This document shows positions 1 to 64,000 of a stretch of 64,000 bases of DNA, piece by piece (within the stretch, counting starts at the first letter, position 1; each line of letters opens with the position of its first letter). The DNA is from Bacteroidota bacterium (GTDB taxonomy: Bacteria > Bacteroidota > JABWAT01). The stretch covers positions 317,259-381,258 of the forward strand of contig JABWAT010000001.1 of the NCBI GenBank assembly GCA_013360915.1, in the 5' to 3' direction. The notes beneath the pieces were generated by a model. That model was not told the origin of the DNA. It saw only the letters and a program-made list of their open reading frames with translations, and made no database searches. The position numbers and the translations under genes are program-made.

Positions 1-699
1 CATCTGACCAATCCACCCATCGATTCTGTGATGAAAGTGGGTGAATTCGTGGTCATTTCCATCAGCGATACAGGAGCCGGAATTCCTGCTTCCATCATTG
101 ACAAAATCTTTGAACCTTTTTTCACAACCAAGGATGTGGGCAAAGGAACCGGACTGGGACTCTCAACAGCTCTGTCTATTATGAGAAGTCACGGCGGACA
201 CATCAATGTGTACAGCATTGAGGGACGGGGAACGACCTTCACCGTGTATGTTCCAGTTGCCGGTCAGGTTGTTTCAGAACAAACTCCACCGACTCCGTCT
301 GCCATTGAACATGGAAACGGGGAATGGATTCTGATCATTGATGACGAAGCCCCCATCCGGATGATTGCCGAACAGACGTTAGTCGTCTACAATTACAAGG
401 TTATTACCGCTGCCAATGGCTATGAGGGAATCCAGATGTTCAAGCAACATCAGGATAAAATCAGCCTGGTGATTTCAGACATGATGATGCCTGAAATGGA
501 TGGGATCGAAACCGTCCACCACATCCGACGAATGAGTTCAACCGTACCAATCCTTGGAACCAGCGGACTCAGTTCTTACAGCCAGGTTTCCGATCTCACC
601 GGACCTGCCACTTCCTTTTTGTCAAAGCCTTATTCAGGCTACGAATTGCTGACTGAAGTGCGGCGGATGATTGATGAATCGCTGATCAGCGGATCCTGA
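1..699 (+). CDS. Hybrid sensor histidine kinase, C-terminal part (ATPase domain plus receiver); 5' end outside window
   Basis: The frame is open from base 1, so the N-terminal sensor and the phospho-accepting His lie upstream of the window. The visible part begins inside a HATPase_c domain with the G1 box DTGAGIP, the F box EPFFTTK and the G2 box GKGTGLGLS. A short linker then leads to a complete receiver domain: acidic pair in IIDDE, phospho-acceptor Asp in SDMMMPEMDG, and the conserved Lys in LSKPYS. This is the usual layout of a hybrid kinase that passes phosphate to its own receiver. The input signal cannot be told. The gene ends at a hairpin shared with the converging gene. Confidence 0.93.
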   Translation, partial: HLTNPPIDSVMKVGEFVVISISDTGAGIPASIIDKIFEPFFTTKDVGKGTGLGLSTALSIMRSHGGHINVYSIEGRGTTFTVYVPVAGQVVSEQTPPTPSAIEHGNGEWILIIDDEAPIRMIAEQTLVVYNYKVITAANGYEGIQMFKQHQDKISLVISDMMMPEMDGIETVHHIRRMSSTVPILGTSGLSSYSQVSDLTGPATSFLSKPYSGYELLTEVRRMIDESLISGS

Positions 700-701
700 T
701 T

Positions 702-732
702 AAAAAAAAGGGGGCCTGAAAGCCCCCTTTTT
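702..732. terminator. Bidirectional intrinsic terminator
   Basis: A GGGGGC/GCCCCC stem (710-715 with 722-727) and a six-base loop are flanked by an A-tract on the left and a T-tract on the right. The structure therefore works in both directions, for the histidine kinase (+) and for the second PFOR gene (-). Confidence 0.9.
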
Positions 733-753
733 CATTTACAATATCTGGTACAA

Positions 754-2331
754 TTACCGCAATCCCGCCAGTTCCTGAAGCATGTGCCAGTTTTCCAACC
801 GGTTTTGCATGGTTTCCAAAAGTTCAGGCGAAGGCTCTCCTTCCTTACCAAACTGTTTGGCAAACCGGCCTTCACTTCTTGCAAAATCAATAAAGGTAAC
901 CGGTTCATTGGTCTTCGGATTGGTGTACCAATCGTCTTTCGGATTCGGATTACCCTGAAGGCTCAACCGCTCACGGAAAGTCTTACCTTTTCTCGGATCG
1001 TACACAAATAACGGGAAGGCACGTGTATCCACTGCAAGCCTGGCTTGGGTCGAGGCCATGTTATCCCCCACTCCGTGCTCGGGTTGGCATGTGGTATACA
1101 CCGACAGAACCGCAGGACCATCAAACTCGTTAGCCGCCATTACCGCCCGGTAAAAATGATTGATGTGCGCGGCTGTGGTTTGAGCCACAAACACATTCGG
1201 GTGCATCATGGCAATGGTCCCAAGTTCCTTCCGGCTTTCCTTCTTGCCCTTACCTTCTTTTCCATATGCCGACATTTTCGCTTCCTGCCCGTGGAAGGAT
1301 CCGGTAGAAGCCTGACCACCGGTGTTCGAGTACACCTGTGTATCGAGAACCAGCACCTTGATATTCATTCCAGAAAGCAGCATGCGGCTCAACGCCTGAA
1401 ATCCGATATCCAGCATGGCACCATCACCACCGATCAGCCACATCACTTTCTTACGGCTTTCCGGATCCTGATCCCATTTAGCTCTGACGCCCATGGCGAA
1501 GGTGGGACCGTTTTCGAACAATGAATTGGCCCACGGTGTTAAAAACGGGTTGTAAGGATAGGTGGAAGAATACACGGTGTTGCATCCCGTCGATGCGATC
1601 ACGCCGACCTGATCGGGACCGTAGACGAATCCTGTGGCCGCCAGCATCATCCGGATGGCAGTTGCTTCACCACACCCCATGCAGGATCCCGCTCCGCCAA
1701 CATACAAAAGTGACTTTCCTGCCAGCATCATATCGGCAAGCACTTTTTCGTTGATGTATTTACCCGGAGTTTCCGGGGCCTGCTTGTAGGCCTCAAAAGC
1801 TGACCGGTACTGAGTCATGTTGTCCGGTGTCTTCCTGATCATTTCAAGCGCATTGTCATCGCAGACCGTTACGCATTCTGCACACCCTTTGCACTTGGTC
1901 GGATCAATGAAAATGCCAAACAATCCGCCGGTGCCTGTTTTCTTCTCAAAAACCGTGTGGTATTTCTGTGTTTTTACAAACTGACTCCGGAAATGCTCAC
2001 GGAGCGCCGGATCCGAAATAGCTGCCAGTTCCTTTTCAAGCTGATCTTCTTCAATCACCTTCCCCAAAATGGCTGTATCAGGGCATTCTGTCACACATTC
2101 CATACATCCGACACAATTTTCCGGGATGTATTTCGGAATTTCGGGGGCAATGTAACTGAAATCACGCAGAACACCGGTTCCTGCCGGAATCAGCGATTGA
2201 ACCGTGGTGATATCGGCTGGCAAGGCTTTTTCGGCAGTACCCGAATTGTAAGCTCCAACAATCCGTTGGTTGAAATCCTCCCGGTCGATAACAAAATCAG
2301 TCCGGGGGGCTGGTTGGTGGGTTGTCGACAT
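754..2331 (-). CDS. Pyruvate:ferredoxin oxidoreductase, ferredoxin-plus-TPP (delta-beta) chain
   Basis: 525 residues corresponding to the C-terminal half of a normal single-chain PFOR. Two [4Fe-4S] motifs come first (C73/C76/C79/C83 and C147/C150/C153/C157). The TPP half follows, with the third-cluster cysteines C217, C220 and C250, a fourth in a TTCQPEHG segment, and the TPP/Mg motif GGDGAMLDIG...VYSNTGGQ near residues 300-340. With its partner it would oxidise pyruvate plus CoA to acetyl-CoA and CO2 and reduce ferredoxin in the cytoplasm. It starts 14 bases after the partner gene behind an AGGAA Shine-Dalgarno, so it is a genuine separate gene and not a frameshift product. Confidence 0.92.
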   Translation of the reverse strand: MSTTHQPAPRTDFVIDREDFNQRIVGAYNSGTAEKALPADITTVQSLIPAGTGVLRDFSYIAPEIPKYIPENCVGCMECVTECPDTAILGKVIEEDQLEKELAAISDPALREHFRSQFVKTQKYHTVFEKKTGTGGLFGIFIDPTKCKGCAECVTVCDDNALEMIRKTPDNMTQYRSAFEAYKQAPETPGKYINEKVLADMMLAGKSLLYVGGAGSCMGCGEATAIRMMLAATGFVYGPDQVGVIASTGCNTVYSSTYPYNPFLTPWANSLFENGPTFAMGVRAKWDQDPESRKKVMWLIGGDGAMLDIGFQALSRMLLSGMNIKVLVLDTQVYSNTGGQASTGSFHGQEAKMSAYGKEGKGKKESRKELGTIAMMHPNVFVAQTTAAHINHFYRAVMAANEFDGPAVLSVYTTCQPEHGVGDNMASTQARLAVDTRAFPLFVYDPRKGKTFRERLSLQGNPNPKDDWYTNPKTNEPVTFIDFARSEGRFAKQFGKEGEPSPELLETMQNRLENWHMLQELAGLR

Positions 2332-2345
2332 GGTCGTTCCTGATT

Positions 2346-4292
2346 TTAATGTGTTGATAAAACGGGTTGCTGAATTACCGTATCGGGGATAACGCGGTAC
2401 TCAAGGTATCCTTTTTTCACACAGGTCATGTTGTCTTCAATGACCCGCTCACCGCGCTTTCCGAAGTACTTCCGGATGGCTTTTTCCACTCCTTTGAAAA
2501 CAGTCTCATCCGATATACCCTTTTCCTTCTGAAAGGGCGTATTTCCAAGGAAAATCCCAAGCAGCACAATTCCCTGCATCCGCTGAACCAGATCAGCAGA
2601 TGAAGAAACCAGACGGGCCACCTCGACTGTATCCATGTAAACAACCCGGATGTTTCTTTGTCTGATCTGCTCACGGGACTTCAGGGGAATTGAAGCCCAC
2701 ACATCAGCCGGTGACTCATATCCCGATTGAATAAACAGGGTTCCGCCTTCCACCAGCCCTGAAAGCGGATTGGAGTGGTTGAAGGCATAGAAATCGTTCA
2801 CGGCCACAAACTCAACATGCTCCAGCTCGGCATGGGTGCGGATGTGCCCATCGGCCAGTGTCAGGTAATAGGTGGTTGGAAGCCCCTTTTTCTCAGATCC
2901 GTATTTCGGATAGGCTTGTACATGTTTTCCAAATACCTCTCCGCCAATGGTCGCAATGATTTTGTTGGTGGTCACCGAACCGAATCCACCCACCGAATGC
3001 CCGCGCATCGAAAAAGCGCCGGAAGGCCTTACATCCGGATCAACCGAAATTGGCAGTGCCAGCGGATGGTCAATGCCAAGTGTGAAGAATCTTTTTCCCG
3101 ATTTTTCCATGTTTTCGTAAGTGGCAATCAGGTGACCCGGCCTGATGTCCCGCGATCCCATTCCTGCGGTAGCCGAGTAAATCACTGGTAACTTTCCAAT
3201 CACCGGAAAACCCTCGGTACCGATCAGGGCATCAGCAAAGGCTGCCTTGATCTCAGCCGTCAGCGGATTGGATTGTGCCAGCGGATTGTCCATCCGTTCA
3301 ATCACGGTAAAGGCGCGCACGCCTTTCAGAGACTGAACCAGCTGAACCGACGGAAATGGTCTGAATGAACGTACGTGAACCACACCTGCTTTCACCCCAC
3401 GGTTCTCCCGCAGCCAGTCAGCGGCAGTTTCGGCTGTTTCAGCCAGTCCACCCATGCCTACAATGGCAAACTCGGCATCTTCCATCCGGTAGGTATCTAC
3501 CTGTGAATACCGGCGGCCGGTCAGTTTTGCAAACTCATCAAAGGCAGAATCAATGGCAGCAGGCACGATATCATAGAAAAACCGTTGTGCCATCTTCCCT
3601 TTCATGTAGGCATCCTGATTCTGAACAACACCGGTCATGACGGGATTGGCTGTATCGAACAGATTCAGTACCCGGTCCTGCGGCTTTCCCGCAAAGCTGG
3701 CCATCAGTTCCGGCTCACAAAGCATGACTTTTTCGATGGTGTGTGTGGTCAGAAATCCATCCTGAACCGACATAATGGGTGTACGGGTGTCCTCAGCAAT
3801 CCGCCTGGTGATCAAGGCAAGATCACCGGCTTCCTGAGCATTTCTTGCAAACAAAATGCCCCAACCGCAATCAGCCACCGACATGATGTCATCATGCCCG
3901 CAATGGACGTTCAGCGAATGTGAAGTGAGTGCACGGGCCCCGATATGAAAAACAATCGGCAGCCGTTTTCCCGAAATGGTGTATAATACTTCTTTCATCA
4001 GAACAAGACCTTGTCCCGATGTAAAATTGGTCACCCGGCCACCAGCCAGTGCAAAACCTTCACAGGCCGAGGCGGCAGAATGCTCAGATTCCGGCTCGAT
4101 GAACGCCAGGGTTTCACCCCACAGATTTCGTTTACCATTGGCAACCTCTGCCTGAAATCCGCCCCCCATATTGGTGGATGGTGTAATCGGGTAGGCACAG
4201 GCCCCCTGGCAAATATGGGTTTCGACCCACACAACTCCACCCGTCCCGTCGGTGGTGGTTTCTATTCCCGGATATGGTACCGGTTTACTCAT
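2346..4292 (-). CDS. Pyruvate:ferredoxin oxidoreductase, alpha-gamma chain
   Basis: 648 residues matching the N-terminal half of single-chain PFOR. The substrate-binding YPITPS motif lies near the N terminus, followed by the TSGQGLVLMKE and ARALTSH segments of the alpha domains, then a second alpha domain and a gamma-type domain starting at RGHSVGGFGSVTTN. Conservation of the ARA/HDD region favours pyruvate over 2-oxoglutarate. Start at 4292 behind GGAAGGA. It lies 96 bases after the CBS-domain gene with no promoter visible between them, so the three genes may be one transcript. Together the two chains total 1173 residues, close to the single-chain enzyme. Confidence 0.92.
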   Translation of the reverse strand: MSKPVPYPGIETTTDGTGGVVWVETHICQGACAYPITPSTNMGGGFQAEVANGKRNLWGETLAFIEPESEHSAASACEGFALAGGRVTNFTSGQGLVLMKEVLYTISGKRLPIVFHIGARALTSHSLNVHCGHDDIMSVADCGWGILFARNAQEAGDLALITRRIAEDTRTPIMSVQDGFLTTHTIEKVMLCEPELMASFAGKPQDRVLNLFDTANPVMTGVVQNQDAYMKGKMAQRFFYDIVPAAIDSAFDEFAKLTGRRYSQVDTYRMEDAEFAIVGMGGLAETAETAADWLRENRGVKAGVVHVRSFRPFPSVQLVQSLKGVRAFTVIERMDNPLAQSNPLTAEIKAAFADALIGTEGFPVIGKLPVIYSATAGMGSRDIRPGHLIATYENMEKSGKRFFTLGIDHPLALPISVDPDVRPSGAFSMRGHSVGGFGSVTTNKIIATIGGEVFGKHVQAYPKYGSEKKGLPTTYYLTLADGHIRTHAELEHVEFVAVNDFYAFNHSNPLSGLVEGGTLFIQSGYESPADVWASIPLKSREQIRQRNIRVVYMDTVEVARLVSSSADLVQRMQGIVLLGIFLGNTPFQKEKGISDETVFKGVEKAIRKYFGKRGERVIEDNMTCVKKGYLEYRVIPDTVIQQPVLSTH

Positions 4293-4352
4293 TGCAAGAA
4301 TCCTTCCAGAATCTGGTTACAGTTGATAAAAAATTGGGCCTTTGGTGGCGGT

Positions 4353-4373
4353 ATCCTGATAGAAACTCAGGAT
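4353..4373 (-). other. Hairpin between CBS gene and PFOR genes
   Basis: A 7-bp perfect stem (ATCCTGA/TCAGGAT) with a 7-base loop lies directly after the CBS-domain gene. No T-run follows immediately; the first, TTTTTT, is about 20 bases further down. It may be a processing or attenuation element that sets different levels of the CBS protein and PFOR. Confidence 0.4.
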
Positions 4374-4388
4374 CCGGCTCGATTGCTC

Positions 4389-4919
4389 TCAGGCACCTTC
4401 GCGCGATTGATTTTTCCTGAGTGGCTGAGGCGGAAGGTTTAAAACTTCCGAATCACAGAATGAACAGATAAAGGAGACCACATCCCTGATGGAAAGAACC
4501 GAAACCGGTAATCCCTGACTGTCCACGATGGGAATGTGCCGGTAACCGCCCACCACCATTTTGTTCATGGCATAGACAATGGCATCCTCATCATGCAAAG
4601 ATTCCGGATTGGGGGTCATGTAATCGGCAACGGGTGTATCCGCCAGATCTACCGAATTGCCGATCAGGCGGTTCAGAATATCGCGCTCGGTAAAAATCCC
4701 GGCCAGATGTCCCTCGCGGGTGACCAGCAGAGCCCCGAATTTGCGTGTCTGCATGATTCCAATGGCCTCGGCCAGAGAAGTTTCATGTCCGATCAGCGTG
4801 GCAGGCACCAGGTTCAGGTCTCTGATCGGTCGGGTCAGAATGTCATCGAAAACAAACGGAGTTCTTGATTTTGCTACCGGTTCCAGATAGTGGCTGAGTT
4901 CATCATCCAGGTATTCCAT
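4389..4919 (-). CDS. Protein with two CBS domains
   Basis: 176 residues. Two CBS modules occupy roughly residues 37-92 and 95-155. Each carries the usual pattern in which a hydrophobic segment precedes a GIFTERDIL- or VLSIRDVV-type helix. CBS pairs bind adenosine nucleotides and act as energy sensors. No catalytic domain is fused; an extra N-terminal 35 residues and a basic C-terminal tail are present. The start at 4919 has a very strong GGGGGGAAG ribosome site. It lies just upstream of PFOR in the same direction, so a role in adjusting that enzyme to energy state is an inference from position only. Confidence 0.88.
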   Translation of the reverse strand: MEYLDDELSHYLEPVAKSRTPFVFDDILTRPIRDLNLVPATLIGHETSLAEAIGIMQTRKFGALLVTREGHLAGIFTERDILNRLIGNSVDLADTPVADYMTPNPESLHDEDAIVYAMNKMVVGGYRHIPIVDSQGLPVSVLSIRDVVSFICSFCDSEVLNLPPQPLRKNQSREGA

Positions 4920-4945
4920 CGCTTCCCCCCAACATTGTTGATTTA

Positions 4946-4978
4946 ACTAAATTTAGTCAAAGTAAAGAGCAGTGACAA
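4946..4978 (-). promoter_or_regulatory. Promoter of the CBS/PFOR genes with a palindrome over the -7 box
   Basis: On the minus strand TTGTCA (4978-4973), a 17-base spacer and TAAATTTA (4955-4948) match the Bacteroidota form TTG-N20-TAnnTTTG except for the last base. The -7 box sits inside a perfect 12-base palindrome, ACTAAATTTAGT (4946-4957), a plausible operator. The predicted start of transcription leaves a leader of about 20 bases. Confidence 0.55.
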
Positions 4979-5072
4979 TACCGGGAAACTTTTTTAATCC
5001 GCTTTTCTGTTTGTTCTTGAAAATTAAGCACTTATAAAGAATTACATCTCTTTTTATCCTGTCGTCAGTCAT

Positions 5073-5103
5073 AAAAAAGGCTGCCTTGAAGCAGCCCTTT
5101 TTG
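5073..5103 (-). terminator. Intrinsic terminator of the fabH-DHH unit
   Basis: A GGCTGC/GCAGCC stem with a six-base loop is followed on the minus strand by a T-run. It lies 25 bases after the DHH phosphoesterase stop codon. The other flank is also A/T-rich, so it could act both ways. Confidence 0.85.
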
Positions 5104-5127
5104 TTATTCTGCAAACAATGATTTCTG

Positions 5128-6039
5128 TCAGCCATCCGCCTTACAAAGGTCGATGATTTCTCTGATTTTGGCATCAGCAGTCGAAGCATCCAGCTGGCAG
5201 GTCCCTGCCCCCTTATGTCCGCCGCCTCCGAAACGTGCCATCAGCGACCCAATGTTGGTTTTGCTGGTACGGTTAAAAATCGAATGTCCCAGTGCGCAGA
5301 CGATGGTATTCTTATCCTTGCCATAATGTACCCGTACCTGAATATTGGCGGCGGGATACATGGCGTAGATTTTAAACCGGTTTCCGGTGGGAACGTCATC
5401 GGCTTTCCGTAAATCGGTGACAATGACATTTTTCTCGACAACCGAGTATTGTTTCATTGCTTTTTCAAACTCTGATTCGTGCTCCCGGTACCGGTCCACA
5501 CGCTGTTTAATATCCGGAATGTTCATGATTTCTTCTACCGATTTGGTCCGGATCCAGTCAACCAGCTGCATCATCAGCTGATAGTTCGAAATATCATAAT
5601 CCCTGAATTTTCCGAGACCGGTCCGGGGATCCATCACATAGGAAAGCAGAATCCATCCGGATGGATTCAACACATCATCCATGCTCAGCTGGGCAGCATC
5701 CGATTTATCGACTTCAATCAGCAGTTTTTCATAACGGGCAAATTTGGGTGATTTATAATAGTTGTACACCACCCGGGCAGCACTTGGGGCCACTTCAAAC
5801 AATCCCTTAAATCCGGATTCCATATCCACCCGCTCTCCTTCACTGGCATGGTGGTCAAACCACATGGCACAGTTAGGGTGATAAGGCAGATTGGTGATTA
5901 TATCATTGGAGGTGATTTCAATTTTTCCATCCTGCATGTCCTTCGGATGGGCAAACACCACTTCCTCAATGCTTTCAACTTCCTTTAACAAAACCGCACA
6001 CACCAATCCATCGAAATCGGACCGTGTCACTAAGCGCAT
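5128..6039 (-). CDS. DHH-family phosphoesterase
   Basis: 303 residues. The N-terminal DHH catalytic domain shows DFDG at residues 8-11 and the FDHHAS motif that gives the family its name. The C-terminal DHHA1 domain ends in the RFGGGGHKGAG substrate-binding loop. Family members are Mn-dependent exopolyphosphatases, nanoRNases or cyclic-dinucleotide phosphodiesterases; the exact substrate cannot be read here. It is distinct from the NrnA-type DHH protein at 30.5 kb. Start at 6039 behind a strong GGGAGG. It lies 38 bases downstream of fabH and probably shares its transcript. Confidence 0.9.
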   Translation of the reverse strand: MRLVTRSDFDGLVCAVLLKEVESIEEVVFAHPKDMQDGKIEITSNDIITNLPYHPNCAMWFDHHASEGERVDMESGFKGLFEVAPSAARVVYNYYKSPKFARYEKLLIEVDKSDAAQLSMDDVLNPSGWILLSYVMDPRTGLGKFRDYDISNYQLMMQLVDWIRTKSVEEIMNIPDIKQRVDRYREHESEFEKAMKQYSVVEKNVIVTDLRKADDVPTGNRFKIYAMYPAANIQVRVHYGKDKNTIVCALGHSIFNRTSKTNIGSLMARFGGGGHKGAGTCQLDASTADAKIREIIDLCKADG

Positions 6040-6077
6040 GGAAAACCTCCCTTTTAATGATTCTTTAATATACGTTT

Positions 6078-7079
6078 TTAGTAGCGGATTATCACACTTC
6101 CCCAGGTAAAGCCGGCGCCAAATGCCGCCAGTCCGATCAGATCCCCCCGCTGTATCGTTCCTGCATGGACCAGTTCAGACATGGCAAGCGGAATAGAGGC
6201 TGCAGTGGTGTTCCCGTATTTCTGAATGTTTGAAACCACCTTCTCAGGTGAAATGCCCAGAGAGGATCCGACTGCTTCGGTAATCCGTAAATTGGCCTGA
6301 TGTGGGATAAACCAGTCCAGATCTGTGACGGTCTTTCCGATTTTATCCAGCGATTCCTTCAGTACTTCAGGGAACCGGGTAACCGCATGCTTGAACACAT
6401 AGCGGCCATTCATCTGCGGAAAATGGATTCCCGAGTCAACCATCTCATGGGTTACCCGGACCGGTTCCAGCGGGGTTGGTCCATAACACCACAATTCTTT
6501 TGCGTATTTTCCTTCAGAATGCATGGAATGACTCAGAATACCCGTTCCTGCTTCCTGAGTTCCCGTCAGAACCACCGCACCGGCTCCGTCACCGAAAATG
6601 ACCGCCACATCCCGGCCCGCCGTGGTCTTGTTCAGAGAAGTCGATTGCAATTCAGCTCCGACCAGCAGAATCGTCCGGTAAAACCCGGTTTTGATAAATG
6701 CATCTGCCATTTGCAAACCGTAAACAAAACCACTGCACTGCATCCTGATATCATAGGCTGCCAGATTGGATTTAAAATCGAGATGATTCTGAATGGTACA
6801 GGCACAGCCCGGGAAGAAATACTCTGAGGAAAGCGTCGCAAAAATGATACAATCCACATCTGCCGCCGACAGTCCGGCATGGGCCAAAGCCATGGTGGCC
6901 GCCTGAGCACCCATCCAGCTGGTCGATTGTTCAGGCACATTCGCATACCGCCTTTCCCTGATACCGGTCCGTTCCTGAATCCAGGCATCGGTGGTATCCA
7001 TCAGTTTTTCAAGGTCTGCGTTGGTAATACGGTTCTCGGGAACATAATGGCCGATTCCGGCAATCCGGGTGCTTGTCAT
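6078..7079 (-). CDS. fabH: Beta-ketoacyl-ACP synthase III
   Basis: 333 residues, normal length for FabH, which condenses acetyl-CoA with malonyl-ACP to start fatty acid synthesis. The catalytic triad is present: C115 in MQCSGF, H260 in IPHQAN and N290 in KYGNTTAAS. The GGGxG-like turn near the C terminus reads AFGAGFTWG. Start at 7079 with AAAGGA upstream. Usual fab partners (plsX, fabD, acpP) are not next to it; it is paired with the DHH phosphoesterase and is divergent from hldD. Confidence 0.95.
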   Translation of the reverse strand: MTSTRIAGIGHYVPENRITNADLEKLMDTTDAWIQERTGIRERRYANVPEQSTSWMGAQAATMALAHAGLSAADVDCIIFATLSSEYFFPGCACTIQNHLDFKSNLAAYDIRMQCSGFVYGLQMADAFIKTGFYRTILLVGAELQSTSLNKTTAGRDVAVIFGDGAGAVVLTGTQEAGTGILSHSMHSEGKYAKELWCYGPTPLEPVRVTHEMVDSGIHFPQMNGRYVFKHAVTRFPEVLKESLDKIGKTVTDLDWFIPHQANLRITEAVGSSLGISPEKVVSNIQKYGNTTAASIPLAMSELVHAGTIQRGDLIGLAAFGAGFTWGSVIIRY

Positions 7080-7180
7080 CGCTGACGTCCTTTCTTGATG
7101 GTAAGACGGACGGAATCCCGGTCCGGTATCTGGCTTGACTGCCCAAGTGAGCAGGTGGGTCTGGTTTGGATTATTCTGTA

Positions 7181-7210
7181 CAAATTTATTTCTTTATCAG
7201 TTAAAGGCAA
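7181..7210 (-). promoter_or_regulatory. fabH promoter
   Basis: Minus-strand TTGCCT (7210-7205), 16-base spacer, TAAATTTG (7188-7181). The -7 box is an exact TAnnTTTG. It predicts a fabH leader of about 95 bases in the divergent fabH/hldD region. Confidence 0.6.
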
Positions 7211-7235
7211 CTGATTTCAGCGAGACAGGATTTAT

Positions 7236-8207
7236 ATGTTTATCATCACCGGCGGTGCAGGCTTTATTGGTAGTGTTCTGGCCTGGAAATTGAATCAGGA
7301 AGGAATCACCGATATCATGATCGTGGATAACCTTTCCACCAGCACCAAGTGGAAAAACCTTCCGGGTCGCCGGTATGAAGACTACATCCACCGCGATGCC
7401 TTTCTCGAGATGATCAATCAGAATAAGCTGCCTTCCGATATTCAGGCCATTTTTCACATGGGTGCCTGTTCATCGACCACCGAGGCAGATGCCGACTACC
7501 TTATGCGGAACAACTACCAGTACAGCAAGACACTGGCCGAATATGCCATCAGAAAACGTATCCGGTTCATCTATGCAAGCAGTGCGGCCACCTTCGGTGA
7601 CGGAACCCGCGGATTTCAGGACGATGAAACTGCCTTGGATCAATTGCTCCCCATGAACATGTACGGGTATTCCAAACACCTTTTCGATGTATATGCCCGC
7701 CGCAAAGACTGGTTTTCCGAAATCGCCGGCCTCAAGTTTTTTAATGTGTTCGGACCCAATGAATACCACAAGGGTGAAATGGCCTCGGTGGTGTATAAAT
7801 CCTGGTTGCAGATTCTGGAAACCGGCCGGGTCAAGCTTTTTAAATCAAACCACCCCGATTACCGCGATGGCGAGCAACTGCGCGACTTCATCTATGTGAA
7901 AGATGTGGTTGATGTCATGTGGTGGCTGTATCAGAATCCAAGGGTAAACGGCCTGTTCAACCTTGGAACCGGTACCCCCCGCACCTGGAAAGACCTCGTA
8001 TCGGGTGTCTTCCATGCCATGAACCAGCCTGTGAAGATCGAATTCATCGACATGCCCCCCTCCCTCAGAAAATCCTACCAGAATTTCACCGTGGCTCCCA
8101 TGCAGAAACTGGCTGCCACCGGTTGCCCGGTTGCCTTCCAACCGCTCGAGTCGGCAGTACATGATTATGTGACCAATTATCTCATGACTCCCTACCCGAA
8201 TCTTTAG
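7236..8207 (+). CDS. hldD: ADP-L-glycero-D-manno-heptose 6-epimerase
   Basis: 323 residues, typical HldD length. It converts ADP-D-glycero- to ADP-L-glycero-manno-heptose for the lipopolysaccharide inner core. The N-terminal NADP-binding Rossmann motif is GGAGFIGS (residues 6-13). VDNLSTSTKWKNL and the ACSSTTEADADYLMRNNY segment are characteristic of this epimerase, and the catalytic SDR pair is Y-x3-K in MYGYSKHLFD. Start at 7236. It implies a heptose-containing LPS and so a Gram-negative envelope. It appears monocistronic, with no other LPS genes beside it. Confidence 0.94.
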   Translation: MFIITGGAGFIGSVLAWKLNQEGITDIMIVDNLSTSTKWKNLPGRRYEDYIHRDAFLEMINQNKLPSDIQAIFHMGACSSTTEADADYLMRNNYQYSKTLAEYAIRKRIRFIYASSAATFGDGTRGFQDDETALDQLLPMNMYGYSKHLFDVYARRKDWFSEIAGLKFFNVFGPNEYHKGEMASVVYKSWLQILETGRVKLFKSNHPDYRDGEQLRDFIYVKDVVDVMWWLYQNPRVNGLFNLGTGTPRTWKDLVSGVFHAMNQPVKIEFIDMPPSLRKSYQNFTVAPMQKLAATGCPVAFQPLESAVHDYVTNYLMTPYPNL

Positions 8208-8401
8208 TTAGAACTTTTATAAATAACAAAAACCGATAAATCTTTTTTATAGGATCGATTGATCTTTTTGATTGAAATTTAACCTGTTGTGTTCTTACTG
8301 ATTCACAAGGTTTGGTTATATTGCATCACGGAATCAGAAGTCCGATTCCAACCCGAACCCGGGAAGTTGTTGTCGTCAATCAAACAAAGTCAGGAGTGCT
8401 T

Positions 8402-8815
8402 ATGAATCTGAAGTCATCAAAGACCATTGAAAATCTGAAGGCTGCATTTGCCGGTGAATCCCAGGCCAATCGCCGCTATCTGTATTTTGCCCGTCAGGCC
8501 GATATCGAAGGCTATCCTGAAGTCGCCAGCGTGTTCAAGAACACCGCTGATGGCGAAACCGGACACGCTTTCGGCCACCTCGATTTCATCAAGGAAGTGG
8601 GTGATCCTGCAACCGGAATGCCCATCGGCGAAACCGCAGAAAACCTGAAAGCCGCTGTTGCCGGTGAAACCTATGAGTACACCGAAATGTACCCGGGTTT
8701 TGCAAAAACCGCCCGTGAGGAAGGCTTTGCAGAAGTTGCAGAGTGGTTCGAAACCCTCGCCCGCGCCGAGAAATCACACGCCGGAAAGTTCCAGGCAACT
8801 CTCGACGCCATGTAA
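8402..8815 (+). CDS. rbr: Short rubrerythrin (di-iron domain only)
   Basis: 137 residues from the ATG at 8402, which has AGGAG six bases upstream; a longer reading from 8312 lacks support. The four-helix di-iron domain is complete, with E19, E52-x2-H55, E89/E92/E95 and E123-x2-H126. The C-terminal rubredoxin-like FeCys4 domain of classical rubrerythrin is absent, as in erythrin-type proteins. The family reduces hydrogen peroxide in the cytoplasm of anaerobes. Without the rubredoxin domain an outside electron donor is needed; the Fe-S protein encoded next is a candidate. A terminator follows. Confidence 0.93.
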
Positions 8816-8835
8816 CGGTTTCCGCTCTTTCTAAA

Positions 8836-8887
8836 ACCCTGCCGTTTCTGTTGTACCCAAGGTTGGAAACGGCAGGGTGTTTTTTTC
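8836..8887 (+). terminator. Terminator after the rubrerythrin gene
   Basis: A perfect 13-bp stem (8836-8848 with 8866-8878), a 17-base loop and a T-tract. It would give more rubrerythrin mRNA than mRNA for the two following genes. It also rules out starting the next gene at 8877. Confidence 0.9.
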
Positions 8888-8912
8888 ACATCTTAAACCT
8901 GAAGGTAACCCC

Positions 8913-10376
8913 ATGGCCGCCAATCATCATGATACCACCAACGCCATTTACGATGTGTACAACCCGACTTATTGGGATCCGGCCTCCCTCTCCCATGAAC
9001 TGAACCGCATTTACGACATCTGCAACGGGTGCCGGCTGTGTTTCAACATCTGCCCGTCGTTTCCCGCTCTTTTTAACAGCATCGATCAGCATACAGACCT
9101 GAAACGGGCCAGAGCCGTTCAGTCAGGCCTGGTTTCAGAAAAAATCGAAAAGGAAACCTATGACGATTCCCGGCCCGAGGGAGAACATGCCGTCGAGGCT
9201 TCAATCGAAGCCACCTTTTCGGGCACGGTCTATGACCTGACGGATGAAGAAAAATGGAAAGTGGTCGACCTGTGCTACCAATGCAAATTGTGTGATCCGG
9301 TCTGCCCCTACACACCAGCCAAAGGTCACGATTTTCAGCTGGATTTCCCCAAACTGATGACCAGGGCCCAGGCCATCCGGACAAGAAAACGGGGCGTCAG
9401 GCCAAATGACAAATTCCTGAGCAACACAGACTTTTCCGGCAAAATGGGAACCATGATGGCTCCTCTGACCAACTTTGCCAATAACACCAAACTCATCCGG
9501 TCGGCCATGCACAAAATCATTGGCATCCACAAAGACCGTATGTTACCTGATTTTCAGAGTGAAACACTCGAGAAATGGTATAAAAAACACAAAGCAACCG
9601 TTAAAACCAGTGCCTCCAGCGGCGAAAAGGTGGTCATCTTCGCCACCTGTTTCACCAACAACAACGATCCGTCTGTTGGTAAGGCCGCTATCCGGATTCT
9701 GGAGCACAATGAGGTCGAGGTTCAATACCCGGTTCAGCAATGTTGCGGGGCTCCCTACCTCTCCCCCGGAGATTTTGAAGGATTTAAAAAACAATCCCTG
9801 CCAAACATCCTCGAACTGTCACGCTGGGTCGAAAAAGGATACAAAATTGTGGTGACCGGTCCTCCCACCTGTTCTCTGACCATAAAAACGGAATACCTGC
9901 ATTACTTCAGTAAAAACGAGCCCGATGTATACCGGAAAATTCAGATGGTGGCTGCAGCAACCATGGATATTTCTGAGTACCTGGTGTCGCTGCACAAACA
10001 AGGCAAACTAAAAACAGACTTTAAGCACGAAATCGGTACAGTGAATTATCACTTGTCCTGCCATCTGAAAGCCCAGAATATGGGTTACAAGAGCCGGGAT
10101 CTGCTGCGGGTGGTTCCAAACACCAAGGTGAACCTCATCGATAAATGTTCCGGTATGGATGGTGGATGGGGAATGAAAGCCGAGTTTTTTGATGACTCCA
10201 TGGCTGTGGCTGCCAAACTGGTCAACTCCCTTAAGTCGAAGGAATGCAATACCACCTGCTCAGACTGTACCCTCGCCGGTCTGCAGGTTTACCAGGCAAG
10301 TAAACAGGAAATCAAACCCGTTCATCCGGTGGTCACCTTGTACAATGCCTACGGATTTGATGAAAAAGAAGGATAA
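8913..10376 (+). CDS. Fe-S oxidoreductase with two 4Fe-4S motifs and CCG-type domains
   Basis: 487 residues from the ATG at 8913 (AAGGT upstream). Two ferredoxin-like motifs come first: C37/C40/C43/C47 and C121/C124/C127/C131. The C-terminal half has CCG-type Cys-rich segments: a QCCGAPYLSPG loop, HLSCHLKAQN, KCSGMDGG and an unusual C-x3-C-x2-C cluster near the end. The architecture resembles the GlpC/HdrD group of electron-transfer proteins. It sits between rubrerythrin and a DUF3501 gene, six bases from the latter. From context I infer that it feeds electrons to the peroxide-reducing rubrerythrin; the donor is unknown. Confidence 0.88.
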   Translation: MAANHHDTTNAIYDVYNPTYWDPASLSHELNRIYDICNGCRLCFNICPSFPALFNSIDQHTDLKRARAVQSGLVSEKIEKETYDDSRPEGEHAVEASIEATFSGTVYDLTDEEKWKVVDLCYQCKLCDPVCPYTPAKGHDFQLDFPKLMTRAQAIRTRKRGVRPNDKFLSNTDFSGKMGTMMAPLTNFANNTKLIRSAMHKIIGIHKDRMLPDFQSETLEKWYKKHKATVKTSASSGEKVVIFATCFTNNNDPSVGKAAIRILEHNEVEVQYPVQQCCGAPYLSPGDFEGFKKQSLPNILELSRWVEKGYKIVVTGPPTCSLTIKTEYLHYFSKNEPDVYRKIQMVAAATMDISEYLVSLHKQGKLKTDFKHEIGTVNYHLSCHLKAQNMGYKSRDLLRVVPNTKVNLIDKCSGMDGGWGMKAEFFDDSMAVAAKLVNSLKSKECNTTCSDCTLAGLQVYQASKQEIKPVHPVVTLYNAYGFDEKEG

Positions 10377-10381
10377 CTCCA

Positions 10382-10966
10382 ATGGAAACGATTCAGGTTC
10401 AATCCCTGCTTAATATTGTCGAGTATGAAAAGGTCCGCAACCAGTACCGCCAGGAAATGATCGACTATAAGAAAAACCGTCGGGTTTTTCTGGGTCCTCA
10501 GATTTCGATGGTTTTCGAAAACATGAAGACCATCAAATTCCAGATACAGGAAATGATGCGTGCTGAACGGATGATTCGTGATCAGGAAATTGAACAGGAA
10601 ATCGAAATTTATAAAACCCTGCTTCCGACTAACAATGAACTCAGCGCCACGCTTTTCATCGAAATCACCGAGGAAGCGCGTATCCGCCAGGATCTTCATC
10701 AATTCATCGGAATGACCGACAATCAGTCACTGGTCCTTGCGGTTGGTTCAGAAAAAGTGGTTGCCATGTTTGAACCAGGTCGCAGCGAGGAAGATAAAAT
10801 TTCCTCGGTTCACTACATCCGGTTCCGTTTTACACCCGATCAGATCAGACAATTCACAAATCCGGATATTCCCGCCTCCTTCCGCATCAGCCACCGGAAT
10901 TATCAGCATGAGTTTGCCATTCCTCCTGCCATGAGAGCCTCGCTGATCAGTGATCTGTTGGCATGA
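10382..10966 (+). CDS. DUF3501 family protein
   Basis: 194 residues, starting 5 bases after the Fe-S oxidoreductase. The sequence matches my memory of DUF3501: a YEKVRNQYRQEMIDYKKNRRVFLGP start, a helical charged segment, and a C-terminal beta-rich part ending in HEFAIPPAMRASLISDL. No catalytic residues or cysteine clusters are evident and no signal peptide is present, so it is probably cytoplasmic. Its function is unknown. The repeated association with rubrerythrin and this type of Fe-S protein suggests a role in the same peroxide-defence unit, for example as an assembly or docking factor; that is inference. Confidence 0.82.
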   Translation: METIQVQSLLNIVEYEKVRNQYRQEMIDYKKNRRVFLGPQISMVFENMKTIKFQIQEMMRAERMIRDQEIEQEIEIYKTLLPTNNELSATLFIEITEEARIRQDLHQFIGMTDNQSLVLAVGSEKVVAMFEPGRSEEDKISSVHYIRFRFTPDQIRQFTNPDIPASFRISHRNYQHEFAIPPAMRASLISDLLA

Positions 10967-10989
10967 AGTAGTGACTGGTTGATGAGGGA

Positions 10990-11850
10990 GTGAAAACCTG
11001 GTTTTTTTTCATAGATGGATTGGGAATTGCACCCGACCCATCACCAGATAATCCGTTTGCTGATTGTAAAGGTTCCTTTCTCTGGAACCTGATGCACGGT
11101 CCTGTTCCTGATGGATGGTACAGTTACCCCGTCGATGCGTGTCTGGGCGTAGAGGGTCTGCCTCAAAGCGGAACCGGTCAGATTTCCCTGCTTACCGGCA
11201 TCAATGCCGCACGTAAATTGGGACACCATCACGGACCCTTTCCACATACCAGTCAGCGAAAGTGGCTGGTTGACGACTCAATCGCCACCGATTGTAACAG
11301 ATCAGAGCGGTCCTGGGACCTTCTGAATGTCTATCCGGCTGCCTATTTCCAGTCCTTGCATGCCCGAAAAATAAGACTCTCCACATTTGGATTTCTTCAG
11401 ACACTCAACGGAAAAGCATTGCATCCCATGGAATCCCTGCAGACGGGTATTGGGTTTCCTCCCGTCCTCGACTTTCAGCCACTTCAACGGTTCGGGTTTC
11501 ATTTCAACATCGATTTTCCGCACGGGTCGGCACAACGCCTGATTGATCAATTCAGCCGGATCGACTTTGGAATCACCGAGTATTTTGAACTGGATTATTT
11601 CGGGCACCGTCAGGACCGGGCCCAACTGGTCAGATGTTTCCAGACCATTTCCACCTTTCTCGAAACCCTGGCTTCCCTTCCCGGAGCACCTGCTATTCTG
11701 ATTTCATCCGATCATGGCAACGCCGAGTCCCTGTCCACCAACGGACACACCCGACATCCAGTCCCCATGATTATGAATTTTTCTCCTCCGTTTGTACCTT
11801 CCTCCATTACTGATCTCCGGGTATTGTTAAATCATAGCTTGTCCAAATAA
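10990..11850 (+). CDS. Alkaline-phosphatase-superfamily metalloenzyme (phosphoglycerate-mutase-like)
   Basis: 286 residues. Metal-site motifs of the superfamily are visible: FIDGLG at residues 7-12, SGTGQISLLTG (nucleophile Ser/Thr), ELDYFGH, SSDHGNAES and a late NGHTRHP histidine. This resembles a short form of cofactor-independent phosphoglycerate mutase or phosphopentomutase; the substrate is not evident. The start is a GTG at 10990 directly behind GAGGGA; no ATG would retain the first metal-binding Asp. The gene ends one base before comEC, so the two are almost certainly co-translated. Confidence 0.8.
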   Translation: MKTWFFFIDGLGIAPDPSPDNPFADCKGSFLWNLMHGPVPDGWYSYPVDACLGVEGLPQSGTGQISLLTGINAARKLGHHHGPFPHTSQRKWLVDDSIATDCNRSERSWDLLNVYPAAYFQSLHARKIRLSTFGFLQTLNGKALHPMESLQTGIGFPPVLDFQPLQRFGFHFNIDFPHGSAQRLIDQFSRIDFGITEYFELDYFGHRQDRAQLVRCFQTISTFLETLASLPGAPAILISSDHGNAESLSTNGHTRHPVPMIMNFSPPFVPSSITDLRVLLNHSLSK

Positions 11851-14226
11851 ATGAGAATCGGGCCACACCCGTTGGCCCAGCCCATTGGATTTCTGGCAAC
11901 TGCAACGGTCTTTGGAATGGCAGCCGCCCCGCTAACCGGGCACCTGCCATGGTGGATTCCTGCTGGTCTGGCAACCATTGGACTGGGTCTGAGTCTGTCT
12001 TCACTTTTTCGCAGGAACCTGTTGGTGCTCCCATTACGGCTGGTGCTTATTTGGTCTGCAGTAGCCCTTCTTGCCTCCCAATGGTACACGGCAGGGACAC
12101 GGAAGCCCGATCTACCCGATCTGTCCGTAGCCGTTCCTGTACGGGTCACCGTCCTCAGGACCGACCGGCAACCCAACGGAAAGGCCGTGGTTGATTTCCG
12201 TATCCATGCCATTTCCGATACAGAAAAATGGATTCCCGTACAAGCTGGTCTGCGGGTTTATGCAGATTCTATAACCGGTCCGTGGTGGCAGGAAGGAATC
12301 GGATACGAATTGTTGGTTCCCTTAAAAAAACCGCCGCCGGCCACGAATTTTCATGACTTCGATTTTAAATCGTGGTTGTTAAAGAACAACATTCATTATC
12401 TCATCCGCTCCACAGAAATCAGATCGGCCAGCCTGTTTCCCGAACTGAATGATTCCTTCGGCATTTTGATCGGCAGGCTGCGCTTCCGGATTGAACGGAT
12501 TCTTGCACAATCCATTCCGTCATCCGATGGCCAGGCCTTTGCAAGAGGGTTGCTTCTCGGAAGCCGCTCTTGGGTGGAAAAGGAAGATATTCAGGCCTTC
12601 TCAGAAACCGGGACCCTCCATATTCTCAGCGTCAGCGGACTTCATGCAGGCTTGGTGGCGCTGATTCTCTATACACCCCTGATTCGGCTGAGAAGCCGCT
12701 TCCCGGGAAAGGGCGAAAAAATACGGGTGCTGATCACATTGGCAGGTCTGGCTTTTTACGGGCAACTCACCGGTTGGCCGGTCAGTATGATTCGTTCTAT
12801 CATCATGACCTCTGCATTTCTCTCCACAAACCTGATGAACCGGCACAGGGAATCCTGGTCCCCATGGCTGTTTTCCCTGACGGCCATCTTATGGCTGTTT
12901 CCCGACCAATTGACCGATCCAGGATTTCTGTTATCGTTTCTGGCTGTTGGTGCTGTGATCATTGCCTCGCGGGTTCTCAGTCATTATTCCGGTGACCGTC
13001 CGGTTAATCCGGTCCTGTCTTCTGGTTTTATCACCGTTCTGGCTGTTCTGGCTACCGCACCGGTAACGGTTGCCCTTTTTCAGAATCTGCCTTTTTCCGG
13101 ATCGGCCGCCAATCTGCTGATCATCCCGCTGACGAGCCTGGTCCTGATCTTCACCTTTCTTGCGGTATTGGCTGCTCCGTTTCCCTTTCTTTCCGAAGCC
13201 TATGGAGAGGCGGTTTCCCTGTTTACCGACTGGATCTATCAGGTCGTTTCAGCAGCACATCAGCTGCCGGGATCCTTTTTCCGGTTTCAATCAGGCGATT
13301 GGCTCTGGCTGTTGGTATGGGTCTCGCTTCTGGTGGCCCTTTTTGCCTGGAACTGGTGCAGAACCACTTTTGCAGCATGGCTATGTGTTTGGATTGCAAT
13401 ATTGGCCCTGGTAACCCGGTTTTTTCAACCGCTGCCCACCCGTGTTGATTTTATCGATTGCGGTCAGGGCGACCTGTCGGTGATCCGGACGGAGAGACAC
13501 CTGATTTTAATTGATGCTGGTCCGGAATGGGCAGACAGGAAACCAGTTTCATCCACCATTTCCGGTCTGGTGAAATCGGCTGGTGAGGCAGAAATTGACT
13601 GGCTGATTGTGACCCATCCGCATCTCGATCATTATGGGGGTGCAGTCACGTTGCCAGTGCCAATCCGAAGGCTGGTAATCGGGGATACTTTACACGCCGG
13701 TCCTCATTTTCACCGATGGATTTCCCACCTGAAAAGCCAGGGAACAGACGTTACTCAGGTCAATCACACGTTAAAAATAAACCTGGGCGCCAGCGAAGCG
13801 TTGTATGTCGTTAATGCAACAGAACCTACCGATCAGGCAAATAATCAGAGTCTGCTGATCAGGTATCAGGGGAAAAATCAGTCGGTGCTGTGGGCCGGGG
13901 ATGCTGAGGCGGATCTCGAAAACCATTTTTCAAGAGCTCTTCCCGCCGGTTTCCTGCATGCATCCATCCTTAAAATTTCCCATCATGGGAGCAGAACCAG
14001 TTCAGAACACCAGTTTCTGGAAACCGTAGAGCCGGCGTGGGTTGTGATTTCGGCTGGAAGAAACAATGAGTATGGTCATCCCCATCAGGAAACTTTGACT
14101 GTTTTACGGGAAAAACAGATTCCGACCCTCATCACAGCACAATCGGGAGGAATTCGTCTGGTTCCCGGTGAGGAAGGGGCGGTACCGGTTACCTGCCTGA
14201 ATCTGAAGGAGCTGGGGAAATGGTGA
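11851..14226 (+). CDS. comEC: ComEC/Rec2-type DNA uptake channel
   Basis: 791 residues with the full three-part layout. The N-terminal region has two membrane helices and an OB-like soluble part (DUF4131). The polytopic competence domain carries the SVSGLHAGL motif near residue 260. The C-terminal metallo-beta-lactamase domain has DCGQGD, THPHLDHYGG and SHHGSRTSSE. It carries single-stranded DNA across the inner membrane, and the MBL domain may be the nuclease. The ATG follows the previous stop codon with no gap. The last 38 bases overlap the converging exbD gene. Confidence 0.93.
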   Translation: MRIGPHPLAQPIGFLATATVFGMAAAPLTGHLPWWIPAGLATIGLGLSLSSLFRRNLLVLPLRLVLIWSAVALLASQWYTAGTRKPDLPDLSVAVPVRVTVLRTDRQPNGKAVVDFRIHAISDTEKWIPVQAGLRVYADSITGPWWQEGIGYELLVPLKKPPPATNFHDFDFKSWLLKNNIHYLIRSTEIRSASLFPELNDSFGILIGRLRFRIERILAQSIPSSDGQAFARGLLLGSRSWVEKEDIQAFSETGTLHILSVSGLHAGLVALILYTPLIRLRSRFPGKGEKIRVLITLAGLAFYGQLTGWPVSMIRSIIMTSAFLSTNLMNRHRESWSPWLFSLTAILWLFPDQLTDPGFLLSFLAVGAVIIASRVLSHYSGDRPVNPVLSSGFITVLAVLATAPVTVALFQNLPFSGSAANLLIIPLTSLVLIFTFLAVLAAPFPFLSEAYGEAVSLFTDWIYQVVSAAHQLPGSFFRFQSGDWLWLLVWVSLLVALFAWNWCRTTFAAWLCVWIAILALVTRFFQPLPTRVDFIDCGQGDLSVIRTERHLILIDAGPEWADRKPVSSTISGLVKSAGEAEIDWLIVTHPHLDHYGGAVTLPVPIRRLVIGDTLHAGPHFHRWISHLKSQGTDVTQVNHTLKINLGASEALYVVNATEPTDQANNQSLLIRYQGKNQSVLWAGDAEADLENHFSRALPAGFLHASILKISHHGSRTSSEHQFLETVEPAWVVISAGRNNEYGHPHQETLTVLREKQIPTLITAQSGGIRLVPGEEGAVPVTCLNLKELGKW

Positions 14227-14677
14227 TTTTATTGCGGTTCAGAAGATAAAGTCCATCCAGAACACCGACCACCTGACCATAGGATACTCCTGCTTCCGGA
14301 CTGAGAATGAGGGGTGTTTCACCTGCCGGGAACTGCCCGGTACGCATGGCATTGAACAGTGAATCCGGACTTGATTGTACCTGCTCCCCTTCCCGGGAAG
14401 ACCAGACCACCCGGCCATCCCGCAAAATGGAAATTCTGGGTGTTTCCCCCATCGGTTCACCGGCGCCCTGTCTCTGAGTTTGCGACTCGCCCGGCTGGAT
14501 GGAAAGTTGCGCAGGCTGACGGTAAACAGTGGTCAGCATGAAAAAGGTAAGCAGCAGAAAAGCCATGTCCACCATGGGTGTCATGTCCAGAAAGACCCGG
14601 TTATACGTTCGTACCGGACGTTCCTGCGGAGGGTTCAGGGCTGACGGGTCAGCAGGTGAAAACGTTTGATGTTGCAT
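14189..14677 (-). CDS. ExbD/TolR family protein (second copy)
   Basis: 162 residues. One transmembrane helix (about residues 35-52) carries the family's key Asp in the MTPMVDMAFLLLTFF segment. The remainder is a periplasmic domain with a Pro/Gln-rich linker and a TolR-like SYGQVVGVLD segment. These proteins couple proton flow through an ExbB/TolQ stator to an outer-membrane partner. It is the last gene of a lipoprotein-exbB-exbD-exbD set and overlaps the preceding exbD by 43 bases and the convergent comEC by 38. Confidence 0.9.
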   Translation of the reverse strand: MQHQTFSPADPSALNPPQERPVRTYNRVFLDMTPMVDMAFLLLTFFMLTTVYRQPAQLSIQPGESQTQRQGAGEPMGETPRISILRDGRVVWSSREGEQVQSSPDSLFNAMRTGQFPAGETPLILSPEAGVSYGQVVGVLDGLYLLNRNKITISPAPSDSGR

Positions 14678-15078
14678 TCTCTGAATAGTCCGATCAGGCT
14701 GTCAACCGTTGCATAGGCAACCGATTGATCCACCCGAAGTTGAAGTGAAAACGCAGAATCAGCTTTTTGAACGGCAATCAGGTCCGATTTCAGTTCCTTA
14801 AGCTCCCGCATGGTATGAGTAGTCAGTCGCCGGTTTCCGCTGGCATCGGGGTTATAAAACACTTCCAGTTGGTTGGGGCCAGCCAGGGAAACAACCACCC
14901 GTCCCAGCTGAGCATCTTCTGCAGACCGGTTCCCCATGGGAAGGTCCACTGGCAACCGGCTCGGACTCCCAAAGGTGGTGGTCATGATAAAAAACGTCAG
15001 CAGCAGAAAGGCCACATCCACAAACGCCGTCATATCCAGGCGTAAACGACGTGTTTTATCAGTTTGATTCACGGCCAT
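14635..15078 (-). CDS. ExbD/TolR family protein (first copy)
   Basis: 147 residues from the ATG at 15078, which has AGGAA upstream; a longer frame reaching 15156 would lie inside exbB and starts with an unrelated sequence. The transmembrane Asp is in DMTAFVDVAFLLLTFF near residue 22. The periplasmic part ends in a TolR-like YATVDSLIGLFRECNI segment. Having two ExbD paralogues behind one ExbB is common in Bacteroidota and suggests a mixed stator complex. It overlaps exbB by 20 bases. Confidence 0.9.
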   Translation of the reverse strand: MAVNQTDKTRRLRLDMTAFVDVAFLLLTFFIMTTTFGSPSRLPVDLPMGNRSAEDAQLGRVVVSLAGPNQLEVFYNPDASGNRRLTTHTMRELKELKSDLIAVQKADSAFSLQLRVDQSVAYATVDSLIGLFRECNIKRFHLLTRQP

Positions 15079-15652
15079 GATAATTCCTGACGGCAGCATC
15101 AAAACGTTCGAGTCTGCGCTGAAACAGGTTGTGAAAGACAATTCCGGTGATGGCAACCATCAAACCACCCGCGGTGTTAATCAGCGCTTCCGAAATCCCC
15201 ACCGATAACTGAACCGCATCGGGGGCGCCGTACGTGGCCAGTGCCTGAAAGGACCGGATCATCCCAATGGTTGTTCCAAGCAATCCGACCAGGGTTGAGA
15301 TCGTGGCGAGGGTCGCAATTCCACTCAGATTGGCTTCGAGAAGCGGAAGAATCTGATGATATCGTTTCCTGACCTCGGCACTGCCTGCCTGGTCAATGGC
15401 CGTGTTAACCCAGAACCGACCACCAGGAACTCCCTTTCCGTTTGCGGATGGATCTGACCAGGATAATTCAACCGTTATTACAATGAGCCGGTCGGTGACC
15501 CATCCGATCATCAGAATACTCATAAAAAGAAGGGCAATTACCAGATAGCCACCATCTCTGATAAATCCGGGGAGCAGGTAGAAATAAATAATCACAGCAA
15601 GAATGGCAGCCAGTGTGATCAGTAAGAAATTAAACAGTCGGTAATTCATCAT
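15059..15652 (-). CDS. MotA/TolQ/ExbB proton channel protein
   Basis: 197 residues with two N-terminal helices (about 8-27 and 36-55), a cytoplasmic loop, and the conserved proton-channel core with ATISTLVGLLGTTIGMIRSFQ and the ISEALINTAGGLMVAITGIVFHNLF helix. It forms the inner-membrane stator with the two ExbD proteins downstream. No tonB or tolA lies next to this unit; the only TonB protein in the window is at 60.3 kb. Start at 15652 or the adjacent ATG at 15649, six bases after the lipoprotein stop codon. Confidence 0.9.
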   Translation of the reverse strand: MMNYRLFNFLLITLAAILAVIIYFYLLPGFIRDGGYLVIALLFMSILMIGWVTDRLIVITVELSWSDPSANGKGVPGGRFWVNTAIDQAGSAEVRKRYHQILPLLEANLSGIATLATISTLVGLLGTTIGMIRSFQALATYGAPDAVQLSVGISEALINTAGGLMVAITGIVFHNLFQRRLERFDAAVRNYHGRESN

Positions 15653-15657
15653 GGTTT

Positions 15658-16056
15658 TTAATCGATGGTAACCTGGTAAACCGGGTCTTCGGAAGTGATC
15701 CAGCCCAGTCCGATAAGTCGGTTTCTGATCAGGTTTGTTTTAAAAAAGGCAATGTCACTTCGCTGGTCCGATATCACTTCCAGAGGAAGGCGTTCTCCCT
15801 GCCCGGTTTGAATCCAGCCAATTAAGGTACCCGTTTTCTGTTCCCCGCCACCAAACCGGATGGTTAAACCACCTGCCGGTACCACGTGTTTCGAGTATAC
15901 CAGATTGGCACCATTCCAGTTCTGGTACCAGGTGATCAGGGAATCAGCGGTTGGAAGCAGTTCAGCCGGTGCCGATATCCGTACCGGAATGGACTTCTGA
16001 ACAGGCGAACAGGAAAAAATCAGAAAAGATGAAAGGATGAGGGGAAGGATTTTCAT
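15658..16056 (-). CDS. Small lipoprotein of unknown function
   Basis: 132 residues. The N terminus is a lipoprotein signal: basic MK, a hydrophobic stretch, then a lipobox ending at the Cys in LIFSC (residue 16). The rest is a small beta-rich domain I do not recognise. It is the first gene of the lipoprotein-exbB-exbD-exbD unit, so it may be a periplasmic part of the stator system; that is inference. The ATG is only 16 bases after the 3' end of tRNA-Pro, and the gap is pyrimidine-rich with no Shine-Dalgarno. Confidence 0.75.
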   Translation of the reverse strand: MKILPLILSSFLIFSCSPVQKSIPVRISAPAELLPTADSLITWYQNWNGANLVYSKHVVPAGGLTIRFGGGEQKTGTLIGWIQTGQGERLPLEVISDQRSDIAFFKTNLIRNRLIGLGWITSEDPVYQVTID

Positions 16057-16072
16057 GTAAAGAAGAAACGAG

Positions 16073-16152
<80 letters not shown>

Positions 16153-16156
16153 GTTG

Positions 16157-16187
16157 CAAAGTTAATCCGGAAACGAAGGTCAATCAA
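16157..16187 (-). promoter_or_regulatory. tRNA-Pro promoter
   Basis: Minus-strand TTGATT (16187-16182), 17-base spacer, TAACTTTG (16164-16157). This is an exact match to TTG-N20-TAnnTTTG, with the tRNA 5' end 10 bases downstream. It probably also drives the following four protein genes. Confidence 0.75.
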
Positions 16188-16195
16188 GAACCTGA

Positions 16196-17578
16196 TTATA
16201 AATGCTCACCAAATTTCGCTTGTTTGACAACAGGTGATTCGATGGGGGCACCTGCATGGTAGCCATAAATGGCGGTGGTTTTGGGGAGATGAGAGGCCAG
16301 CTCTTCCACATCGGCCAGTGCTGTATGAACCGGATCACCACTTACAGTGGTATCATGAAGAACGACATTACAATCAGAAAACCAGGTCGGATGCAAGAGG
16401 TCATATCCGGCTTTATCGATATCTCCCGATTTCAGACGCGATTCCAGAATATTGTTTTTGTAAAGAATATCTCCGCTGATCCCTACTTTTTTGCCGTTGA
16501 ATGAGAACTTGAATCCAAGGGTGTGAATCGGGTGGTAGTTGGTCCGTATCTCGATATTGGCACCGTGATAGTCAGAAAACTGCTTTCGGTTGTTCAGGTC
16601 GGTAAAATCAATGTAATCGTCAATGTTGCCGAAATTCGGATTAAAAATGGTCCTGAGGTGCTGATAAATTTCAGGAACAGTCAGAACACTCATCCGTTTA
16701 CCCTGGTTGATTTTTCTCGAGAGTATACCTGAAAATCCTTCAATGTGGTCTTCATGAACATGGGAAATGATGAAATCGTTGACCTGATCCAGGTGAATCC
16801 CCAATTGCCTTGCCTTGTCAAAGGTTTTCGCAGAAGGATCGATCCAGACCAGTCGGTTGTTCCAGCCCAGCAGAAAATTCGAAGTCACACCCGGACGGGT
16901 TCCGATGCCGGTGCCGGCCACAACCAGCGTGAGTTGGTCAGAGGGAAGGCTAAAATGAGGTACCTGATTCAGAATGGTGTCCACATAATGCCCTGCCTGT
17001 CCGTTCATAGAAATAAATGGATACTGACGGGAATCAAATACGAGTTTCTTTTTATCAAAAATGACCAGCTGATTGTTTTCGCGGTATTGGAACCGGAGGG
17101 TGCTGAGTGAAAATTCATCACGGATCGGACACCACTCAAACACATCGTCGACCCAGCGTTTCGGCTCAAATTTGGACCGCTCGGTTCCATACTCATCCTT
17201 GACGTAGTTTCCGTTCATCGGAATTTCAAGGCGGCCATAGATCTTCTTAAGATTTTCTTCAGTACTGATAAATTTGATCCGGTTCGGATTCATAAAATCC
17301 ATAAACCGTGAAATCCAGAGTTCAAATTCAAAGCCGGTATAACTGTCACCCAATTCATTTGTATTGGGCTCTGAAGCAAAAATGGCAACGGGTAATTTCT
17401 TGAATACCGGAAAGTAGGTTTTAAACAATTCGGGAACGGTATTGACCTGAACCAGGCCAATGGAAGTTTCTACGAGGTAAGCGGATAGCAGTCCGTTTTC
17501 ATCACCTATCCGGTAAACACCGTTACCGGTGGTGTATACGCCATCAGCTATTTTTTTAAAGGACGAAATTACATCCAC
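16196..17578 (-). CDS. Metallo-beta-lactamase-fold protein with a long N-terminal domain
   Basis: 460 residues. The C-terminal half is an intact MBL hydrolase: GTGIGTRPG near residue 220, HVHEDHIEG near 275, then later His, Asp (ISGD) and His (YGYHAG) ligands. The first 200 residues look like a second MBL fold that has lost its metal ligands (GLLSAYLVETSIGLVQVN, then a segment without HxHxDH). The substrate is unknown. The start is a GTG at 17578 behind GGGAG. It stands alone between the tRNA-Pro promoter and the 574-residue Rossmann gene. Confidence 0.8.
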   Translation of the reverse strand: MDVISSFKKIADGVYTTGNGVYRIGDENGLLSAYLVETSIGLVQVNTVPELFKTYFPVFKKLPVAIFASEPNTNELGDSYTGFEFELWISRFMDFMNPNRIKFISTEENLKKIYGRLEIPMNGNYVKDEYGTERSKFEPKRWVDDVFEWCPIRDEFSLSTLRFQYRENNQLVIFDKKKLVFDSRQYPFISMNGQAGHYVDTILNQVPHFSLPSDQLTLVVAGTGIGTRPGVTSNFLLGWNNRLVWIDPSAKTFDKARQLGIHLDQVNDFIISHVHEDHIEGFSGILSRKINQGKRMSVLTVPEIYQHLRTIFNPNFGNIDDYIDFTDLNNRKQFSDYHGANIEIRTNYHPIHTLGFKFSFNGKKVGISGDILYKNNILESRLKSGDIDKAGYDLLHPTWFSDCNVVLHDTTVSGDPVHTALADVEELASHLPKTTAIYGYHAGAPIESPVVKQAKFGEHL

Positions 17579-17800
17579 CCAGTGGTCTCCCTGCCATTTT
17601 TGGTCCGGTTTGCACCGGGCTGACTATAAAATTAACAAACCGGCGCACAGCAATCAGTTGTTCAAATCACAAAACAACCTGTTCAGAACGAAATGAGGAC
17701 AAAAAACCGGTTGCCTGACACTACCTAACTTAATGAGAAAATGTCTGCTTTTCAAGCGCATCCGGTAATTCTGTACCTGATTCGGGAGATTTCATCGGGG

Positions 17801-19525
17801 TTAAGCCTTCATTCTCTCCCCTTTTTCTTCATTGATGAAGATCCAGGCGGCCACTTTACCGATATGAATCTGACCGTCACCGGGTGAGAACCAGTATTGA
17901 TGGTCTCTGACAATCCGTGAACTGGTATCATGCCCGGGAACCGATTCAGCACTGCTGATGATCGCCTGTATCCGTTTTTTCCAGACTGCCATGTTTGAGG
18001 GTCTCAGATCAATCCAGCCATCCCGCGCCCACTGGTCGGTCAATGCAGGAGATAGATGATGAGAATGCGTTCCACCTGGAACCTTAATAACCGGACCTCT
18101 GAGAATAGACTTTCCATCCGGCAGTAGGATTGGGATTCCAATCGAAAGTATCCGGGCCCGGTAATCCTCATTTTCACTGACCCACTGTGTCATTTTTGCA
18201 CTCAATTCAACATCACTTGTTGAAAGTATCTGCTCAAATCCTCCCATGATACGTTTCAGAATATATGTCTCATACAACAGTTTTGACAGCTTGGGGGGAC
18301 CGAGCATTTCAAAGGCCACCGAATCGACCCCATGTATGGTTTCCAGTTCTCTCAGTTTTTCGAGAGCCCGATTTCTGAGGTAACCGGCACGATAGGTCGG
18401 CCCCATGGTGGCATTATCGAGTGCATTGACAATATCGGCCCCGGTGTTTCTTCCCTTGATTTCCCAGATGATGGTACGTGAAATTTCTTCCGGAGTGATA
18501 AATTCCATTTGCCCCTCTTCGGTGAGCGCTTCGAATTCACCCAGCGAAAACATGCCGTTTTCACCGGTATCGATAAACGGGGCCTCCAGGTACCTGGGGG
18601 TTTCCTTGTCCTTCAGCACATTGAAACGGGAGGGATCTGCAAGAACCGGAGCCAGTTCACCTTCCAGCGGGAATGCCGAGCCGGGCGGACAGTCAGTCAG
18701 AAGAACCGGTTTGCCTTTCACCATGACAGGTCCGTATGCAATGCGCTTCCAGGCAATGGCGGCGGTTGGTTTCACTTCCTTGATTATCGGACCGTCGGGA
18801 GTGCGCCCCATGAGGAAAAGCAGCAGGGTATGTGCACCGGCAATGGCCGATTTCGCAAGCAGCATTCTTGATGGTTTATCCTCAGAGTGCGTATAGGGAA
18901 TGTTTAATCCCATGCCGCCTGTTCCGGAGGTTCCCACCTTTATATAGATGGATGTCCCCCCCGATTTCATTCCATTCAGCAACACCTGAACATGCCGGAT
19001 CAGCTGTGGAATGTATAAAGTCCCGATCAGATCACCGGTCCGGCTGCCGATCAGATCTGTTTGAACCGACGGGTTTGCCTGCAGTAGTTCATACAATTCT
19101 GAAGCAGCAGTGAAAATATCCTGATAGGCAACTGCAGTTGCTGTGTTGACACAATCAATGACAATGTGGGGTTGGTAGTTCTGCAGAATCTGATAAAGCC
19201 AGGATTGCTGAAGTATGTCGGGGGTAAGGGGGTCAATGACATCGCGGATGAACCGGTCTTTCCGTTCGGGATGGTTGAAAATGTCAGTGCGGGACAGGTC
19301 TTTCATTTCCTGCCGAACAAACAGATTTCCACCAACGGGCACCAGCCGCACACCGCGGGTATCCATTTCCTGGCGGAGTTCATTGATAAAGGTGATCGAT
19401 TCCTCTTCCTTGAGTGAGCTGATCACCAGTTCGGTCACCCCTTCTTCAACGAGCAGACGACAGGTCGACCGGCCAACCAGTCCTGCTCCGCCCAGAACGA
19501 GCGCACGTTTTCCCTTGATTTCCAT
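17801..19525 (-). CDS. Large NAD(P)-binding Rossmann (SDR-like) protein of unknown function
   Basis: 574 residues, about twice the size of an ordinary SDR. The N terminus has the nucleotide-binding VLGGAGLVGRS (residues 10-20). The remainder includes a VIDCVNTATAVAYQD segment, a GTSGTGGMGLNIPYTHSEDKP segment where the catalytic residues could lie, and a C-terminal domain with GGTHSHHLSP that I do not recognise. No signal peptide or membrane helix is seen, so it is probably cytoplasmic. Start at 19525 with GGAG eight bases upstream. It is likely an NAD-dependent dehydrogenase or epimerase; the substrate cannot be named. Confidence 0.72.
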   Translation of the reverse strand: MEIKGKRALVLGGAGLVGRSTCRLLVEEGVTELVISSLKEEESITFINELRQEMDTRGVRLVPVGGNLFVRQEMKDLSRTDIFNHPERKDRFIRDVIDPLTPDILQQSWLYQILQNYQPHIVIDCVNTATAVAYQDIFTAASELYELLQANPSVQTDLIGSRTGDLIGTLYIPQLIRHVQVLLNGMKSGGTSIYIKVGTSGTGGMGLNIPYTHSEDKPSRMLLAKSAIAGAHTLLLFLMGRTPDGPIIKEVKPTAAIAWKRIAYGPVMVKGKPVLLTDCPPGSAFPLEGELAPVLADPSRFNVLKDKETPRYLEAPFIDTGENGMFSLGEFEALTEEGQMEFITPEEISRTIIWEIKGRNTGADIVNALDNATMGPTYRAGYLRNRALEKLRELETIHGVDSVAFEMLGPPKLSKLLYETYILKRIMGGFEQILSTSDVELSAKMTQWVSENEDYRARILSIGIPILLPDGKSILRGPVIKVPGGTHSHHLSPALTDQWARDGWIDLRPSNMAVWKKRIQAIISSAESVPGHDTSSRIVRDHQYWFSPGDGQIHIGKVAAWIFINEEKGERMKA

Positions 19526-19889
19526 ATAAACTCCATGGTTTGGTCTGATACAAATAAACCATTCCAGGCGTTCAGTTACGATTAGAGTTTAGTTAGTTTT
19601 ATGCGGGAATCCGGTCAGGAGAACCGGAAGGAATGGGGACGGTGGGTTACAATCAATCAGTGGGTGATAGAAGATGTCTCTGCTGGCGACTCCGGAAACG
19701 GTTGGGTACGACCGGTATTGATCCGGGTAACCAGAAAAGTAATCGCAATCAGACTGATCAGAATCAACACAGAAAGTGCAGTGGGTGATAAAAGTCTTTT
19801 AACCATGCGTGTGATCTTTTTTATAATGATGATGCAAAAATACCCTTTAATTAATTAACTTGCACGTGCCAATCATCACAATTATTTAA
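19526..19889. other. 364-base region between divergent genes
   Basis: The largest gap in the window. It holds the probable 49-residue membrane peptide on the minus strand, its exact TAnnTTTG-type -7 box at 19842-19835, and on the plus strand a TATAAT at 19822-19827 that lacks a good -35. An A/T-rich stretch with TTAATTAATTAA and a GCACGTGC palindrome (19861-19868 region) precedes the outer-membrane protein gene. No repeat or RNA gene is seen. Confidence 0.5.
19657..19806 (-). CDS. Probable 49-residue single-pass membrane peptide
   Basis: A minus-strand frame from the ATG at 19806 encodes MVKRLL, a hydrophobic stretch of about 16 residues (residues 11-26), then a polar Pro/Ser/Thr-rich tail. 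Basic residues before the helix fit a positive-inside membrane peptide. An exact -7 box TATTTTTG (19842-19835) lies at the right distance, with only a weak -33 (GTGCAA). An 85-residue reading on the other strand has no such features. The ribosome site is weak. The function is unknown. Confidence 0.42.
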   Translation of the reverse strand: MVKRLLSPTALSVLILISLIAITFLVTRINTGRTQPFPESPAETSSITH

Positions 19890-20636
19890 ATGCAGAACCC
19901 TATTCTGTCCCTGCTTCCCCTTTTAGGGGCAATCCTTTGCTTTGAGTCACATGCGTTCACATCCGGAGCCGATTCTACCATACGGTCAACAAAAACCCGT
20001 TACCTGATCGAACTCCCTCCTGACCGTGTGGACTCAGCCATTGCTGCCGAGACCGTCAGTGGTCGCTGGGACGGTTATAAGCGTCAGGTATCCTCACATA
20101 CCTGGGTAACAGGGGGCGTGTCTGTGGGTCAATCATCGGGAACCACAGCTTTCAGCCAGTTGGTGAGCAAGGGGGTCCGTTTCGAATGGATGGGTCCTTC
20201 GGGGACCTTTCATCTGTTTTACCACGATCTGAAAATTGCCGAAAGAAGCGAAATTCATGAACAGTTTCAGATCATTAACGGGGCAACCGGCCTGACTTTT
20301 TCTGACTATCCATTTATTTATTTTACTCGGTTGGGGGGTGGTTTATTGGGGTATCGTGCTCACAATAAATACAATCAGTTCCCCAATCTCGTTCTGGAAG
20401 CCGGTTCCTGGTATTTTCTGGATTCACCCATGGCCAGCGGTCTGTTTATAACGGTACGGCAATTGGTGACCGAGCCGTTTTATTATCTGGAAGCAAATAC
20501 AGGATATCACCTGTACCTCGGGAATCAGGTGGCCTGCAGTTTTGTTCTGGCCTATGGAAAGTTCGATCAGCATCATGTGCTGTCGGTTGGAACCCTGATC
20601 GGCTTTTATCTTCCCGATTTTTCTCTTCAATGGTAA
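19890..20636 (+). CDS. Secreted or outer-membrane protein of unknown function
   Basis: 248 residues. The N terminus resembles a signal peptide (hydrophobic LSLLPLLGAILCF, probable cleavage after SHA near residue 22). The mature part is rich in alternating aromatic and hydrophobic residues (FHLFYHDLKIAE, WYFLDS, SFVLAYGKF) and ends in FSLQW, an aromatic C terminus typical of beta-barrels. It is therefore probably a small outer-membrane barrel of about ten strands. I do not recognise a family. No Shine-Dalgarno precedes the ATG, which is common in this phylum. The next gene starts seven bases later. Confidence 0.68.
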   Translation: MQNPILSLLPLLGAILCFESHAFTSGADSTIRSTKTRYLIELPPDRVDSAIAAETVSGRWDGYKRQVSSHTWVTGGVSVGQSSGTTAFSQLVSKGVRFEWMGPSGTFHLFYHDLKIAERSEIHEQFQIINGATGLTFSDYPFIYFTRLGGGLLGYRAHNKYNQFPNLVLEAGSWYFLDSPMASGLFITVRQLVTEPFYYLEANTGYHLYLGNQVACSFVLAYGKFDQHHVLSVGTLIGFYLPDFSLQW

Positions 20637-20643
20637 CAGAATC

Positions 20644-21279
20644 ATGAACATTCTATTCTTATCCGGTGCCTATTACAAAGACCGCCGGTTGCTGGATACC
20701 GCCGGTAAATGGCTGAAACCCATCACGGGGCCCCTGCTTATTATTCCAGCCCCGGATTTTTTCTGGGGGTCAGATGGCCTTCCTTTAAAAGAAATCAGTC
20801 GGAACCCATTGCAGTTTCATGAAATTTACAACCGGTCTCTCATCGACCGGCTGGGTTCAGCCATGTTGCCTGCCATCAGTCTGATGGCTTCTGACCGTGG
20901 AATGTTGACGGTACGGGAAACCGGAGAATTTGAACTTCACCCAGAAAAAATTCGAAATCTGACCGGAAACGGGATCTCACTGGTCATTACCCCAATTATC
21001 AGACAAGGCGAACAGATCACTTCCTGCTCTCTGGTTGAATTCATCCGTAGCCTGCACCATCCGGCAGTATCCATGACCTTCCTGTCTCCTCTGATTCCTC
21101 CACCCGGCATTTCATCCGTCAGAGAGCTGATGATCTGGTCTCAGAGTGACGATCAGATCCGCCCGTCCTTCGAGTGGCTCAATCCGTGGCCGGCTGGTTT
21201 ATCAATCACACTGGCCGATGATTTTTCAATCAGACTGGCCGGTTCAGAACCGGGCCTTTTATTGTCTCTGAAGGCCTGA
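20644..21279 (+). CDS. Conserved-looking protein of unknown function
   Basis: 211 residues, probably cytoplasmic: no signal peptide or transmembrane helix. It begins MNILFLSGAYYKD, which resembles the first beta strand of an alpha/beta fold (N-terminal glycosyltransferase-like or peptidase E-like), but no nucleotide-binding or catalytic motif follows. A peptidase S51-like fold would need a nucleophile Ser in a GxSAG motif, which I do not see. It follows the putative barrel gene by seven bases and is likely co-transcribed. Codon use is like its neighbours. Confidence 0.6.
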   Translation: MNILFLSGAYYKDRRLLDTAGKWLKPITGPLLIIPAPDFFWGSDGLPLKEISRNPLQFHEIYNRSLIDRLGSAMLPAISLMASDRGMLTVRETGEFELHPEKIRNLTGNGISLVITPIIRQGEQITSCSLVEFIRSLHHPAVSMTFLSPLIPPPGISSVRELMIWSQSDDQIRPSFEWLNPWPAGLSITLADDFSIRLAGSEPGLLLSLKA

Positions 21280-21319
21280 AATCACCCTGATATGAGGCAA
21301 TTGCTGTTTTCTGACAGAC

Positions 21320-21348
21320 TTGACATGCACTCTATATCTTCGTAATAT
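21320..21348 (+). promoter_or_regulatory. Promoter of the histone H1-like gene
   Basis: TTGACA (21320-21325), 17-base spacer, TAATAT (21343-21348). This is close to the classical sigma-70 form and has the same 23-base offset as the other promoters here. Confidence 0.65.
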
Positions 21349-21405
21349 GCATAATCTTTGCAATCACAAACACTCACTTAAAACTAAATCACACAGGAGT
21401 AACCA

Positions 21406-21591
21406 ATGGCAAAAAACCGCTATTCTGATCTGAGCAATCTCTTGGAAGGGGCCCAGAAAGATTTTGCTGCTTTCTATGAAAAAGGTAACAAGGCAGCCGG
21501 TACCCGGGTACGTAAAGCCATGAATGACTTGAAAGCGCTGGCTTCAGATATTCGCAAAGAAGTTCAGGATCTCAAAAACAAAGAAGCCTGA
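21406..21591 (+). CDS. Histone H1-like DNA-binding protein (Bacteroidota type)
   Basis: 61 residues. The core FYEKGNKAAGTRVRKAM followed by a Lys-rich helix is the pattern of the small H1-like nucleoid proteins of Bacteroidota, so the call is strong despite the size. The protein is helical and basic in its C-terminal half and should bind DNA non-specifically in the nucleoid. A canonical AGGAG precedes the ATG, and a strong promoter and a strong terminator bracket the gene, so it is monocistronic and probably abundant. It is one of the best taxonomic markers in the window. Confidence 0.93.
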   Translation: MAKNRYSDLSNLLEGAQKDFAAFYEKGNKAAGTRVRKAMNDLKALASDIRKEVQDLKNKEA

Positions 21592-21617
21592 TCTGATTGA
21601 TTTTTCAGACAATTAGT

Positions 21618-21656
21618 AAAAGGTCCTGGTCTCCCCGCCAGGACCTTTTCTTTTTC
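21618..21656 (+). terminator. Terminator of the H1-like gene
   Basis: A perfect 12-bp stem AAAAGGTCCTGG/CCAGGACCTTTT (21618-21629 with 21638-21649) followed by CTTTTTC. Confidence 0.93.
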
Positions 21657-21658
21657 TA

Positions 21659-21689
21659 TTGACACTACAGATCAACTTTTCTATCTTTG
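21659..21689 (+). promoter_or_regulatory. tRNA-Gln/prs promoter
   Basis: TTGACA (21659-21664), 17-base spacer, TATCTTTG (21682-21689). An exact TTG-N20-TAnnTTTG match, 15 bases before the tRNA. No other promoter is seen before prs. Confidence 0.8.
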
Positions 21690-21704
21690 TCGCTCTCAAA
21701 ATAC

Positions 21705-21776
21705 TGGGGCGTCGCCAAGCGGTAAGGCATCGGCCTTTGGAGCCGACATTCGTAGGTTCGAATCCTGCCGCCCCAG
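21705..21776 (+). tRNA. tRNA-Gln (anticodon TTG)
   Basis: A full cloverleaf: acceptor TGGGGCG/CGCCCCA, D stem GCC/GGC, anticodon stem TCGGC/GCCGA with loop CTTTGGA (anticodon TTG), T stem GTAGG/CCTGC with loop TTCGAAT, discriminator G. 72 bases; CCA is not encoded. prs starts 39 bases later. Confidence 0.97.
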
Positions 21777-21814
21777 CAACCTGTTTACCGGCTGCAACCT
21801 AGAGACTGACCTTC

Positions 21815-22747
21815 ATGAATCATCGTAAAATCAAGATTTTCAGCGGTCGGTCGAACCGGCAATTTGCTGAGAGTGTAGCCGCACATCTTGGTTTTCCACT
21901 GGGTAATGCAGATGTCAGAAACTTTTCTGACGGAGAAATATCCGGTCAATACCTGGAAAGTATCCGTGGGTGCGATGTTTTTGTCATCCAATCCACGTAC
22001 CCGCCTGCCGATCATATCATGGAACTGCTTATCCTGATTGATGCTGCGAAGCGGGCATCTGCAAACCGTGTGACAGCAGTCCTTCCCTACTTTGGGTACG
22101 CACGCCAGGACCGGAAGGATCAACCCCGTATTTCAATTGCTGCCAAACTGGTGGCAAACCTGCTTTCAACGGCTGGCGCAGATCGCGTGGTGACCATGGA
22201 TCTGCATGCTCCGCAGATTCAGGGTTTCTTTGATATTCCGTTTGATCACCTTTACAGTTCGGCTGTCTTCATTCCCTATTTCAGGCAGAAGAAAATACCG
22301 AATCTGATTGTGGCCAGTCCCGATGTGGGAGGAATTAAACTGGCGAGATCCTTTGCCAAGAAGCTTGAGGCCGATCTCGTTGTGGTGGACAAACGCCGTC
22401 CGCGGGCCAATGTTGCCGAGGTTATGAATATCATCGGGGACGTGGAAGGCAAGAATGTATTGCTGGTAGATGATCTGGTTGATACAGGCGGATCTCTGGT
22501 TAATGCCGCGGAAGCCCTCCTTTCCAAGGGGGCCTTGTCCGTTCAGGCAGCCGTTGCCCATGCAATTCTGTCTGGCAATGCAGTAGAGAAAATAGAAAAT
22601 TCGGTTTTATCTGCGTTTTATGTTACCGACAGCATTCCGCTGAAAAAACCGTCAGAAAAGATTCACGTCATGTCCGTCGCCGAGGTTTTTGCCGAAGCCA
22701 TTCACCGGATCTATACCGACGAATCAATTTCATCACTTTTTGAATAA
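21815..22747 (+). CDS. prs: Ribose-phosphate pyrophosphokinase
   Basis: 310 residues, standard length. It makes PRPP from ribose 5-phosphate and ATP for nucleotide, His and Trp synthesis. Visible motifs are the FSDGEISGQ region, YARQDRK for ATP binding, the flexible-loop KRRPRANVAEVMN and the PRPP-binding loop LLVDDLVDTGGSLV. It follows tRNA-Gln by 39 bases with no terminator, so the primary transcript is probably tRNA plus mRNA. Downstream are rplY and pth, a common bacterial order. Confidence 0.96.
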   Translation: MNHRKIKIFSGRSNRQFAESVAAHLGFPLGNADVRNFSDGEISGQYLESIRGCDVFVIQSTYPPADHIMELLILIDAAKRASANRVTAVLPYFGYARQDRKDQPRISIAAKLVANLLSTAGADRVVTMDLHAPQIQGFFDIPFDHLYSSAVFIPYFRQKKIPNLIVASPDVGGIKLARSFAKKLEADLVVVDKRRPRANVAEVMNIIGDVEGKNVLLVDDLVDTGGSLVNAAEALLSKGALSVQAAVAHAILSGNAVEKIENSVLSAFYVTDSIPLKKPSEKIHVMSVAEVFAEAIHRIYTDESISSLFE

Positions 22748-22769
22748 CAGTTAGAAAAGGAAACGTGCC

Positions 22770-23399
22770 ATGGATGTCATTAAACTCAATGGCTTGACCA
22801 GAACCGACATCAGCAAATCAGCCAACAAAAAGCTTCGGATCTCCGGACAGATTCCGGGAGTGCTCTATCATAAAGGTGATGCCAATCTTCACTTTTCTGT
22901 CAGTAACTCCGAGATGCTTCCGGTCATCCACGGTGGTCAGGCTCATGTGATTGAGCTTTCCCTCGACAGCGGAAAAAAGGTCAATGCCCTGCTCAAAGAA
23001 TTGCAATTCGACCCGGTATCGGATCGTTGCATTCACTTTGATCTGCAGATGGTGGCCGGTAATGAGAAAATTACCGTGTCCGTTCCGGTTCATACCACCG
23101 GTGTACCTGTCGGTGTGAGCAAAAATGGCGGAATGCTTCAGGTCATTCACCACCACGTCCGGGTTCGTGCAGATCAGAAACACCTTCCCGATCACATTAC
23201 ACTCGATGTATCCGGTCTGGACATCGGACAAGCCATTCATGCCGGAGAAATCAAGCTGGATGGAATTCAGGTGATGGAAGAAGCCTCAGTAGCCATCGTA
23301 TCTGTAGTCCGCAAGCGGGCAGATGATCATGTGGCCGCCCCTGAACAAAGCCTTGCTGAGCCAGAGCTGATTACCAAGGGCAAAAAAGAGGATAAATAA
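22770..23399 (+). CDS. rplY: 50S ribosomal protein L25, long CTC form
   Basis: 209 residues: an N-terminal L25 domain that binds 5S rRNA (ISGQIPGVLYHKG and LQFDPVSDRCIHFDLQ) plus the C-terminal TL5/CTC beta domain (about residues 95-185) and a charged tail. AAAAGGAAA precedes the ATG. The stop codon overlaps the pth start by one base (TAATG), implying translational coupling. Confidence 0.94.
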   Translation: MDVIKLNGLTRTDISKSANKKLRISGQIPGVLYHKGDANLHFSVSNSEMLPVIHGGQAHVIELSLDSGKKVNALLKELQFDPVSDRCIHFDLQMVAGNEKITVSVPVHTTGVPVGVSKNGGMLQVIHHHVRVRADQKHLPDHITLDVSGLDIGQAIHAGEIKLDGIQVMEEASVAIVSVVRKRADDHVAAPEQSLAEPELITKGKKEDK

Positions 23400-23965
23400 T
23401 GGACTTCCTGATTGCCGGGCTTGGCAATCCGGGAGACACCTATCTGAAAACCCGGCATAACGCCGGGTTTATGGTTATTGACCAGGTGGCTTCGCGGTTT
23501 CCGGTGGCTGTCTGGTCTTCTCAGTTTCAGAGTCTGACTCTGAAAATCAGGGTTCACGACCGGACTGTGATCCTGATGAAACCCCTGACCTACATGAATC
23601 GGAGTGGTCAGGCCATCCGGGCTGTCAGTGATTACTTTAAAATTCCTGCAGACCGGCTCGTGGTGGTAACCGATGATATCAATCTCCCTGTTGGCTCGGT
23701 CAGAATACGGTCATCGGGCAGTGCCGGCGGACACAATGGTCTGTCTGATATCATCAGTCACCTTGGTACCGATTCATTCACCCGGATCCGGTTGGGTGTC
23801 GGAAATCAGTTTGAACCAGGCAGGCAGGCAGACTATGTACTGTCCCCCTTCCCCAAACACGAATGGGCAGACGTTCAGACGATGATTGAAAAGGCCGCTG
23901 ATGCCATCCCGTTTCTGGTGGCAAATGGTGTCACGGCGACCATGAATTTTTTCAATAAAAAGTAA
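23399..23965 (+). CDS. pth: Peptidyl-tRNA hydrolase
   Basis: 188 residues, normal length. It releases peptides from stalled peptidyl-tRNA. The catalytic His is in [11 protein letters not shown], the Asn in PLTYMNRSG, the Asp in [11 protein letters not shown], and the GGHNGLSDI motif is intact. It is coupled to rplY by a one-base overlap and followed after 20 bases by hppA. Confidence 0.96.
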
Positions 23966-23985
23966 ATAAGGAGAGAAGACCTTTT

Positions 23986-26154
23986 ATGCCAACGATCATG
24001 ATTGATCCCTTGTACCTTACCCTGATTTTCGGGGGTGGTACCCTGGCGCTTCTGTTTGCATGGTACAAATCCAGATGGATTGCCAGACAGGATGCCGGAA
24101 CGGAAAGAATGAAGGAAATTGCACAGGCAATTTCTGAAGGAGCCATGGCGTTTCTGGGTCGTGAGTACCGTGTTCTTGCAATTTTCGTGGTTGTGGTAGC
24201 TGCCCTGCTGGCATTTGCAAACTGGGGTAAGTCTGATTCCAGCGCGCTGGTTGCTCTGTCCTTTGCAATTGGTGCCTTTACTTCGGCACTGGCCGGATAC
24301 TTCGGTATGAAAGTGGCCACCAAAGCCAATGTCCGGACGACCAACGCAGCACGTGATGGCCTCTCCAAGGCGCTTCTGGTTGCTTTCTCGGGCGGATCTG
24401 TCATGGGAATGAGCGTGGTTGGGCTTGGTATCCTGGGCCTGGGAGCACTTTTTGTCGTCTACTCAACCATTTTTGGAATCACTACCATTAACCCGGCTGA
24501 ACTCACTGCCGAAACCAGTCATCACTGGCATGAGCAGGTCGTGCGGTTGCTTAATACCCTTTCCGGATTTTCCCTTGGTGCATCATCCATTGCCCTTTTC
24601 GCCCGTGTAGGCGGTGGAATTTACACCAAAGCAGCCGATGTGGGCGCCGACCTGGTCGGAAAAGTTGAAGCAGGTATTCCCGAAGATGATCCCCGCAATC
24701 CGGCCGTTATTGCAGACAACGTGGGCGATAACGTCGGCGACGTGGCAGGGATGGGTGCTGACTTATTTGAATCCTATATCGGTGCCATCATTGGTACCAT
24801 GGTGATCGGTGCAGCCATTGTGGCAGCCTCTCCCGAGTACAATGGTCTTGCTCCTATCCTTCTTCCGCTGGTATTAGGTGGTGTGGGTATTCTTGCCTCT
24901 ATTGCCGGAACCTTTTTCGTTCGTGTTAAAGAAGGCGGCAATCCTCAGATAGCCCTTAACATTGGAACCTTCGGTGCCGGCGCAGTCATGCTGATCGGAA
25001 CTTATTTTATTACAGACATGATGTGGCCGACTGCACCACTTATCGATACCATGTCCGGTATTCAGGTTAATTCTATGGGGATATTCCTTTCCACCATTTT
25101 CGGTCTGGCTATTGGTATTGCAGTTGGTCTGGTGACCGAATACTATTGTGCCACCGGAAAAGGTCCGGTAAACAGCATTGTTGAACAATCCGTTACCGGT
25201 CCGGCCACCAATATCATCGCAGGCCTGGCGGTCGGCATGCAATCGGCCACCATTCCCGTTTTCCTGATCGCAGCCGGAATTGTCGGTGCGTATAACCTCG
25301 CCGGTCTGTATGGTGTGGCCATTGCTGCTTTTGGTATGCTCTCCACCACCGGAATCCAGCTCGCCGTTGATGCCTACGGTCCGATCTCTGATAATGCAGG
25401 TGGAATCGCTGAAATGGCCGGTCTTGAAAAATCGGTCCGTGAAAAAACCGATAAACTGGATGCAGTCGGAAATACCACAGCTGCAATCGGTAAGGGATTT
25501 GCCATTGCTTCTGCCGCCCTGACCGCTCTGGCTCTCTTTGTGGCTTATATGACCGCCGCTAAAATTGATATTAAAGCAGGAATCAATCTGGCCGATCCCC
25601 GTATTGTTGCGGGACTTTTCATCGGTTCAGTTCTTCCCTACCTGTTCTCTTCAATGGCCATGCAGGCCGTTGGTCGTGCCGCCATGGACATGATCAAGGA
25701 AGTCCGTCGTCAGTTCCGTGAAATCCCCGGTCTGCTCGAAGGTAAGGAAGGGGTAAAAGCTGAATATGCCAAGTGTGTGGATATTTCGACCCAGGCAGCC
25801 ATCCGCCAGATGATTCTTCCTGGGCTGCTGGCCATCCTTGCTCCGTTGGCCTTTGGTCTATTATTGGGTAAAGAGGCCCTTGCAGGACTGCTGGCCGGTG
25901 TGACCGTCAGCGGAGTCTGTCTTGCCATTTTCATGTCCAATGCCGGTGGTGCATGGGACAATGCCAAGAAATCATTTGAAGGTGGTTTCAGGTTGGCCAA
26001 TGGTGAAATGGTGAAAAAAGGTTCTGATGCTCACAAGGCAGCTGTAATTGGTGATACCGTCGGCGATCCTTTCAAGGATACGGCTGGTCCTTCACTGAAC
26101 ATCCTCATCAAACTGATGTCGGTGGTTGCCCTGGTTATTGCACCCTTATTATAA
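23986..26154 (+). CDS. hppA: Membrane-bound ion-pumping pyrophosphatase, probably K+-dependent
   Basis: 722 residues with about 16 membrane helices. It hydrolyses PPi and pumps H+ or Na+ out of the cytoplasm. PPi/Mg sites are present: [18 protein letters not shown], the DNVGDNVGD acidic motif and the [11 protein letters not shown] motif near the C terminus. The discriminating residue after GNTT is Ala ([10 protein letters not shown], near residue 495), which in this family marks the K+-requiring class; K+-independent enzymes have Lys there. Na+ versus H+ specificity is not decided here. Start at 23986, with AAGGAGAGAAG upstream. Confidence 0.95.
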
Positions 26155-26270
26155 GAAAAAAGCCGGATCCGGTGCCGGATGGCTGCCGGGTCTGGTTCAG
26201 TTAAATCAACCAGCCATCCAATCACCTGCTTTCAGCATACAGCTGAAGGCCCTAAGGTCCAAAGGTAAAT

Positions 26271-26660
26271 ATGGAAGCGACAACCAACCATTACGAGACG
26301 ACCTACATCATCAATGCTGCGATTGAAGAGCAGACCATCGAAGAAACGGTGGTAAAATTTGATGAGTTCATTAAGGAACACGGCGGTCAGTTAGTAAAAA
26401 CTGACCGGATCGGCCGTAAACGTCTCGCCTATCCGATCCAGAAAAAGCACAGCGGCTATTATGTCACTGTTGAATATCATGCCCTTCCGGAAAGCATTGC
26501 GCAAATCGAACGTGCTCTCCAGCTTGATGATTATGTCCTTCGGTTTCTGACCATTGTGGTTGATAAAAAGATCGCCTATCACCGCGAGCGGGAAATCAAA
26601 AAAGCTGAAGTAGAAGCATCCTATGCTGCCGAATTGGCCGAGAAAGAACGGAAAGGGTAA
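26271..26660 (+). CDS. rpsF: 30S ribosomal protein S6
   Basis: 129 residues. The usual S6 ferredoxin-like fold is visible (YETTYIINAAIEE, RKRLAYPIQKKHSGYYV, LDDYVLRFLTI), with an extra charged helical tail of about 25 residues. AAAGGT lies before the ATG. It heads the rpsF-rpsR-rplI set. The ssb gene that often sits between rpsF and rpsR is absent. Confidence 0.95.
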   Translation: MEATTNHYETTYIINAAIEEQTIEETVVKFDEFIKEHGGQLVKTDRIGRKRLAYPIQKKHSGYYVTVEYHALPESIAQIERALQLDDYVLRFLTIVVDKKIAYHREREIKKAEVEASYAAELAEKERKG

Positions 26661-26666
26661 GTTATC

Positions 26667-26903
26667 ATGGCTATCAGAACACAAACCAATATTAAACGGA
26701 TCTGCCGTTTCTGCGAAAATGGAACGATCTACATCGATTATCGCGATGAAAAGCGTCTGTACCGGTTTATTACCGAGCAGGGAAAAATTATTCCCCGCCG
26801 TATTACCGGAACCTGCGCCTATCATCAGCGGGTCCTGGTCGCAGCAATCAAACGTGCCCGTCATCTGGCGATTTTGCCATTTGTTTCAACCAATGTACGC
26901 TAA
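26667..26903 (+). CDS. rpsR: 30S ribosomal protein S18, zinc form
   Basis: 78 residues. ICRFCENG at the N terminus plus CAYHQR supplies three Cys and one His, the zinc-binding (C+) version of S18. The IKRARHLAILPFV C-terminal motif is typical. It starts six bases after rpsF. Confidence 0.95.
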   Translation: MAIRTQTNIKRICRFCENGTIYIDYRDEKRLYRFITEQGKIIPRRITGTCAYHQRVLVAAIKRARHLAILPFVSTNVR

Positions 26904-26927
26904 TACCCCACCAACAGGAGCACACCA

Positions 26928-27386
26928 ATGAAAGTGATTTTAAAACAGGAAGTTGATGGACTCGGAACCATCGGTGATGTGGTAAAGGTGAAAGATGGCT
27001 TTGCCCGGAACTACCTGGTTCCTCAGGGATTTGCCATTGTCGCCAATGAGCGTAACCTGAAGGCCATTGAAGGCGAAAAAAAGCGTCTCGCAAAAGTACG
27101 CGCCAACAATGTTTCCCTTGCTGAAAGCCTCAAATCCCAGTTGGAATCAGTCCGGCTGGAATTTGTCCGGCAGGCCGGGGATGAAGGAAAACTTCACGGG
27201 TCGGTCACCAACCAGGATATTGCTGAATCGCTTGGACAGAAAGGGTTCAATGTTGATAAGCGGAAAATTTCGGCTGGTCACATTAACCACACCGGCGATT
27301 TCACGGTATCCATCAAACTGTTTCAGGACATCACAGCTGACCTGACGGTCAGTGTCCGGGCAGCAGAAACTGCCACTGAAGCCTGA
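26928..27386 (+). CDS. rplI: 50S ribosomal protein L9
   Basis: 152 residues. The N-terminal domain (MKVILKQEVDGLGTIGDVVKVKDGFARNYLVP) is diagnostic. It is followed by the long helix and C-terminal domain (KLHGSVTNQDIAESL). AGGAG lies before the ATG. The gene closes the operon at a strong terminator. Confidence 0.97.
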   Translation: MKVILKQEVDGLGTIGDVVKVKDGFARNYLVPQGFAIVANERNLKAIEGEKKRLAKVRANNVSLAESLKSQLESVRLEFVRQAGDEGKLHGSVTNQDIAESLGQKGFNVDKRKISAGHINHTGDFTVSIKLFQDITADLTVSVRAAETATEA

Positions 27387-27402
27387 AAATAGCTAACTGA
27401 AG

Positions 27403-27431
27403 AAGGGGGAAATGAATCCCCCTTTTTTTTT
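27403..27431 (+). terminator. Terminator of the ribosomal protein operon
   Basis: An AAGGGGGA/TCCCCCTT stem (27403-27410 with 27417-27424), a six-base loop and a run of nine Ts. Confidence 0.93.
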
Positions 27432-27478
27432 CTGCAAAATAACCAAAACCCAGCCGGTCACGGCTTTCTGTGATCACT

Positions 27479-27508
27479 TTGATTTAATCAAGGCCGGACT
27501 GATATTTG
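27479..27508 (+). promoter_or_regulatory. korAB promoter with a 13-base palindrome over the -33 box
   Basis: TTGATT (27479-27484), 16-base spacer, GATATTTG (27501-27508), one mismatch from TAnnTTTG. The -33 box is the left half of a perfect palindrome, TTGATTTAATCAA (27479-27491). The -7 box overlaps an upstream TTG at 27506, which therefore cannot be the korA start. Confidence 0.5.
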
Positions 27509-27571
27509 CATGGGAATTTCTCCAAGGAACCACCTGTTTACTCCACCACAGACCACCAGGACCAACGTCTA

Positions 27572-29422
27572 ATGTCTCAGCAAGAACAAACCATGGAAAA
27601 AGAAGTTAAAGTACTTGAAAGTGTCACCATCCGCTTTGCCGGCGATTCCGGCGATGGTATGCAGCTGACAGGAACTCAATTCACAAATGTATCGGCCATT
27701 ATGGGAAATGACCTGGCTACCTTGCCAGACTTCCCTGCCGAAATCCGTGCGCCGGCCGGAACGCTTTACGGTGTTTCCGGTTTTCAGGTGAATATCGGGT
27801 CGTCTAAAATTTATACACCGGGTGACCGTTGCGATGTACTGGTGGCCATGAATCCGGCTGCCCTGAAAGTCAACCTGCGGGAATTGGATCCCAATGGCGT
27901 CATCATCGCAAATGAAGATGCATTCGTTGAAAAAAACCTGAAGTATGCCGGATACAATGAATCACCGCTTACGGACGGATCCCTGACCAAATACCGTGTT
28001 TTCAGAGTCCGGATCAATCAATTGACCCAAATGGCCCTGGAAGCACAAAACCTTCCGGCAAAAACAGTTGATCGTTGCAAAAACTTTTTTGCACTCGGAC
28101 TTATTTTCTGGCTGTTCAGCCGTGATATGAATCCGACCATTGCCTGGATCAAGGATAAATTCAAAAAAACACCCGACCTGATAGAAGCCAATATTGCCGC
28201 CATGAAGGCAGGTTATAATTATGGTTATACCACCGAGGCCTTTCAGGTCAAATACGAAATTACCTCGGCAAAATTACCAGCCGGCACTTACCGGAATATC
28301 ACAGGTAACTCTGCACTTGCCATCGGTCTGGTTGCGGCCAGCCATCGTTGCGGACTTCCCTTGTTTCTTGGAAGTTACCCGATTACCCCGGCCTCTGATA
28401 TTCTGCATGAACTTTCCAAAATGAAGAATTTCGGGGTAAAAACGTTCCAGGCGGAAGATGAAATTGCCGCGGTGTGCTCAGCCATTGGTGCTTCCTTTGC
28501 AGGTCACCTGGGCATCACCACCACCTCAGGACCCGGTGTTTCTCTGAAAGGAGAAGCCATGGGCTATGCAGTGATGACCGAACTTCCGCTCGTCATTGTC
28601 AATATCCAGCGCGGCGGACCTTCAACCGGTTTGCCAACCAAGACCGAACAGTCCGATCTGAATCAGGCCATATTCGGCCGGCATGGTGAAGCACCCATGC
28701 CCGTTCTGGCAGCATCAACCCCTGCCGATTGTTTCGACATGGCCATGGAAGCTGTCCGTCTGGCCACCAAGTACATGACTCCGGTCATTTTACTGTCCGA
28801 TGGGTATCTCGCCAACGGGTCCGAACCCTGGCTGTTGCCCGATCCTGCAAAATTCGAAAACATCCACGTGGATTTTCTGAAAGAAAAGAACGGGAAATCC
28901 CCCTACAGCCGCAATGAATTCAATGCCCGTCCGTGGATCAAACCCGGAACACCGGGACTCGAACACCGGATCGGCGGAATCGAAAAGGCCAATATCACCG
29001 GAAACATCAGCTATGACCCTGAGAATCACCATCAGATGGTGTATTTAAGGAAATCGAAGGTGGAAGCCATCGCTGCTGAACTTCCCGATGCAGATGTGTA
29101 CGGAGACAAATCAGGCGATCTTCTGGTGGTGGGTTGGGGCAGTACACACGGTTCCATCAGAAAAGCTGTTGAAACCATGAGAAAATCGGGGAAAAAGGTG
29201 AGTCATATGCACCTGAAATACCTGTATCCCATGCCAAAAAATGTCGCCAGTGTTCTGTCGTCCTATAAGAAAGTCCTGGTTCCTGAAATGAATACAGGTC
29301 AATTGGCCGGATTGCTCAGAAACCAGTTTCTGACCCCGGTCATCCAGCTGAATAAGGTACAGGGCCTGCCCTTTAAGGCCATTGAAATTGAATCGAAGAT
29401 TGAGGAAGTGCTGAAAGGTTAA
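27572..29422 (+). CDS. korA: 2-oxoacid:ferredoxin oxidoreductase, fused gamma-alpha subunit (2-oxoglutarate type)
   Basis: 616 residues from the ATG at 27572; an ATG at 27593 is also possible. The gamma domain comes first ([17 protein letters not shown]), then the alpha domain with [12 protein letters not shown], the [19 protein letters not shown] segment and [17 protein letters not shown]. This gamma-alpha fusion paired with a small TPP subunit is typical of KorAB, which converts 2-oxoglutarate plus CoA to succinyl-CoA with ferredoxin. A branched-chain 2-oxoacid substrate cannot be excluded. It could run forwards (oxidative) or backwards (reductive TCA cycle). Confidence 0.93.
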
Positions 29423-29424
29423 TT

Positions 29425-30462
29425 ATGTCTGAAGTCGTTCAAAATCCGGAAACGGTAAAACTGACAGCAAAAGATTTTGTTTCGGATCAGGATGTTCGCT
29501 GGTGTCCAGGATGTGGTGATTATGCCATTCTGGCCGCTATTCAGCGGACTCTGCCCGAATTCGGTGTTCCAAGAGAAAATTTTGTATTCATTTCGGGTAT
29601 TGGTTGCTCCTCGCGGTTCCCATACTACATGAATACTTACGGAATGCACACCATCCACGGACGGGCCCCGGCCTTTGCCTCGGGTGTGAAAGCGTCTAAT
29701 CCCGATCTGAGTGTTTGGATTGTCACCGGTGATGGTGATGGTCTTTCCATCGGTGGAAATCACTTTGTTCATACCATCCGTCGTAATTTTGACCTGAACA
29801 TTATTCTGTTCAATAATGAAATTTACGGATTGACCAAGGGTCAGTATTCGCCGACCTCTGAAGTTGGCAAGGTGACCAAATCGACCCCCATGGGCTCAAT
29901 TGATACCCCATTGAAACCAACCTCCATTGCACTGGGTGCCGAGGCTGCCTTTGTTGCGGTCGGAATTGACCGTGATACCAAGCATCTGCAGGAAATGATC
30001 CGCAGAACCTACCGTCATAAAGGGACCAGTTTCCTGGAAGTTTACCAGAATTGTGTCATTTTCAATGATGGTGCATTTGAAGCATTGACCGATAAAGACA
30101 CCAAACCAGATAACGTCCTTTATCTTGAACACGGAAAACCCCTCGTCTTTGGAAAAGATAACAGCAAGGGAATCCGGATGGATGGTTTTTCGCCAGAGGT
30201 GGTTAACCTCACCGACGGAAAATATTCCGTGAATGATCTCGCTGTTCATGATGAAAAAGCAAAGGATACAACCTGGGCCACCATTCTTTCAAGAATGAAC
30301 CGTAATGCTGGTTTCCCCCACCCCATTGGTGTTTACCGCGATGTTGAGCGTCCTTGTTATGAACTGGGTCTGGAAAATCAGATCAAACTCGCACAGGCAA
30401 AAAAGGGTCCGGGTAAACTGGCCGACCTGCTGAATGACGGGGATGTTTGGATAAATAACTGA
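29425..30462 (+). CDS. korB: 2-oxoacid:ferredoxin oxidoreductase, TPP-binding beta subunit
   Basis: 345 residues. WCPGCGDYAIL near residue 28 supplies cluster cysteines, with a further Cys in GIGCSSRFPYY. The TPP/Mg motif is GDGDGLSIGGNH...NNEIYGLTKGQ, of the KorB type. It has no ferredoxin domain of its own. It starts two bases after korA, so the two are translationally coupled. Confidence 0.94.
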   Translation: MSEVVQNPETVKLTAKDFVSDQDVRWCPGCGDYAILAAIQRTLPEFGVPRENFVFISGIGCSSRFPYYMNTYGMHTIHGRAPAFASGVKASNPDLSVWIVTGDGDGLSIGGNHFVHTIRRNFDLNIILFNNEIYGLTKGQYSPTSEVGKVTKSTPMGSIDTPLKPTSIALGAEAAFVAVGIDRDTKHLQEMIRRTYRHKGTSFLEVYQNCVIFNDGAFEALTDKDTKPDNVLYLEHGKPLVFGKDNSKGIRMDGFSPEVVNLTDGKYSVNDLAVHDEKAKDTTWATILSRMNRNAGFPHPIGVYRDVERPCYELGLENQIKLAQAKKGPGKLADLLNDGDVWINN

Positions 30463-30466
30463 AAGG

Positions 30467-30486
30467 AAGAGCCCGAAAGGGCTCTT
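30467..30486 (+). promoter_or_regulatory. GAAA-tetraloop hairpin in front of nrnA
   Basis: A perfect 8-bp stem AAGAGCCC/GGGCTCTT closed by a GAAA tetraloop, between korB and nrnA. It is not followed by a T-run and ends five bases before the nrnA ATG, where a ribosome site would be. It may stabilise the korAB message or restrain nrnA translation. Confidence 0.5.
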
Positions 30487-30491
30487 TAAGT

Positions 30492-31496
30492 ATGATGGAA
30501 AATTACTGGATTCAACTCAAACACCTCATTGACGGGTCTCAGAAAATTATTCTGACCACGCATGTACGGCCTGATGGCGACGGCCTTGGTGCTGAGGCCG
30601 CACTGTTTGATTACTTCGATTCGCTTGGAAAACAGGTTCGGATTATCAATGTTTCTCCCCTTCCCGACACGTTTTTTTATCTGAATCCTGATTCCAGGTA
30701 TGAAGTATTCAACACCTCCATTCATACCCACCCCATCGAAACCGCTGACTGCATCATCATTCTTGATTGCAACCAGTTAGATCGGTTACAGGAAATGGGA
30801 CCTTTTGTAGAAAAGACCCAAGGCAAAATCGTCATCATCGACCACCACCTCAATCCGGGTGACTTTGCCGATTTGCTGTGTATATCCACCGACGCTTGTG
30901 CCACAGGTGAGATGGTTTATGATTTTATTACTTTTCATTCCGGACTGCAGACGGTCAGCAACATGGCTGCTGCCGGTATTTACACCTCAATTCTGACTGA
31001 TACCGGTAGTTTCCGGTTTCCCCGAACCACTCCCGCCGTTCACAGGAAAACAGCATTTCTTCTGGAAAGTGGTGCCGATCCTTCCTTCATCTATGAAGCA
31101 GTACATGAACAACGCACTGTTTCTTCCATTCAGTTGCAAGGTCAGTTCATGAGTCAGATCCGTCTGGCATACGACGGAAAACTGGCTTACTCCGTTATCC
31201 GGAAGGCCGATTTTGACCGGTTTGGGGCCACACTGGAGGACACAGAAGGATTTGTCCGGTATCTGCTATCAATCAGAGGCACCGTCATGGGAATATTGAT
31301 AACCGAACAACCTTATGGCTTTAAACTGTCTTTCAGAAGCAAAGGTGATATTGATGTTAACCGTCTGGCCAACCAGTATAACGGAGGCGGACATAAAAAT
31401 GCATCCGGTGGACGACTTGCCGATACTTCTGATCTTGCCATAACCCGTCTTATTGCCGATGCAGAACCTTATATTCTTCAGGAGGAAACGGTCTGA
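30492..31496 (+). CDS. nrnA: NrnA-type DHH phosphoesterase (nanoRNase / pAp phosphatase)
   Basis: 334 residues. The DHH domain shows THVRPDGDGLGAE (residues 18-30), VIIDHHLNPGDFAD and the TDTGSFRF motif. The DHHA1 domain ends in NGGGHKNASGG. NrnA degrades 2-5-nucleotide RNAs and dephosphorylates pAp in the cytoplasm. Start at ATG 30492 or the adjacent 30495; no Shine-Dalgarno is free. It is the first of six genes joined by overlaps of 1-7 bases. Confidence 0.92.
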   Translation: MMENYWIQLKHLIDGSQKIILTTHVRPDGDGLGAEAALFDYFDSLGKQVRIINVSPLPDTFFYLNPDSRYEVFNTSIHTHPIETADCIIILDCNQLDRLQEMGPFVEKTQGKIVIIDHHLNPGDFADLLCISTDACATGEMVYDFITFHSGLQTVSNMAAAGIYTSILTDTGSFRFPRTTPAVHRKTAFLLESGADPSFIYEAVHEQRTVSSIQLQGQFMSQIRLAYDGKLAYSVIRKADFDRFGATLEDTEGFVRYLLSIRGTVMGILITEQPYGFKLSFRSKGDIDVNRLANQYNGGGHKNASGGRLADTSDLAITRLIADAEPYILQEETV

Positions 31497-32947
31497 TGAC
31501 CCTCAAATCCAACGCTTCATTCAAACCAACTGATCTTTGGGTTGGTTTTTTTACGACAGAAGGAAAAAAACCTGTTATCAAGAGCTCCCATGCACCGTTG
31601 GTAAGCTGGGGAAAATCGCTTCCCGCACTGGCTGGTGATGGACTCCGCTGGATTCCGGCCTCTGATGAGGTCCCTGCAAAGCTGGCCATCCTGACCGAAT
31701 TCAAAACGGTGAATGGTCACCCGACAGAAGGATTCCGTAGGGCTGGCGCAACCGTCGCACGCCAGGTCAGGGGAAAAGATACCGGTACTCTCGGTATTGA
31801 CCTGACCGGACTTTCCCCGGATGCAGATCAGGTCCGGGCGTTTGCAGAAGGATTTTTCCTTGGCCTTTACCAGTTTGATCTGTTTAAATCTGACCGCAAA
31901 AAGACTTCATTATCATCCGTTTTCCTGTATCAGTCAACCGTGAAAGACTCTGTGGTCAAAAAGGTGGTTGCCGAAGCTGAAATTCTGACGGACAGCCAGA
32001 TCTGGGCACGAAATCTGGTAAACCGTCCTGCAAATGATCTCACTGCAACGGGACTGGCAAAGGAAGTGTCTGAACGTGCCGGAAAATCCGGATTCCAATG
32101 CACGGTACTGGATAAAAAGAAAATCAAATCCCTGAAAATGGGTGGACTGCTTGCCGTCAATAAAGGATCGGCAAATGAACCTGTTTTTATCATCGCTGAA
32201 TACAAGAGCAAAGGTTATCACAAGGCACCTGTTGCTCTGGTTGGAAAAGGTGTGATGTTCGATACCGGCGGTATTTCCATTAAACCATCCGCCGGAATGG
32301 GCGACATGAAGGGCGACATGGCCGGTGCCGCCGCCGTTCTTGCCACCATTGATGCCATTGCCCGTCTTGGTTTGACAGGTCATGTAATTGCTCTGGTTCC
32401 CGCAACCGATAACATGCCTTCCGGTACTGCTCAATGTCCGGGAGATATCATCACCACCTTGTCTGGTCTCACTGTAGAGGTGGATAACACCGATGCCGAG
32501 GGTCGGCTGATTCTGGCAGATGCCCTGCATTACGCAAAGCAGTATAAACCTGCTGCCATTATTGATCTCGCTACCCTGACCGGCGCCTGTGTGGTCGCAC
32601 TCGGAACGCAGGCAGCCGGATTAATGTCTAATCAGGAACCACTGCAGACTGCTCTTCAGGAAGCCGGAAAAACCAGTTATGAACGTGTGTGGCCGCTTCC
32701 CCTTTTCGATGAATATGCACCACAAATTAAATCGGATGTTGCAGATATTAAGAATGTGGGCGGAAGAAATGCCGGGGCCATCACGGCCGGAAAATTCCTT
32801 CAGCGATTCGTCGATGATACACAGCCATGGGCACATATCGATATTGCCGGGCCCAGCTATCTGGAGTCCGGTGACCATTACCTTCCAAAGGGCGGGACTG
32901 GCTTTGGTGTCAGGCTGCTTGTTCAGTATCTGAAGGACCGTCAGTGA
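31496..32947 (+). CDS. pepA: Leucyl aminopeptidase (M17 family)
   Basis: 483 residues, usual for PepA. The C-terminal catalytic domain has GKGVMFDTGGISIKPSAGMGDMKGDM (metal ligands and catalytic Lys) and the family signature NTDAEGRLILADAL. It cleaves N-terminal residues from peptides using two divalent metals. It overlaps nrnA by one base (TGATG). Confidence 0.95.
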   Translation: MTLKSNASFKPTDLWVGFFTTEGKKPVIKSSHAPLVSWGKSLPALAGDGLRWIPASDEVPAKLAILTEFKTVNGHPTEGFRRAGATVARQVRGKDTGTLGIDLTGLSPDADQVRAFAEGFFLGLYQFDLFKSDRKKTSLSSVFLYQSTVKDSVVKKVVAEAEILTDSQIWARNLVNRPANDLTATGLAKEVSERAGKSGFQCTVLDKKKIKSLKMGGLLAVNKGSANEPVFIIAEYKSKGYHKAPVALVGKGVMFDTGGISIKPSAGMGDMKGDMAGAAAVLATIDAIARLGLTGHVIALVPATDNMPSGTAQCPGDIITTLSGLTVEVDNTDAEGRLILADALHYAKQYKPAAIIDLATLTGACVVALGTQAAGLMSNQEPLQTALQEAGKTSYERVWPLPLFDEYAPQIKSDVADIKNVGGRNAGAITAGKFLQRFVDDTQPWAHIDIAGPSYLESGDHYLPKGGTGFGVRLLVQYLKDRQ

Positions 32948-34221
32948 TCAGGAATCTGGCCTTACTCGCTCTGGCTGGTTGGCTGTTACCTGTTTCCTCA
33001 TCGGCCCAGCAACGTCTCGATGAGATCATCTTCCGGCAGAACCGCCCGCTGTTTTTTCAGGAAGTGAATTGGATCCGTCCAGATTCAGGAAATGGTCTGG
33101 TCAGCTATCATTTCAGAATATCAAATGATTACCTGGCATTTGTAAACACCACCGGCCCAGACCAGACTCCGGTCTACCAGGCCAAAATCCGCCTGAATAT
33201 TCAGATTAAGGGAACTGACAGCAGTTTCTATAATTTTTCAGAAGACTTCTCAGAAGTGGTTTCAACCATCCGGGATTCGCAGAACCGGTATCAGTTTCTG
33301 ACCGGTTCCATCCAGTTCCCTGCCACCTCCCGGCCAGCAGTGGTAAACCTCGAGGTTACCGATCTGAACAACAACAAACAGATTTTTCCCTCTACCATCC
33401 GGAAAGTAATCCGCCAGCAAAAAACCACCTCGGTGGATAATGTCTGGATTCTTGAAGACGATTCAACCTGGTACAAACCCGTTAACTTTGAGAAATCGGT
33501 GGTTTTGGGCAAGCCGGCCTATCTGTTCCTCTCCGTAAGCGATTCTCTGAATCTTCGAAACTGGAAAGTGGGGCTCCTTCATAAACTGCCGGGAGAGAAA
33601 GAATACGCTTCTGTCGATTCTATGATGAATCTGCAGTTCAATCCACTTGAGACCAAGACCATCCGGTTGAATGAAAAAAACCGGGTAAAAGTCACCGGAG
33701 TGCGGGCCGGACTCGATTTTTCCAAACTTGATGCCGGTCAGTACGGACTAACCATTGGTCCCACCGCAGCAGATACCATCTTCTTTAACGTCAATTGGCT
33801 GGACATGCCTTTTTCATTATATGATCTGGATGTTGCCACCCGGGTTCTGAAGTATCTCGTTTCTGATAAAGTCTATGATGACCTCTCTTCTGGTTCAGCT
33901 AAAAAGCGGATCAGTGCATTCAGAAAATTCTGGAAGGAACGGGATCCAAGTCCGGGAACGACTTATAACGAACTTTTACATGAATACTACCGTCGGGTCG
34001 ATTATACCTGGGCTAACTTCGGAACCTCAAGAAATCCGGGATGGAGAACAGACCGGGGAAAAGTTTATATACTCAACGGGGCACCCAAAACCCAAAAGAA
34101 GGAAACGCCTCCCAATCAGCCTCCCAGAGAAATCTGGGACTACTCAACACCCGGCAAACGGTTTGTTTTTGTTGACTTAAGTGGCAAAGGGGATTATACC
34201 CTTCAGAAAACCGGACCATGA
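32944..34221 (+). CDS. GWxTD-domain secreted protein
   Basis: 425 residues. The start is GTG at 32944, overlapping pepA by four bases. A signal peptide covers about residues 1-21 (cleavage after SSA). The middle is beta-rich, resembling two Ig-like domains, and the C-terminal domain (about 285-425) contains GWRTDRGKVYILNG, the signature of GWxTD proteins of the FCB group. These are exported and of unknown function. Placement among housekeeping genes gives no direct clue. Confidence 0.88.
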   Translation: MIRNLALLALAGWLLPVSSSAQQRLDEIIFRQNRPLFFQEVNWIRPDSGNGLVSYHFRISNDYLAFVNTTGPDQTPVYQAKIRLNIQIKGTDSSFYNFSEDFSEVVSTIRDSQNRYQFLTGSIQFPATSRPAVVNLEVTDLNNNKQIFPSTIRKVIRQQKTTSVDNVWILEDDSTWYKPVNFEKSVVLGKPAYLFLSVSDSLNLRNWKVGLLHKLPGEKEYASVDSMMNLQFNPLETKTIRLNEKNRVKVTGVRAGLDFSKLDAGQYGLTIGPTAADTIFFNVNWLDMPFSLYDLDVATRVLKYLVSDKVYDDLSSGSAKKRISAFRKFWKERDPSPGTTYNELLHEYYRRVDYTWANFGTSRNPGWRTDRGKVYILNGAPKTQKKETPPNQPPREIWDYSTPGKRFVFVDLSGKGDYTLQKTGP

Positions 34222-35183
34222 TTCCCCGGCTCTATGTTTCCTGCGGCGATCCCAATGGCATTGGACCCGACATTGCAGAACCGGCATTAAGGGCGGTTGC
34301 AGACCAGGCACAGGTGATTCTTTGTATCCCTCAGGAGTTGACCGCCTTATATCGGTGGCCGGCACGGGCGTTTAAACAAACACAACGGGAAACGGGCCTG
34401 TTTTTTCATCCCACAGAATCTAATCCGGATTATCTCTACCAACCCGGCCAATTCTCTGTGCAGGCCGGGAAACTCGCCTTCTTTTCTTTCCAATCGGCTG
34501 TACAATTAACCAAAGAAGACCCCTTCTCGGCGCTGTTAACGCTGCCGGTAAATAAAAAAAGCTTCATAGCCGCCGGCTCTCCGGTAGCCGGACATACAGA
34601 ACTGATCGGTCTGCTGCTGAAAGAAGCCGAACCGCTCATGATTCTGCTCAATGACCAGATGCGTGTGGCATTGCTGACCGTTCATATCCCCATCATGAAA
34701 GTCTCACAGGCCATAACACCCGACCGGATACGTTCGCGTACCCTCGCATTTGAAAAAAGCCTCCGAACCGACTTCGGAATCGAAAAACCGGCCATTGCAG
34801 TTCTCGGACTCAATCCGCATGCGGGAGAGGATGGATCCATCGGTACCGAAGAAAAACTTGTCATGGAACCCACATTGGCAGAATTACGGGCTGACGGATT
34901 GAACGTGGAAGGCCCCTTCCCTTCAGATGGCTTTTTTGGTAACAAACAGTACTCCCGGTTCGATGGAATTCTGGCTGCCTATCATGATCAGGGACTCATT
35001 CCTCTGAAACTTTCCGGGATGGATCTTGGCGTTAACTTTTCGGCCGGCAGTCAGATTGTCCGGACATCCCCGGACCATGGAACGGCCTATGATATTGCGG
35101 GTAAGGGGCTTGCCAATCCTTCATCGACCCGTGAAGCCGCCCGACTGGCTTTACACGTCCTGTCTAAACGCCATCAGGTATGA
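34218..35183 (+). CDS. pdxA: 4-hydroxythreonine-4-phosphate dehydrogenase
   Basis: 321 residues. PdxA makes the precursor for pyridoxine phosphate. Signature segments are CGDPNGIGPDI (residues 9-19), the metal-ligand region GHTELIG, LNPHAGEDGSIGTEE, FDGILAAYHDQGLIPLK and SPDHGTAYDIAG. It overlaps the GWxTD gene by ATGA. The partner pdxJ is not in the window. Confidence 0.95.
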   Translation: MIPRLYVSCGDPNGIGPDIAEPALRAVADQAQVILCIPQELTALYRWPARAFKQTQRETGLFFHPTESNPDYLYQPGQFSVQAGKLAFFSFQSAVQLTKEDPFSALLTLPVNKKSFIAAGSPVAGHTELIGLLLKEAEPLMILLNDQMRVALLTVHIPIMKVSQAITPDRIRSRTLAFEKSLRTDFGIEKPAIAVLGLNPHAGEDGSIGTEEKLVMEPTLAELRADGLNVEGPFPSDGFFGNKQYSRFDGILAAYHDQGLIPLKLSGMDLGVNFSAGSQIVRTSPDHGTAYDIAGKGLANPSSTREAARLALHVLSKRHQV

Positions 35184-35944
35184 GTTATCAGGATCCGTTT
35201 CCGCTGACAGCTGGCATTTATGACCAGACCAGCCGGTTTGTCCCATACGATATCTGGGCTGGCGTGATTCAGGAAATGCTCGATCTCCATGCCCATCAGT
35301 CCCCATCCACTGTTCTGGAACTATCAGCTGGTACCGGTTCATTCCGGTCCTTTTTTGACCGGCCTGAAATAAAATCCTATGTTTCCACCGATATTTCCCT
35401 GATGATGCTGCAGGGGGCGCAAATGAAAATGGCTGATTCCGGACAGCATAGCTTTTTCACAGTAGCTGACTCTGAACTGCTGCCATTTGCCTCTGACCGT
35501 TTCGATCTCGTGCTGCATTTATTCGATAGTATCAATTACCACATTACAACCGATCGTGTGAGAGCTGTTTTCTCAGAAGTGTGCAGGGTGCTTCGTCCTG
35601 GTGGATTGTACATATTTGATTTCACAACGCCTGCCAATTCTATCAACAATGCACCCGAAGATTTCGATGAAATTATTGAGGATGAATCGGGCGGGTACCA
35701 GCGTTTGTCGGTTTACAACCCCGAAACGGGAATCCATACCACCGAATTCCGATTCAACCGGGGCCATGATATTTTTACAGAATTCCACAGGGAACGTCCC
35801 TACAAACTTCCCGAAATGAAGGAAATCATCCGGTCAGTAACCGGCTGGGCAGCAGAAGCCTGGATTCACGAGTTCGAACCCGGCGTGAAAGCCCGCAACA
35901 ATTCTGAGCGGATTCACGCCATTATCAGGAAAAAACCATGCTGA
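35180..35944 (+). CDS. Class I SAM-dependent methyltransferase
   Basis: 254 residues. SAM motif I is VLELSAGTGSFRSFF (near residues 46-60), followed by the acidic STDIS strand, ADSELLPFASDRFDLV (motif II/III) and LRPGGLYIFDF (post-II). The substrate is unknown; the fold is like small-molecule or ubiquinone/menaquinone-type methyltransferases. It overlaps pdxA by four bases and ftsE by seven. Confidence 0.87.
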   Translation: MSYQDPFPLTAGIYDQTSRFVPYDIWAGVIQEMLDLHAHQSPSTVLELSAGTGSFRSFFDRPEIKSYVSTDISLMMLQGAQMKMADSGQHSFFTVADSELLPFASDRFDLVLHLFDSINYHITTDRVRAVFSEVCRVLRPGGLYIFDFTTPANSINNAPEDFDEIIEDESGGYQRLSVYNPETGIHTTEFRFNRGHDIFTEFHRERPYKLPEMKEIIRSVTGWAAEAWIHEFEPGVKARNNSERIHAIIRKKPC

Positions 35945-36603
35945 CTTTTTCCAATGTTCAGGCCAGTTACGATGGTCAGATTGTGTTTCAGAACCTGAAT
36001 TTTACCATTCAGAAAGGTGAGTTTATCTATCTGGTGGGTCAATCTGGAACGGGTAAAACCACCTTAATGAAACTCATTTATTGTGACCACATTCCGGATA
36101 ATGGAACCATCCGTTTTCTGGATTATCAGGTCACTTCTATTGCCAGGCGGGAAATTCCCCATCTCAGACGAAAGCTGGGAGTGGTTTTTCAGGATTTTAA
36201 ATTGTTGCCGGACCGGTCCGTTTTCGATAACGTGGCCTTTTCACTGGAGGTAACAGGAGAAAAGCGGAAAAACATTGAAACCAGAGTGCAGAAGGTTTTG
36301 GCCGAGGTCGGGCTGGCTCATAAAAAGGTTAGCATGCCCCGGGAACTGAGCGGCGGTGAACAGCAACGGGTGGTAATTGCCCGTGCATTGGTGAACGAAC
36401 CGTTTCTTCTTCTCGCCGATGAACCTACCGGAAACCTTGATCCCGAGGTGGCAGAAGATATTATGAAATTGCTTCTTCGGATCAATGCCATGGGGACCAC
36501 CATCCTGATGGCCACTCATGACTATTCAATCGTCAGGAAATTTCCGCAGCGGATTTTCCAGTTAAAGGACCGCGCCATTCAGCAGGTTATCCTGAAAACC
36601 TGA
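35938..36603 (+). CDS. ftsE: FtsE-like ABC transporter ATPase
   Basis: 221 residues, FtsE size. Walker A GQSGTGKTT (about 34-42), Q-loop VFQDFKLLPDRSVFDNVAF, which is close to FtsE, signature LSGGEQQR, Walker B LLLADEPTGNLD and the H-loop ATHD. With FtsX it would control peptidoglycan hydrolases at the division site. No ftsX follows: the next gene converges and its stop codon abuts this one at 36603/36604. A LolD-type or other MacB-family ATPase is the alternative. Confidence 0.85.
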   Translation: MLTFSNVQASYDGQIVFQNLNFTIQKGEFIYLVGQSGTGKTTLMKLIYCDHIPDNGTIRFLDYQVTSIARREIPHLRRKLGVVFQDFKLLPDRSVFDNVAFSLEVTGEKRKNIETRVQKVLAEVGLAHKKVSMPRELSGGEQQRVVIARALVNEPFLLLADEPTGNLDPEVAEDIMKLLLRINAMGTTILMATHDYSIVRKFPQRIFQLKDRAIQQVILKT

Positions 36604-36840
36604 TCAGGGTACCGCTTCGACCCGCCGGATCGACGGGACCATCCGGCGGATGGTTGCCTGTATCCCGGCACGGAGGGTCATGCTGCTCAGCGGGCAGATC
36701 CGGCAATTACCAAGCAGCCTCACTTCAACGATTCCATCGTCACTGACCGAAACCAGTTCGACATCTCCATCATCTTGCTGAAGGGCCGGACGAACCAGGC
36801 CCAACGCTTCAAGAACAAGTTCCTTTACCGGTTTCGTCAC
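36604..36840 (-). CDS. NifU-like Fe-S scaffold or carrier protein
   Basis: 78 residues forming a single NifU C-terminal (Nfu) domain: DDGDVELVSVSDDGIVEVRL, then the cluster-binding NCRICPLSSMTL with C-x2-C. Nfu proteins carry [4Fe-4S] clusters to targets such as PFOR or ferredoxins. It overlaps the upstream mrp gene by four bases, and mrp encodes a partner in the same process. Confidence 0.92.
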   Translation of the reverse strand: MTKPVKELVLEALGLVRPALQQDDGDVELVSVSDDGIVEVRLLGNCRICPLSSMTLRAGIQATIRRMVPSIRRVEAVP

Positions 36841-37913
36841 TTAAAAATGATCTCCACTGGTTTGGTGGCCTCAGAATCAGAATTCCGGATGGCAACCTGC
36901 TGGGCAAGGCGTCCGGCAATGTCACTGAAAACAACTGCCATGGGGGAGGCAGGTGCTGATATTCCGATTGGTGTTCCCTCATCACCGGTTTTACGGAGTT
37001 GGGTATTAATGGGCACTTCTCCCAGAAATGGCACACCAAGAATTTCAGATGTCCGCTTTCCGCCACCGTTCGAGAAAATCTCTTCCCGCTCGCCGCAGTG
37101 ACCACAGATAAAATAGGCCATGTTTTCAATGACTCCCAGACAGGGTACATTGACGTTTTTAAACATGGCTATTCCCTTGACTGCGTCGGAAAGGGCCACA
37201 TCCTGTGGGGTGGTAACAATGACCGATCCGGTGATCGGGATCGTCTGAACCAGCGTTAATTGGATATCTCCGGTTCCCGGAGGCATATCCACAATCAGAT
37301 AATCCAGTTCTCCCCAATTGGTATCGGTGATAAACTGTTTCAACGCGCTGGAGGCCATGGGTCCGCGCCAGATCACTGCCTGTCCCGGCTCAATCAGAAA
37401 ACCAATGGACATCAGTTTTATTCCATGTTTGGTAATGGGCACCAGCCGTTTACCATCCTCAATTCCGGGTTTTTCTTCCTTCAGATCGAACATGATCGGA
37501 ATGGATGGACCGTAAATATCCGCATCAATCAAACCTACACGTGCACCGCTCGTGGCCAGCGATACGGCCAGATTCACCGCAACGGTCGATTTGCCCACCC
37601 CACCTTTTCCGGATGCAACCGCAATGATGTTCTTCACACCGGGAAGTGAGTGGTTTCCGATCACCTTTGAAGTGACGGTTGCAGTCATGTTCACCTGTAC
37701 ATCAGCAGAACCCGTTTCTGCTTTGATTTCTCTGACACAATCTTCCTGGATTTTTTCTTTCATGGGGCAGGCCGGTGTCGTAAGATCGATCGTTACCTGG
37801 ATGGAGGATCCCTCAATCCGGATGTCCTTCACCATGTTCAGAGTTACAAGATCCTGCTTAAGGTCCGGGTCATTTACCCTGCTGAGTGCTTTTATTACTT
37901 GTTCGCGGTTCAT
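36837..37913 (-). CDS. mrp: Mrp/ApbC Fe-S cluster carrier ATPase
   Basis: 358 residues. An N-terminal MIP18/DUF59 domain (1-90) with the conserved PACP is followed by the deviant Walker A SGKGGVGKST (101-110), the DADIYGPSIP switch, VDMPPGTGD and the cluster-binding CGHCG. These P-loop proteins bind and transfer [4Fe-4S] clusters. Co-translation with the NifU-like protein makes a two-gene Fe-S delivery unit, useful in a cell with many Fe-S enzymes. Confidence 0.95.
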   Translation of the reverse strand: MNREQVIKALSRVNDPDLKQDLVTLNMVKDIRIEGSSIQVTIDLTTPACPMKEKIQEDCVREIKAETGSADVQVNMTATVTSKVIGNHSLPGVKNIIAVASGKGGVGKSTVAVNLAVSLATSGARVGLIDADIYGPSIPIMFDLKEEKPGIEDGKRLVPITKHGIKLMSIGFLIEPGQAVIWRGPMASSALKQFITDTNWGELDYLIVDMPPGTGDIQLTLVQTIPITGSVIVTTPQDVALSDAVKGIAMFKNVNVPCLGVIENMAYFICGHCGEREEIFSNGGGKRTSEILGVPFLGEVPINTQLRKTGDEGTPIGISAPASPMAVVFSDIAGRLAQQVAIRNSDSEATKPVEIIFK

Positions 37914-37928
37914 GGTTTGTTCTTTTGT

Positions 37929-38927
37929 TTAATTGATGATGTCGGTATGGTCACCCACATTGAGTTTCCTGATCGGTCCTTCAACCGACACATTACGGCC
38001 AACGATCGAATCTTTGGCCGTAACCAGACTCAGTCTGGAGTGATCATTGATAATACTGTTACTGAGTATACACTGGTCAAGGGTGGTGCCACTTCCCACC
38101 GAAACATTGGGACCCACTACTGAATTCCGGACAACAGCACCCGGTGCCAGAAAAACAGGTGGAATGATCACCGAATTTTCGACCTGCGAGGCGGGGGCCT
38201 GATGACGGTTCATTCCGAGCAGAAACCGATTGGTATCAAGCAGGTTTTGAACATTCCCGCAATCGAGCCAGTAACGGACCGTTCGGGTTCTGAACCTGAA
38301 TCCACGGTTGACCAGTGCTTCCAGTGCATCCGTCAACTGATATTCACCTTTGACGGTCCGGTTTTCTGCAATCAGCGCATCCAGCTCCTTTGCAAGTTCC
38401 TCGCCTTTCCGGAAATAGTAGACTCCGATAATTGCTTTATTTGATACCGGTTCGGTGGGTTTTTCGACAAACCGGGTGATTATCCCGTTTTCCTCAACTA
38501 CCACACCATAGGCTTTCGGATTTTCCACTTCCTTCACCCATATCACCCCATCGGCATCCAGATCAGAAAGACCGGAAAGATCTGCATCGAAAATGGTATC
38601 TGCATAGGCCACCAGCACTTCACCGTTTAAAAGCGGTTTCGCCTGATGAATGGCATGTCCGGTTCCAAGAGGCGGGTCCTGTAGAAAGAACGACGACCGG
38701 ATGTTGTATCCGGTCAGCAACTGATTCAGGTTTGCCTGAACCTCCTTGTCGAAATCTCCGAGAATAAAACCAATTTCTTCGAAACGCTGATCGGATGTCG
38801 ACGTGAGAGTATCAAGAATTTCGCCCAGCATGATTTTCCCACCAACCATCATGAGCGGTTTCGGTGTGGTATGCGTATGAGGACGAAGGCGGGTTCCTTT
38901 CCCGGCCATCGGAATAATCATTTTCAT
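37929..38927 (-). CDS. Sugar-phosphate nucleotidyltransferase with a C-terminal beta-helix
   Basis: 332 residues. The N-terminal nucleotidyltransferase domain begins with MIIPMAGKGTRLRPHT and has TPKPLMMVGGK and the DTIFDADLSGL metal-site region. The C-terminal 80 residues form hexapeptide repeats (PPVFLAPGAVVRNSVVGPNVSVGSG) of a left-handed beta-helix. It makes an NDP-sugar, probably for envelope polysaccharide; glucose-1-phosphate or mannose-1-phosphate are the likely substrates. It starts one base after the Fis-like gene. Confidence 0.88.
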   Translation of the reverse strand: MKMIIPMAGKGTRLRPHTHTTPKPLMMVGGKIMLGEILDTLTSTSDQRFEEIGFILGDFDKEVQANLNQLLTGYNIRSSFFLQDPPLGTGHAIHQAKPLLNGEVLVAYADTIFDADLSGLSDLDADGVIWVKEVENPKAYGVVVEENGIITRFVEKPTEPVSNKAIIGVYYFRKGEELAKELDALIAENRTVKGEYQLTDALEALVNRGFRFRTRTVRYWLDCGNVQNLLDTNRFLLGMNRHQAPASQVENSVIIPPVFLAPGAVVRNSVVGPNVSVGSGTTLDQCILSNSIINDHSRLSLVTAKDSIVGRNVSVEGPIRKLNVGDHTDIIN

Positions 38928-38928
38928 G

Positions 38929-39684
38929 TTACATCATTCCCATTTTTTTCATTCGCATGATCAGCGTGGTACGGTTTATTCCCAATAAACGTGCTGCACG
39001 GGTTTTATTTCCGCCAACCTGATCAAGTGTGTGTTGGATATAGGCTTTTTGCATGGATTCAAGTTCCGGTACCGGCTGATCGGCCGATTTACTAACGGTC
39101 AGTTGAATCTGATCATTGACCGTCACCGGAAAGGTGTACAGCTGTTCACGATCCCGCTTTTTCAATTCAAGCATGTCCATCGATGAAAACTCGGTGATCA
39201 TCAGTTCAATGATGGATTCCAATGATTTCAGATCAGAAGGAAGTGTTTGGTTTAAAAGAAGCAGCCTGGCATTTTCGAAAGCCTGTCTGGCCGGAAACCA
39301 GGCCGAAAACTCCAGATAGGTTAGGGAGGATTGTTTCCAGAAACCAATCGCATCATCCACCGCTCCGAGTTGGGTGGCCATGACTGCCAGAATATCGTAG
39401 GGTTCCTTGCGCTGAGAAAGGGTCTGTTCCAGTCTTTCTTTCAGGAACCGTTTCCGTTGGGTCAGAGAAGTTCCTGAAAGAACCGACTCATACTTGTTGC
39501 GGGATTTAAAATAGAAATGGGTTCCCTGAAAGGATCCCAGATAAAAACTCTCAATTCCCTCTTCCAGCGCAGTCTCAGCTGCTTTCTCTCCAATCCGATC
39601 AATCCATCTGATCAGGGAGGCTTTCGAAAAGAACGGGCCGCCAAGCGCAGCCATTTCAAGAATTTTAAGTGATAAACTATGCAT
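38929..39684 (-). CDS. Fis-type HTH protein with a novel N-terminal domain
   Basis: 251 residues. The last 45 are a clear Fis-family helix-turn-helix (MQKAYIQHTLDQVGGNKTRAARLLGINRTTLIMRMK), as found at the end of NtrC-type activators. No AAA+ or receiver domain precedes it. Residues 1-200 are helical, with a DILAVMATQLGAVDDAIGFWKQSSLTYLE part that looks TPR-like. It overlaps rsmB by eight bases. It may be a local transcription regulator or an architectural protein. Confidence 0.75.
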   Translation of the reverse strand: MHSLSLKILEMAALGGPFFSKASLIRWIDRIGEKAAETALEEGIESFYLGSFQGTHFYFKSRNKYESVLSGTSLTQRKRFLKERLEQTLSQRKEPYDILAVMATQLGAVDDAIGFWKQSSLTYLEFSAWFPARQAFENARLLLLNQTLPSDLKSLESIIELMITEFSSMDMLELKKRDREQLYTFPVTVNDQIQLTVSKSADQPVPELESMQKAYIQHTLDQVGGNKTRAARLLGINRTTLIMRMKKMGMM

Positions 39685-40900
39685 GTCTGATTAAAATAAA
39701 GGCACAGGCACCATCAAGTGGTCGACCCTGAGGCGCGGTCCGCAATCCCATATGGGTGACCAGAGCGGGTTCCCTGAATGCCTGATTCACTTCCAGTTTG
39801 TAATCTGGTCGGCGTGAGAGGAAATCCAGAATCTGCTGCTCATTCTCAGACCAGAGTACCGAGCAGGTCGAGTAAACCAACCGGCCTTGCGGACGAACCC
39901 AGTCGGCAACACGGTCCAGAAAAGACCGCTGCAGCAGAATCAGATCCCTGAGGTCTTTTTCCGACCGGTTAAACCGGATATCCGGTTTGCGGTTCATGAC
40001 ACCCGAACCCGTACAAGGAACATCGAGCAACACAGTATCAACTTGTTCTTCCGGATTAAACGCCATCAGATCGGTTTGATGGACCGACACCTCACCCATC
40101 ACATTCAGTCGTTTCAGATTCGATTTCAGACGGTCCAGGTGTCCACGGTTCAGGTCGATCGCCTGAGTTTTCAGACTGGTTCCGGATCGTTTAGCCCAGA
40201 TTATCAGTTTACCGCCAGGTCCTGAACAGGCATCGATGAGTGAAGTTGAGGATGGATCATAGCCATAATCGGCCACCAGCCAGGAGGAATGGTCAATAAA
40301 TTGCTGATTTCCTGAAAGAAAGGCTTCGGACTGAAGGGCCGCCGGAACATCTTCAATGCGAACCAGCTTTTCACTGTCTGACCAGTCCACCGCCCATTGA
40401 ACCGGACGGGTGCTCATATATCTCGTCCAGTCTTCCCTACTCGCGGGCGTGCCAACCTTTTCAAAATCACTCCCGAACCACTCTGGAAGATTCTCAGACC
40501 AGGTTTTAACAAAATCCTCCGGTTTCACCTCTCTCGAGATTCCATTCAGGACGGCATTGGCAAGACCGGCCAGACCGGGTTTTCTCGATTTAATTTCATC
40601 AACCCAGGAATTGACCGTAGCATAAGCGGGTATCGAATCCATCTGAAACAATTCATAAACGGCCAGATGAAGCGCCCGGTCTATATCTGGCGGAGGGGTT
40701 TTGTTCAGACGGGACCGCAGGAGATCACCAATCGGCTGATACAACCGGATGGTTCCAAGAACCGATTCCTGAACCTGTCCATGCCAGGTAGCAGGCCATT
40801 TTTTTTGCTGACGGTGCTGATCAATCAGAGTGGTAAGTTTGCCGGGCCGGTTAAAGAAACCGGAAATTATATCAAGGGATACCGAGCGAAATGTTTTCAT
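39677..40900 (-). CDS. rsmB: 16S rRNA (cytosine-C5) methyltransferase, RsmB-like
   Basis: 407 residues: an N-terminal NusB-like helical domain (about 1-130) then the SAM-dependent m5C methyltransferase domain. The SAM loop reads DACSGPGGKLIIWA, and the catalytic Cys is in LDVPCTGSGVMNRKPDIR, with a second Cys in YSTCSVLWSENEQ. RsmB methylates C967 of 16S rRNA. It overlaps the GlmU-like gene by four bases. Confidence 0.9.
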   Translation of the reverse strand: MKTFRSVSLDIISGFFNRPGKLTTLIDQHRQQKKWPATWHGQVQESVLGTIRLYQPIGDLLRSRLNKTPPPDIDRALHLAVYELFQMDSIPAYATVNSWVDEIKSRKPGLAGLANAVLNGISREVKPEDFVKTWSENLPEWFGSDFEKVGTPASREDWTRYMSTRPVQWAVDWSDSEKLVRIEDVPAALQSEAFLSGNQQFIDHSSWLVADYGYDPSSTSLIDACSGPGGKLIIWAKRSGTSLKTQAIDLNRGHLDRLKSNLKRLNVMGEVSVHQTDLMAFNPEEQVDTVLLDVPCTGSGVMNRKPDIRFNRSEKDLRDLILLQRSFLDRVADWVRPQGRLVYSTCSVLWSENEQQILDFLSRRPDYKLEVNQAFREPALVTHMGLRTAPQGRPLDGACAFILIRHA

Positions 40901-42120
40901 GAAGAGGATTTGTGCTCCAGGACGGCCAGATTCCTGATGTCCTCGAATAAAGTCTGATCGGCATCTGTGAAGGGGACAGACCGGCGGCCCATCACGGCAC
41001 GGGCTGTTTCAATGGCTTTGTTTAATCGGAACGGAATCAGTTTTCCATCGGCAGACCAATGAAAGGAAGGGATAAAGCGGTCTGGAAAACCGGCACCAAA
41101 CACCATGGAAGAAAAGCCAATGACCGATCCGGTATTCAGCATGGTATTAATTCCGGTTTTGGAATGGTCCCCCATGATCAGACCCATAAAAAGAGATCCG
41201 GTAGAAACCATTTTTCCATTTTCCCAGATATCGACCGGTGCATAGGTGTTCTTCAGATCAGAATTATTGGTATCGGCACCAAGATTGCACCAGCTGCCGA
41301 TAAAACTGTGTCCAAGAAATCCGGCGTGCTGTTTGTTCGAATAACCTTGAATGATCACATCTTCCAATTCCCCACCCACCTTACAAACCGGACCAATGAT
41401 GGTATTCGGGTAGAAGGTACTTCCCGCCTTTACTTTCGAACCAGCTCCGATATAAAGCGGCCCGGAAAGGACACTGTGAGACATGACTTCCACCTGGTCA
41501 TCCAGAAAGACAGGACCTTTCCGTAAGTCAAAGGCTACAAAGGGATGAATAGTTGCCGATGGCGAAATCCATAACTCATGATCACCCATGGTGGCACCCC
41601 TGTAAACCGATCCGGATGCCTTGAATCTCCCCGATCTGGCCAGAAGCCCGGCCTGATCTTCGATGGCCAGTCCGCTATCAAGGACCACTTCCCAGGTGTG
41701 GTTAAATAATCCGGCAGAAATTGTTTCCGATTTCTGCACAAAACGGGTTGGATCCTCTGCAAGGAAAAAATCCATGAGCTGATCCGGACCAACTACCACG
41801 GCGATCAGATCGGCATCATTGGTCAGTGCCATTCCAGATCCGCTCAGCTCTGAACAATGAGCAAGAACCTGTTCAAGATGACGAACCCGGCTGTTGATAA
41901 ATAAAACAGGTTCACCAAATAACACGGGCAATTGCCCGGTATGCTGATAGAAAGCGGCCAGATGCGAGGTTGGTTTCACTCCCCAGAACCGATGACCGGT
42001 CAGAACCTGCAAATGGTCGGCAGGTGTAAGGGGACCCGTGCGTAAATGAGCAAATGAACGGGAATAAGTAAGAGGAAAAAATCGGGAAACAGCGGGGTCG
42101 TCAAAAAGACCAAAAAGCAT
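40897..42120 (-). CDS. GlmU-like putative sugar nucleotidyltransferase
   Basis: 407 residues. It resembles the GlmU-like protein family of Bacteroidota: a poorly conserved N-terminal nucleotidyltransferase-like domain (residues 1-200, no clear GxGTRM signature) and a C-terminal left-handed beta-helix with SHSVLSGPLYIGAGSKVKAGSTFYPNTIIGPVCKVGGEL and a GTDNNSDLK-like turn (GADTNNSDLKNTYAP). It probably acts in cell-wall or LPS sugar activation; catalytic competence is uncertain. It heads the six-gene set that runs to the NifU-like gene. Confidence 0.82.
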   Translation of the reverse strand: MLFGLFDDPAVSRFFPLTYSRSFAHLRTGPLTPADHLQVLTGHRFWGVKPTSHLAAFYQHTGQLPVLFGEPVLFINSRVRHLEQVLAHCSELSGSGMALTNDADLIAVVVGPDQLMDFFLAEDPTRFVQKSETISAGLFNHTWEVVLDSGLAIEDQAGLLARSGRFKASGSVYRGATMGDHELWISPSATIHPFVAFDLRKGPVFLDDQVEVMSHSVLSGPLYIGAGSKVKAGSTFYPNTIIGPVCKVGGELEDVIIQGYSNKQHAGFLGHSFIGSWCNLGADTNNSDLKNTYAPVDIWENGKMVSTGSLFMGLIMGDHSKTGINTMLNTGSVIGFSSMVFGAGFPDRFIPSFHWSADGKLIPFRLNKAIETARAVMGRRSVPFTDADQTLFEDIRNLAVLEHKSSS

Positions 42121-42149
42121 GGATGGGCCGGCTGGCAGAATTCAGAAAC

Positions 42150-42178
42150 GGAAGGAATGGACGTCTGTCCATCCTTCC
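42150..42178 (-). terminator. Hairpin after rpmE
   Basis: A stem GGAAGGATGGAC/GTCCATTCCTTCC with one bulge and a four-base loop lies between rpmE and the GlmU-like operon. No T-run follows, so some read-through into the operon is likely. Confidence 0.55.
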
Positions 42179-42189
42179 TGCATCTGGTA

Positions 42190-42405
42190 TTACTTTTTCG
42201 GCTGGGCGGCAGCGTACCGCTTGTTAAACTTTTCAACCCGGCCGGCGGTATCGATCAGACGATCCTTTCCACCGGAAAAGAATGGATGGCAGTTTGAACA
42301 AATTTCCACTTTCAGCTCTTTGTTGGTGGAACGTGTCTTGAATGAGTTTCCGCACAGGCAACTTACCTGGCATTCCTGATAATTTGGATGGATTCCGGCT
42401 TGCAT
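42190..42405 (-). CDS. rpmE: 50S ribosomal protein L31, zinc form
   Basis: 71 residues. CQVSCLCGN and [10 protein letters not shown] give the Cys set of zinc-containing L31; [13 protein letters not shown] is the usual C-terminal motif. GGAGA lies before the ATG. Its promoter lies in the short gap to the divergent dacB. Confidence 0.96.
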
Positions 42406-42431
42406 GTATATCTCCGTCGAAAATAACTTTA
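42400..42431 (+). promoter_or_regulatory. dacB promoter
   Basis: TTGCAT (42400-42405), 18-base spacer, TAACTTTA (42424-42431). Its -7 box overlaps that of the opposing rpmE promoter by two bases, and its -33 box overlaps the rpmE start codon. Confidence 0.45.
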
Positions 42432-42460
42432 AAGGTAGATAAATTTTTCCATCATATCAA
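42430..42460 (-). promoter_or_regulatory. rpmE promoter
   Basis: Minus-strand TTGATA (42460-42455), 17-base spacer, TACCTTTA (42437-42430). Leader of about 20 bases. Confidence 0.6.
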
Positions 42461-42470
42461 CGGAACTGCA

Positions 42471-43766
42471 TTGAAAAAACTTGTGGTCTGTCTTTTTGCC
42501 GGAATCGCAGTGGCTTGTCAGCCGGAAATCCGGAAACCAGTCAGTCTGCCTGTCTTTCATCCGCAAAGTTACGTGGGGTATTGGTTTTCCGATACGGAAG
42601 GGACGGTGCTCGATTCCTTTCAGGCAAACCGGTACTTCATCCCGGCCTCCCTGACGAAGTTATATTTCTATCCGGTGCTAAAACAGGTGTCCGGTGATCC
42701 GTCCTTTTCTTCCACCACATGGAATTATGACCCCGCCGACTCCACGCTCAGACTGGCGGCTCCCGGAAACCCGCTTCTCGGTTATAACGACCTGAGGAAC
42801 TGTATTTTAACATCCGGTCCAGTCAAACGGGTCATTCTGTATCATTTGCCATATGATTCCTCCCGGGTCTGGGGTGCCGGTTGGATGGCCGATGACGAGC
42901 CTGCCGATTATCAGCCTTATTTTTCGGCAGTTCCTGTAAACCTGAATGTTCAGACCGTCACCGTTCAGTGCACCAGAGATTCTATCACAATCCTCCAGGA
43001 ACCCTGGGAGCTTCCCTACCGGATCAAGCCTGGCAGCAGTCTGTCGGTTACCCGCCCCCCGGCCTCTGATACCCTGCTGGTAACCATTCCCCCCGATTCA
43101 TCCGGCTCTGTCACCCGAAAACTTTCTATCAGAAATCCTTCCAGGTACCTGTATCAGTGGTTACGGGCTTCATCCCTTCAGAATGTCTTAAGCATCGTGA
43201 CCGTACCGCAACTGCCCGTGTTCAGTAACCGGATTGCCCACGACCCGGGTGAACTTACTCATCTGATTTTAAACCAGAGCAATAACCTGGCCGCCGAACA
43301 GATTCTACGGTATTGGTCTTTGAAAAACGGGGGAAACGGATCGGTTGCCGGTTACCTGAAACAAAATCCGGTACCTGCACCGGATGGCCGGCTGGTGGAT
43401 GGATCCGGATTATCCAGATACAACATGCTGACCCCAGCCGCTTTGGGGAAAGTGCTTCAGACATTTCGGAATGAGCCGGCTTTCAAAACCGGTCTGGCCA
43501 TTTATGGAGAATCAGGAACGTTGGATGACCGGTTCAGATTGGCGGATACCACGGCAGTCATCGTGGCAAAAAGCGGGAGCATGAATACGGTTCAGAATCT
43601 GGCAGGATTGATTCTTATCGACGGTCAGCCGGCAGCAGAATTCGTACTGATGATTAATTTCTGGATGGATTCAAAAGAAAGCCGTTACCGGCTGGAAAAA
43701 GCAGTGTTGGATCGGTGGATTTCACTGGTTCGGAAAAACACCGATCCGACTGCCAACAATCACTGA
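42471..43766 (+). CDS. dacB: D-alanyl-D-alanine carboxypeptidase/endopeptidase (PBP4, S13 family), lipoprotein
   Basis: 431 residues from a TTG at 42471; the longer frame from 42342 would cover rpmE. The start gives a lipoprotein signal (LKKLVVCLFAGIAVAC). Penicillin-binding motifs are complete: SxxK in PASLTKLYF, SxN in NQSNNLAAEQ and KTG-like KSGSMNTVQN. It trims peptidoglycan side chains in the periplasm. Diverged from E. coli DacB in having a lipid anchor and a short insert domain. Its last seven bases overlap the converging DUF4097 gene. Confidence 0.87.
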   Translation: MKKLVVCLFAGIAVACQPEIRKPVSLPVFHPQSYVGYWFSDTEGTVLDSFQANRYFIPASLTKLYFYPVLKQVSGDPSFSSTTWNYDPADSTLRLAAPGNPLLGYNDLRNCILTSGPVKRVILYHLPYDSSRVWGAGWMADDEPADYQPYFSAVPVNLNVQTVTVQCTRDSITILQEPWELPYRIKPGSSLSVTRPPASDTLLVTIPPDSSGSVTRKLSIRNPSRYLYQWLRASSLQNVLSIVTVPQLPVFSNRIAHDPGELTHLILNQSNNLAAEQILRYWSLKNGGNGSVAGYLKQNPVPAPDGRLVDGSGLSRYNMLTPAALGKVLQTFRNEPAFKTGLAIYGESGTLDDRFRLADTTAVIVAKSGSMNTVQNLAGLILIDGQPAAEFVLMINFWMDSKESRYRLEKAVLDRWISLVRKNTDPTANNH

Positions 43767-44683
43767 CCACTGATCCGGATGTCTCCACCCGAGGTTCTCA
43801 AATGAACGTCGGGACCGCCACCATTGATCTTCCCGTCAACCTTGTCCTTTTTCATGGTCCCCTTGAAACTGACTTCAAGGTCATCGGTAATCGAAACCCG
43901 GCCTCCGGTGGTGCGCGCATCCAGATTGAGTGCCGTTGCTGCCGGAAGGTTCACAACCAGATCACCGCCAGAGGTTGATGCACGGACTCCGTCACATTCC
44001 TTCCGGATATCCACATATATATCACCACCGCTGGTTGAGGCATCCACAAAACCCTTGGCATTTTTTACATTGACATCGCCCCCGGAAGTGCTGACTTCAG
44101 TCACACCGCTGACCGTGTTAACCTTAATATCACCACCCGAGGTGCTGGCGTAGATTTTTCCGGTAATCGAAGAAAGCACCAGATCACCACCGCTGGTTGA
44201 AGCTTTCAGAACTCCGATCAGGTCGGTGACCTTCACATCCCCACCCGACGTACTGATGGTGGCTGCACCCGTGATTTCCCTTACCTGAATGTCTCCACCC
44301 GACGTGGTTAACTGCAGGTTAAGTGACTTCGGCATTTTTACAACAACCGTATGTCCCACCGAGTGCGTCCAGTTAAAGAAATTCCACTTGGATTTTCCTT
44401 TGTATTTTATTTCGATCCATGCACGGCCGTTATCAACCCCGAACCGTCTTTCATAACGCTCTTCAAAATCCTTTTTCGACTTATCAGAGGATTTGTTCAG
44501 GAAAATGTCAATACGAACCTCTGCTACTGACCAGGATTCCACTTCAATATCTCCGCCCAGGGTAGAGACATAGACTTCTTTCAGGTCAGATCCCGACAGG
44601 GTGCGGGTTTCAATTAATTCCTGCGCGGAAAGACTTGTCCATCCGGCCAGAAATAACACGGTGGCGGTAACCATAGATTTCAT
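43760..44683 (-). CDS. Exported DUF4097-type beta-helix protein with TSGGD repeats
   Basis: 307 residues. A signal peptide covers residues 1-20 (cleavage after SLSA). From residue 127 the TSGG unit recurs at 145, 163, 181, 199 and 217, an exact 18-residue period, then at 237 and 297. Each unit reads roughly ASTSGGDxxVxxxxGxxx, which fits a beta-helix with one turn per repeat, as in DUF4097/putative adhesin proteins. It is probably periplasmic or surface-exposed; the function is unknown. GAGGAAAAC lies before the ATG. Confidence 0.85.
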   Translation of the reverse strand: MKSMVTATVLFLAGWTSLSAQELIETRTLSGSDLKEVYVSTLGGDIEVESWSVAEVRIDIFLNKSSDKSKKDFEERYERRFGVDNGRAWIEIKYKGKSKWNFFNWTHSVGHTVVVKMPKSLNLQLTTSGGDIQVREITGAATISTSGGDVKVTDLIGVLKASTSGGDLVLSSITGKIYASTSGGDIKVNTVSGVTEVSTSGGDVNVKNAKGFVDASTSGGDIYVDIRKECDGVRASTSGGDLVVNLPAATALNLDARTTGGRVSITDDLEVSFKGTMKKDKVDGKINGGGPDVHLRTSGGDIRISGQ

Positions 44684-44771
44684 GTTTTCCTCTGCTTTCA
44701 GTATCTGAAATTTGAACGGGTATACGAACCGAAGCTGAAAGGGTTTCGACTCTCAGTTGAATTGTTAAACC

Positions 44772-45632
44772 ATGACCGGTAGTTTCGTGGCCATGAAATC
44801 ATTTTTGAAAATATCGGTGACCATACCGGAAGAAAATTACCTGACCCTGAGTGAGTGGACAGCCGACCAGGATGGGTTCCTGGGACTCGAAGAAGGGTTC
44901 GATCAGATGACCCTCTATTTTACAGATCAGGAACCTGTCACTCAAATGGTTACCGACTGGCTCGATGCACAAAGGCACGCCGGCCTGATCTCCTCCTACC
45001 AGATTGACTCCCTACCCGATCAGAATTGGAACGGATTATGGGAATCGGAAATCAAGCCAATCATTATTGATGATTTTTTCTGTATCTATCCCGGTTGGTC
45101 GCCTCCCGGTCAGACCTGGCCGGTTTCCATCCGCATCGATCCGAAAATGTCCTTCGGTACGGGATATCACGAAACCACCCGGCTCATGCTCCGTGCTTTG
45201 CGCGGACTAAACCTGACCGGAAAACCTGTTCTGGATTGTGGTACCGGAACCGGTGTCCTGGCCATCGCAGCCCTGAAGCTCGGTTCTCCTCAAGTAATGG
45301 CTTTTGATATTGATGAATGGTCGGTGAAAAACACCCGGGAAAACCTGGAGCTGAATGGAATCTCCGAACAGCTTTCGTTACGGGAAGGTGACTTCTCCAT
45401 CGTCAGGGGAACTGGCCCCTACCCGGTCATTCTCTCAAATGTGAACCGGGTCATTCATTTGCAGGAAGTGGACTTCTACCAAACTCACTTACAACCCGGG
45501 GGAATTCTCCTGATCAGCGGTCTGCTTTCAACTGATGAGACTTCAATACGGAAAGCCTTTCAGGATGCCGGGTTTTCCCTTCTGAGGGTTCTTCAGGAAA
45601 ATGAGTGGATTGCCATGGAGTGGACCCGATGA
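44772..45632 (+). CDS. prmA: Ribosomal protein L11 methyltransferase
   Basis: 286 residues (279 if the ATG at 44793 is used; neither has a Shine-Dalgarno). The N-terminal L11-recognition domain is followed by the SAM domain with MSFGTGYHETTRLM, DCGTGTGVLAIAALKLG and VILSNVNR. PrmA trimethylates L11 lysines and N terminus. Overlaps the next gene by four bases. Confidence 0.92.
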   Translation: MTGSFVAMKSFLKISVTIPEENYLTLSEWTADQDGFLGLEEGFDQMTLYFTDQEPVTQMVTDWLDAQRHAGLISSYQIDSLPDQNWNGLWESEIKPIIIDDFFCIYPGWSPPGQTWPVSIRIDPKMSFGTGYHETTRLMLRALRGLNLTGKPVLDCGTGTGVLAIAALKLGSPQVMAFDIDEWSVKNTRENLELNGISEQLSLREGDFSIVRGTGPYPVILSNVNRVIHLQEVDFYQTHLQPGGILLISGLLSTDETSIRKAFQDAGFSLLRVLQENEWIAMEWTR

Positions 45633-46561
45633 TTCGCGCAGTACTCGATATTGGAACCAACACGGTTCTGATGACAATACAGGATACCGGGAACAACAGA
45701 ATTCTGGGAGATTATTCCTCCATTGCCCGGCTGGGTGAGGGTTTGCAGAAAACAGGAAAAATCGGCGCGGATGCCATCGGTCGACTCGGAAAAATTCTTA
45801 CCGATTACCTGAAAATAATGGATAAGACCGGAGTCAGTCACTGTCGTCTGATTGCGACATCGGCCATGCGGGATGCCTCGAACCGTCAGGAAGTAATTGA
45901 CCAGATTCAAAGGGATTTCGGATTAACAATTGAAGTCATTTCGGGGGATGAGGAGGCACAATACACCTACTCAGGCGGACTTACCGGATTGAATCCGGAT
46001 CCATCAAAGCCCATTGGTCTGATCGATATCGGCGGAGGAAGTACCGAATATATCATCGGTACCACAGAGTCCATCCGGTTTAAAAAAAGCCTCAACATGG
46101 GGACCGTCCGGTATTCCGAACAGTTTCACCTTCATTCAGAGAATCCGGAATCCTTCGATTTAGACGGTTTAAGACAGGAAATTAAAAGACAGCTTTCCCA
46201 ACTTCAGGTCACTCCCCCATCCGATACTCAATGGGTGGGCGTCGCGGGCACACCCACCAGTCTGAGTGCAGCCTTTCATCAGTTAAAAAAGTACGAAGCA
46301 ACTGTTGTTCACGGATCCGTTCTCAGTCTTGGGTGGCTCGAATCAAATGCGGCGGAATTTTCGAAACTCCCTCCAAAGGGTCTTTTAGAACGATATCCCA
46401 TTTTTGGTAAACGGTATGATCTGATTCTCGCCGGTACGATTATACTGACCGAATCGCTCAGATGGGCTGGCACCGATCAGCTGATGGTGTCTGATCATGG
46501 ACTCCGGTATGGCGTGCTGAATGCCGGCGAAGATCAGAATTGGCGGGAAAGAACCGTATAA
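45629..46561 (+). CDS. Ppx/GppA family phosphatase
   Basis: 310 residues from the ATG at 45629, which overlaps the prmA stop codon (ATGA). ASKHA-fold motifs are present: DIGTNTVLM (residues 6-14), DEEAQYTYSGGL and LIDIGGGSTEYI. Family members cleave polyphosphate or pppGpp; at this length (no C-terminal helical domains) both are possible. Its last 28 bases overlap the converging cysteine desulfurase gene. Confidence 0.9.
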   Translation: MIRAVLDIGTNTVLMTIQDTGNNRILGDYSSIARLGEGLQKTGKIGADAIGRLGKILTDYLKIMDKTGVSHCRLIATSAMRDASNRQEVIDQIQRDFGLTIEVISGDEEAQYTYSGGLTGLNPDPSKPIGLIDIGGGSTEYIIGTTESIRFKKSLNMGTVRYSEQFHLHSENPESFDLDGLRQEIKRQLSQLQVTPPSDTQWVGVAGTPTSLSAAFHQLKKYEATVVHGSVLSLGWLESNAAEFSKLPPKGLLERYPIFGKRYDLILAGTIILTESLRWAGTDQLMVSDHGLRYGVLNAGEDQNWRERTV

Positions 46562-47670
46562 AGCGCTTCAACAAACCGCTGAACGTCAGAAAGACTCTGA
46601 TCATGCCCAAAGGAAATCCGCAGGCCGGATCTGGCCTCTTCTGTGGACTGTCCGATTGCAAACAGAACATGTGAAGGCTCAAAACTGCCCGATGAGCAGG
46701 CCGACCCGTTGCTGACCGAGATTCCGGCCGAATCGAGTCCCATAATGACCGCTTCCCCATCGGCCAGCCGTCCGTCCGGAAGGAACAGCGTCAGATTCAG
46801 TATCCAGGGCGAACCCGTCTCCGGTGAATTGACCCGGATGGAAGGAAGACGGTCCTGCAACAGACTTCTCAGATGCTGGTTGACTGATCTGATCTGATCC
46901 GAAACAGGTGCCCGATCTTTCAATGCCTTTTTCAGAGCAAGGGTGAACCCGGCAATGAGAGCTGTTGCCTCGGTACCCGAACGCCGGTTCCGTTCCTGAG
47001 AACCGCCATGGAGCAACGGTTTCAATTCGTTTCCTTGTCTGATGATCATTAATCCGACACCACGGGGTCCTCTGATTTTGTGACCGGAAAATGAGAGAAA
47101 GTCTGCAGACAGATAAGGTGTCATGTCGATCTTACCCAGTCCCTGAACCCCATCAATATGAATTTTTACCTGCTTTTTCTTCAGTTCCTGCAAAAAACCC
47201 GATGGCAGAATCGTTCCCAGTTCATTGTTGACCGCCATCAGTGAAACCAGTGCAGGACCAGTGACGGAATCAATATCCGGAGTTCCCCATTTGTCAACCG
47301 GCAACCAATGAAACCGGGCACCATAGTCACCCAGAAATTCAATGGTTTCGGTGGTGGCATGGTGTTCGGCGAGGGTACTGTAGAAAGTGGCGAGCGGAGT
47401 GGTTAACCAGTAATAGCCCTGAAGAACGGAATTTATTGACTCTGTGGCTGAACCGGTAAAAACAACCTCGGATGGCCTGAGTCCCAGTAATCCGGCAACG
47501 GTTTCTCTCGATTCCTCGATCAGAAAGCGTGCACGACGGCCCTCTTCATGAATACTGGAGGGATTTCCGCCAATCTCCATGGTAACTCTGTCAATTTCTG
47601 CCCGGACCTCCTCATCCATCCAGGTGGTGGACGCATGATCGAGAAACAGACGTCCCGTCTTATTTTGCAT
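46534..47670 (-). CDS. Cysteine desulfurase (NifS/IscS-like)
   Basis: 378 residues from the ATG at 47670, with GGTCCGGAA upstream; extending to 47757 adds a sequence unlike the family. PLP enzyme: AEHHATTE, the cofactor Lys in SFSGHKIRGPRG, RSGTEATA, and the catalytic Cys in GSACSSGSFEPSHVL. It removes sulfur from cysteine for Fe-S clusters or tRNA thiolation. It is the last gene of a sigma/anti-sigma/Spy-like set and overlaps the Spy-like gene by 11 bases, an unusual setting for this enzyme. Confidence 0.93.
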   Translation of the reverse strand: MQNKTGRLFLDHASTTWMDEEVRAEIDRVTMEIGGNPSSIHEEGRRARFLIEESRETVAGLLGLRPSEVVFTGSATESINSVLQGYYWLTTPLATFYSTLAEHHATTETIEFLGDYGARFHWLPVDKWGTPDIDSVTGPALVSLMAVNNELGTILPSGFLQELKKKQVKIHIDGVQGLGKIDMTPYLSADFLSFSGHKIRGPRGVGLMIIRQGNELKPLLHGGSQERNRRSGTEATALIAGFTLALKKALKDRAPVSDQIRSVNQHLRSLLQDRLPSIRVNSPETGSPWILNLTLFLPDGRLADGEAVIMGLDSAGISVSNGSACSSGSFEPSHVLFAIGQSTEEARSGLRISFGHDQSLSDVQRFVEALYTVLSRQF

Positions 47671-48130
47671 CAGTTCCGGACCGCTTGTTTTTTCCCCGCT
47701 CCATTTTCCTGACGAATTCGTGATAGAACTCTGAGTCAAACACCAGCAGCGCTGCATATTGTGATGGAGTCAGTAACTTCTGTGCTGACTTCAGGTAGGT
47801 GGCTCTCGAATCCAGCATTTGCTGCTCCAGGGCAATCAGTTGTGAACTTAAGGTGGTTAGCTCTGATGCAGACATTTCTTTTTCGCGTTTTTTTAACGTC
47901 TGAAAAAGTTGTTTGCGCTCCTCGCGCAGTTTATCCATCTCGTCGAGATGTTTATTCAGCATCGAGAAAAATGGACCAGATTGCTCATCGGTGATATTGA
48001 GCCGGTCGGTCAGTTTCCAGATTCTGAGTTCTCTGATTTTGCCTCGGTATTCAGCTGGAACCATTTCTTCCTGCGCGGCTGCGGGAAAAGCCAGAAGAAA
48101 AACAAACAGCAGGGTCCACAGATGTCTCAT
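47660..48130 (-). CDS. Spy/CpxP-like periplasmic protein
   Basis: 156 residues from the ATG at 48130 (GGAGG six bases upstream). A signal peptide covers about residues 1-19 (AFPAAAQ). The mature part is helical and charged, with an LTPSQYAALLVF motif near the C terminus like the LTxxQ motif of Spy/CpxP proteins. Such proteins act as periplasmic chaperones or stress sensors. It begins one base after the anti-sigma gene. Confidence 0.78.
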   Translation of the reverse strand: MRHLWTLLFVFLLAFPAAAQEEMVPAEYRGKIRELRIWKLTDRLNITDEQSGPFFSMLNKHLDEMDKLREERKQLFQTLKKREKEMSASELTTLSSQLIALEQQMLDSRATYLKSAQKLLTPSQYAALLVFDSEFYHEFVRKMERGKNKRSGTDAK

Positions 48131-48131
48131 T

Positions 48132-48662
48132 TCAACCTCCGGTTTCCTCATTTTTCATTGTTTCATACCATTCATCAATTGTCTCACCGGAAATGTCTGG
48201 TTCCGATACAGGAAATCCGGTTTCTGAAGACCATTCCTCAATCAACTCACCCCAATCCGGAGTGGTTTCAGATTCACTGTCCTGACCATAGCGCAGAAAG
48301 TCGGGAGAATCCGCATTAAAATAACCAAGCAGTTCGTATCCGTTTTCAACCGCTATGGTTTCCTGACGCAAAACCAGGTAGCCTGCCAGCACCGATACAC
48401 CAATAAAAAGGGCTGCGGTTGCTGCCACAGAAACCAAACGGGACATCCAAACACGCCGCCGTGATTTGTTCAGAATCTGGTCGGGTAATTTTGTAAAATA
48501 ATCGGAGTCCTCGTTTTCAACCATTGCGGGAAGGACCGACTGAACTTCCTTTTCAACCGACTCAAACCAGGATTGGCACTTGCGGCATTCCGGTAAATGA
48601 ACCTCCCAGTAATAGTCAGTCAGGTTTTTTTCGTCCGCATAGCGGTCACAGCGGATTTTCAT
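48132..48662 (-). CDS. Membrane anti-sigma factor with a zinc-finger-like N terminus
   Basis: 176 residues. The N-terminal cytoplasmic part has an H-x3-C-x2-C zinc anti-sigma motif (HLPECRKC, near residues 23-30). One transmembrane helix lies at about 82-100 (VAATAALFIGVSVLAGYLV), followed by an acidic periplasmic tail. It should hold the co-encoded sigma factor until a periplasmic signal leads to release. It overlaps the sigma gene by 17 bases. Confidence 0.82.
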   Translation of the reverse strand: MKIRCDRYADEKNLTDYYWEVHLPECRKCQSWFESVEKEVQSVLPAMVENEDSDYFTKLPDQILNKSRRRVWMSRLVSVAATAALFIGVSVLAGYLVLRQETIAVENGYELLGYFNADSPDFLRYGQDSESETTPDWGELIEEWSSETGFPVSEPDISGETIDEWYETMKNEETGG

Positions 48663-49221
48663 GACCCAATGCTCCTTTTATTTTTTGCACCGCATGGAAA
48701 AAGTTGGCTTTGCAGGCTCCCAGAGAACGGCCTGTCTGTCGCGCAATTTCTTCATAAGGCAATTCATCATAATACCTGAGAATAAAAATCAATCGTTGCT
48801 GCGGAGGCAACAATTGAATAACCCGGTCTAATTGTTCTTTCCAGTCCTTTTTCTGCAAATGGTCTTCAGGTGATCCATCCGGATCTCTGAGCAATTGCAG
48901 GTCGTTTTCCTCAGAAGTCGTAAAAGGTTTCTGTCTTCTGAAATGATGCCTGATCTGGTTAATGACAATCCGGTATAACCAGGTAAAAAATCCGGAATCT
49001 CCCCGGAACTGGTCGAGTTTCCGGTAAACCTGAATAAATACCTCTTGTGTGATTTCATCGGCATCCTCATGCGACCCAACCGATCGCCTGACTGTCCAGT
49101 ATACCCTTTTCTGGTACTTTTCTACCAGACGGGTGAAAGCTGGCTCCGATCGCCTGTCCAGAAAGGCTCTGATCAGCGCAGGGTCATCTGCAGGGTTCAG
49201 GTGATCGTCGGCCGGCTCCAT
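48646..49221 (-). CDS. ECF RNA polymerase sigma factor
   Basis: 191 residues with only sigma regions 2 and 4. Region 2 has DADEITQEVFIQVYRKLDQFRG and FFTWLYRIVINQ. Region 4 has LLPPQQRLIFILRYYDELPYEEIA and a DNA-binding helix in TGRSLGACKANFFHAVQKIK. It belongs to the RpoE-like ECF group. It lies 30 bases after gltX, with a hairpin between them. Confidence 0.93.
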   Translation of the reverse strand: MEPADDHLNPADDPALIRAFLDRRSEPAFTRLVEKYQKRVYWTVRRSVGSHEDADEITQEVFIQVYRKLDQFRGDSGFFTWLYRIVINQIRHHFRRQKPFTTSEENDLQLLRDPDGSPEDHLQKKDWKEQLDRVIQLLPPQQRLIFILRYYDELPYEEIARQTGRSLGACKANFFHAVQKIKGALGHENPL

Positions 49222-49235
49222 ATTCTGTCTGGTTA

Positions 49236-49253
49236 GATACCCGAAGGGGTCTC
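49236..49253 (-). other. Hairpin between gltX and the sigma gene
   Basis: A GAGACCC/GGGTATC stem with one mismatch and a four-base loop, right after the gltX stop codon. No T-run follows. It may separate gltX expression from the sigma operon. Confidence 0.35.
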
Positions 49254-50703
49254 AGGGTTTAACCTGGGCCACCTTGATGGCGGACAAAGCCTTGTCCATC
49301 CGGCCCAGACAGGTCGCTTTCCCAAGCATCTCCATCATGGTGTAAAGTGCCGGTCCTGAGGATTCTCCCGAAATAACAATCCGGAGAGGCTGTACCAGAC
49401 TTCCCGGCTTAATTCCGGCCTGTTCTGCATAGACCTTCAAGGCATCTTCTAATTGCTGATGAGAAAAATCGGATACCGCTGAAAAAGTGGCTTTCAATCC
49501 GGTCAGATGAAGCACGGTATCGGGGGTCCATTTTTTCTGAATGGTTTCCTCATCGTACCGATCGGGATCCGAGAAGAATGGTTTGGAAAACTGAACAAAA
49601 TCATGCAGAAAATTCACCCGGTCCTTCAGAAGGTCGATCACTTTGATCAGATACTCATCCGGGGCAGAATAACCTGCTTCCAGAAAACGTGATTTCAAAG
49701 GTACCAGCAACTGCTGTCCCGATTTTAGCCGGATGTGCTGCTGGTTCATCCAGTTCAGCTTGTCAATATTGAATATGGCACCAGCTTTACCCACACGGTC
49801 AAGGGTAAAAACGGAAGCCAGATCACCGAGCGAAAAAATCTCCCGTTCCTCTCCGGGATTCCATCCCAAAAAGGCGACAAAATTAATCAGGGCCTCTTTT
49901 TCATACCCTTTGGCCCGGTAATCTTCAACGGCCACATCACCCTGACGTTTCGAAAGTTTGCTGCGATCGGCATTCAGTAAAAGCGGCAAATGAGCAAATT
50001 GTGGTGGTTGCCATCCAAAATACTGGTATAAAAGAATATGCTTTGGTGTACTCGGTAACCACTCCTCTCCACGAATCACATGGGTAATCTGCATGTCATG
50101 ATCATCCACCACGTTGGCCAGATGGTACGTGGGGAACCCATCCGACTTGAGAAGAACCTGATCGTCAATGTTTTCCGGGGTGATTTCGATCAGCCCGCGG
50201 ATAAGATCGGTAAACCGGACCGGGCGTTCGGGTACTTTCATTCTGACCACATAAGGCAATCCCGCTGCTTCTTTTTCCCTGATATCGGCGGGTGTCAGAT
50301 GTTCACACAATTTGTCATATCGGGGGGGCTGACCGAGTTTTTGTTGAATCAGCCGCATTTCATCAAGCCGTTCTGCGGTACAGAAACACTTGTAGGCATG
50401 TCCGTCTTCCAACAGTTTCCGGCCCATTTCCTGATAAAGCGCCGTCCGTTCTGATTGAATGTAGGGACCATGCGGACCACCAACTCCCGGACCTTCATCG
50501 AAATCTAGTCCGGACCAACGGAGGGTTTCAACCAGGTTCTCCATGGCACCCGGCACAAACCGGGTACGGTCGGTATCTTCAATCCGAAGGATAAATTTTC
50601 CGCCATTTTTCTTAGCAAACAGATAATTGTAAAGTGCGGTTCTGAGACCTCCGACATGGAGGTAACCGGTGGGACTGGGGGCAAAACGAACGCGGACAGA
50701 CAT
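49252..50703 (-). CDS. gltX: Glutamyl-tRNA synthetase
   Basis: 483 residues. Class I synthetase motifs: FAPSPTGYLHVGG (HIGH variant) at the N terminus and KLSKRQGDVAV (KMSKS variant) near residue 245. It loads Glu on tRNA-Glu. GGGAAAAG lies before the ATG. No glutaminyl-tRNA synthetase is in the window. Confidence 0.96.
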   Translation of the reverse strand: MSVRVRFAPSPTGYLHVGGLRTALYNYLFAKKNGGKFILRIEDTDRTRFVPGAMENLVETLRWSGLDFDEGPGVGGPHGPYIQSERTALYQEMGRKLLEDGHAYKCFCTAERLDEMRLIQQKLGQPPRYDKLCEHLTPADIREKEAAGLPYVVRMKVPERPVRFTDLIRGLIEITPENIDDQVLLKSDGFPTYHLANVVDDHDMQITHVIRGEEWLPSTPKHILLYQYFGWQPPQFAHLPLLLNADRSKLSKRQGDVAVEDYRAKGYEKEALINFVAFLGWNPGEEREIFSLGDLASVFTLDRVGKAGAIFNIDKLNWMNQQHIRLKSGQQLLVPLKSRFLEAGYSAPDEYLIKVIDLLKDRVNFLHDFVQFSKPFFSDPDRYDEETIQKKWTPDTVLHLTGLKATFSAVSDFSHQQLEDALKVYAEQAGIKPGSLVQPLRIVISGESSGPALYTMMEMLGKATCLGRMDKALSAIKVAQVKP

Positions 50704-50731
50704 GACTTTTCCCGTGATTTATATAAACTTA

Positions 50732-50762
50732 TAAAAATACGGGACTTGGAAAATCAATTCAA
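50732..50762 (-). promoter_or_regulatory. gltX promoter
   Basis: Minus-strand TTGAAT (50762-50757), 17-base spacer, TATTTTTA (50739-50732). Predicted leader of about 25 bases. Confidence 0.55.
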
Positions 50763-50767
50763 AAAAA

Positions 50768-51337
50768 TCAGGGAGAACCCAACGCAGTAAACAGGTCCGT
50801 CGAGGTGATTCCGCTCAGCCCCTGTAACTCACGATACTTCAGGTAATGGGCTGCCTCTATGGGATAAATATCGGCGAGAGCCTTTTTGGCCTCCCGGGTG
50901 GAAAGAACCGAATTGAACATATGCTCGAAGTATGCTTTGGCCGCTTCGTATTCCAGAATCGTTGCAAGAGAAACAACCTGAGATTCACTTGAAACGCCTG
51001 CCGCCCTCGGATCCTTTTGTACAGATTCCCAGTTAACCGTGGCCCCGCCCAGTGATTGAAGGACATTGTTGATGTAAACGGCATGTGTCCGGTGACTATC
51101 CATAAACGCCACAGCTGTTTCAATAACCACTGGTGTGGAAAGAACACCCGATGCGGCGGCAAACTGGTAGGTGGCAACGGCAACACCTTCCATTTCAACC
51201 ACTTTTTTTAATAAGTTGATGTCGCCCGATGGATCTGCAGCGCGTGAATCGGTTTCTAGAATATCACAACCGGCCAGCAGCAACCCGGCTCCCAGCGTAC
51301 CGGTCCCAGATAACTTTAAAAAATTTCTCCGGTCCAT
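50768..51337 (-). CDS. Tat-exported ferritin-like lipoprotein
   Basis: 189 residues. A twin-arginine signal (DRRNFLKLS) leads to a hydrophobic stretch and a lipobox Cys at 24 (LLAGC), so the protein should be exported folded and lipid-anchored. The remainder is a four-helix ferritin-like domain with EMEGVAVATYQ, DSHRTHAVY, LEYEAAKAYFEH and IEAAHYLKYRE, giving Glu/His pairs suited to a di-metal centre. Role: metal or oxidant handling in the periplasm, inferred. Last gene of the cupredoxin/cyclase/barrel set, 13 bases after the barrel gene. Confidence 0.82.
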   Translation of the reverse strand: MDRRNFLKLSGTGTLGAGLLLAGCDILETDSRAADPSGDINLLKKVVEMEGVAVATYQFAAASGVLSTPVVIETAVAFMDSHRTHAVYINNVLQSLGGATVNWESVQKDPRAAGVSSESQVVSLATILEYEAAKAYFEHMFNSVLSTREAKKALADIYPIEAAHYLKYRELQGLSGITSTDLFTALGSP

Positions 51338-51350
51338 TTATCCTCCCTGC

Positions 51351-52538
51351 TCAGAAACTGAATGACATGATTGCAGCGGCCCCATCATCCTTGGGATCGG
51401 TTCCTTCATTGGTTTGTTTAAATCCGACAAGTTTGATCAGCACTCCCTGATCAATGGTGTACCCGACCACAGCTGTCAGCCGGTCCGTGTCGATATCCCA
51501 TTGCTTTTCTTTTCCATCCGGAAAAACAACCGGGTCAAACCAGATCCGATCAAACCGTCCAGCCAGGAACAATCCAGGAATCTGGGGAATGTCGAACTTC
51601 AGGTCTGCGTAAGCCCCATGATTGGTCAGACTGAAGGACCGGAACCCAATCCCGTTTCCATTGGGAACAAATACTCCATCCTTAAACATGGGGGCCGTCC
51701 ATCTGGACCACAGATACTCACCACTCAGTTCGAAATAGGAATAAGCCAGCACTCCATCGACACCAATGGTCAGTTGTTTATTTTCCTCAATATCGGTCAG
51801 TACCGAATTCACAGCGTCTTTGGTCATAAAGGAGCCATAACTTCCCGAAAAACCAAATACCGCCCAAATGGCGGGCCGCAGAGCTAGTCGCCCGGTCACC
51901 GACAGACTTCCATTCGCCTTCAGATTTCCGCCGGTTGAAACGGGCTCATTGGAAACCATCACTTCCGACTCAAAAAAATCTTCATAAACAAAATAGGCTT
52001 TAAAACCAGTCTGATATCCCAGAAAAGTGGCAGGGGTCAGTCCCACATCCTCTGATCCATAACTGCCGGTATCTCCGGTTTTAGGCCAGAACCCACGCAG
52101 ACGGCTCATGTTGATAAAAAACCCGTATGCCAGGGGAGGTGTAAATGAAATCGACTCCGTTGAATGCTGTCGTTTGGGATACAGCCCGAACGGCGTCAGC
52201 AACCGGCCGGCAGACACTCCCCACGTCTCATCTTCCGAATCATAGTTCAAACTCGCAAAGGCCAGTCTCGGCCAGCTTTCTTCGCCATACCAACCCGGTG
52301 CATATAAAAATTTTCCCGAGACACTCCAGCGATCCGTAACCTGTGAACCAAAAAACAGGTGGAGGTTCATGATCGAAAAGTTGGGATACCGGTTTCCAAT
52401 GCCATTGGTGATCGTTTTTGAATCGACCTCACCCATCGAAAAACCTGCATCGAGCAACCCACTCCACTGAACCTGGGAAAACCCGGCCTGGACTTCTATT
52501 AAAAACAGGGCAATGGTCAGTACAAACAATCTTCTCAT
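51351..52538 (-). CDS. Outer-membrane beta-barrel protein (porin-like)
   Basis: 395 residues. A signal peptide covers about residues 1-21 (cleavage near FSQ). The mature chain has many short amphipathic strands and ends with IMSFSF, a terminal Phe typical of barrels. A GRLLTPFGLYPKRQHSTES segment resembles phosphate-selective-porin-like proteins of Bacteroidota, but no substrate can be named. It overlaps the adenylate cyclase gene by four bases. Confidence 0.8.
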   Translation of the reverse strand: MRRLFVLTIALFLIEVQAGFSQVQWSGLLDAGFSMGEVDSKTITNGIGNRYPNFSIMNLHLFFGSQVTDRWSVSGKFLYAPGWYGEESWPRLAFASLNYDSEDETWGVSAGRLLTPFGLYPKRQHSTESISFTPPLAYGFFINMSRLRGFWPKTGDTGSYGSEDVGLTPATFLGYQTGFKAYFVYEDFFESEVMVSNEPVSTGGNLKANGSLSVTGRLALRPAIWAVFGFSGSYGSFMTKDAVNSVLTDIEENKQLTIGVDGVLAYSYFELSGEYLWSRWTAPMFKDGVFVPNGNGIGFRSFSLTNHGAYADLKFDIPQIPGLFLAGRFDRIWFDPVVFPDGKEKQWDIDTDRLTAVVGYTIDQGVLIKLVGFKQTNEGTDPKDDGAAAIMSFSF

Positions 52539-54247
52539 GATAACACCTCATAGATGGGAATCGGCTCACTGAATCCCTTGAATGACATGGGTTCTAACGG
52601 CTTGATGGGGATTTCTTCCCCAAGGCCTCTTTTAACGGAATCTGTTATTAAAATTTGTTGCGCCCGTGCTGCACTGCACAAACGGGCCCCCAGATTGACA
52701 TTGGCACCGATAACGGTATAATCCAGCCGGTTTGCAGAGCCCATGTTTCCAAGAACCACCTGACCGGCATTGATTCCGATTCCGATTCCAATCTGGGTAT
52801 CGGCCTCCCGGTTCAGTTCCCTGGTCGCCTGCATGATTGACCGGGCACAATCTGCAGCCCGTTGCTGATGTCCTTCATTCATGAATATCGCAACCATTTC
52901 GTCGCCCACGAATTTATCCACCGATCCCTGAAATTTTTCGACCAGATCGGCCTGAACGGACAAATACTGATTCAGCATCTGAATGACCACTTCGGGCTCA
53001 GTCTTTTCAGAAAAGGCGGTGAATCCGCGTATATCGCTGAACAGAACGGTTACATCCATCCGGCGGCCTGCAAAATCGGCATCGGTCCCCGCCACCTTAC
53101 CAATCATTTCTTTGGTGTGGCTGCCCACATACCGCAGCAGGTGAAAGCGTTCCTTGAGTCCACGGGTCATATCATTAAAGGCCGAGGTCAGTGTGCCCAA
53201 TTCATCTTTCGAGGTTACAGGAAGGCTGATGTCATAATTTCCCTGCCTTACTTTTTCAACGCCAACCGACAAGGCTGTGATTGGTCGTGTGATGGTGGTT
53301 CCAACCAGGACCGACAGGATGATGGCCAGAAACAAACCAAATGCCCCGGTCAGATAAATCAGCCGTTCGATCGCGGTTATTATGGCCAGTTGCTGACTTT
53401 CTGGAGCAGAGAGAATATAGTAGGCATTTTCACCCTTCCCCAATGGGGCCATAACACTGAAGTATCGGTTATGACTCAGCGTGACATCAAAAACAGGCGA
53501 GCTTGCCATCTGTGACCGGACCACATCAAACCAATCGGGATGATTCTGTAAAATATCCTCGAGCTGAAACTGGTCCGACCGGGACAGTGTCGATGCAAAA
53601 ATGACGGTATCCTGCAAAAAGGTAACATCAAACCCCGACAGATATTTCAGTGTATCTGCCTCCTTTTGTCCAAGAATGGTCCCAAGGGTCAGTGTTCCCA
53701 GAACCGAAGTCGCCGATGGAACAAATGATGGAACCGACACAACCTGATACACATATGGCTCAATCGTCCACAAATCGATAAAGTCAGGATTCAGAACGGG
53801 ATCAATGCCCTCAATGGACCTGCGGATGGTCTCCCTCCAGGTCAGGGTGTCTCCCCATGCTTCCGGATTGGTAAGACTTGCAACCTGAACGCCCTCCCGG
53901 TCTGTAACCACAAACAGATCGGTTTTGATAGGGCTGGCCATGTCACTGATTCCGATCAGTACCGTTTCGTGAATCACCTCAGGCTTTGATTCCGGTTGCC
54001 CGATCAGCGATAGGGTCTCCTTCAGTAATGGCTGGTCCGATAAAATCAGAGACGTTTCCACCAGCCGTTCATAATTCTGCCGCTGAATGACCTCGAAGGT
54101 GGCCTGGGACTTTTTGAAATCCTTCCGGACTTTGTCGGCAATCTGATCACCCACCGACCGGGTGATAATCAGCAATACCCCCAGGAGAATAATAAAGACA
54201 AGAGAACTGAAAAGCAGGATAATCCTGACTTGAATTTTGTTCAGCAT
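52535..54247 (-). CDS. Membrane class III adenylate cyclase with periplasmic sensor and HAMP
   Basis: 570 residues. TM1 at about 8-28, a large periplasmic domain of about 265 residues (Cache-like in size and pattern), TM2 at about 295-318, HAMP at about 318-370, and a cyclase domain from about 395. Catalytic features are present: metal Asp in LFSDIRGFT and VGDEMVAIF, the adenine-selecting Lys in VDKFVGD, and the DYTVIGANVNLGARL segment. It should make cAMP in response to a periplasmic signal. Two bases separate it from the cupredoxin gene and it overlaps the barrel gene. Confidence 0.9.
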   Translation of the reverse strand: MLNKIQVRIILLFSSLVFIILLGVLLIITRSVGDQIADKVRKDFKKSQATFEVIQRQNYERLVETSLILSDQPLLKETLSLIGQPESKPEVIHETVLIGISDMASPIKTDLFVVTDREGVQVASLTNPEAWGDTLTWRETIRRSIEGIDPVLNPDFIDLWTIEPYVYQVVSVPSFVPSATSVLGTLTLGTILGQKEADTLKYLSGFDVTFLQDTVIFASTLSRSDQFQLEDILQNHPDWFDVVRSQMASSPVFDVTLSHNRYFSVMAPLGKGENAYYILSAPESQQLAIITAIERLIYLTGAFGLFLAIILSVLVGTTITRPITALSVGVEKVRQGNYDISLPVTSKDELGTLTSAFNDMTRGLKERFHLLRYVGSHTKEMIGKVAGTDADFAGRRMDVTVLFSDIRGFTAFSEKTEPEVVIQMLNQYLSVQADLVEKFQGSVDKFVGDEMVAIFMNEGHQQRAADCARSIMQATRELNREADTQIGIGIGINAGQVVLGNMGSANRLDYTVIGANVNLGARLCSAARAQQILITDSVKRGLGEEIPIKPLEPMSFKGFSEPIPIYEVLS

Positions 54248-54249
54248 AA

Positions 54250-54936
54250 TTATCCGATCGTCAGCTTAAGTTGGCGGTCACTTCCTGCTTCCACTCTGAT
54301 TTCGATGGGCTCCCCCTTGAAATCAGGATGAAATATATCCACCCGATAGGTGCCAGGCTGCAATCCGTCAAAGCGGAAGGTTCCCTGTGGTGATACACGC
54401 TGAAAAAAAGGCGTATCCAGCACCAGGATGTATGCAGACATGTTGGTGTGAATGTTACAGAAAACCTGAACCACACCAGGTCGTTCAAACGCCTGATAGA
54501 TGGTTTCACCCGTCAGACGCTTGCCAATATTGAAACTTTTAACCGGAGACTTACTGAATACATTGTGGTAAATCCGGTCCATGTTTACGATCGAAACGGT
54601 GGACCCAACGGTAACAGGCGTGACCCTTGGATGAAAAGTGACATTCTTCTGATTCAGTTCAGGTGAATTCGAAAGAGGTTCCGGTTTGATGGGCTGATCA
54701 ATCCGCGTCAGATAGACGATGGCATCTTCAAGCGGATTCGAATTTTCAGCTTTGGAGGGGGTCTTTTTAGCCTGGTAACGGCTTCTGTACAAAGCCCCCC
54801 GCTCGCGGACCCCGAGGGCGGACTGTGAGGATTGAATCTGTACCGTTCCCTGAATGGTAACAGAAGAAGTCGTCTGTCCCTCTGACCGGGACAGACCGGT
54901 AAGTAACAGACCAGAAAGTAGTAAAAACCTGATCAT
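54250..54936 (-). CDS. Periplasmic cupredoxin with a C-terminal CarboxypepD-like domain
   Basis: 228 residues. A signal peptide covers about 1-20. A cupredoxin domain (about 65-172) has a complete type 1 copper set, H124, C160, H163 and M166 (the C-x2-H-x2-M spacing in FCNIHTNM). A carboxypeptidase-regulatory-like beta domain follows (GTFRFDGLQPGTYRVDIFHPDFKG, 185-208). Similar proteins are often labelled methylamine utilisation protein, but no mau genes are here. It is expected to bind copper or exchange electrons in the periplasm, possibly as the ligand of the adjacent cyclase. Confidence 0.87.
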   Translation of the reverse strand: MIRFLLLSGLLLTGLSRSEGQTTSSVTIQGTVQIQSSQSALGVRERGALYRSRYQAKKTPSKAENSNPLEDAIVYLTRIDQPIKPEPLSNSPELNQKNVTFHPRVTPVTVGSTVSIVNMDRIYHNVFSKSPVKSFNIGKRLTGETIYQAFERPGVVQVFCNIHTNMSAYILVLDTPFFQRVSPQGTFRFDGLQPGTYRVDIFHPDFKGEPIEIRVEAGSDRQLKLTIG

Positions 54937-54997
54937 GGCATGTAAGATTTAATTTGGAAAAAGTCTTATCAGCCACAATAATACGGTTTTTTCTGGA

Positions 54998-56011
54998 TCA
55001 GAGAATAACGAGCATCTCCCGTGTGGCCTGCGTCAAGATAGTAAACTGTTCTTCCAGACGTACTTTCTCGACTTGTTTACGACGGATTCGTTGATTCAGA
55101 TCATCTGCCAGACCCTGATAGTAGGCATCCTGATCGGGTTTATATGATTTGACACGGATCATCAACTGGTGAGAATCACTTTCCAGGATGGCTTTCAGTC
55201 TGGATTGAATTGAATCGGTCAGGACTCGCAGTTTCTTCTCTTCCATCCGGTAACGATCAATTTTACCAGCCAGGGATTCCCCAATCTGCTCCACTTCGAT
55301 ATACAGATGGGCCTTGGCTTCAATTTTCCTGAGCACATCCAGATCCGATTGATGGTACGCATCATTGATTGCCTTCATCACTTCATCAAAGTAAGCCAGT
55401 TCAGACTCATTTCTGGCCTTATCCGGATGGTAGATCTTGGCAAGATCCCGGTAAAGGGTTCTAAGCTCTGATTTTTGTTCTTCAGTCAATTCCCGGCGGC
55501 TTTGCTTCATAGCTCTCAGCGTCCGCTCATCTTCATCCAGCTGATGCGCATCGGCTTCCAGCTGCCGCGTCAGGTCGGTCAGTTCATCAAGAATCGATTG
55601 CTCGTCCACCGGTTTACCCGCATGAAACCGTTCAATTTTCATCCGGACCATTCTGATTTCATAATCCAGTTTGTCTAATTGAAGGTATAACCGCCCGACC
55701 CGGAAATTGTAGTCGGTCTGGAACAAACCCAGCTCGGTTTCCAGATCATCCAGTTCCAGAAAACGATCGCCCAACTGGTTTCTCAGATCAGTCACCAGGC
55801 CTTTCAACCGTTCCAACTCAATTTCGTCCGCCGTTCTGACACGGGTGATTTTCCGGCCGGCATATTTCCGCAGACATTCCGTCCTGATCTCACTCAGAAC
55901 TTCAAACGCTTTTTCAAAAGCCTCTGAAGATTGCTTGAAGTCATGGCGGTCCGAAGCCTGCACCGCCTGGTTGTAATAGGCGGTAAAGATTTCATAAAGA
56001 GCCGTGTTCAT
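54998..56011 (-). CDS. Coiled-coil protein with an internal J domain
   Basis: 337 residues, no signal peptide. A TPR-like N terminus (1-50) is followed by a long coiled coil (60-170), a J domain (about 174-230) with the HPD motif at 195-197 and the usual YRDLAKIYHPDKA and EVMKAINDAYH helices, then a second coiled coil (235-330). The J domain implies stimulation of a DnaK/Hsp70 ATPase. No Gly/Phe or zinc region is present, so it is a class C J protein. It overlaps the WD40 gene by four bases. Confidence 0.83.
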   Translation of the reverse strand: MNTALYEIFTAYYNQAVQASDRHDFKQSSEAFEKAFEVLSEIRTECLRKYAGRKITRVRTADEIELERLKGLVTDLRNQLGDRFLELDDLETELGLFQTDYNFRVGRLYLQLDKLDYEIRMVRMKIERFHAGKPVDEQSILDELTDLTRQLEADAHQLDEDERTLRAMKQSRRELTEEQKSELRTLYRDLAKIYHPDKARNESELAYFDEVMKAINDAYHQSDLDVLRKIEAKAHLYIEVEQIGESLAGKIDRYRMEEKKLRVLTDSIQSRLKAILESDSHQLMIRVKSYKPDQDAYYQGLADDLNQRIRRKQVEKVRLEEQFTILTQATREMLVIL

Positions 56012-58263
56012 CGCAATCCCCGCAATTCTTCGTCAATATTCCAGATTCTCATTTCTCCACCGTACCCATTCATCAGGTACCGTCCGTTCGGGGAAACCCT
56101 CAGATTGGTTCCTCCTTTGATGGTTGCAATCATCGACCGCTCCTGCAGAGACCAGATCCGGGTCATGTTATCCAATCCCCCGCTCATCACCATGGGTTTG
56201 TCGGGATGAAAAACAACCGCAGTGATATTCTGCTGATGCGAACCTATGGTCCCTAGATCATTTCCGGTGATCGTGGACCATAGTTGCAAATCCTGACGGA
56301 TTCCCGTGGCCAAAACCAAACCATCTGGTGAAATGGCCATGGCGGTGACTTTTCGCTTCGGATCATCGAGCATCCAGAGCAGTGAACCGGATCCGCGATC
56401 CCAGACCGCCAACTGACCAGCTTCCGTACGGGCATAAACGAAATGGTTGTTTTCAGAAACCCTGATTTCGATGGCCATCGACGTCAGTCCGCGGTAGTCT
56501 GTGATCACCTTTCCGTTGGTCAGTCCGTAAAGTTTAACCACGTAATCCAGGCCACAGGCCAATAAATAGGAACCATCCGGACTCAGAATCGCCGACTTGA
56601 CGATCTTTTGATTGCCTTCAAAGGATTGGATAATCTCATTGGTCCGGCAATCGTAAATGGTCAGTGATTGTTCACCCCTGATCAGAATCAGTGGCTCTAT
56701 ACCAAAAAAGGCCACTTGTCTGATCCGGTCTTCAGGAATTTCGATGTCATGCAGAAAACTGACCGAATCGATATCCCAGATCTGAACCGTTTTTTCATCC
56801 GAGGCGTAGGCAAAATGCTTTCCATCCGGTGAAAACGACAGGGTCCTCGGCCAGACATAGCCGGTATCAAAAGCCGATTCAACAGTACCGGTTGCCAGGT
56901 TCCAGATTTTGATTTTATTATCCGTTCCACCAACAGCCACTCGTCGGTCGTCCGGATGAAATTCACTGGCTTTGAGGTACCCTTCCGGCATCAGGAAAAT
57001 GGCATAACAGGATCCGGTGGTATAATCAAAGATTTTAATGGAATTATCCCACCCTCTGCAGGCAACATAGGGTTTACCCTGACTGAACGGATTGTTGAAA
57101 ATCCAGTCATCCGTACTGTGAAAATCAGAAAGGACATGTCCTTCAGTCAGATCCCAGATGGTGACCCGATGGTCCTTGCTTGAAGAAAGGGCAAACCGTC
57201 CGTCTCCCGAAAAAACGATTCCCATCATCTTATCACTGGAGCCCCCATCAATGACGGTCAGCTCATGCTCAACATCGATAACACGTGCGAACTCACCGTT
57301 CCGGGTGGTGGCCAGCAACCGTCCGGTGGTCTGCTGATATACCAATGAATCAATCCAGGAATTGTCATATTCAAACCGGGAAACCCAGGCGCCTGTTTTC
57401 ATATCGCCGGTAATGATGGTCTTATACTCACTTCCGAGGGCAAAACGGTTCCCATCGGGAGACAGTGCCAGAGATCGCACATATTCTCTTGGCAGTTGCA
57501 CGGTCCAGACGGGTGTCCCACTCTGAATCGACCATAAAATCAGATTCTGATCAGAACCATAAGTCAGCACTTCTTCCCGGCCGGGTACCGGATGAAGGGA
57601 AAGAACCGATCCGTCGTGGGCATGAAAAACCTGCAGACACTCCCCTGTTACCGGATTCCAGGTCTTCACGGTTCCCGCAGAGGAGCCAGTAAACAAAACT
57701 CCGCCATCCGCTGACATTTTCATTACGGTTACTTCTTCTTCATAACCGCCGATCAGAAGTGTATCGCCAGACTGTATCCCCAGTACTTTAATGCGATTAC
57801 TCGAAAGAATCACCATCGAGTCTCCATCCGGACTGAACCCAATATCGTTCAGAAGACTTTCCCCGATACGAAGCCCCTCTCTGACATAGATTTCCTTGGT
57901 AACCACCTCGCTCAGAAGGTCGCCCTTCCTGGCCTGCATGGTTACGGTTTTCCGACCGCCGGAATAAAAGCGATGATAGACAATGGGTTCTGAGAGGAAG
58001 TCGGTTTGCCAGTCTGCGGCCTGATCAAAATTATACCGGACCGATACCGGCTCCCCTTCCTGGTTACTGTCGAAAAAATGCCGGGCATTGAATGCAAATT
58101 CCGTATTGATATAGCCAGACTCGGGGAATGGAAAGAAATTAAGGTTTCTGAAATGAATCAGGGTCTGAGAATGCTCAAGACCAAGCTTCAGCGATCGCCT
58201 TTCTGAATGCAGGTCAAACCGGCCGGGGAGCCGGGTTGAAGCAGAGGTTATTTCACGGGACAT
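56008..58263 (-). CDS. WD40-repeat protein with an N-terminal PKD-like domain
   Basis: 751 residues, no signal peptide or transmembrane helix. Residues about 75-130 resemble a PKD/Ig-like fold (VRYNFDQAADW...YHRFYSGGRKTVTMQA). From about 140 to the end run roughly 14 WD40 repeats (units such as GFSPDGDSMVILSSNRIKV, KTWNPVTGECLQVF and RIWSLQERSMIATI), enough for two seven-bladed propellers. It is a scaffold for protein complexes. Translationally coupled to the J-domain protein, so the two probably work together. Confidence 0.85.
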   Translation of the reverse strand: MSREITSASTRLPGRFDLHSERRSLKLGLEHSQTLIHFRNLNFFPFPESGYINTEFAFNARHFFDSNQEGEPVSVRYNFDQAADWQTDFLSEPIVYHRFYSGGRKTVTMQARKGDLLSEVVTKEIYVREGLRIGESLLNDIGFSPDGDSMVILSSNRIKVLGIQSGDTLLIGGYEEEVTVMKMSADGGVLFTGSSAGTVKTWNPVTGECLQVFHAHDGSVLSLHPVPGREEVLTYGSDQNLILWSIQSGTPVWTVQLPREYVRSLALSPDGNRFALGSEYKTIITGDMKTGAWVSRFEYDNSWIDSLVYQQTTGRLLATTRNGEFARVIDVEHELTVIDGGSSDKMMGIVFSGDGRFALSSSKDHRVTIWDLTEGHVLSDFHSTDDWIFNNPFSQGKPYVACRGWDNSIKIFDYTTGSCYAIFLMPEGYLKASEFHPDDRRVAVGGTDNKIKIWNLATGTVESAFDTGYVWPRTLSFSPDGKHFAYASDEKTVQIWDIDSVSFLHDIEIPEDRIRQVAFFGIEPLILIRGEQSLTIYDCRTNEIIQSFEGNQKIVKSAILSPDGSYLLACGLDYVVKLYGLTNGKVITDYRGLTSMAIEIRVSENNHFVYARTEAGQLAVWDRGSGSLLWMLDDPKRKVTAMAISPDGLVLATGIRQDLQLWSTITGNDLGTIGSHQQNITAVVFHPDKPMVMSGGLDNMTRIWSLQERSMIATIKGGTNLRVSPNGRYLMNGYGGEMRIWNIDEELRGLR

Positions 58264-58272
58264 GGGGACACC

Positions 58273-58746
58273 TCATGATGCTTTAAGTTTTTTTGCGAGC
58301 CGGGAAATATCATATCCCCGCTCAAATACCTTGGAAAGAACAAGAACCGTCGATGCCCGCAGGGTTCCGGGTATCAGACGGATGCGGCGGAGTATTTCTG
58401 ATAATCCATCCGGTGAATGGGTTTCAATCCGGATCAGAAAATTGTCATCGCCGGCTACATCATAGCAATCTATAATTTCGGGAATTTCTTTTAAAAATTC
58501 ACTATAGGCACCCGAATCAACCGTTGCAATGGTTGACACACGGATGAAGGCGGCGAAATTTCCGCTTACCATCGTCGGATTCAGGATGGCTCCATATCCT
58601 TTGATGATATCCAGTTTTTCCATGCGTTTCACACGCTCGAATACAGTCGGACCCGACAGATTCACCAATTTACCAATATCAGCATAGGTTGCTTTCGCAT
58701 CCGTCTGAAGTGCAGTGAGGATTTTGAGGTCTGTTTCGTCCAGCAT
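58273..58746 (-). CDS. Lrp/AsnC-family transcription regulator
   Basis: 157 residues. An N-terminal HTH (LDETDLKILTALQTDAKATYADIGKLVNLSGPTVFERVKRME) and a C-terminal RAM/AsnC effector domain (YDVAGDDNFLIRIE, with the G-D ligand turn). It usually binds an amino acid and forms octamers. It is nine bases before the WD40 gene on the same strand, and an inverted repeat sits on its own promoter. Confidence 0.92.
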   Translation of the reverse strand: MLDETDLKILTALQTDAKATYADIGKLVNLSGPTVFERVKRMEKLDIIKGYGAILNPTMVSGNFAAFIRVSTIATVDSGAYSEFLKEIPEIIDCYDVAGDDNFLIRIETHSPDGLSEILRRIRLIPGTLRASTVLVLSKVFERGYDISRLAKKLKAS

Positions 58747-58771
58747 CCGAATAACTTTTGGATAATATGGA

Positions 58772-58818
58772 CGAATTTACCAACAATATTAGGCCATGTC
58801 AACCATGTTACTAATATT
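58772..58818 (-). promoter_or_regulatory. Lrp-gene promoter flanked by an inverted repeat
   Basis: Minus-strand TTGACA (58802-58797), 17-base spacer, TAAATTCG (58779-58772). An 8-base inverted repeat, AATATTAG (58785-58792) and CTAATATT (58811-58818), has one arm upstream of the -33 box and the other within the spacer. It is a good candidate Lrp-family autoregulatory operator. Confidence 0.6.
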
Positions 58819-58934
58819 ATTAATACTTTTTATTTATTTTTTGTATGTGGTTCGGAATCTGGCCCCAAATCCGAATAGAATTTGGAGCGGGTTCGATGGG
58901 TCCGAATGTCATTCGGAAAATGGTTGGACCGTAT

Positions 58935-59864
58935 TTACTGAGGAAGGGACTCCTCAATATCCTCCTGCTTGGCTGATATGACCCGGTTCCGGCCCGAATT
59001 TTTGGCAAGATAAAGGGCCTTATCGGCTGTATCGATAAATTGGGTCGGGGTCATGGAAGCCGAGTATTGGGCCACCCCGGCCGAAAGGGTAAAATGCACG
59101 GTTTGACCGTTGACATAAAAAATCTTCGATTGAAAATCGATGCGGACCCGCTCGGCAAAAGCGTAGGCACCCTGAGAATCAGCACCAAAAAGAAGCAGTA
59201 AAAACTCTTCACCACCATACCGCACAATGATATCATCGGTACGTGCACGGCGAAGCAGGATTTCTCCGAGGGTTTTAAGCACCTGGTCACCAAACAAATG
59301 GCCAAAGGTGTCGTTAATCTTTTTAAAATGATCAATATCAACCATGACACCCGAAATGGGGATTCCATGCCGCTGAGACCGTTTCAGTTCGGTTTGCATG
59401 CGGTACTCGAGAATGGAACGGTTGTACAGACCGGTAAGGGTATCGGTCACTGCCTTTTCTCTCAGGCTTTTCTGAATCCGGTAGTTCCGGATGGCAACTT
59501 TCACTCTCGCACAGAATTCGGCTGTATGAATCGGACGAATCACAAAATCAACTGCACCCATCTCGAGACCATGAACAATTTTTTCGGTGCTCGGTGCAGA
59601 ATTACTGACCAGCAGAATGGGAATTTCGTGGGTGGTTTGGGCACTTTTCAGCAAATCCAGTACATTATACCCATCGGTATCGGGAAGCGACGTGGCAACG
59701 ATGATCACATCAGGAAGCTCGTTAAAGGCCCTTTCCACTCCCTCTTTTCCGGTTGTGGAAATGGTGACATCATATTGATCCTGCTTAAGCAATGACTGCT
59801 TTACATTATCAGCAAAATCTTCATCGCTTTCTATGATGTGGATTCGTACCGTCGCTAAATTCAT
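58935..59864 (-). CDS. Diguanylate cyclase with a degenerate receiver domain
   Basis: 309 residues. The GGDEF domain (about 135-300) is active by sequence: GGEEF near residue 218, the DIDHFKKINDTFGH metal/substrate region, and an I-site RxxD (RTDD) exactly five residues upstream of GGEEF for feedback by c-di-GMP. The N-terminal receiver (1-120) has Ala57 at the phospho-acceptor position, Arg110 for the conserved Lys, and E12-S13 in place of the acidic pair. It overlaps the intact receiver gene by four bases. Confidence 0.92.
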   Translation of the reverse strand: MNLATVRIHIIESDEDFADNVKQSLLKQDQYDVTISTTGKEGVERAFNELPDVIIVATSLPDTDGYNVLDLLKSAQTTHEIPILLVSNSAPSTEKIVHGLEMGAVDFVIRPIHTAEFCARVKVAIRNYRIQKSLREKAVTDTLTGLYNRSILEYRMQTELKRSQRHGIPISGVMVDIDHFKKINDTFGHLFGDQVLKTLGEILLRRARTDDIIVRYGGEEFLLLLFGADSQGAYAFAERVRIDFQSKIFYVNGQTVHFTLSAGVAQYSASMTPTQFIDTADKALYLAKNSGRNRVISAKQEDIEESLPQ

Positions 59865-60244
59865 TGGACCGCCAGGTGTTCTTTAACCTTACTGCGTAAA
59901 TCGGCAGGCATGATCGGTTTGTTAAGAAAATCGGTACAGCCAGCCTCCATGGCCCGCATGTAATCACTGTCGAGCGTGTAGGCTGTCAGAGCAATAATCG
60001 GGGTGTTAAATAAACCGGGATCACTCCGCAGAATCCGGGTAGCCTCCCATCCATCCAGAATCGGGAGGTTCAGATCCATAATGATCAGGTCAGGGCGTTT
60101 GGCCTTGGCCATGGCAACACCCATCCGGCCGTCAGAGGCAAATATCAGATCGTATTCACCGGAAAGAACCTGCTGGATAAAATCTCTGTTATCTTCCAGA
60201 TCCTCAACCACCAGTACTTTTTTCTTTCCTGCAGACAGTGACAT
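59861..60244 (-). CDS. Single-domain response regulator (CheY-like)
   Basis: 127 residues. A complete receiver: E14/D15, phospho-acceptor D57 (IIMDLNLP), T87 and K109 (LNKPIMP). The sequence is closest to the receivers at the end of hybrid kinases. No output domain. Coupled by a four-base overlap to the diguanylate cyclase whose own receiver is degenerate. Confidence 0.93.
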   Translation of the reverse strand: MSLSAGKKKVLVVEDLEDNRDFIQQVLSGEYDLIFASDGRMGVAMAKAKRPDLIIMDLNLPILDGWEATRILRSDPGLFNTPIIALTAYTLDSDYMRAMEAGCTDFLNKPIMPADLRSKVKEHLAVQ

Positions 60245-60282
60245 AACCTCTGAAATGATACAAGGGATGAAAAATTAATTAC

Positions 60283-60313
60283 CTAAAATAAGGATTGATT
60301 GACGGCCATGCAA
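60283..60313 (-). promoter_or_regulatory. Promoter of the receiver/diguanylate cyclase pair
   Basis: Minus-strand TTGCAT (60313-60308), 17-base spacer, TATTTTAG (60290-60283), one mismatch from TAnnTTTG. Leader of about 35 bases. Confidence 0.5.
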
Positions 60314-60346
60314 AGTAATCTTTACGGCTTGACTGGTTTCTGTGAT

Positions 60347-61120
60347 TTACAGAACCGGATAAACCATCGAAAAGGTTACCGCAAGCACAGAATCCGGAAA
60401 TGGCTGAGGCAACCCTGGCCGGTCAAATGACCTCATAACGGCCCGAACGGCCGATTCGGTCATCTCCTTATTAACATTGGAGTATAGCACATCAAGCGTT
60501 TTTAGTTTGCCTGCCGTGGTTACTTCTACTTTAACCATCACCCGACCTCCCCTTCCCTGACCTGCAATGTAACTGAGGGGCTCAATCCATTCCCTTTGGA
60601 TTGTTCTGATCCATGCGGACATATACGGAGCATAGTCCCACTCATAGGAACTGAGCTGAAAGGATCCCTGCCGTGAAAATCCCTTCCGGTCTTCATACAT
60701 GCCTGCTTCACCCCCCGGCTGTGCAGTGCCAGTGTGTTCAGAAGGTTTGTTTTCCTGCTTATCGGTGTTTCCGGGTGAAAGGTCCTGACCGGACTTCGTT
60801 TCCGGGTTCGCCGTCCTTCCTTCCACTGGCCGACCTTTTTTCCATGCCTCCCCGTCAGTTACCTCACTCGGAGTTTCCGAGTAACCGGCCTGATTTCGCA
60901 AACCCTTGTTTATTCCGGGTTCGTCTGCTCTTTTCCAACCGGTATCCACCAGAATATCGGTTTCACGGGTTTTACCCGTCATGATTTCCACCGGCTCTGT
61001 AATTCCCTCCTGCTTTGCTCCCTTCCATGACTGACTAAAAAAAAGCACCAGAAACACAATGAGATGCAAAGTGACTGAAACGGGAATTGCAAACCAGGCT
61101 ATTTTTGTTATGGATGTCAT
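60347..61120 (-). CDS. TonB family protein
   Basis: 257 residues. One N-terminal membrane helix (about 10-30, IPVSVTLHLIVFLVLFF), a polar linker of about 130 residues rich in Gly, Glu and Lys rather than the usual Pro, and a C-terminal TonB domain (about 170-257, with GRGGRVMVKVEVTTAGKLKTLDVLYSN and SAVRAVMRSF). It would carry energy from an ExbB/ExbD stator to outer-membrane receptors. No exbBD is adjacent. It is divergent from the CarH-like gene with 34 bases between start codons. Confidence 0.87.
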   Translation of the reverse strand: MTSITKIAWFAIPVSVTLHLIVFLVLFFSQSWKGAKQEGITEPVEIMTGKTRETDILVDTGWKRADEPGINKGLRNQAGYSETPSEVTDGEAWKKGRPVEGRTANPETKSGQDLSPGNTDKQENKPSEHTGTAQPGGEAGMYEDRKGFSRQGSFQLSSYEWDYAPYMSAWIRTIQREWIEPLSYIAGQGRGGRVMVKVEVTTAGKLKTLDVLYSNVNKEMTESAVRAVMRSFDRPGLPQPFPDSVLAVTFSMVYPVL

Positions 61121-61154
61121 TGACTAACCAACTTATCCTTTGCCTGAATCCTTC

Positions 61155-62048
61155 ATGAAACCAGATCAGATATTTTCTTCTAAAGAAGTCGCCGACATGC
61201 TCGGCGTTAACGAGTCCTCTGTGAAACGGTGGACCGATTCAGGTAAAATAAAATGCATCCGTACTCCCGGAGGACACCGGAAATTCAGACTGGAAGATGT
61301 GAATGATTTTCTGAGAGTCAACAACCTGGGATCCGTTCCATTTTCAGATCAGCTGTTTCAGCGTCGTGATGATGACAACCTGCCGGTGGCCATCCGGTAC
61401 CGAGATTACGGGATTCTTATTCCCCACTTCTACCGGCTGGCCTTGCTGGCAGACAGCAACGAGATTTTTAACTTTCTCACCATTTTGGGAATGCACGACT
61501 ACCCCCTTGCTGATCTGTTCGATTACCTGCTGTCACCGGTCCTTGTCAGAATCGGCACCGATTGGGAAATGGGAAAAGTTTCCGTCGATGAAGAACATGC
61601 AGCAACCGCAGCCATTTTCGATAGCCTCATCCGGTTGCAATTTTCATCAACCCGTCTTCCGAGAAACCCTCATCATGCTCTGATTGCAGTTCTTGAAAAC
61701 GATTTCCATGAAATACCAGCCAAATGCATGGGAATTCTCCTCGACCGGGAAGGTTGGAACATCCACTATCTGGGAGCCAATTCTCCGATTTTCAGTATCG
61801 AAAATGCCATCAGGCGCCAACCACCTTCGGTACTCATCCTCGGATCGACCATTGCACCCGATCAAAACTCTCCGATTCCGGAGGCCGTCGAAAAAATAGG
61901 CCGTTCACTCAAAAATACCGGCGGGCACTTAATCGTCGGTGGGTCGGGTCTTAATTCCTTCCGCGATACCATCCCGTCGGTTGATTGGTGGGCAGGATCT
62001 TTCCGCGAAACCCTTCAGTTTATCCGTACCCGCTTTTCAGCAAACTGA
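61155..62048 (+). CDS. CarH-like MerR-family regulator with a B12-binding domain
   Basis: 297 residues from the ATG at 61155; the TTG at 61140 is less likely. Domains: a MerR/excisionase-type HTH (1-55, with RTPGGHRKFRLEDV), a helical cap (about 85-165) with the W-x9-EH motif (W137, E147, H148) that marks light-sensing adenosylcobalamin regulators, and a Rossmann B12 domain (175-290). The cobalt-ligand loop reads D183-F-H185-E-I-P188, so the His is kept but the usual Gly is Pro. Expected to repress genes in the dark. Its stop codon abuts the converging proS. Confidence 0.86.
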   Translation: MKPDQIFSSKEVADMLGVNESSVKRWTDSGKIKCIRTPGGHRKFRLEDVNDFLRVNNLGSVPFSDQLFQRRDDDNLPVAIRYRDYGILIPHFYRLALLADSNEIFNFLTILGMHDYPLADLFDYLLSPVLVRIGTDWEMGKVSVDEEHAATAAIFDSLIRLQFSSTRLPRNPHHALIAVLENDFHEIPAKCMGILLDREGWNIHYLGANSPIFSIENAIRRQPPSVLILGSTIAPDQNSPIPEAVEKIGRSLKNTGGHLIVGGSGLNSFRDTIPSVDWWAGSFRETLQFIRTRFSAN

Positions 62049-63479
62049 TCAGTATGCTTTCGAAAACAGAACCCGGCGCTCCGAAGAACCGCCGCAAACC
62101 GCACATGCACCCTTTTCGGCAGGTTCATCAAACGGAATACAACGAATGGTAGCCTTGGTTTCATCTTTCACCTTTGTTTCGCAATCCGCACTTCCGCACC
62201 AGTGTGCCCGTGCAAATCCCTTTTCATTGGTGACAATATCCAACAATCCAGCATAATCATTTACTGTGAATATTTTTGACTGAAGGCGAACCCTCGCGCG
62301 CTCAAGCATAGAAGTCTGAATGGTTTCCAGCAGGGTGGGAACTTCAGTTGCCACGCGGTCCAGAGCCAATGCCTGTTTTTCACCGGTGTCCCGTCTGGCT
62401 ATTGTGCATAATCCCTGAGCCAGATCCCTGGGACCAATTTCGATCCGTACCGGTACACCCAGCATCTCATACTCGTTGAATTTCCAGCCTGGTTTATACT
62501 GGTCACGATCGTCCACAAACACACTGTGTCCTGCACGAACCAGTGTTTTCTCTATTTGACGGGCTGTTTCCAGTACCGCTTGCTTTTCCTCATCCGACTT
62601 GAAAATGGGAATGATAACAACCTGGGTTGGTGCAAGACGGGGTGGTAATACCAATCCCTGATCATCGCTGTGAGACATAATCAATGCCCCGATCAACCGG
62701 GTCGAGACCCCCCAACTGGTCGCATAAACATACTGCTGCTGGCCAGATTTGTCCTGAAAGGTCACGTCGAACGCTTTGGCAAAATTCTGACCAAGATGAT
62801 GTGAAGTACCCGCCTGCAAGGCCTTGTTATCCTGCATCAGGGCTTCAATACAATAGGTATGTACTGCACCGGCAAACTTCTCAGAATCAGTCTTCTTACC
62901 GACAATCACCGGCACCGCCATAAAGTCCTCTGCAAACCGCTGATACACGCGAACCATTTTCATGGTTTCTGCTTCGGCTTCCTCTGCAGTTTCATGGGCG
63001 GTATGACCTTCCTGCCATAAGAATTCCGTGGTTCTCAAAAACAGCCGGGTACGCATTTCCCACCGGACCACGTTCGCCCACTGATTATACAGCAGAGGAA
63101 GATCCCGGTAGGATTGGATCCACTTTTTGTACATGCTCCAGATAATGGTTTCACTGGTCGGCCTGACGTACAGCTTTTCTTCGAGCTCCTTTCCTCCCCC
63201 GTGGGTAACAACCGCACATTCTGGTGAAAATCCCTCAACGTGCTCAGCTTCTTTATTCATGAAGCTTTCAGGTATGAACAGGGGGAAATAGGCATTCACA
63301 TGTCCGGTTGCTTTAAACATGTCATCCAATGCTTTCTGCATTTTTTCCCAGATGGCATACCCATTGGGACGAATAACCATGCATCCCCTGACGGGAGCAT
63401 AGTCTGCCAGTTTTGCATGAAGAACGATATCAATGTACCATTGGGAGTAGTCCTGTGAACGACTGGTTATTTTGGCCAT
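62049..63479 (-). CDS. proS: Prolyl-tRNA synthetase, short eukaryote/archaea-like type
   Basis: 476 residues from the ATG at 63479 (the longer frame to 63530 is less like the family). A class II synthetase: motif 2 around [20 protein letters not shown], motif 3 in the [21 protein letters not shown] region. An anticodon-binding domain and a C-terminal zinc-like domain (CGSADC...CAVCGG) follow. It lacks the INS editing domain of the bacterial type. No Shine-Dalgarno. Confidence 0.95.
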
Positions 63480-63515
63480 GGCTGATGAGTGATTTTTTTT
63501 GTTTAGGTTGATTGG

Positions 63516-63549
63516 TAAATGAAAAAGCAAAGCCGGTCATAGACCGGCT
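63516..63549 (-). terminator. Terminator of the partial gene at the right edge
   Basis: An 8-bp stem AGCCGGTC/GACCGGCT with a three-base loop (63531-63549), followed on the minus strand by TTGCTTTTTC. Confidence 0.85.
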
Positions 63550-63588
63550 GCAGAATAGAACATGGTTTGGAAAGCAGGTTTGTCCAGG

Positions 63589-64000
63589 TTACTTCTTCCC
63601 ACGTGATCTGAAACGAAGTTCCATTTCTCTGACTTTCAGCTGAAGTTCTTCCACGGGTATCTGGAGGTAATAATTCAGAAGATCTCTGATCATCAGCAGC
63701 CGGGTACCGTTTTCCTGGCTCATACCGGTTACCCGTTTTTGCTCCAGAATTTTCATGAGGTTTTCATTCTGAAGTTCTTCGAGGGTCAGGATAAAGACCT
63801 CAGAGGACCTTCCATCCTTGGTTGGGAAAGTGCCTCCGGCGATGTTTGCTTCCAATTGAATCCGTTGTTCACCGGCAGGGGCCTGTGCAGCACGGGCCTT
63901 CACATCCTGAACTGACATCTGTCCGGTGGAGGCAGGACTGGCGGCACCTGCAGGAGCATCAGGAATACCACCTTCAGCCTGATGAGCCACCAGTTTCTGG
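63589..64000 (-). CDS. Unknown protein, C-terminal part; 5' end outside window
   Basis: The frame is open to the right edge, so the protein continues beyond the window; the GTG at 63990 is only the first possible start seen. The visible part (137 codons) has an Ala/Pro-rich segment followed by helical charged sequence (TLEELQNENLMKILEQKRVTGMSQENGTRLLMIRDLLNYY and VEELQLKVREMELRF). No domain recognised. A terminator follows the stop. Confidence 0.7.
   Translation of the reverse strand, partial: QKLVAHQAEGGIPDAPAGAASPASTGQMSVQDVKARAAQAPAGEQRIQLEANIAGGTFPTKDGRSSEVFILTLEELQNENLMKILEQKRVTGMSQENGTRLLMIRDLLNYYLQIPVEELQLKVREMELRFRSRGKK

Follow-up and report, generated by a model that had tools for sequence, protein, structure and literature searches.

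Three genes form a core in a Bacteroidota genome: they encode a secreted cupredoxin, an adenylate cyclase of class IIIb with dCache and HAMP domains, and a porin of 16 strands. On balance, we judge that the cupredoxin acts as the regulatory partner of the dCache domain in one pathway, so that the three products would form a three-part envelope signaling unit. The genes lie in a stretch of 64,000 nucleotides (the window), where four open reading frames, all on the minus strand, span positions 50768 to 54936. The first encodes a secreted cupredoxin of 228 aa (54250..54936) with a Sec signal peptide and matches to Copper-bind (E = 0.0065) and CarboxypepD_reg (3.3e-6). It is followed by a membrane adenylate cyclase of 570 aa (52535..54247), which contains a transmembrane segment, a periplasmic dCache domain, a second transmembrane segment, a HAMP domain, and a class IIIb catalytic domain; by an outer-membrane porin of 395 aa (51351..52538) with 16 strands; and by an accessory gene for a Tat-exported ferritin-like lipoprotein of 189 aa (50768..51337). 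A preliminary description had presented all four as one unit. The cupredoxin, cyclase, and barrel proved to be its core, with the barrel present at 40 of 40 cyclase loci, and the lipoprotein is optional (15 of 40). The spacings in that description hold for cupredoxin and cyclase (2 bases) and for cyclase and barrel (a 4-base overlap), and the gap between barrel and lipoprotein is corrected from 12 to 13 bases. The host genome measures 3.65 Mb, and its nearest named relatives are metagenome-assembled genomes labeled "Bacteroidetes bacterium."

The catalytic domain of the cyclase (residues 397 to 558; 52574..53059, minus strand; Guanylate_cyc, 1.7e-23) has an intact active site. D405 and D449 (metal), K445 and T511 (adenine), and N518 and R522 (transition state) are all invariant in 40 orthologues. 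We take this set of an Asp pair, Lys/Thr, and Asn/Arg to be the class IIIb adenylate cyclase pattern. From these residues, the predicted substrate is ATP and not GTP, and the predicted product is cAMP. Among characterized adenylate cyclases, the domain is closest to CyaB and CyaC by both sequence and fold; identity in the structural match is 34% for Pseudomonas CyaB and 32 to 33% for Spirulina CyaC, and the full catalytic residue set is common to all three. Unlike CyaB and CyaC, the window cyclase combines a periplasmic dCache input with linkage to a cupredoxin and a porin.

Upstream of the catalytic domain, a HAMP domain (residues 315 to 365; 53153..53305, minus strand; Pfam PF00672, 1.2e-11) follows a periplasmic region of about 266 residues between two membrane helices, in line with the 265 residues given earlier. 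This region has no Pfam match of its own, and 19 of the 40 orthologues match dCache_3 (PF14827). In the structural model of the cyclase (mean pLDDT, 83.6), the periplasmic part consists of a long helix and two alpha/beta lobes. Both the orthologue matches and the model are consistent with a double-Cache sensor of the dCache_3 type at approximately residues 31 to 296 (53360..54157, minus strand). Domains of the dCache type usually bind small molecules. In a conservation scan of the 40 sequences, no periplasmic column held His, Cys, or Met in at least 25% of them. Receptors that sense copper directly, such as CusS, differ in having conserved periplasmic His, Met, or Cys residues that bind the metal. 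Because the window sensor has no such conserved residues, it is unlikely to bind copper alone in the manner of CusS.

The cupredoxin presents a complete copper site. Its core (54421..54654, minus strand) contains the type 1 ligands H124, C160, H163, and M166 in an amicyanin-like CxxHxxM spacing, as had been noted from the window. All four ligands are invariant in an alignment of 26 sequences, and the H...CxxHxxM motif occurs in 114 of 114 loci. The ligand set is that of a type 1 (blue copper) cupredoxin, and copper binding is predicted from these residues. The core is flanked by a CarboxypepD_reg or transthyretin-like domain. CarboxypepD_reg was matched by all 26 aligned relatives, Copper-bind by 12, and Cupredoxin_1 by 10. 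Amicyanin and other type 1 cupredoxins have the same His...Cys-x2-His-x2-Met arrangement. However, the match to the amicyanin model was weak (E = 0.017; 15.5 bits versus an NCBIfam cutoff of 110.2 bits), and, unlike amicyanin, the window cupredoxin is embedded in a CarboxypepD_reg-like domain. No methylamine dehydrogenase genes were recognized near the cupredoxin in the conserved neighborhoods. We therefore rejected a link to the Mau system and amicyanin that NCBI product names had hinted at.

Cupredoxins of the wider family occur in other settings. One separate subfamily (eight loci, L061 to L067 and L069) lies directly upstream of cytochrome c oxidase genes and forms its own fully supported clade in the cupredoxin tree; in several of these loci, the cupredoxin is preceded by a large multiheme or cytochrome c protein. 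Another subfamily (L043, L048, L050, and L059) adjoins an outer-membrane protein with an N-terminal heme motif (e.g., IPAFARKYKTACATCH). At two of its loci (L050 and L059), a dCache_1 histidine kinase follows the CxxCH barrel, a parallel cupredoxin-barrel-sensor arrangement in which barrel and sensor are unrelated to those of the window. We considered whether these dCache_1 kinases carry the same sensor and rejected the idea: they did not match a profile built on the sensor alone, and neither did the control. Apparent long cupredoxin fusions in GC-rich loci of Acidobacteriota were likewise rejected as read-through open frames: the cupredoxin is not in the frame of the porin, which ends in a stop. 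A locus labeled Bifidobacterium breve (L119; contig CALQBJ020000021.1) grouped firmly with Acidobacteriota in the cupredoxin tree, and the record is probably misnamed or contaminated.

The third core protein was identified as a porin by fold. Its AlphaFold2 model has 16 strands and a mean pLDDT of 90, which bears out the earlier reading of an outer-membrane barrel, and the best fold matches in the PDB include OprP (2.6e-12) and OprO (4.7e-11). The window porin shares the 16-stranded barrel of these two proteins, with only 14 to 16% identity in the structural match. By sequence, it matched no Pfam or NCBIfam family, and a search of PDB sequences with the porin profile returned nothing, so its identity comes from the fold search. 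Porin_O_P (PF07396) was matched by 1 of 37 members of the porin family, weakly (E = 0.006), and the window porin falls outside it. Two other outer-membrane proteins found near related cupredoxins, DUF3034 and the CxxCH barrel, were considered as relatives of the porin and rejected as not detectably related.

We searched 297 genomes of the phylum separately with the cupredoxin, the sensor domain alone, and the porin alone and overlaid the matches. The cupredoxin was matched in 88 genomes, the sensor 41 times in 36 genomes, and the porin 40 times in 34 genomes. A cupredoxin lay within 300 bp of the sensor in 38 of the 41 sensor matches (gaps of 6 to 108 bp), and a porin lay within 2.5 kb in 39 of the 41. 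Conversely, 39 of the 40 porin matches had a sensor nearby. Among the three sensors without an adjacent cupredoxin, one genome (G280) carries the cupredoxin on another contig, a second (G199) carries both a cupredoxin and a variant porin on the contig of the sensor but at a greater distance, and the third (G255) is a clear exception. A second sample consisted of 114 loci picked on cupredoxin similarity alone, including a scan of named genomes. Here, both sensor and porin were found at all 40 cyclase-type loci, which come from Bacteroidota, Balneolota, Chlorobiota, Ignavibacteriota, Calditrichota, and Gemmatimonadota. Conservation of gene order in relatives, on whose failure the original proposal would have fallen, was thus strong, and the unit recurs across several phyla at 30 to 40% protein identity. 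The record of one Balneola strain, EhC07 (L137), is not marked as a metagenome assembly and carries the unit, which should therefore be testable in culture.

Where a lineage rearranges slowly, descent alone can keep neighboring genes together, and the gene order could in principle be a product of common ancestry or of chance, the genes being functionally unconnected. We give this explanation almost no credence, and the conservation pattern already refutes it. The genes upstream of the unit differ completely between families while the core trio stays: DnaJ-like and WD40 genes in the family of the window, DeoC, aldehyde dehydrogenases, and a SPOR lipoprotein in Balneolaceae, and an MscS channel beside the second paralogue. 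The order within the trio also varies. In most lineages, the porin gene is found 3' of the cyclase gene; in five loci, it instead precedes the cupredoxin gene on the 5' side. The association thus persists through rearrangement, and it does so across several phyla and with more than one output domain.

Upstream of the window unit, across a 61-base gap, a WD40 propeller protein (751 aa) and a DnaJ-like coiled-coil protein occupy positions 54998 to 58263. The DnaJ-like gene (54998..56011, minus strand; DnaJ, E = 1.7e-5) is directly upstream of the cupredoxin and possibly on the same transcript as the unit. The pair is kept upstream in the sampled family members (L031 to L033), with the DnaJ-like gene in the same place in all three, and this gene is kept only in the family of the window. 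In the Balneolaceae locus L035, a DeoC aldolase gene, two aldehyde dehydrogenase genes, and a gene for a SPOR-domain lipoprotein lie immediately upstream on the same strand. Upstream genes of matching size and order were seen at eight further loci (L037, L041, L047, L102, L109, L124, L137, and L140), which may point to a connection with nucleoside or aldehyde catabolism in Balneolaceae.

The pairing of cupredoxin and sensor is not confined to cyclases. At one locus (L052), the sensor stands beside a homologous cupredoxin and is fused to a HisKA_2 kinase; at another (L053), also beside a homologous cupredoxin, it is fused to a PAS-HisKA-receiver hybrid kinase. Loci of Acidobacteriota have kinases followed by a receiver protein, which in one case (L123) is a sigma-54 response regulator. 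On plasmids of Caballeronia, Comamonas, and Novosphingobium, the output is GGDEF-EAL, and the cupredoxin is named "methylamine utilization protein" or carboxypeptidase regulatory-like protein. The sensor-only profile matched the sensors of L052, L053, Caballeronia, Comamonas, and Novosphingobium with probabilities of 100, 99.7, 97.3, 93.1, and 69.3, respectively, the last of which is a weak match. In the cupredoxin tree, the cyclase loci formed one group with the L052 kinase locus nested inside it. This position indicates that the output changed while cupredoxin, sensor, and porin were kept. As a correction to the preliminary description, the system is not tied to cAMP, since the same pairing also occurs with histidine kinases and with GGDEF-EAL, and the cupredoxin-sensor pairing appears to be more stable than the choice of messenger.

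Among the closest known systems is a Pseudomonadota cluster of DUF3034, truncated hemoglobin, "methylamine utilization protein," and EAL genes, which is the arrangement on the Caballeronia and Novosphingobium plasmids. The cluster has a homologous cupredoxin with the same ligands and, as in the window, a homologous dCache sensor immediately downstream of it. Unlike the window unit, it has GGDEF-EAL as its output, includes an additional gene for truncated hemoglobin, and encodes an outer-membrane protein not detectably related to the porin. DUF3034 and truncated hemoglobin adjoin the pair in two of the three plasmid loci from Caballeronia, Comamonas, and Novosphingobium. In the Pseudomonadota plasmid loci L071 and L073, genes for DUF3034, truncated hemoglobin, cupredoxin, and a dCache_3-HAMP-GGDEF-EAL protein are clustered, and the heme protein may add oxygen or nitric oxide to the signal. 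We found no functional study of the DUF3034 cluster in open-access text, which mentions DUF3034 only in passing, a single time in each of two papers on other subjects.

Pairwise evolutionary distances within the unit were compared across 29 nonredundant cyclase loci and in 300 random 70% subsets. Sensor distances correlated strongly with those of the cupredoxin (ρ = 0.87; partial, 0.61) and of the porin (ρ = 0.81) and less with those of the catalytic domain in the same protein (ρ = 0.52; partial, −0.07). The cupredoxin-sensor correlation exceeded the sensor-catalytic correlation in all 300 subsets, and it did so within the main clade alone (0.81 versus 0.62). The cupredoxin-sensor pair had the strongest covariation of all pairs in the full set; in the main clade, the porin was as close to cupredoxin and sensor as those two were to each other. 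This pattern fits a three-way contact in the envelope, but shared inheritance and unequal rates between domains may also lie behind it.

An alternative is that the porin and the dCache domain are a solute-sensing pair, for example, for an anion as with OprP and OprO, and that the cupredoxin is a copper-storage or electron-transfer protein coexpressed because the same conditions require it. The ligand preference of dCache domains, the OprP/OprO-like fold, and a porin linked as tightly as the cupredoxin all favor this explanation. We nevertheless regard it as unlikely. The cupredoxin stays by the sensor in Pseudomonadota, where DUF3034 replaces the porin, and in some cupredoxin-sensor loci of Acidobacteriota at which no porin was detected. 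The lead of the cupredoxin-sensor pair in the full-set distances also counts against it, even though the porin equals that pair inside the main clade. The cupredoxin lies next to the sensor almost without exception, stays with it under a different output domain, and covaries with it in distance, all of which lends indirect support to the earlier proposal that the cupredoxin is the partner of the cyclase's sensor.

The fourth gene of the window encodes, as described before, a Tat-exported ferritin-like lipoprotein, with an RRNFLK Tat motif, an LAGC lipobox, and a Ferritin_2 domain (2.4e-9; 37.9 bits against a cutoff of 24.7) that places it in that family. E50, H82, H85, E129, E161, and H164, as well as the lipobox cysteine C24, are invariant in 15 lipoprotein relatives, and the Glu and His residues are likely di-metal ligands. 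The gene was absent from every locus of other types among the 114 loci. A short distance away in the window (47660 to 49221) lies a row of genes for an ECF-type sigma factor, a membrane protein encoded by an overlapping gene and carrying Cys in its short N terminus (possibly an anti-sigma factor), and an LTXXQ (Spy/CpxP-like) periplasmic protein; the row is possibly an envelope-stress unit.

Occurrence of the lipoprotein gene at 15 of 40 cyclase loci, and of one cupredoxin subfamily with cytochrome c oxidase genes, could also be explained if the genes were a copper or oxidative-stress response cluster, in which an unrelated dCache ligand raises cAMP, metal proteins of the periplasm are under cAMP control, and there is no contact among the four products. 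This seems to us improbable. No copper exporter, oxidase, or metal-resistance gene was recognized in the conserved cyclase-type neighborhoods, most loci lack the ferritin-like gene, and the genes stay linked even where the output is a different one, which would alter the regulon.

The sensor itself lacks conserved His, Cys, and Met residues, and the cupredoxin in the same compartment has a full copper site everywhere; together, these make the cupredoxin as regulatory partner of the dCache domain the most economical model. Under this model, the copper or redox state of the cupredoxin, or a ligand that enters the periplasm through the coencoded porin, would alter the contact between cupredoxin and dCache domain. 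From there, the signal would travel through the HAMP domain to the class IIIb cyclase, and cAMP would then act on CRP-type regulators, with the ferritin-like lipoprotein as an optional accessory that may handle periplasmic metal or oxidant. Given a regulatory partnership, we consider the chances about evenly balanced that copper or redox is the actual signal, and the cupredoxin could either raise or lower cyclase activity. Cupredoxins of the wider family also stand beside cytochrome c oxidase or CxxCH barrels at loci that have no window-type sensor, which makes a role in electron transfer possible. For the downstream steps, the genome encodes a CRP protein with a DNA-binding domain and other cNMP-binding proteins. 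Because the genome has another five class III cyclases, cAMP is not a messenger of this unit alone, and effects at the level of the cAMP pool may be shared. Just past the end of the window, about 9 kb upstream of the unit and on the same strand, lies a gene for a cNMP-binding-domain protein in which no DNA-binding domain was recognized (G000:C1:381330-381593); it is a possible cAMP receiver.

In mode of action, the nearest system is YfiBNR (AwsXRO/TpbB) of Pseudomonas, which likewise spans the envelope in three parts: a protein in the outer membrane, a soluble regulator in the periplasm, and, in the inner membrane, a nucleotide cyclase with a periplasmic domain (PAS-type in YfiBNR) and a HAMP domain. 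In that system, YfiR acts from the periplasm on the PAS domain of a diguanylate cyclase in the inner membrane and thereby represses the enzyme; YfiR is sequestered by an outer-membrane lipoprotein and has been proposed to sense redox through cysteines, and the periplasmic module drives diverse outputs in other species (PMC3375315). The parts themselves differ. YfiN has a single PAS domain where the window cyclase has a dCache domain, and its output is c-di-GMP where the window unit has a class III cyclase. In contrast to the cupredoxin, YfiR, a repressor that contains cysteines, is not known to be a copper protein, and in place of a porin the Pseudomonas system has YfiB, an OmpA/Pal-like lipoprotein. 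Pfam and NCBIfam scans found no YfiBNR protein family, by annotation, in the window unit. Our best reading is that the unit works like YfiBNR yet is unrelated to it.

The preliminary description knew of no cAMP system of this makeup, and we found none in open-access text, nor any description there of a cupredoxin-linked cyclase or kinase, although absence from that literature is not proof. To our knowledge, blue copper proteins are recognized as electron carriers and not as signaling subunits. The unit looks like an undescribed, interchangeable system that reports outside conditions to the cell interior. Tentatively, and with somewhat more doubt than confidence, we would extend this to a widespread module with a secreted type 1 copper protein as the subunit that does the sensing for a dCache receptor, the porin as its outer-membrane part, and an output that can be exchanged among cAMP, c-di-GMP, and a phosphorelay. 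If the cupredoxin is a coreceptor, bacteria would have a means of sensing copper or redox state in the periplasm that does not belong to the CusS/CopS type. The unit would then also join YfiBNR, to which it is unrelated, as the second example of a relay from outer membrane through periplasm to inner membrane with exchangeable outputs. The unit probably provides a context for many proteins now labeled "methylamine utilization protein," for DUF3034, and for a porin family that has no Pfam model.
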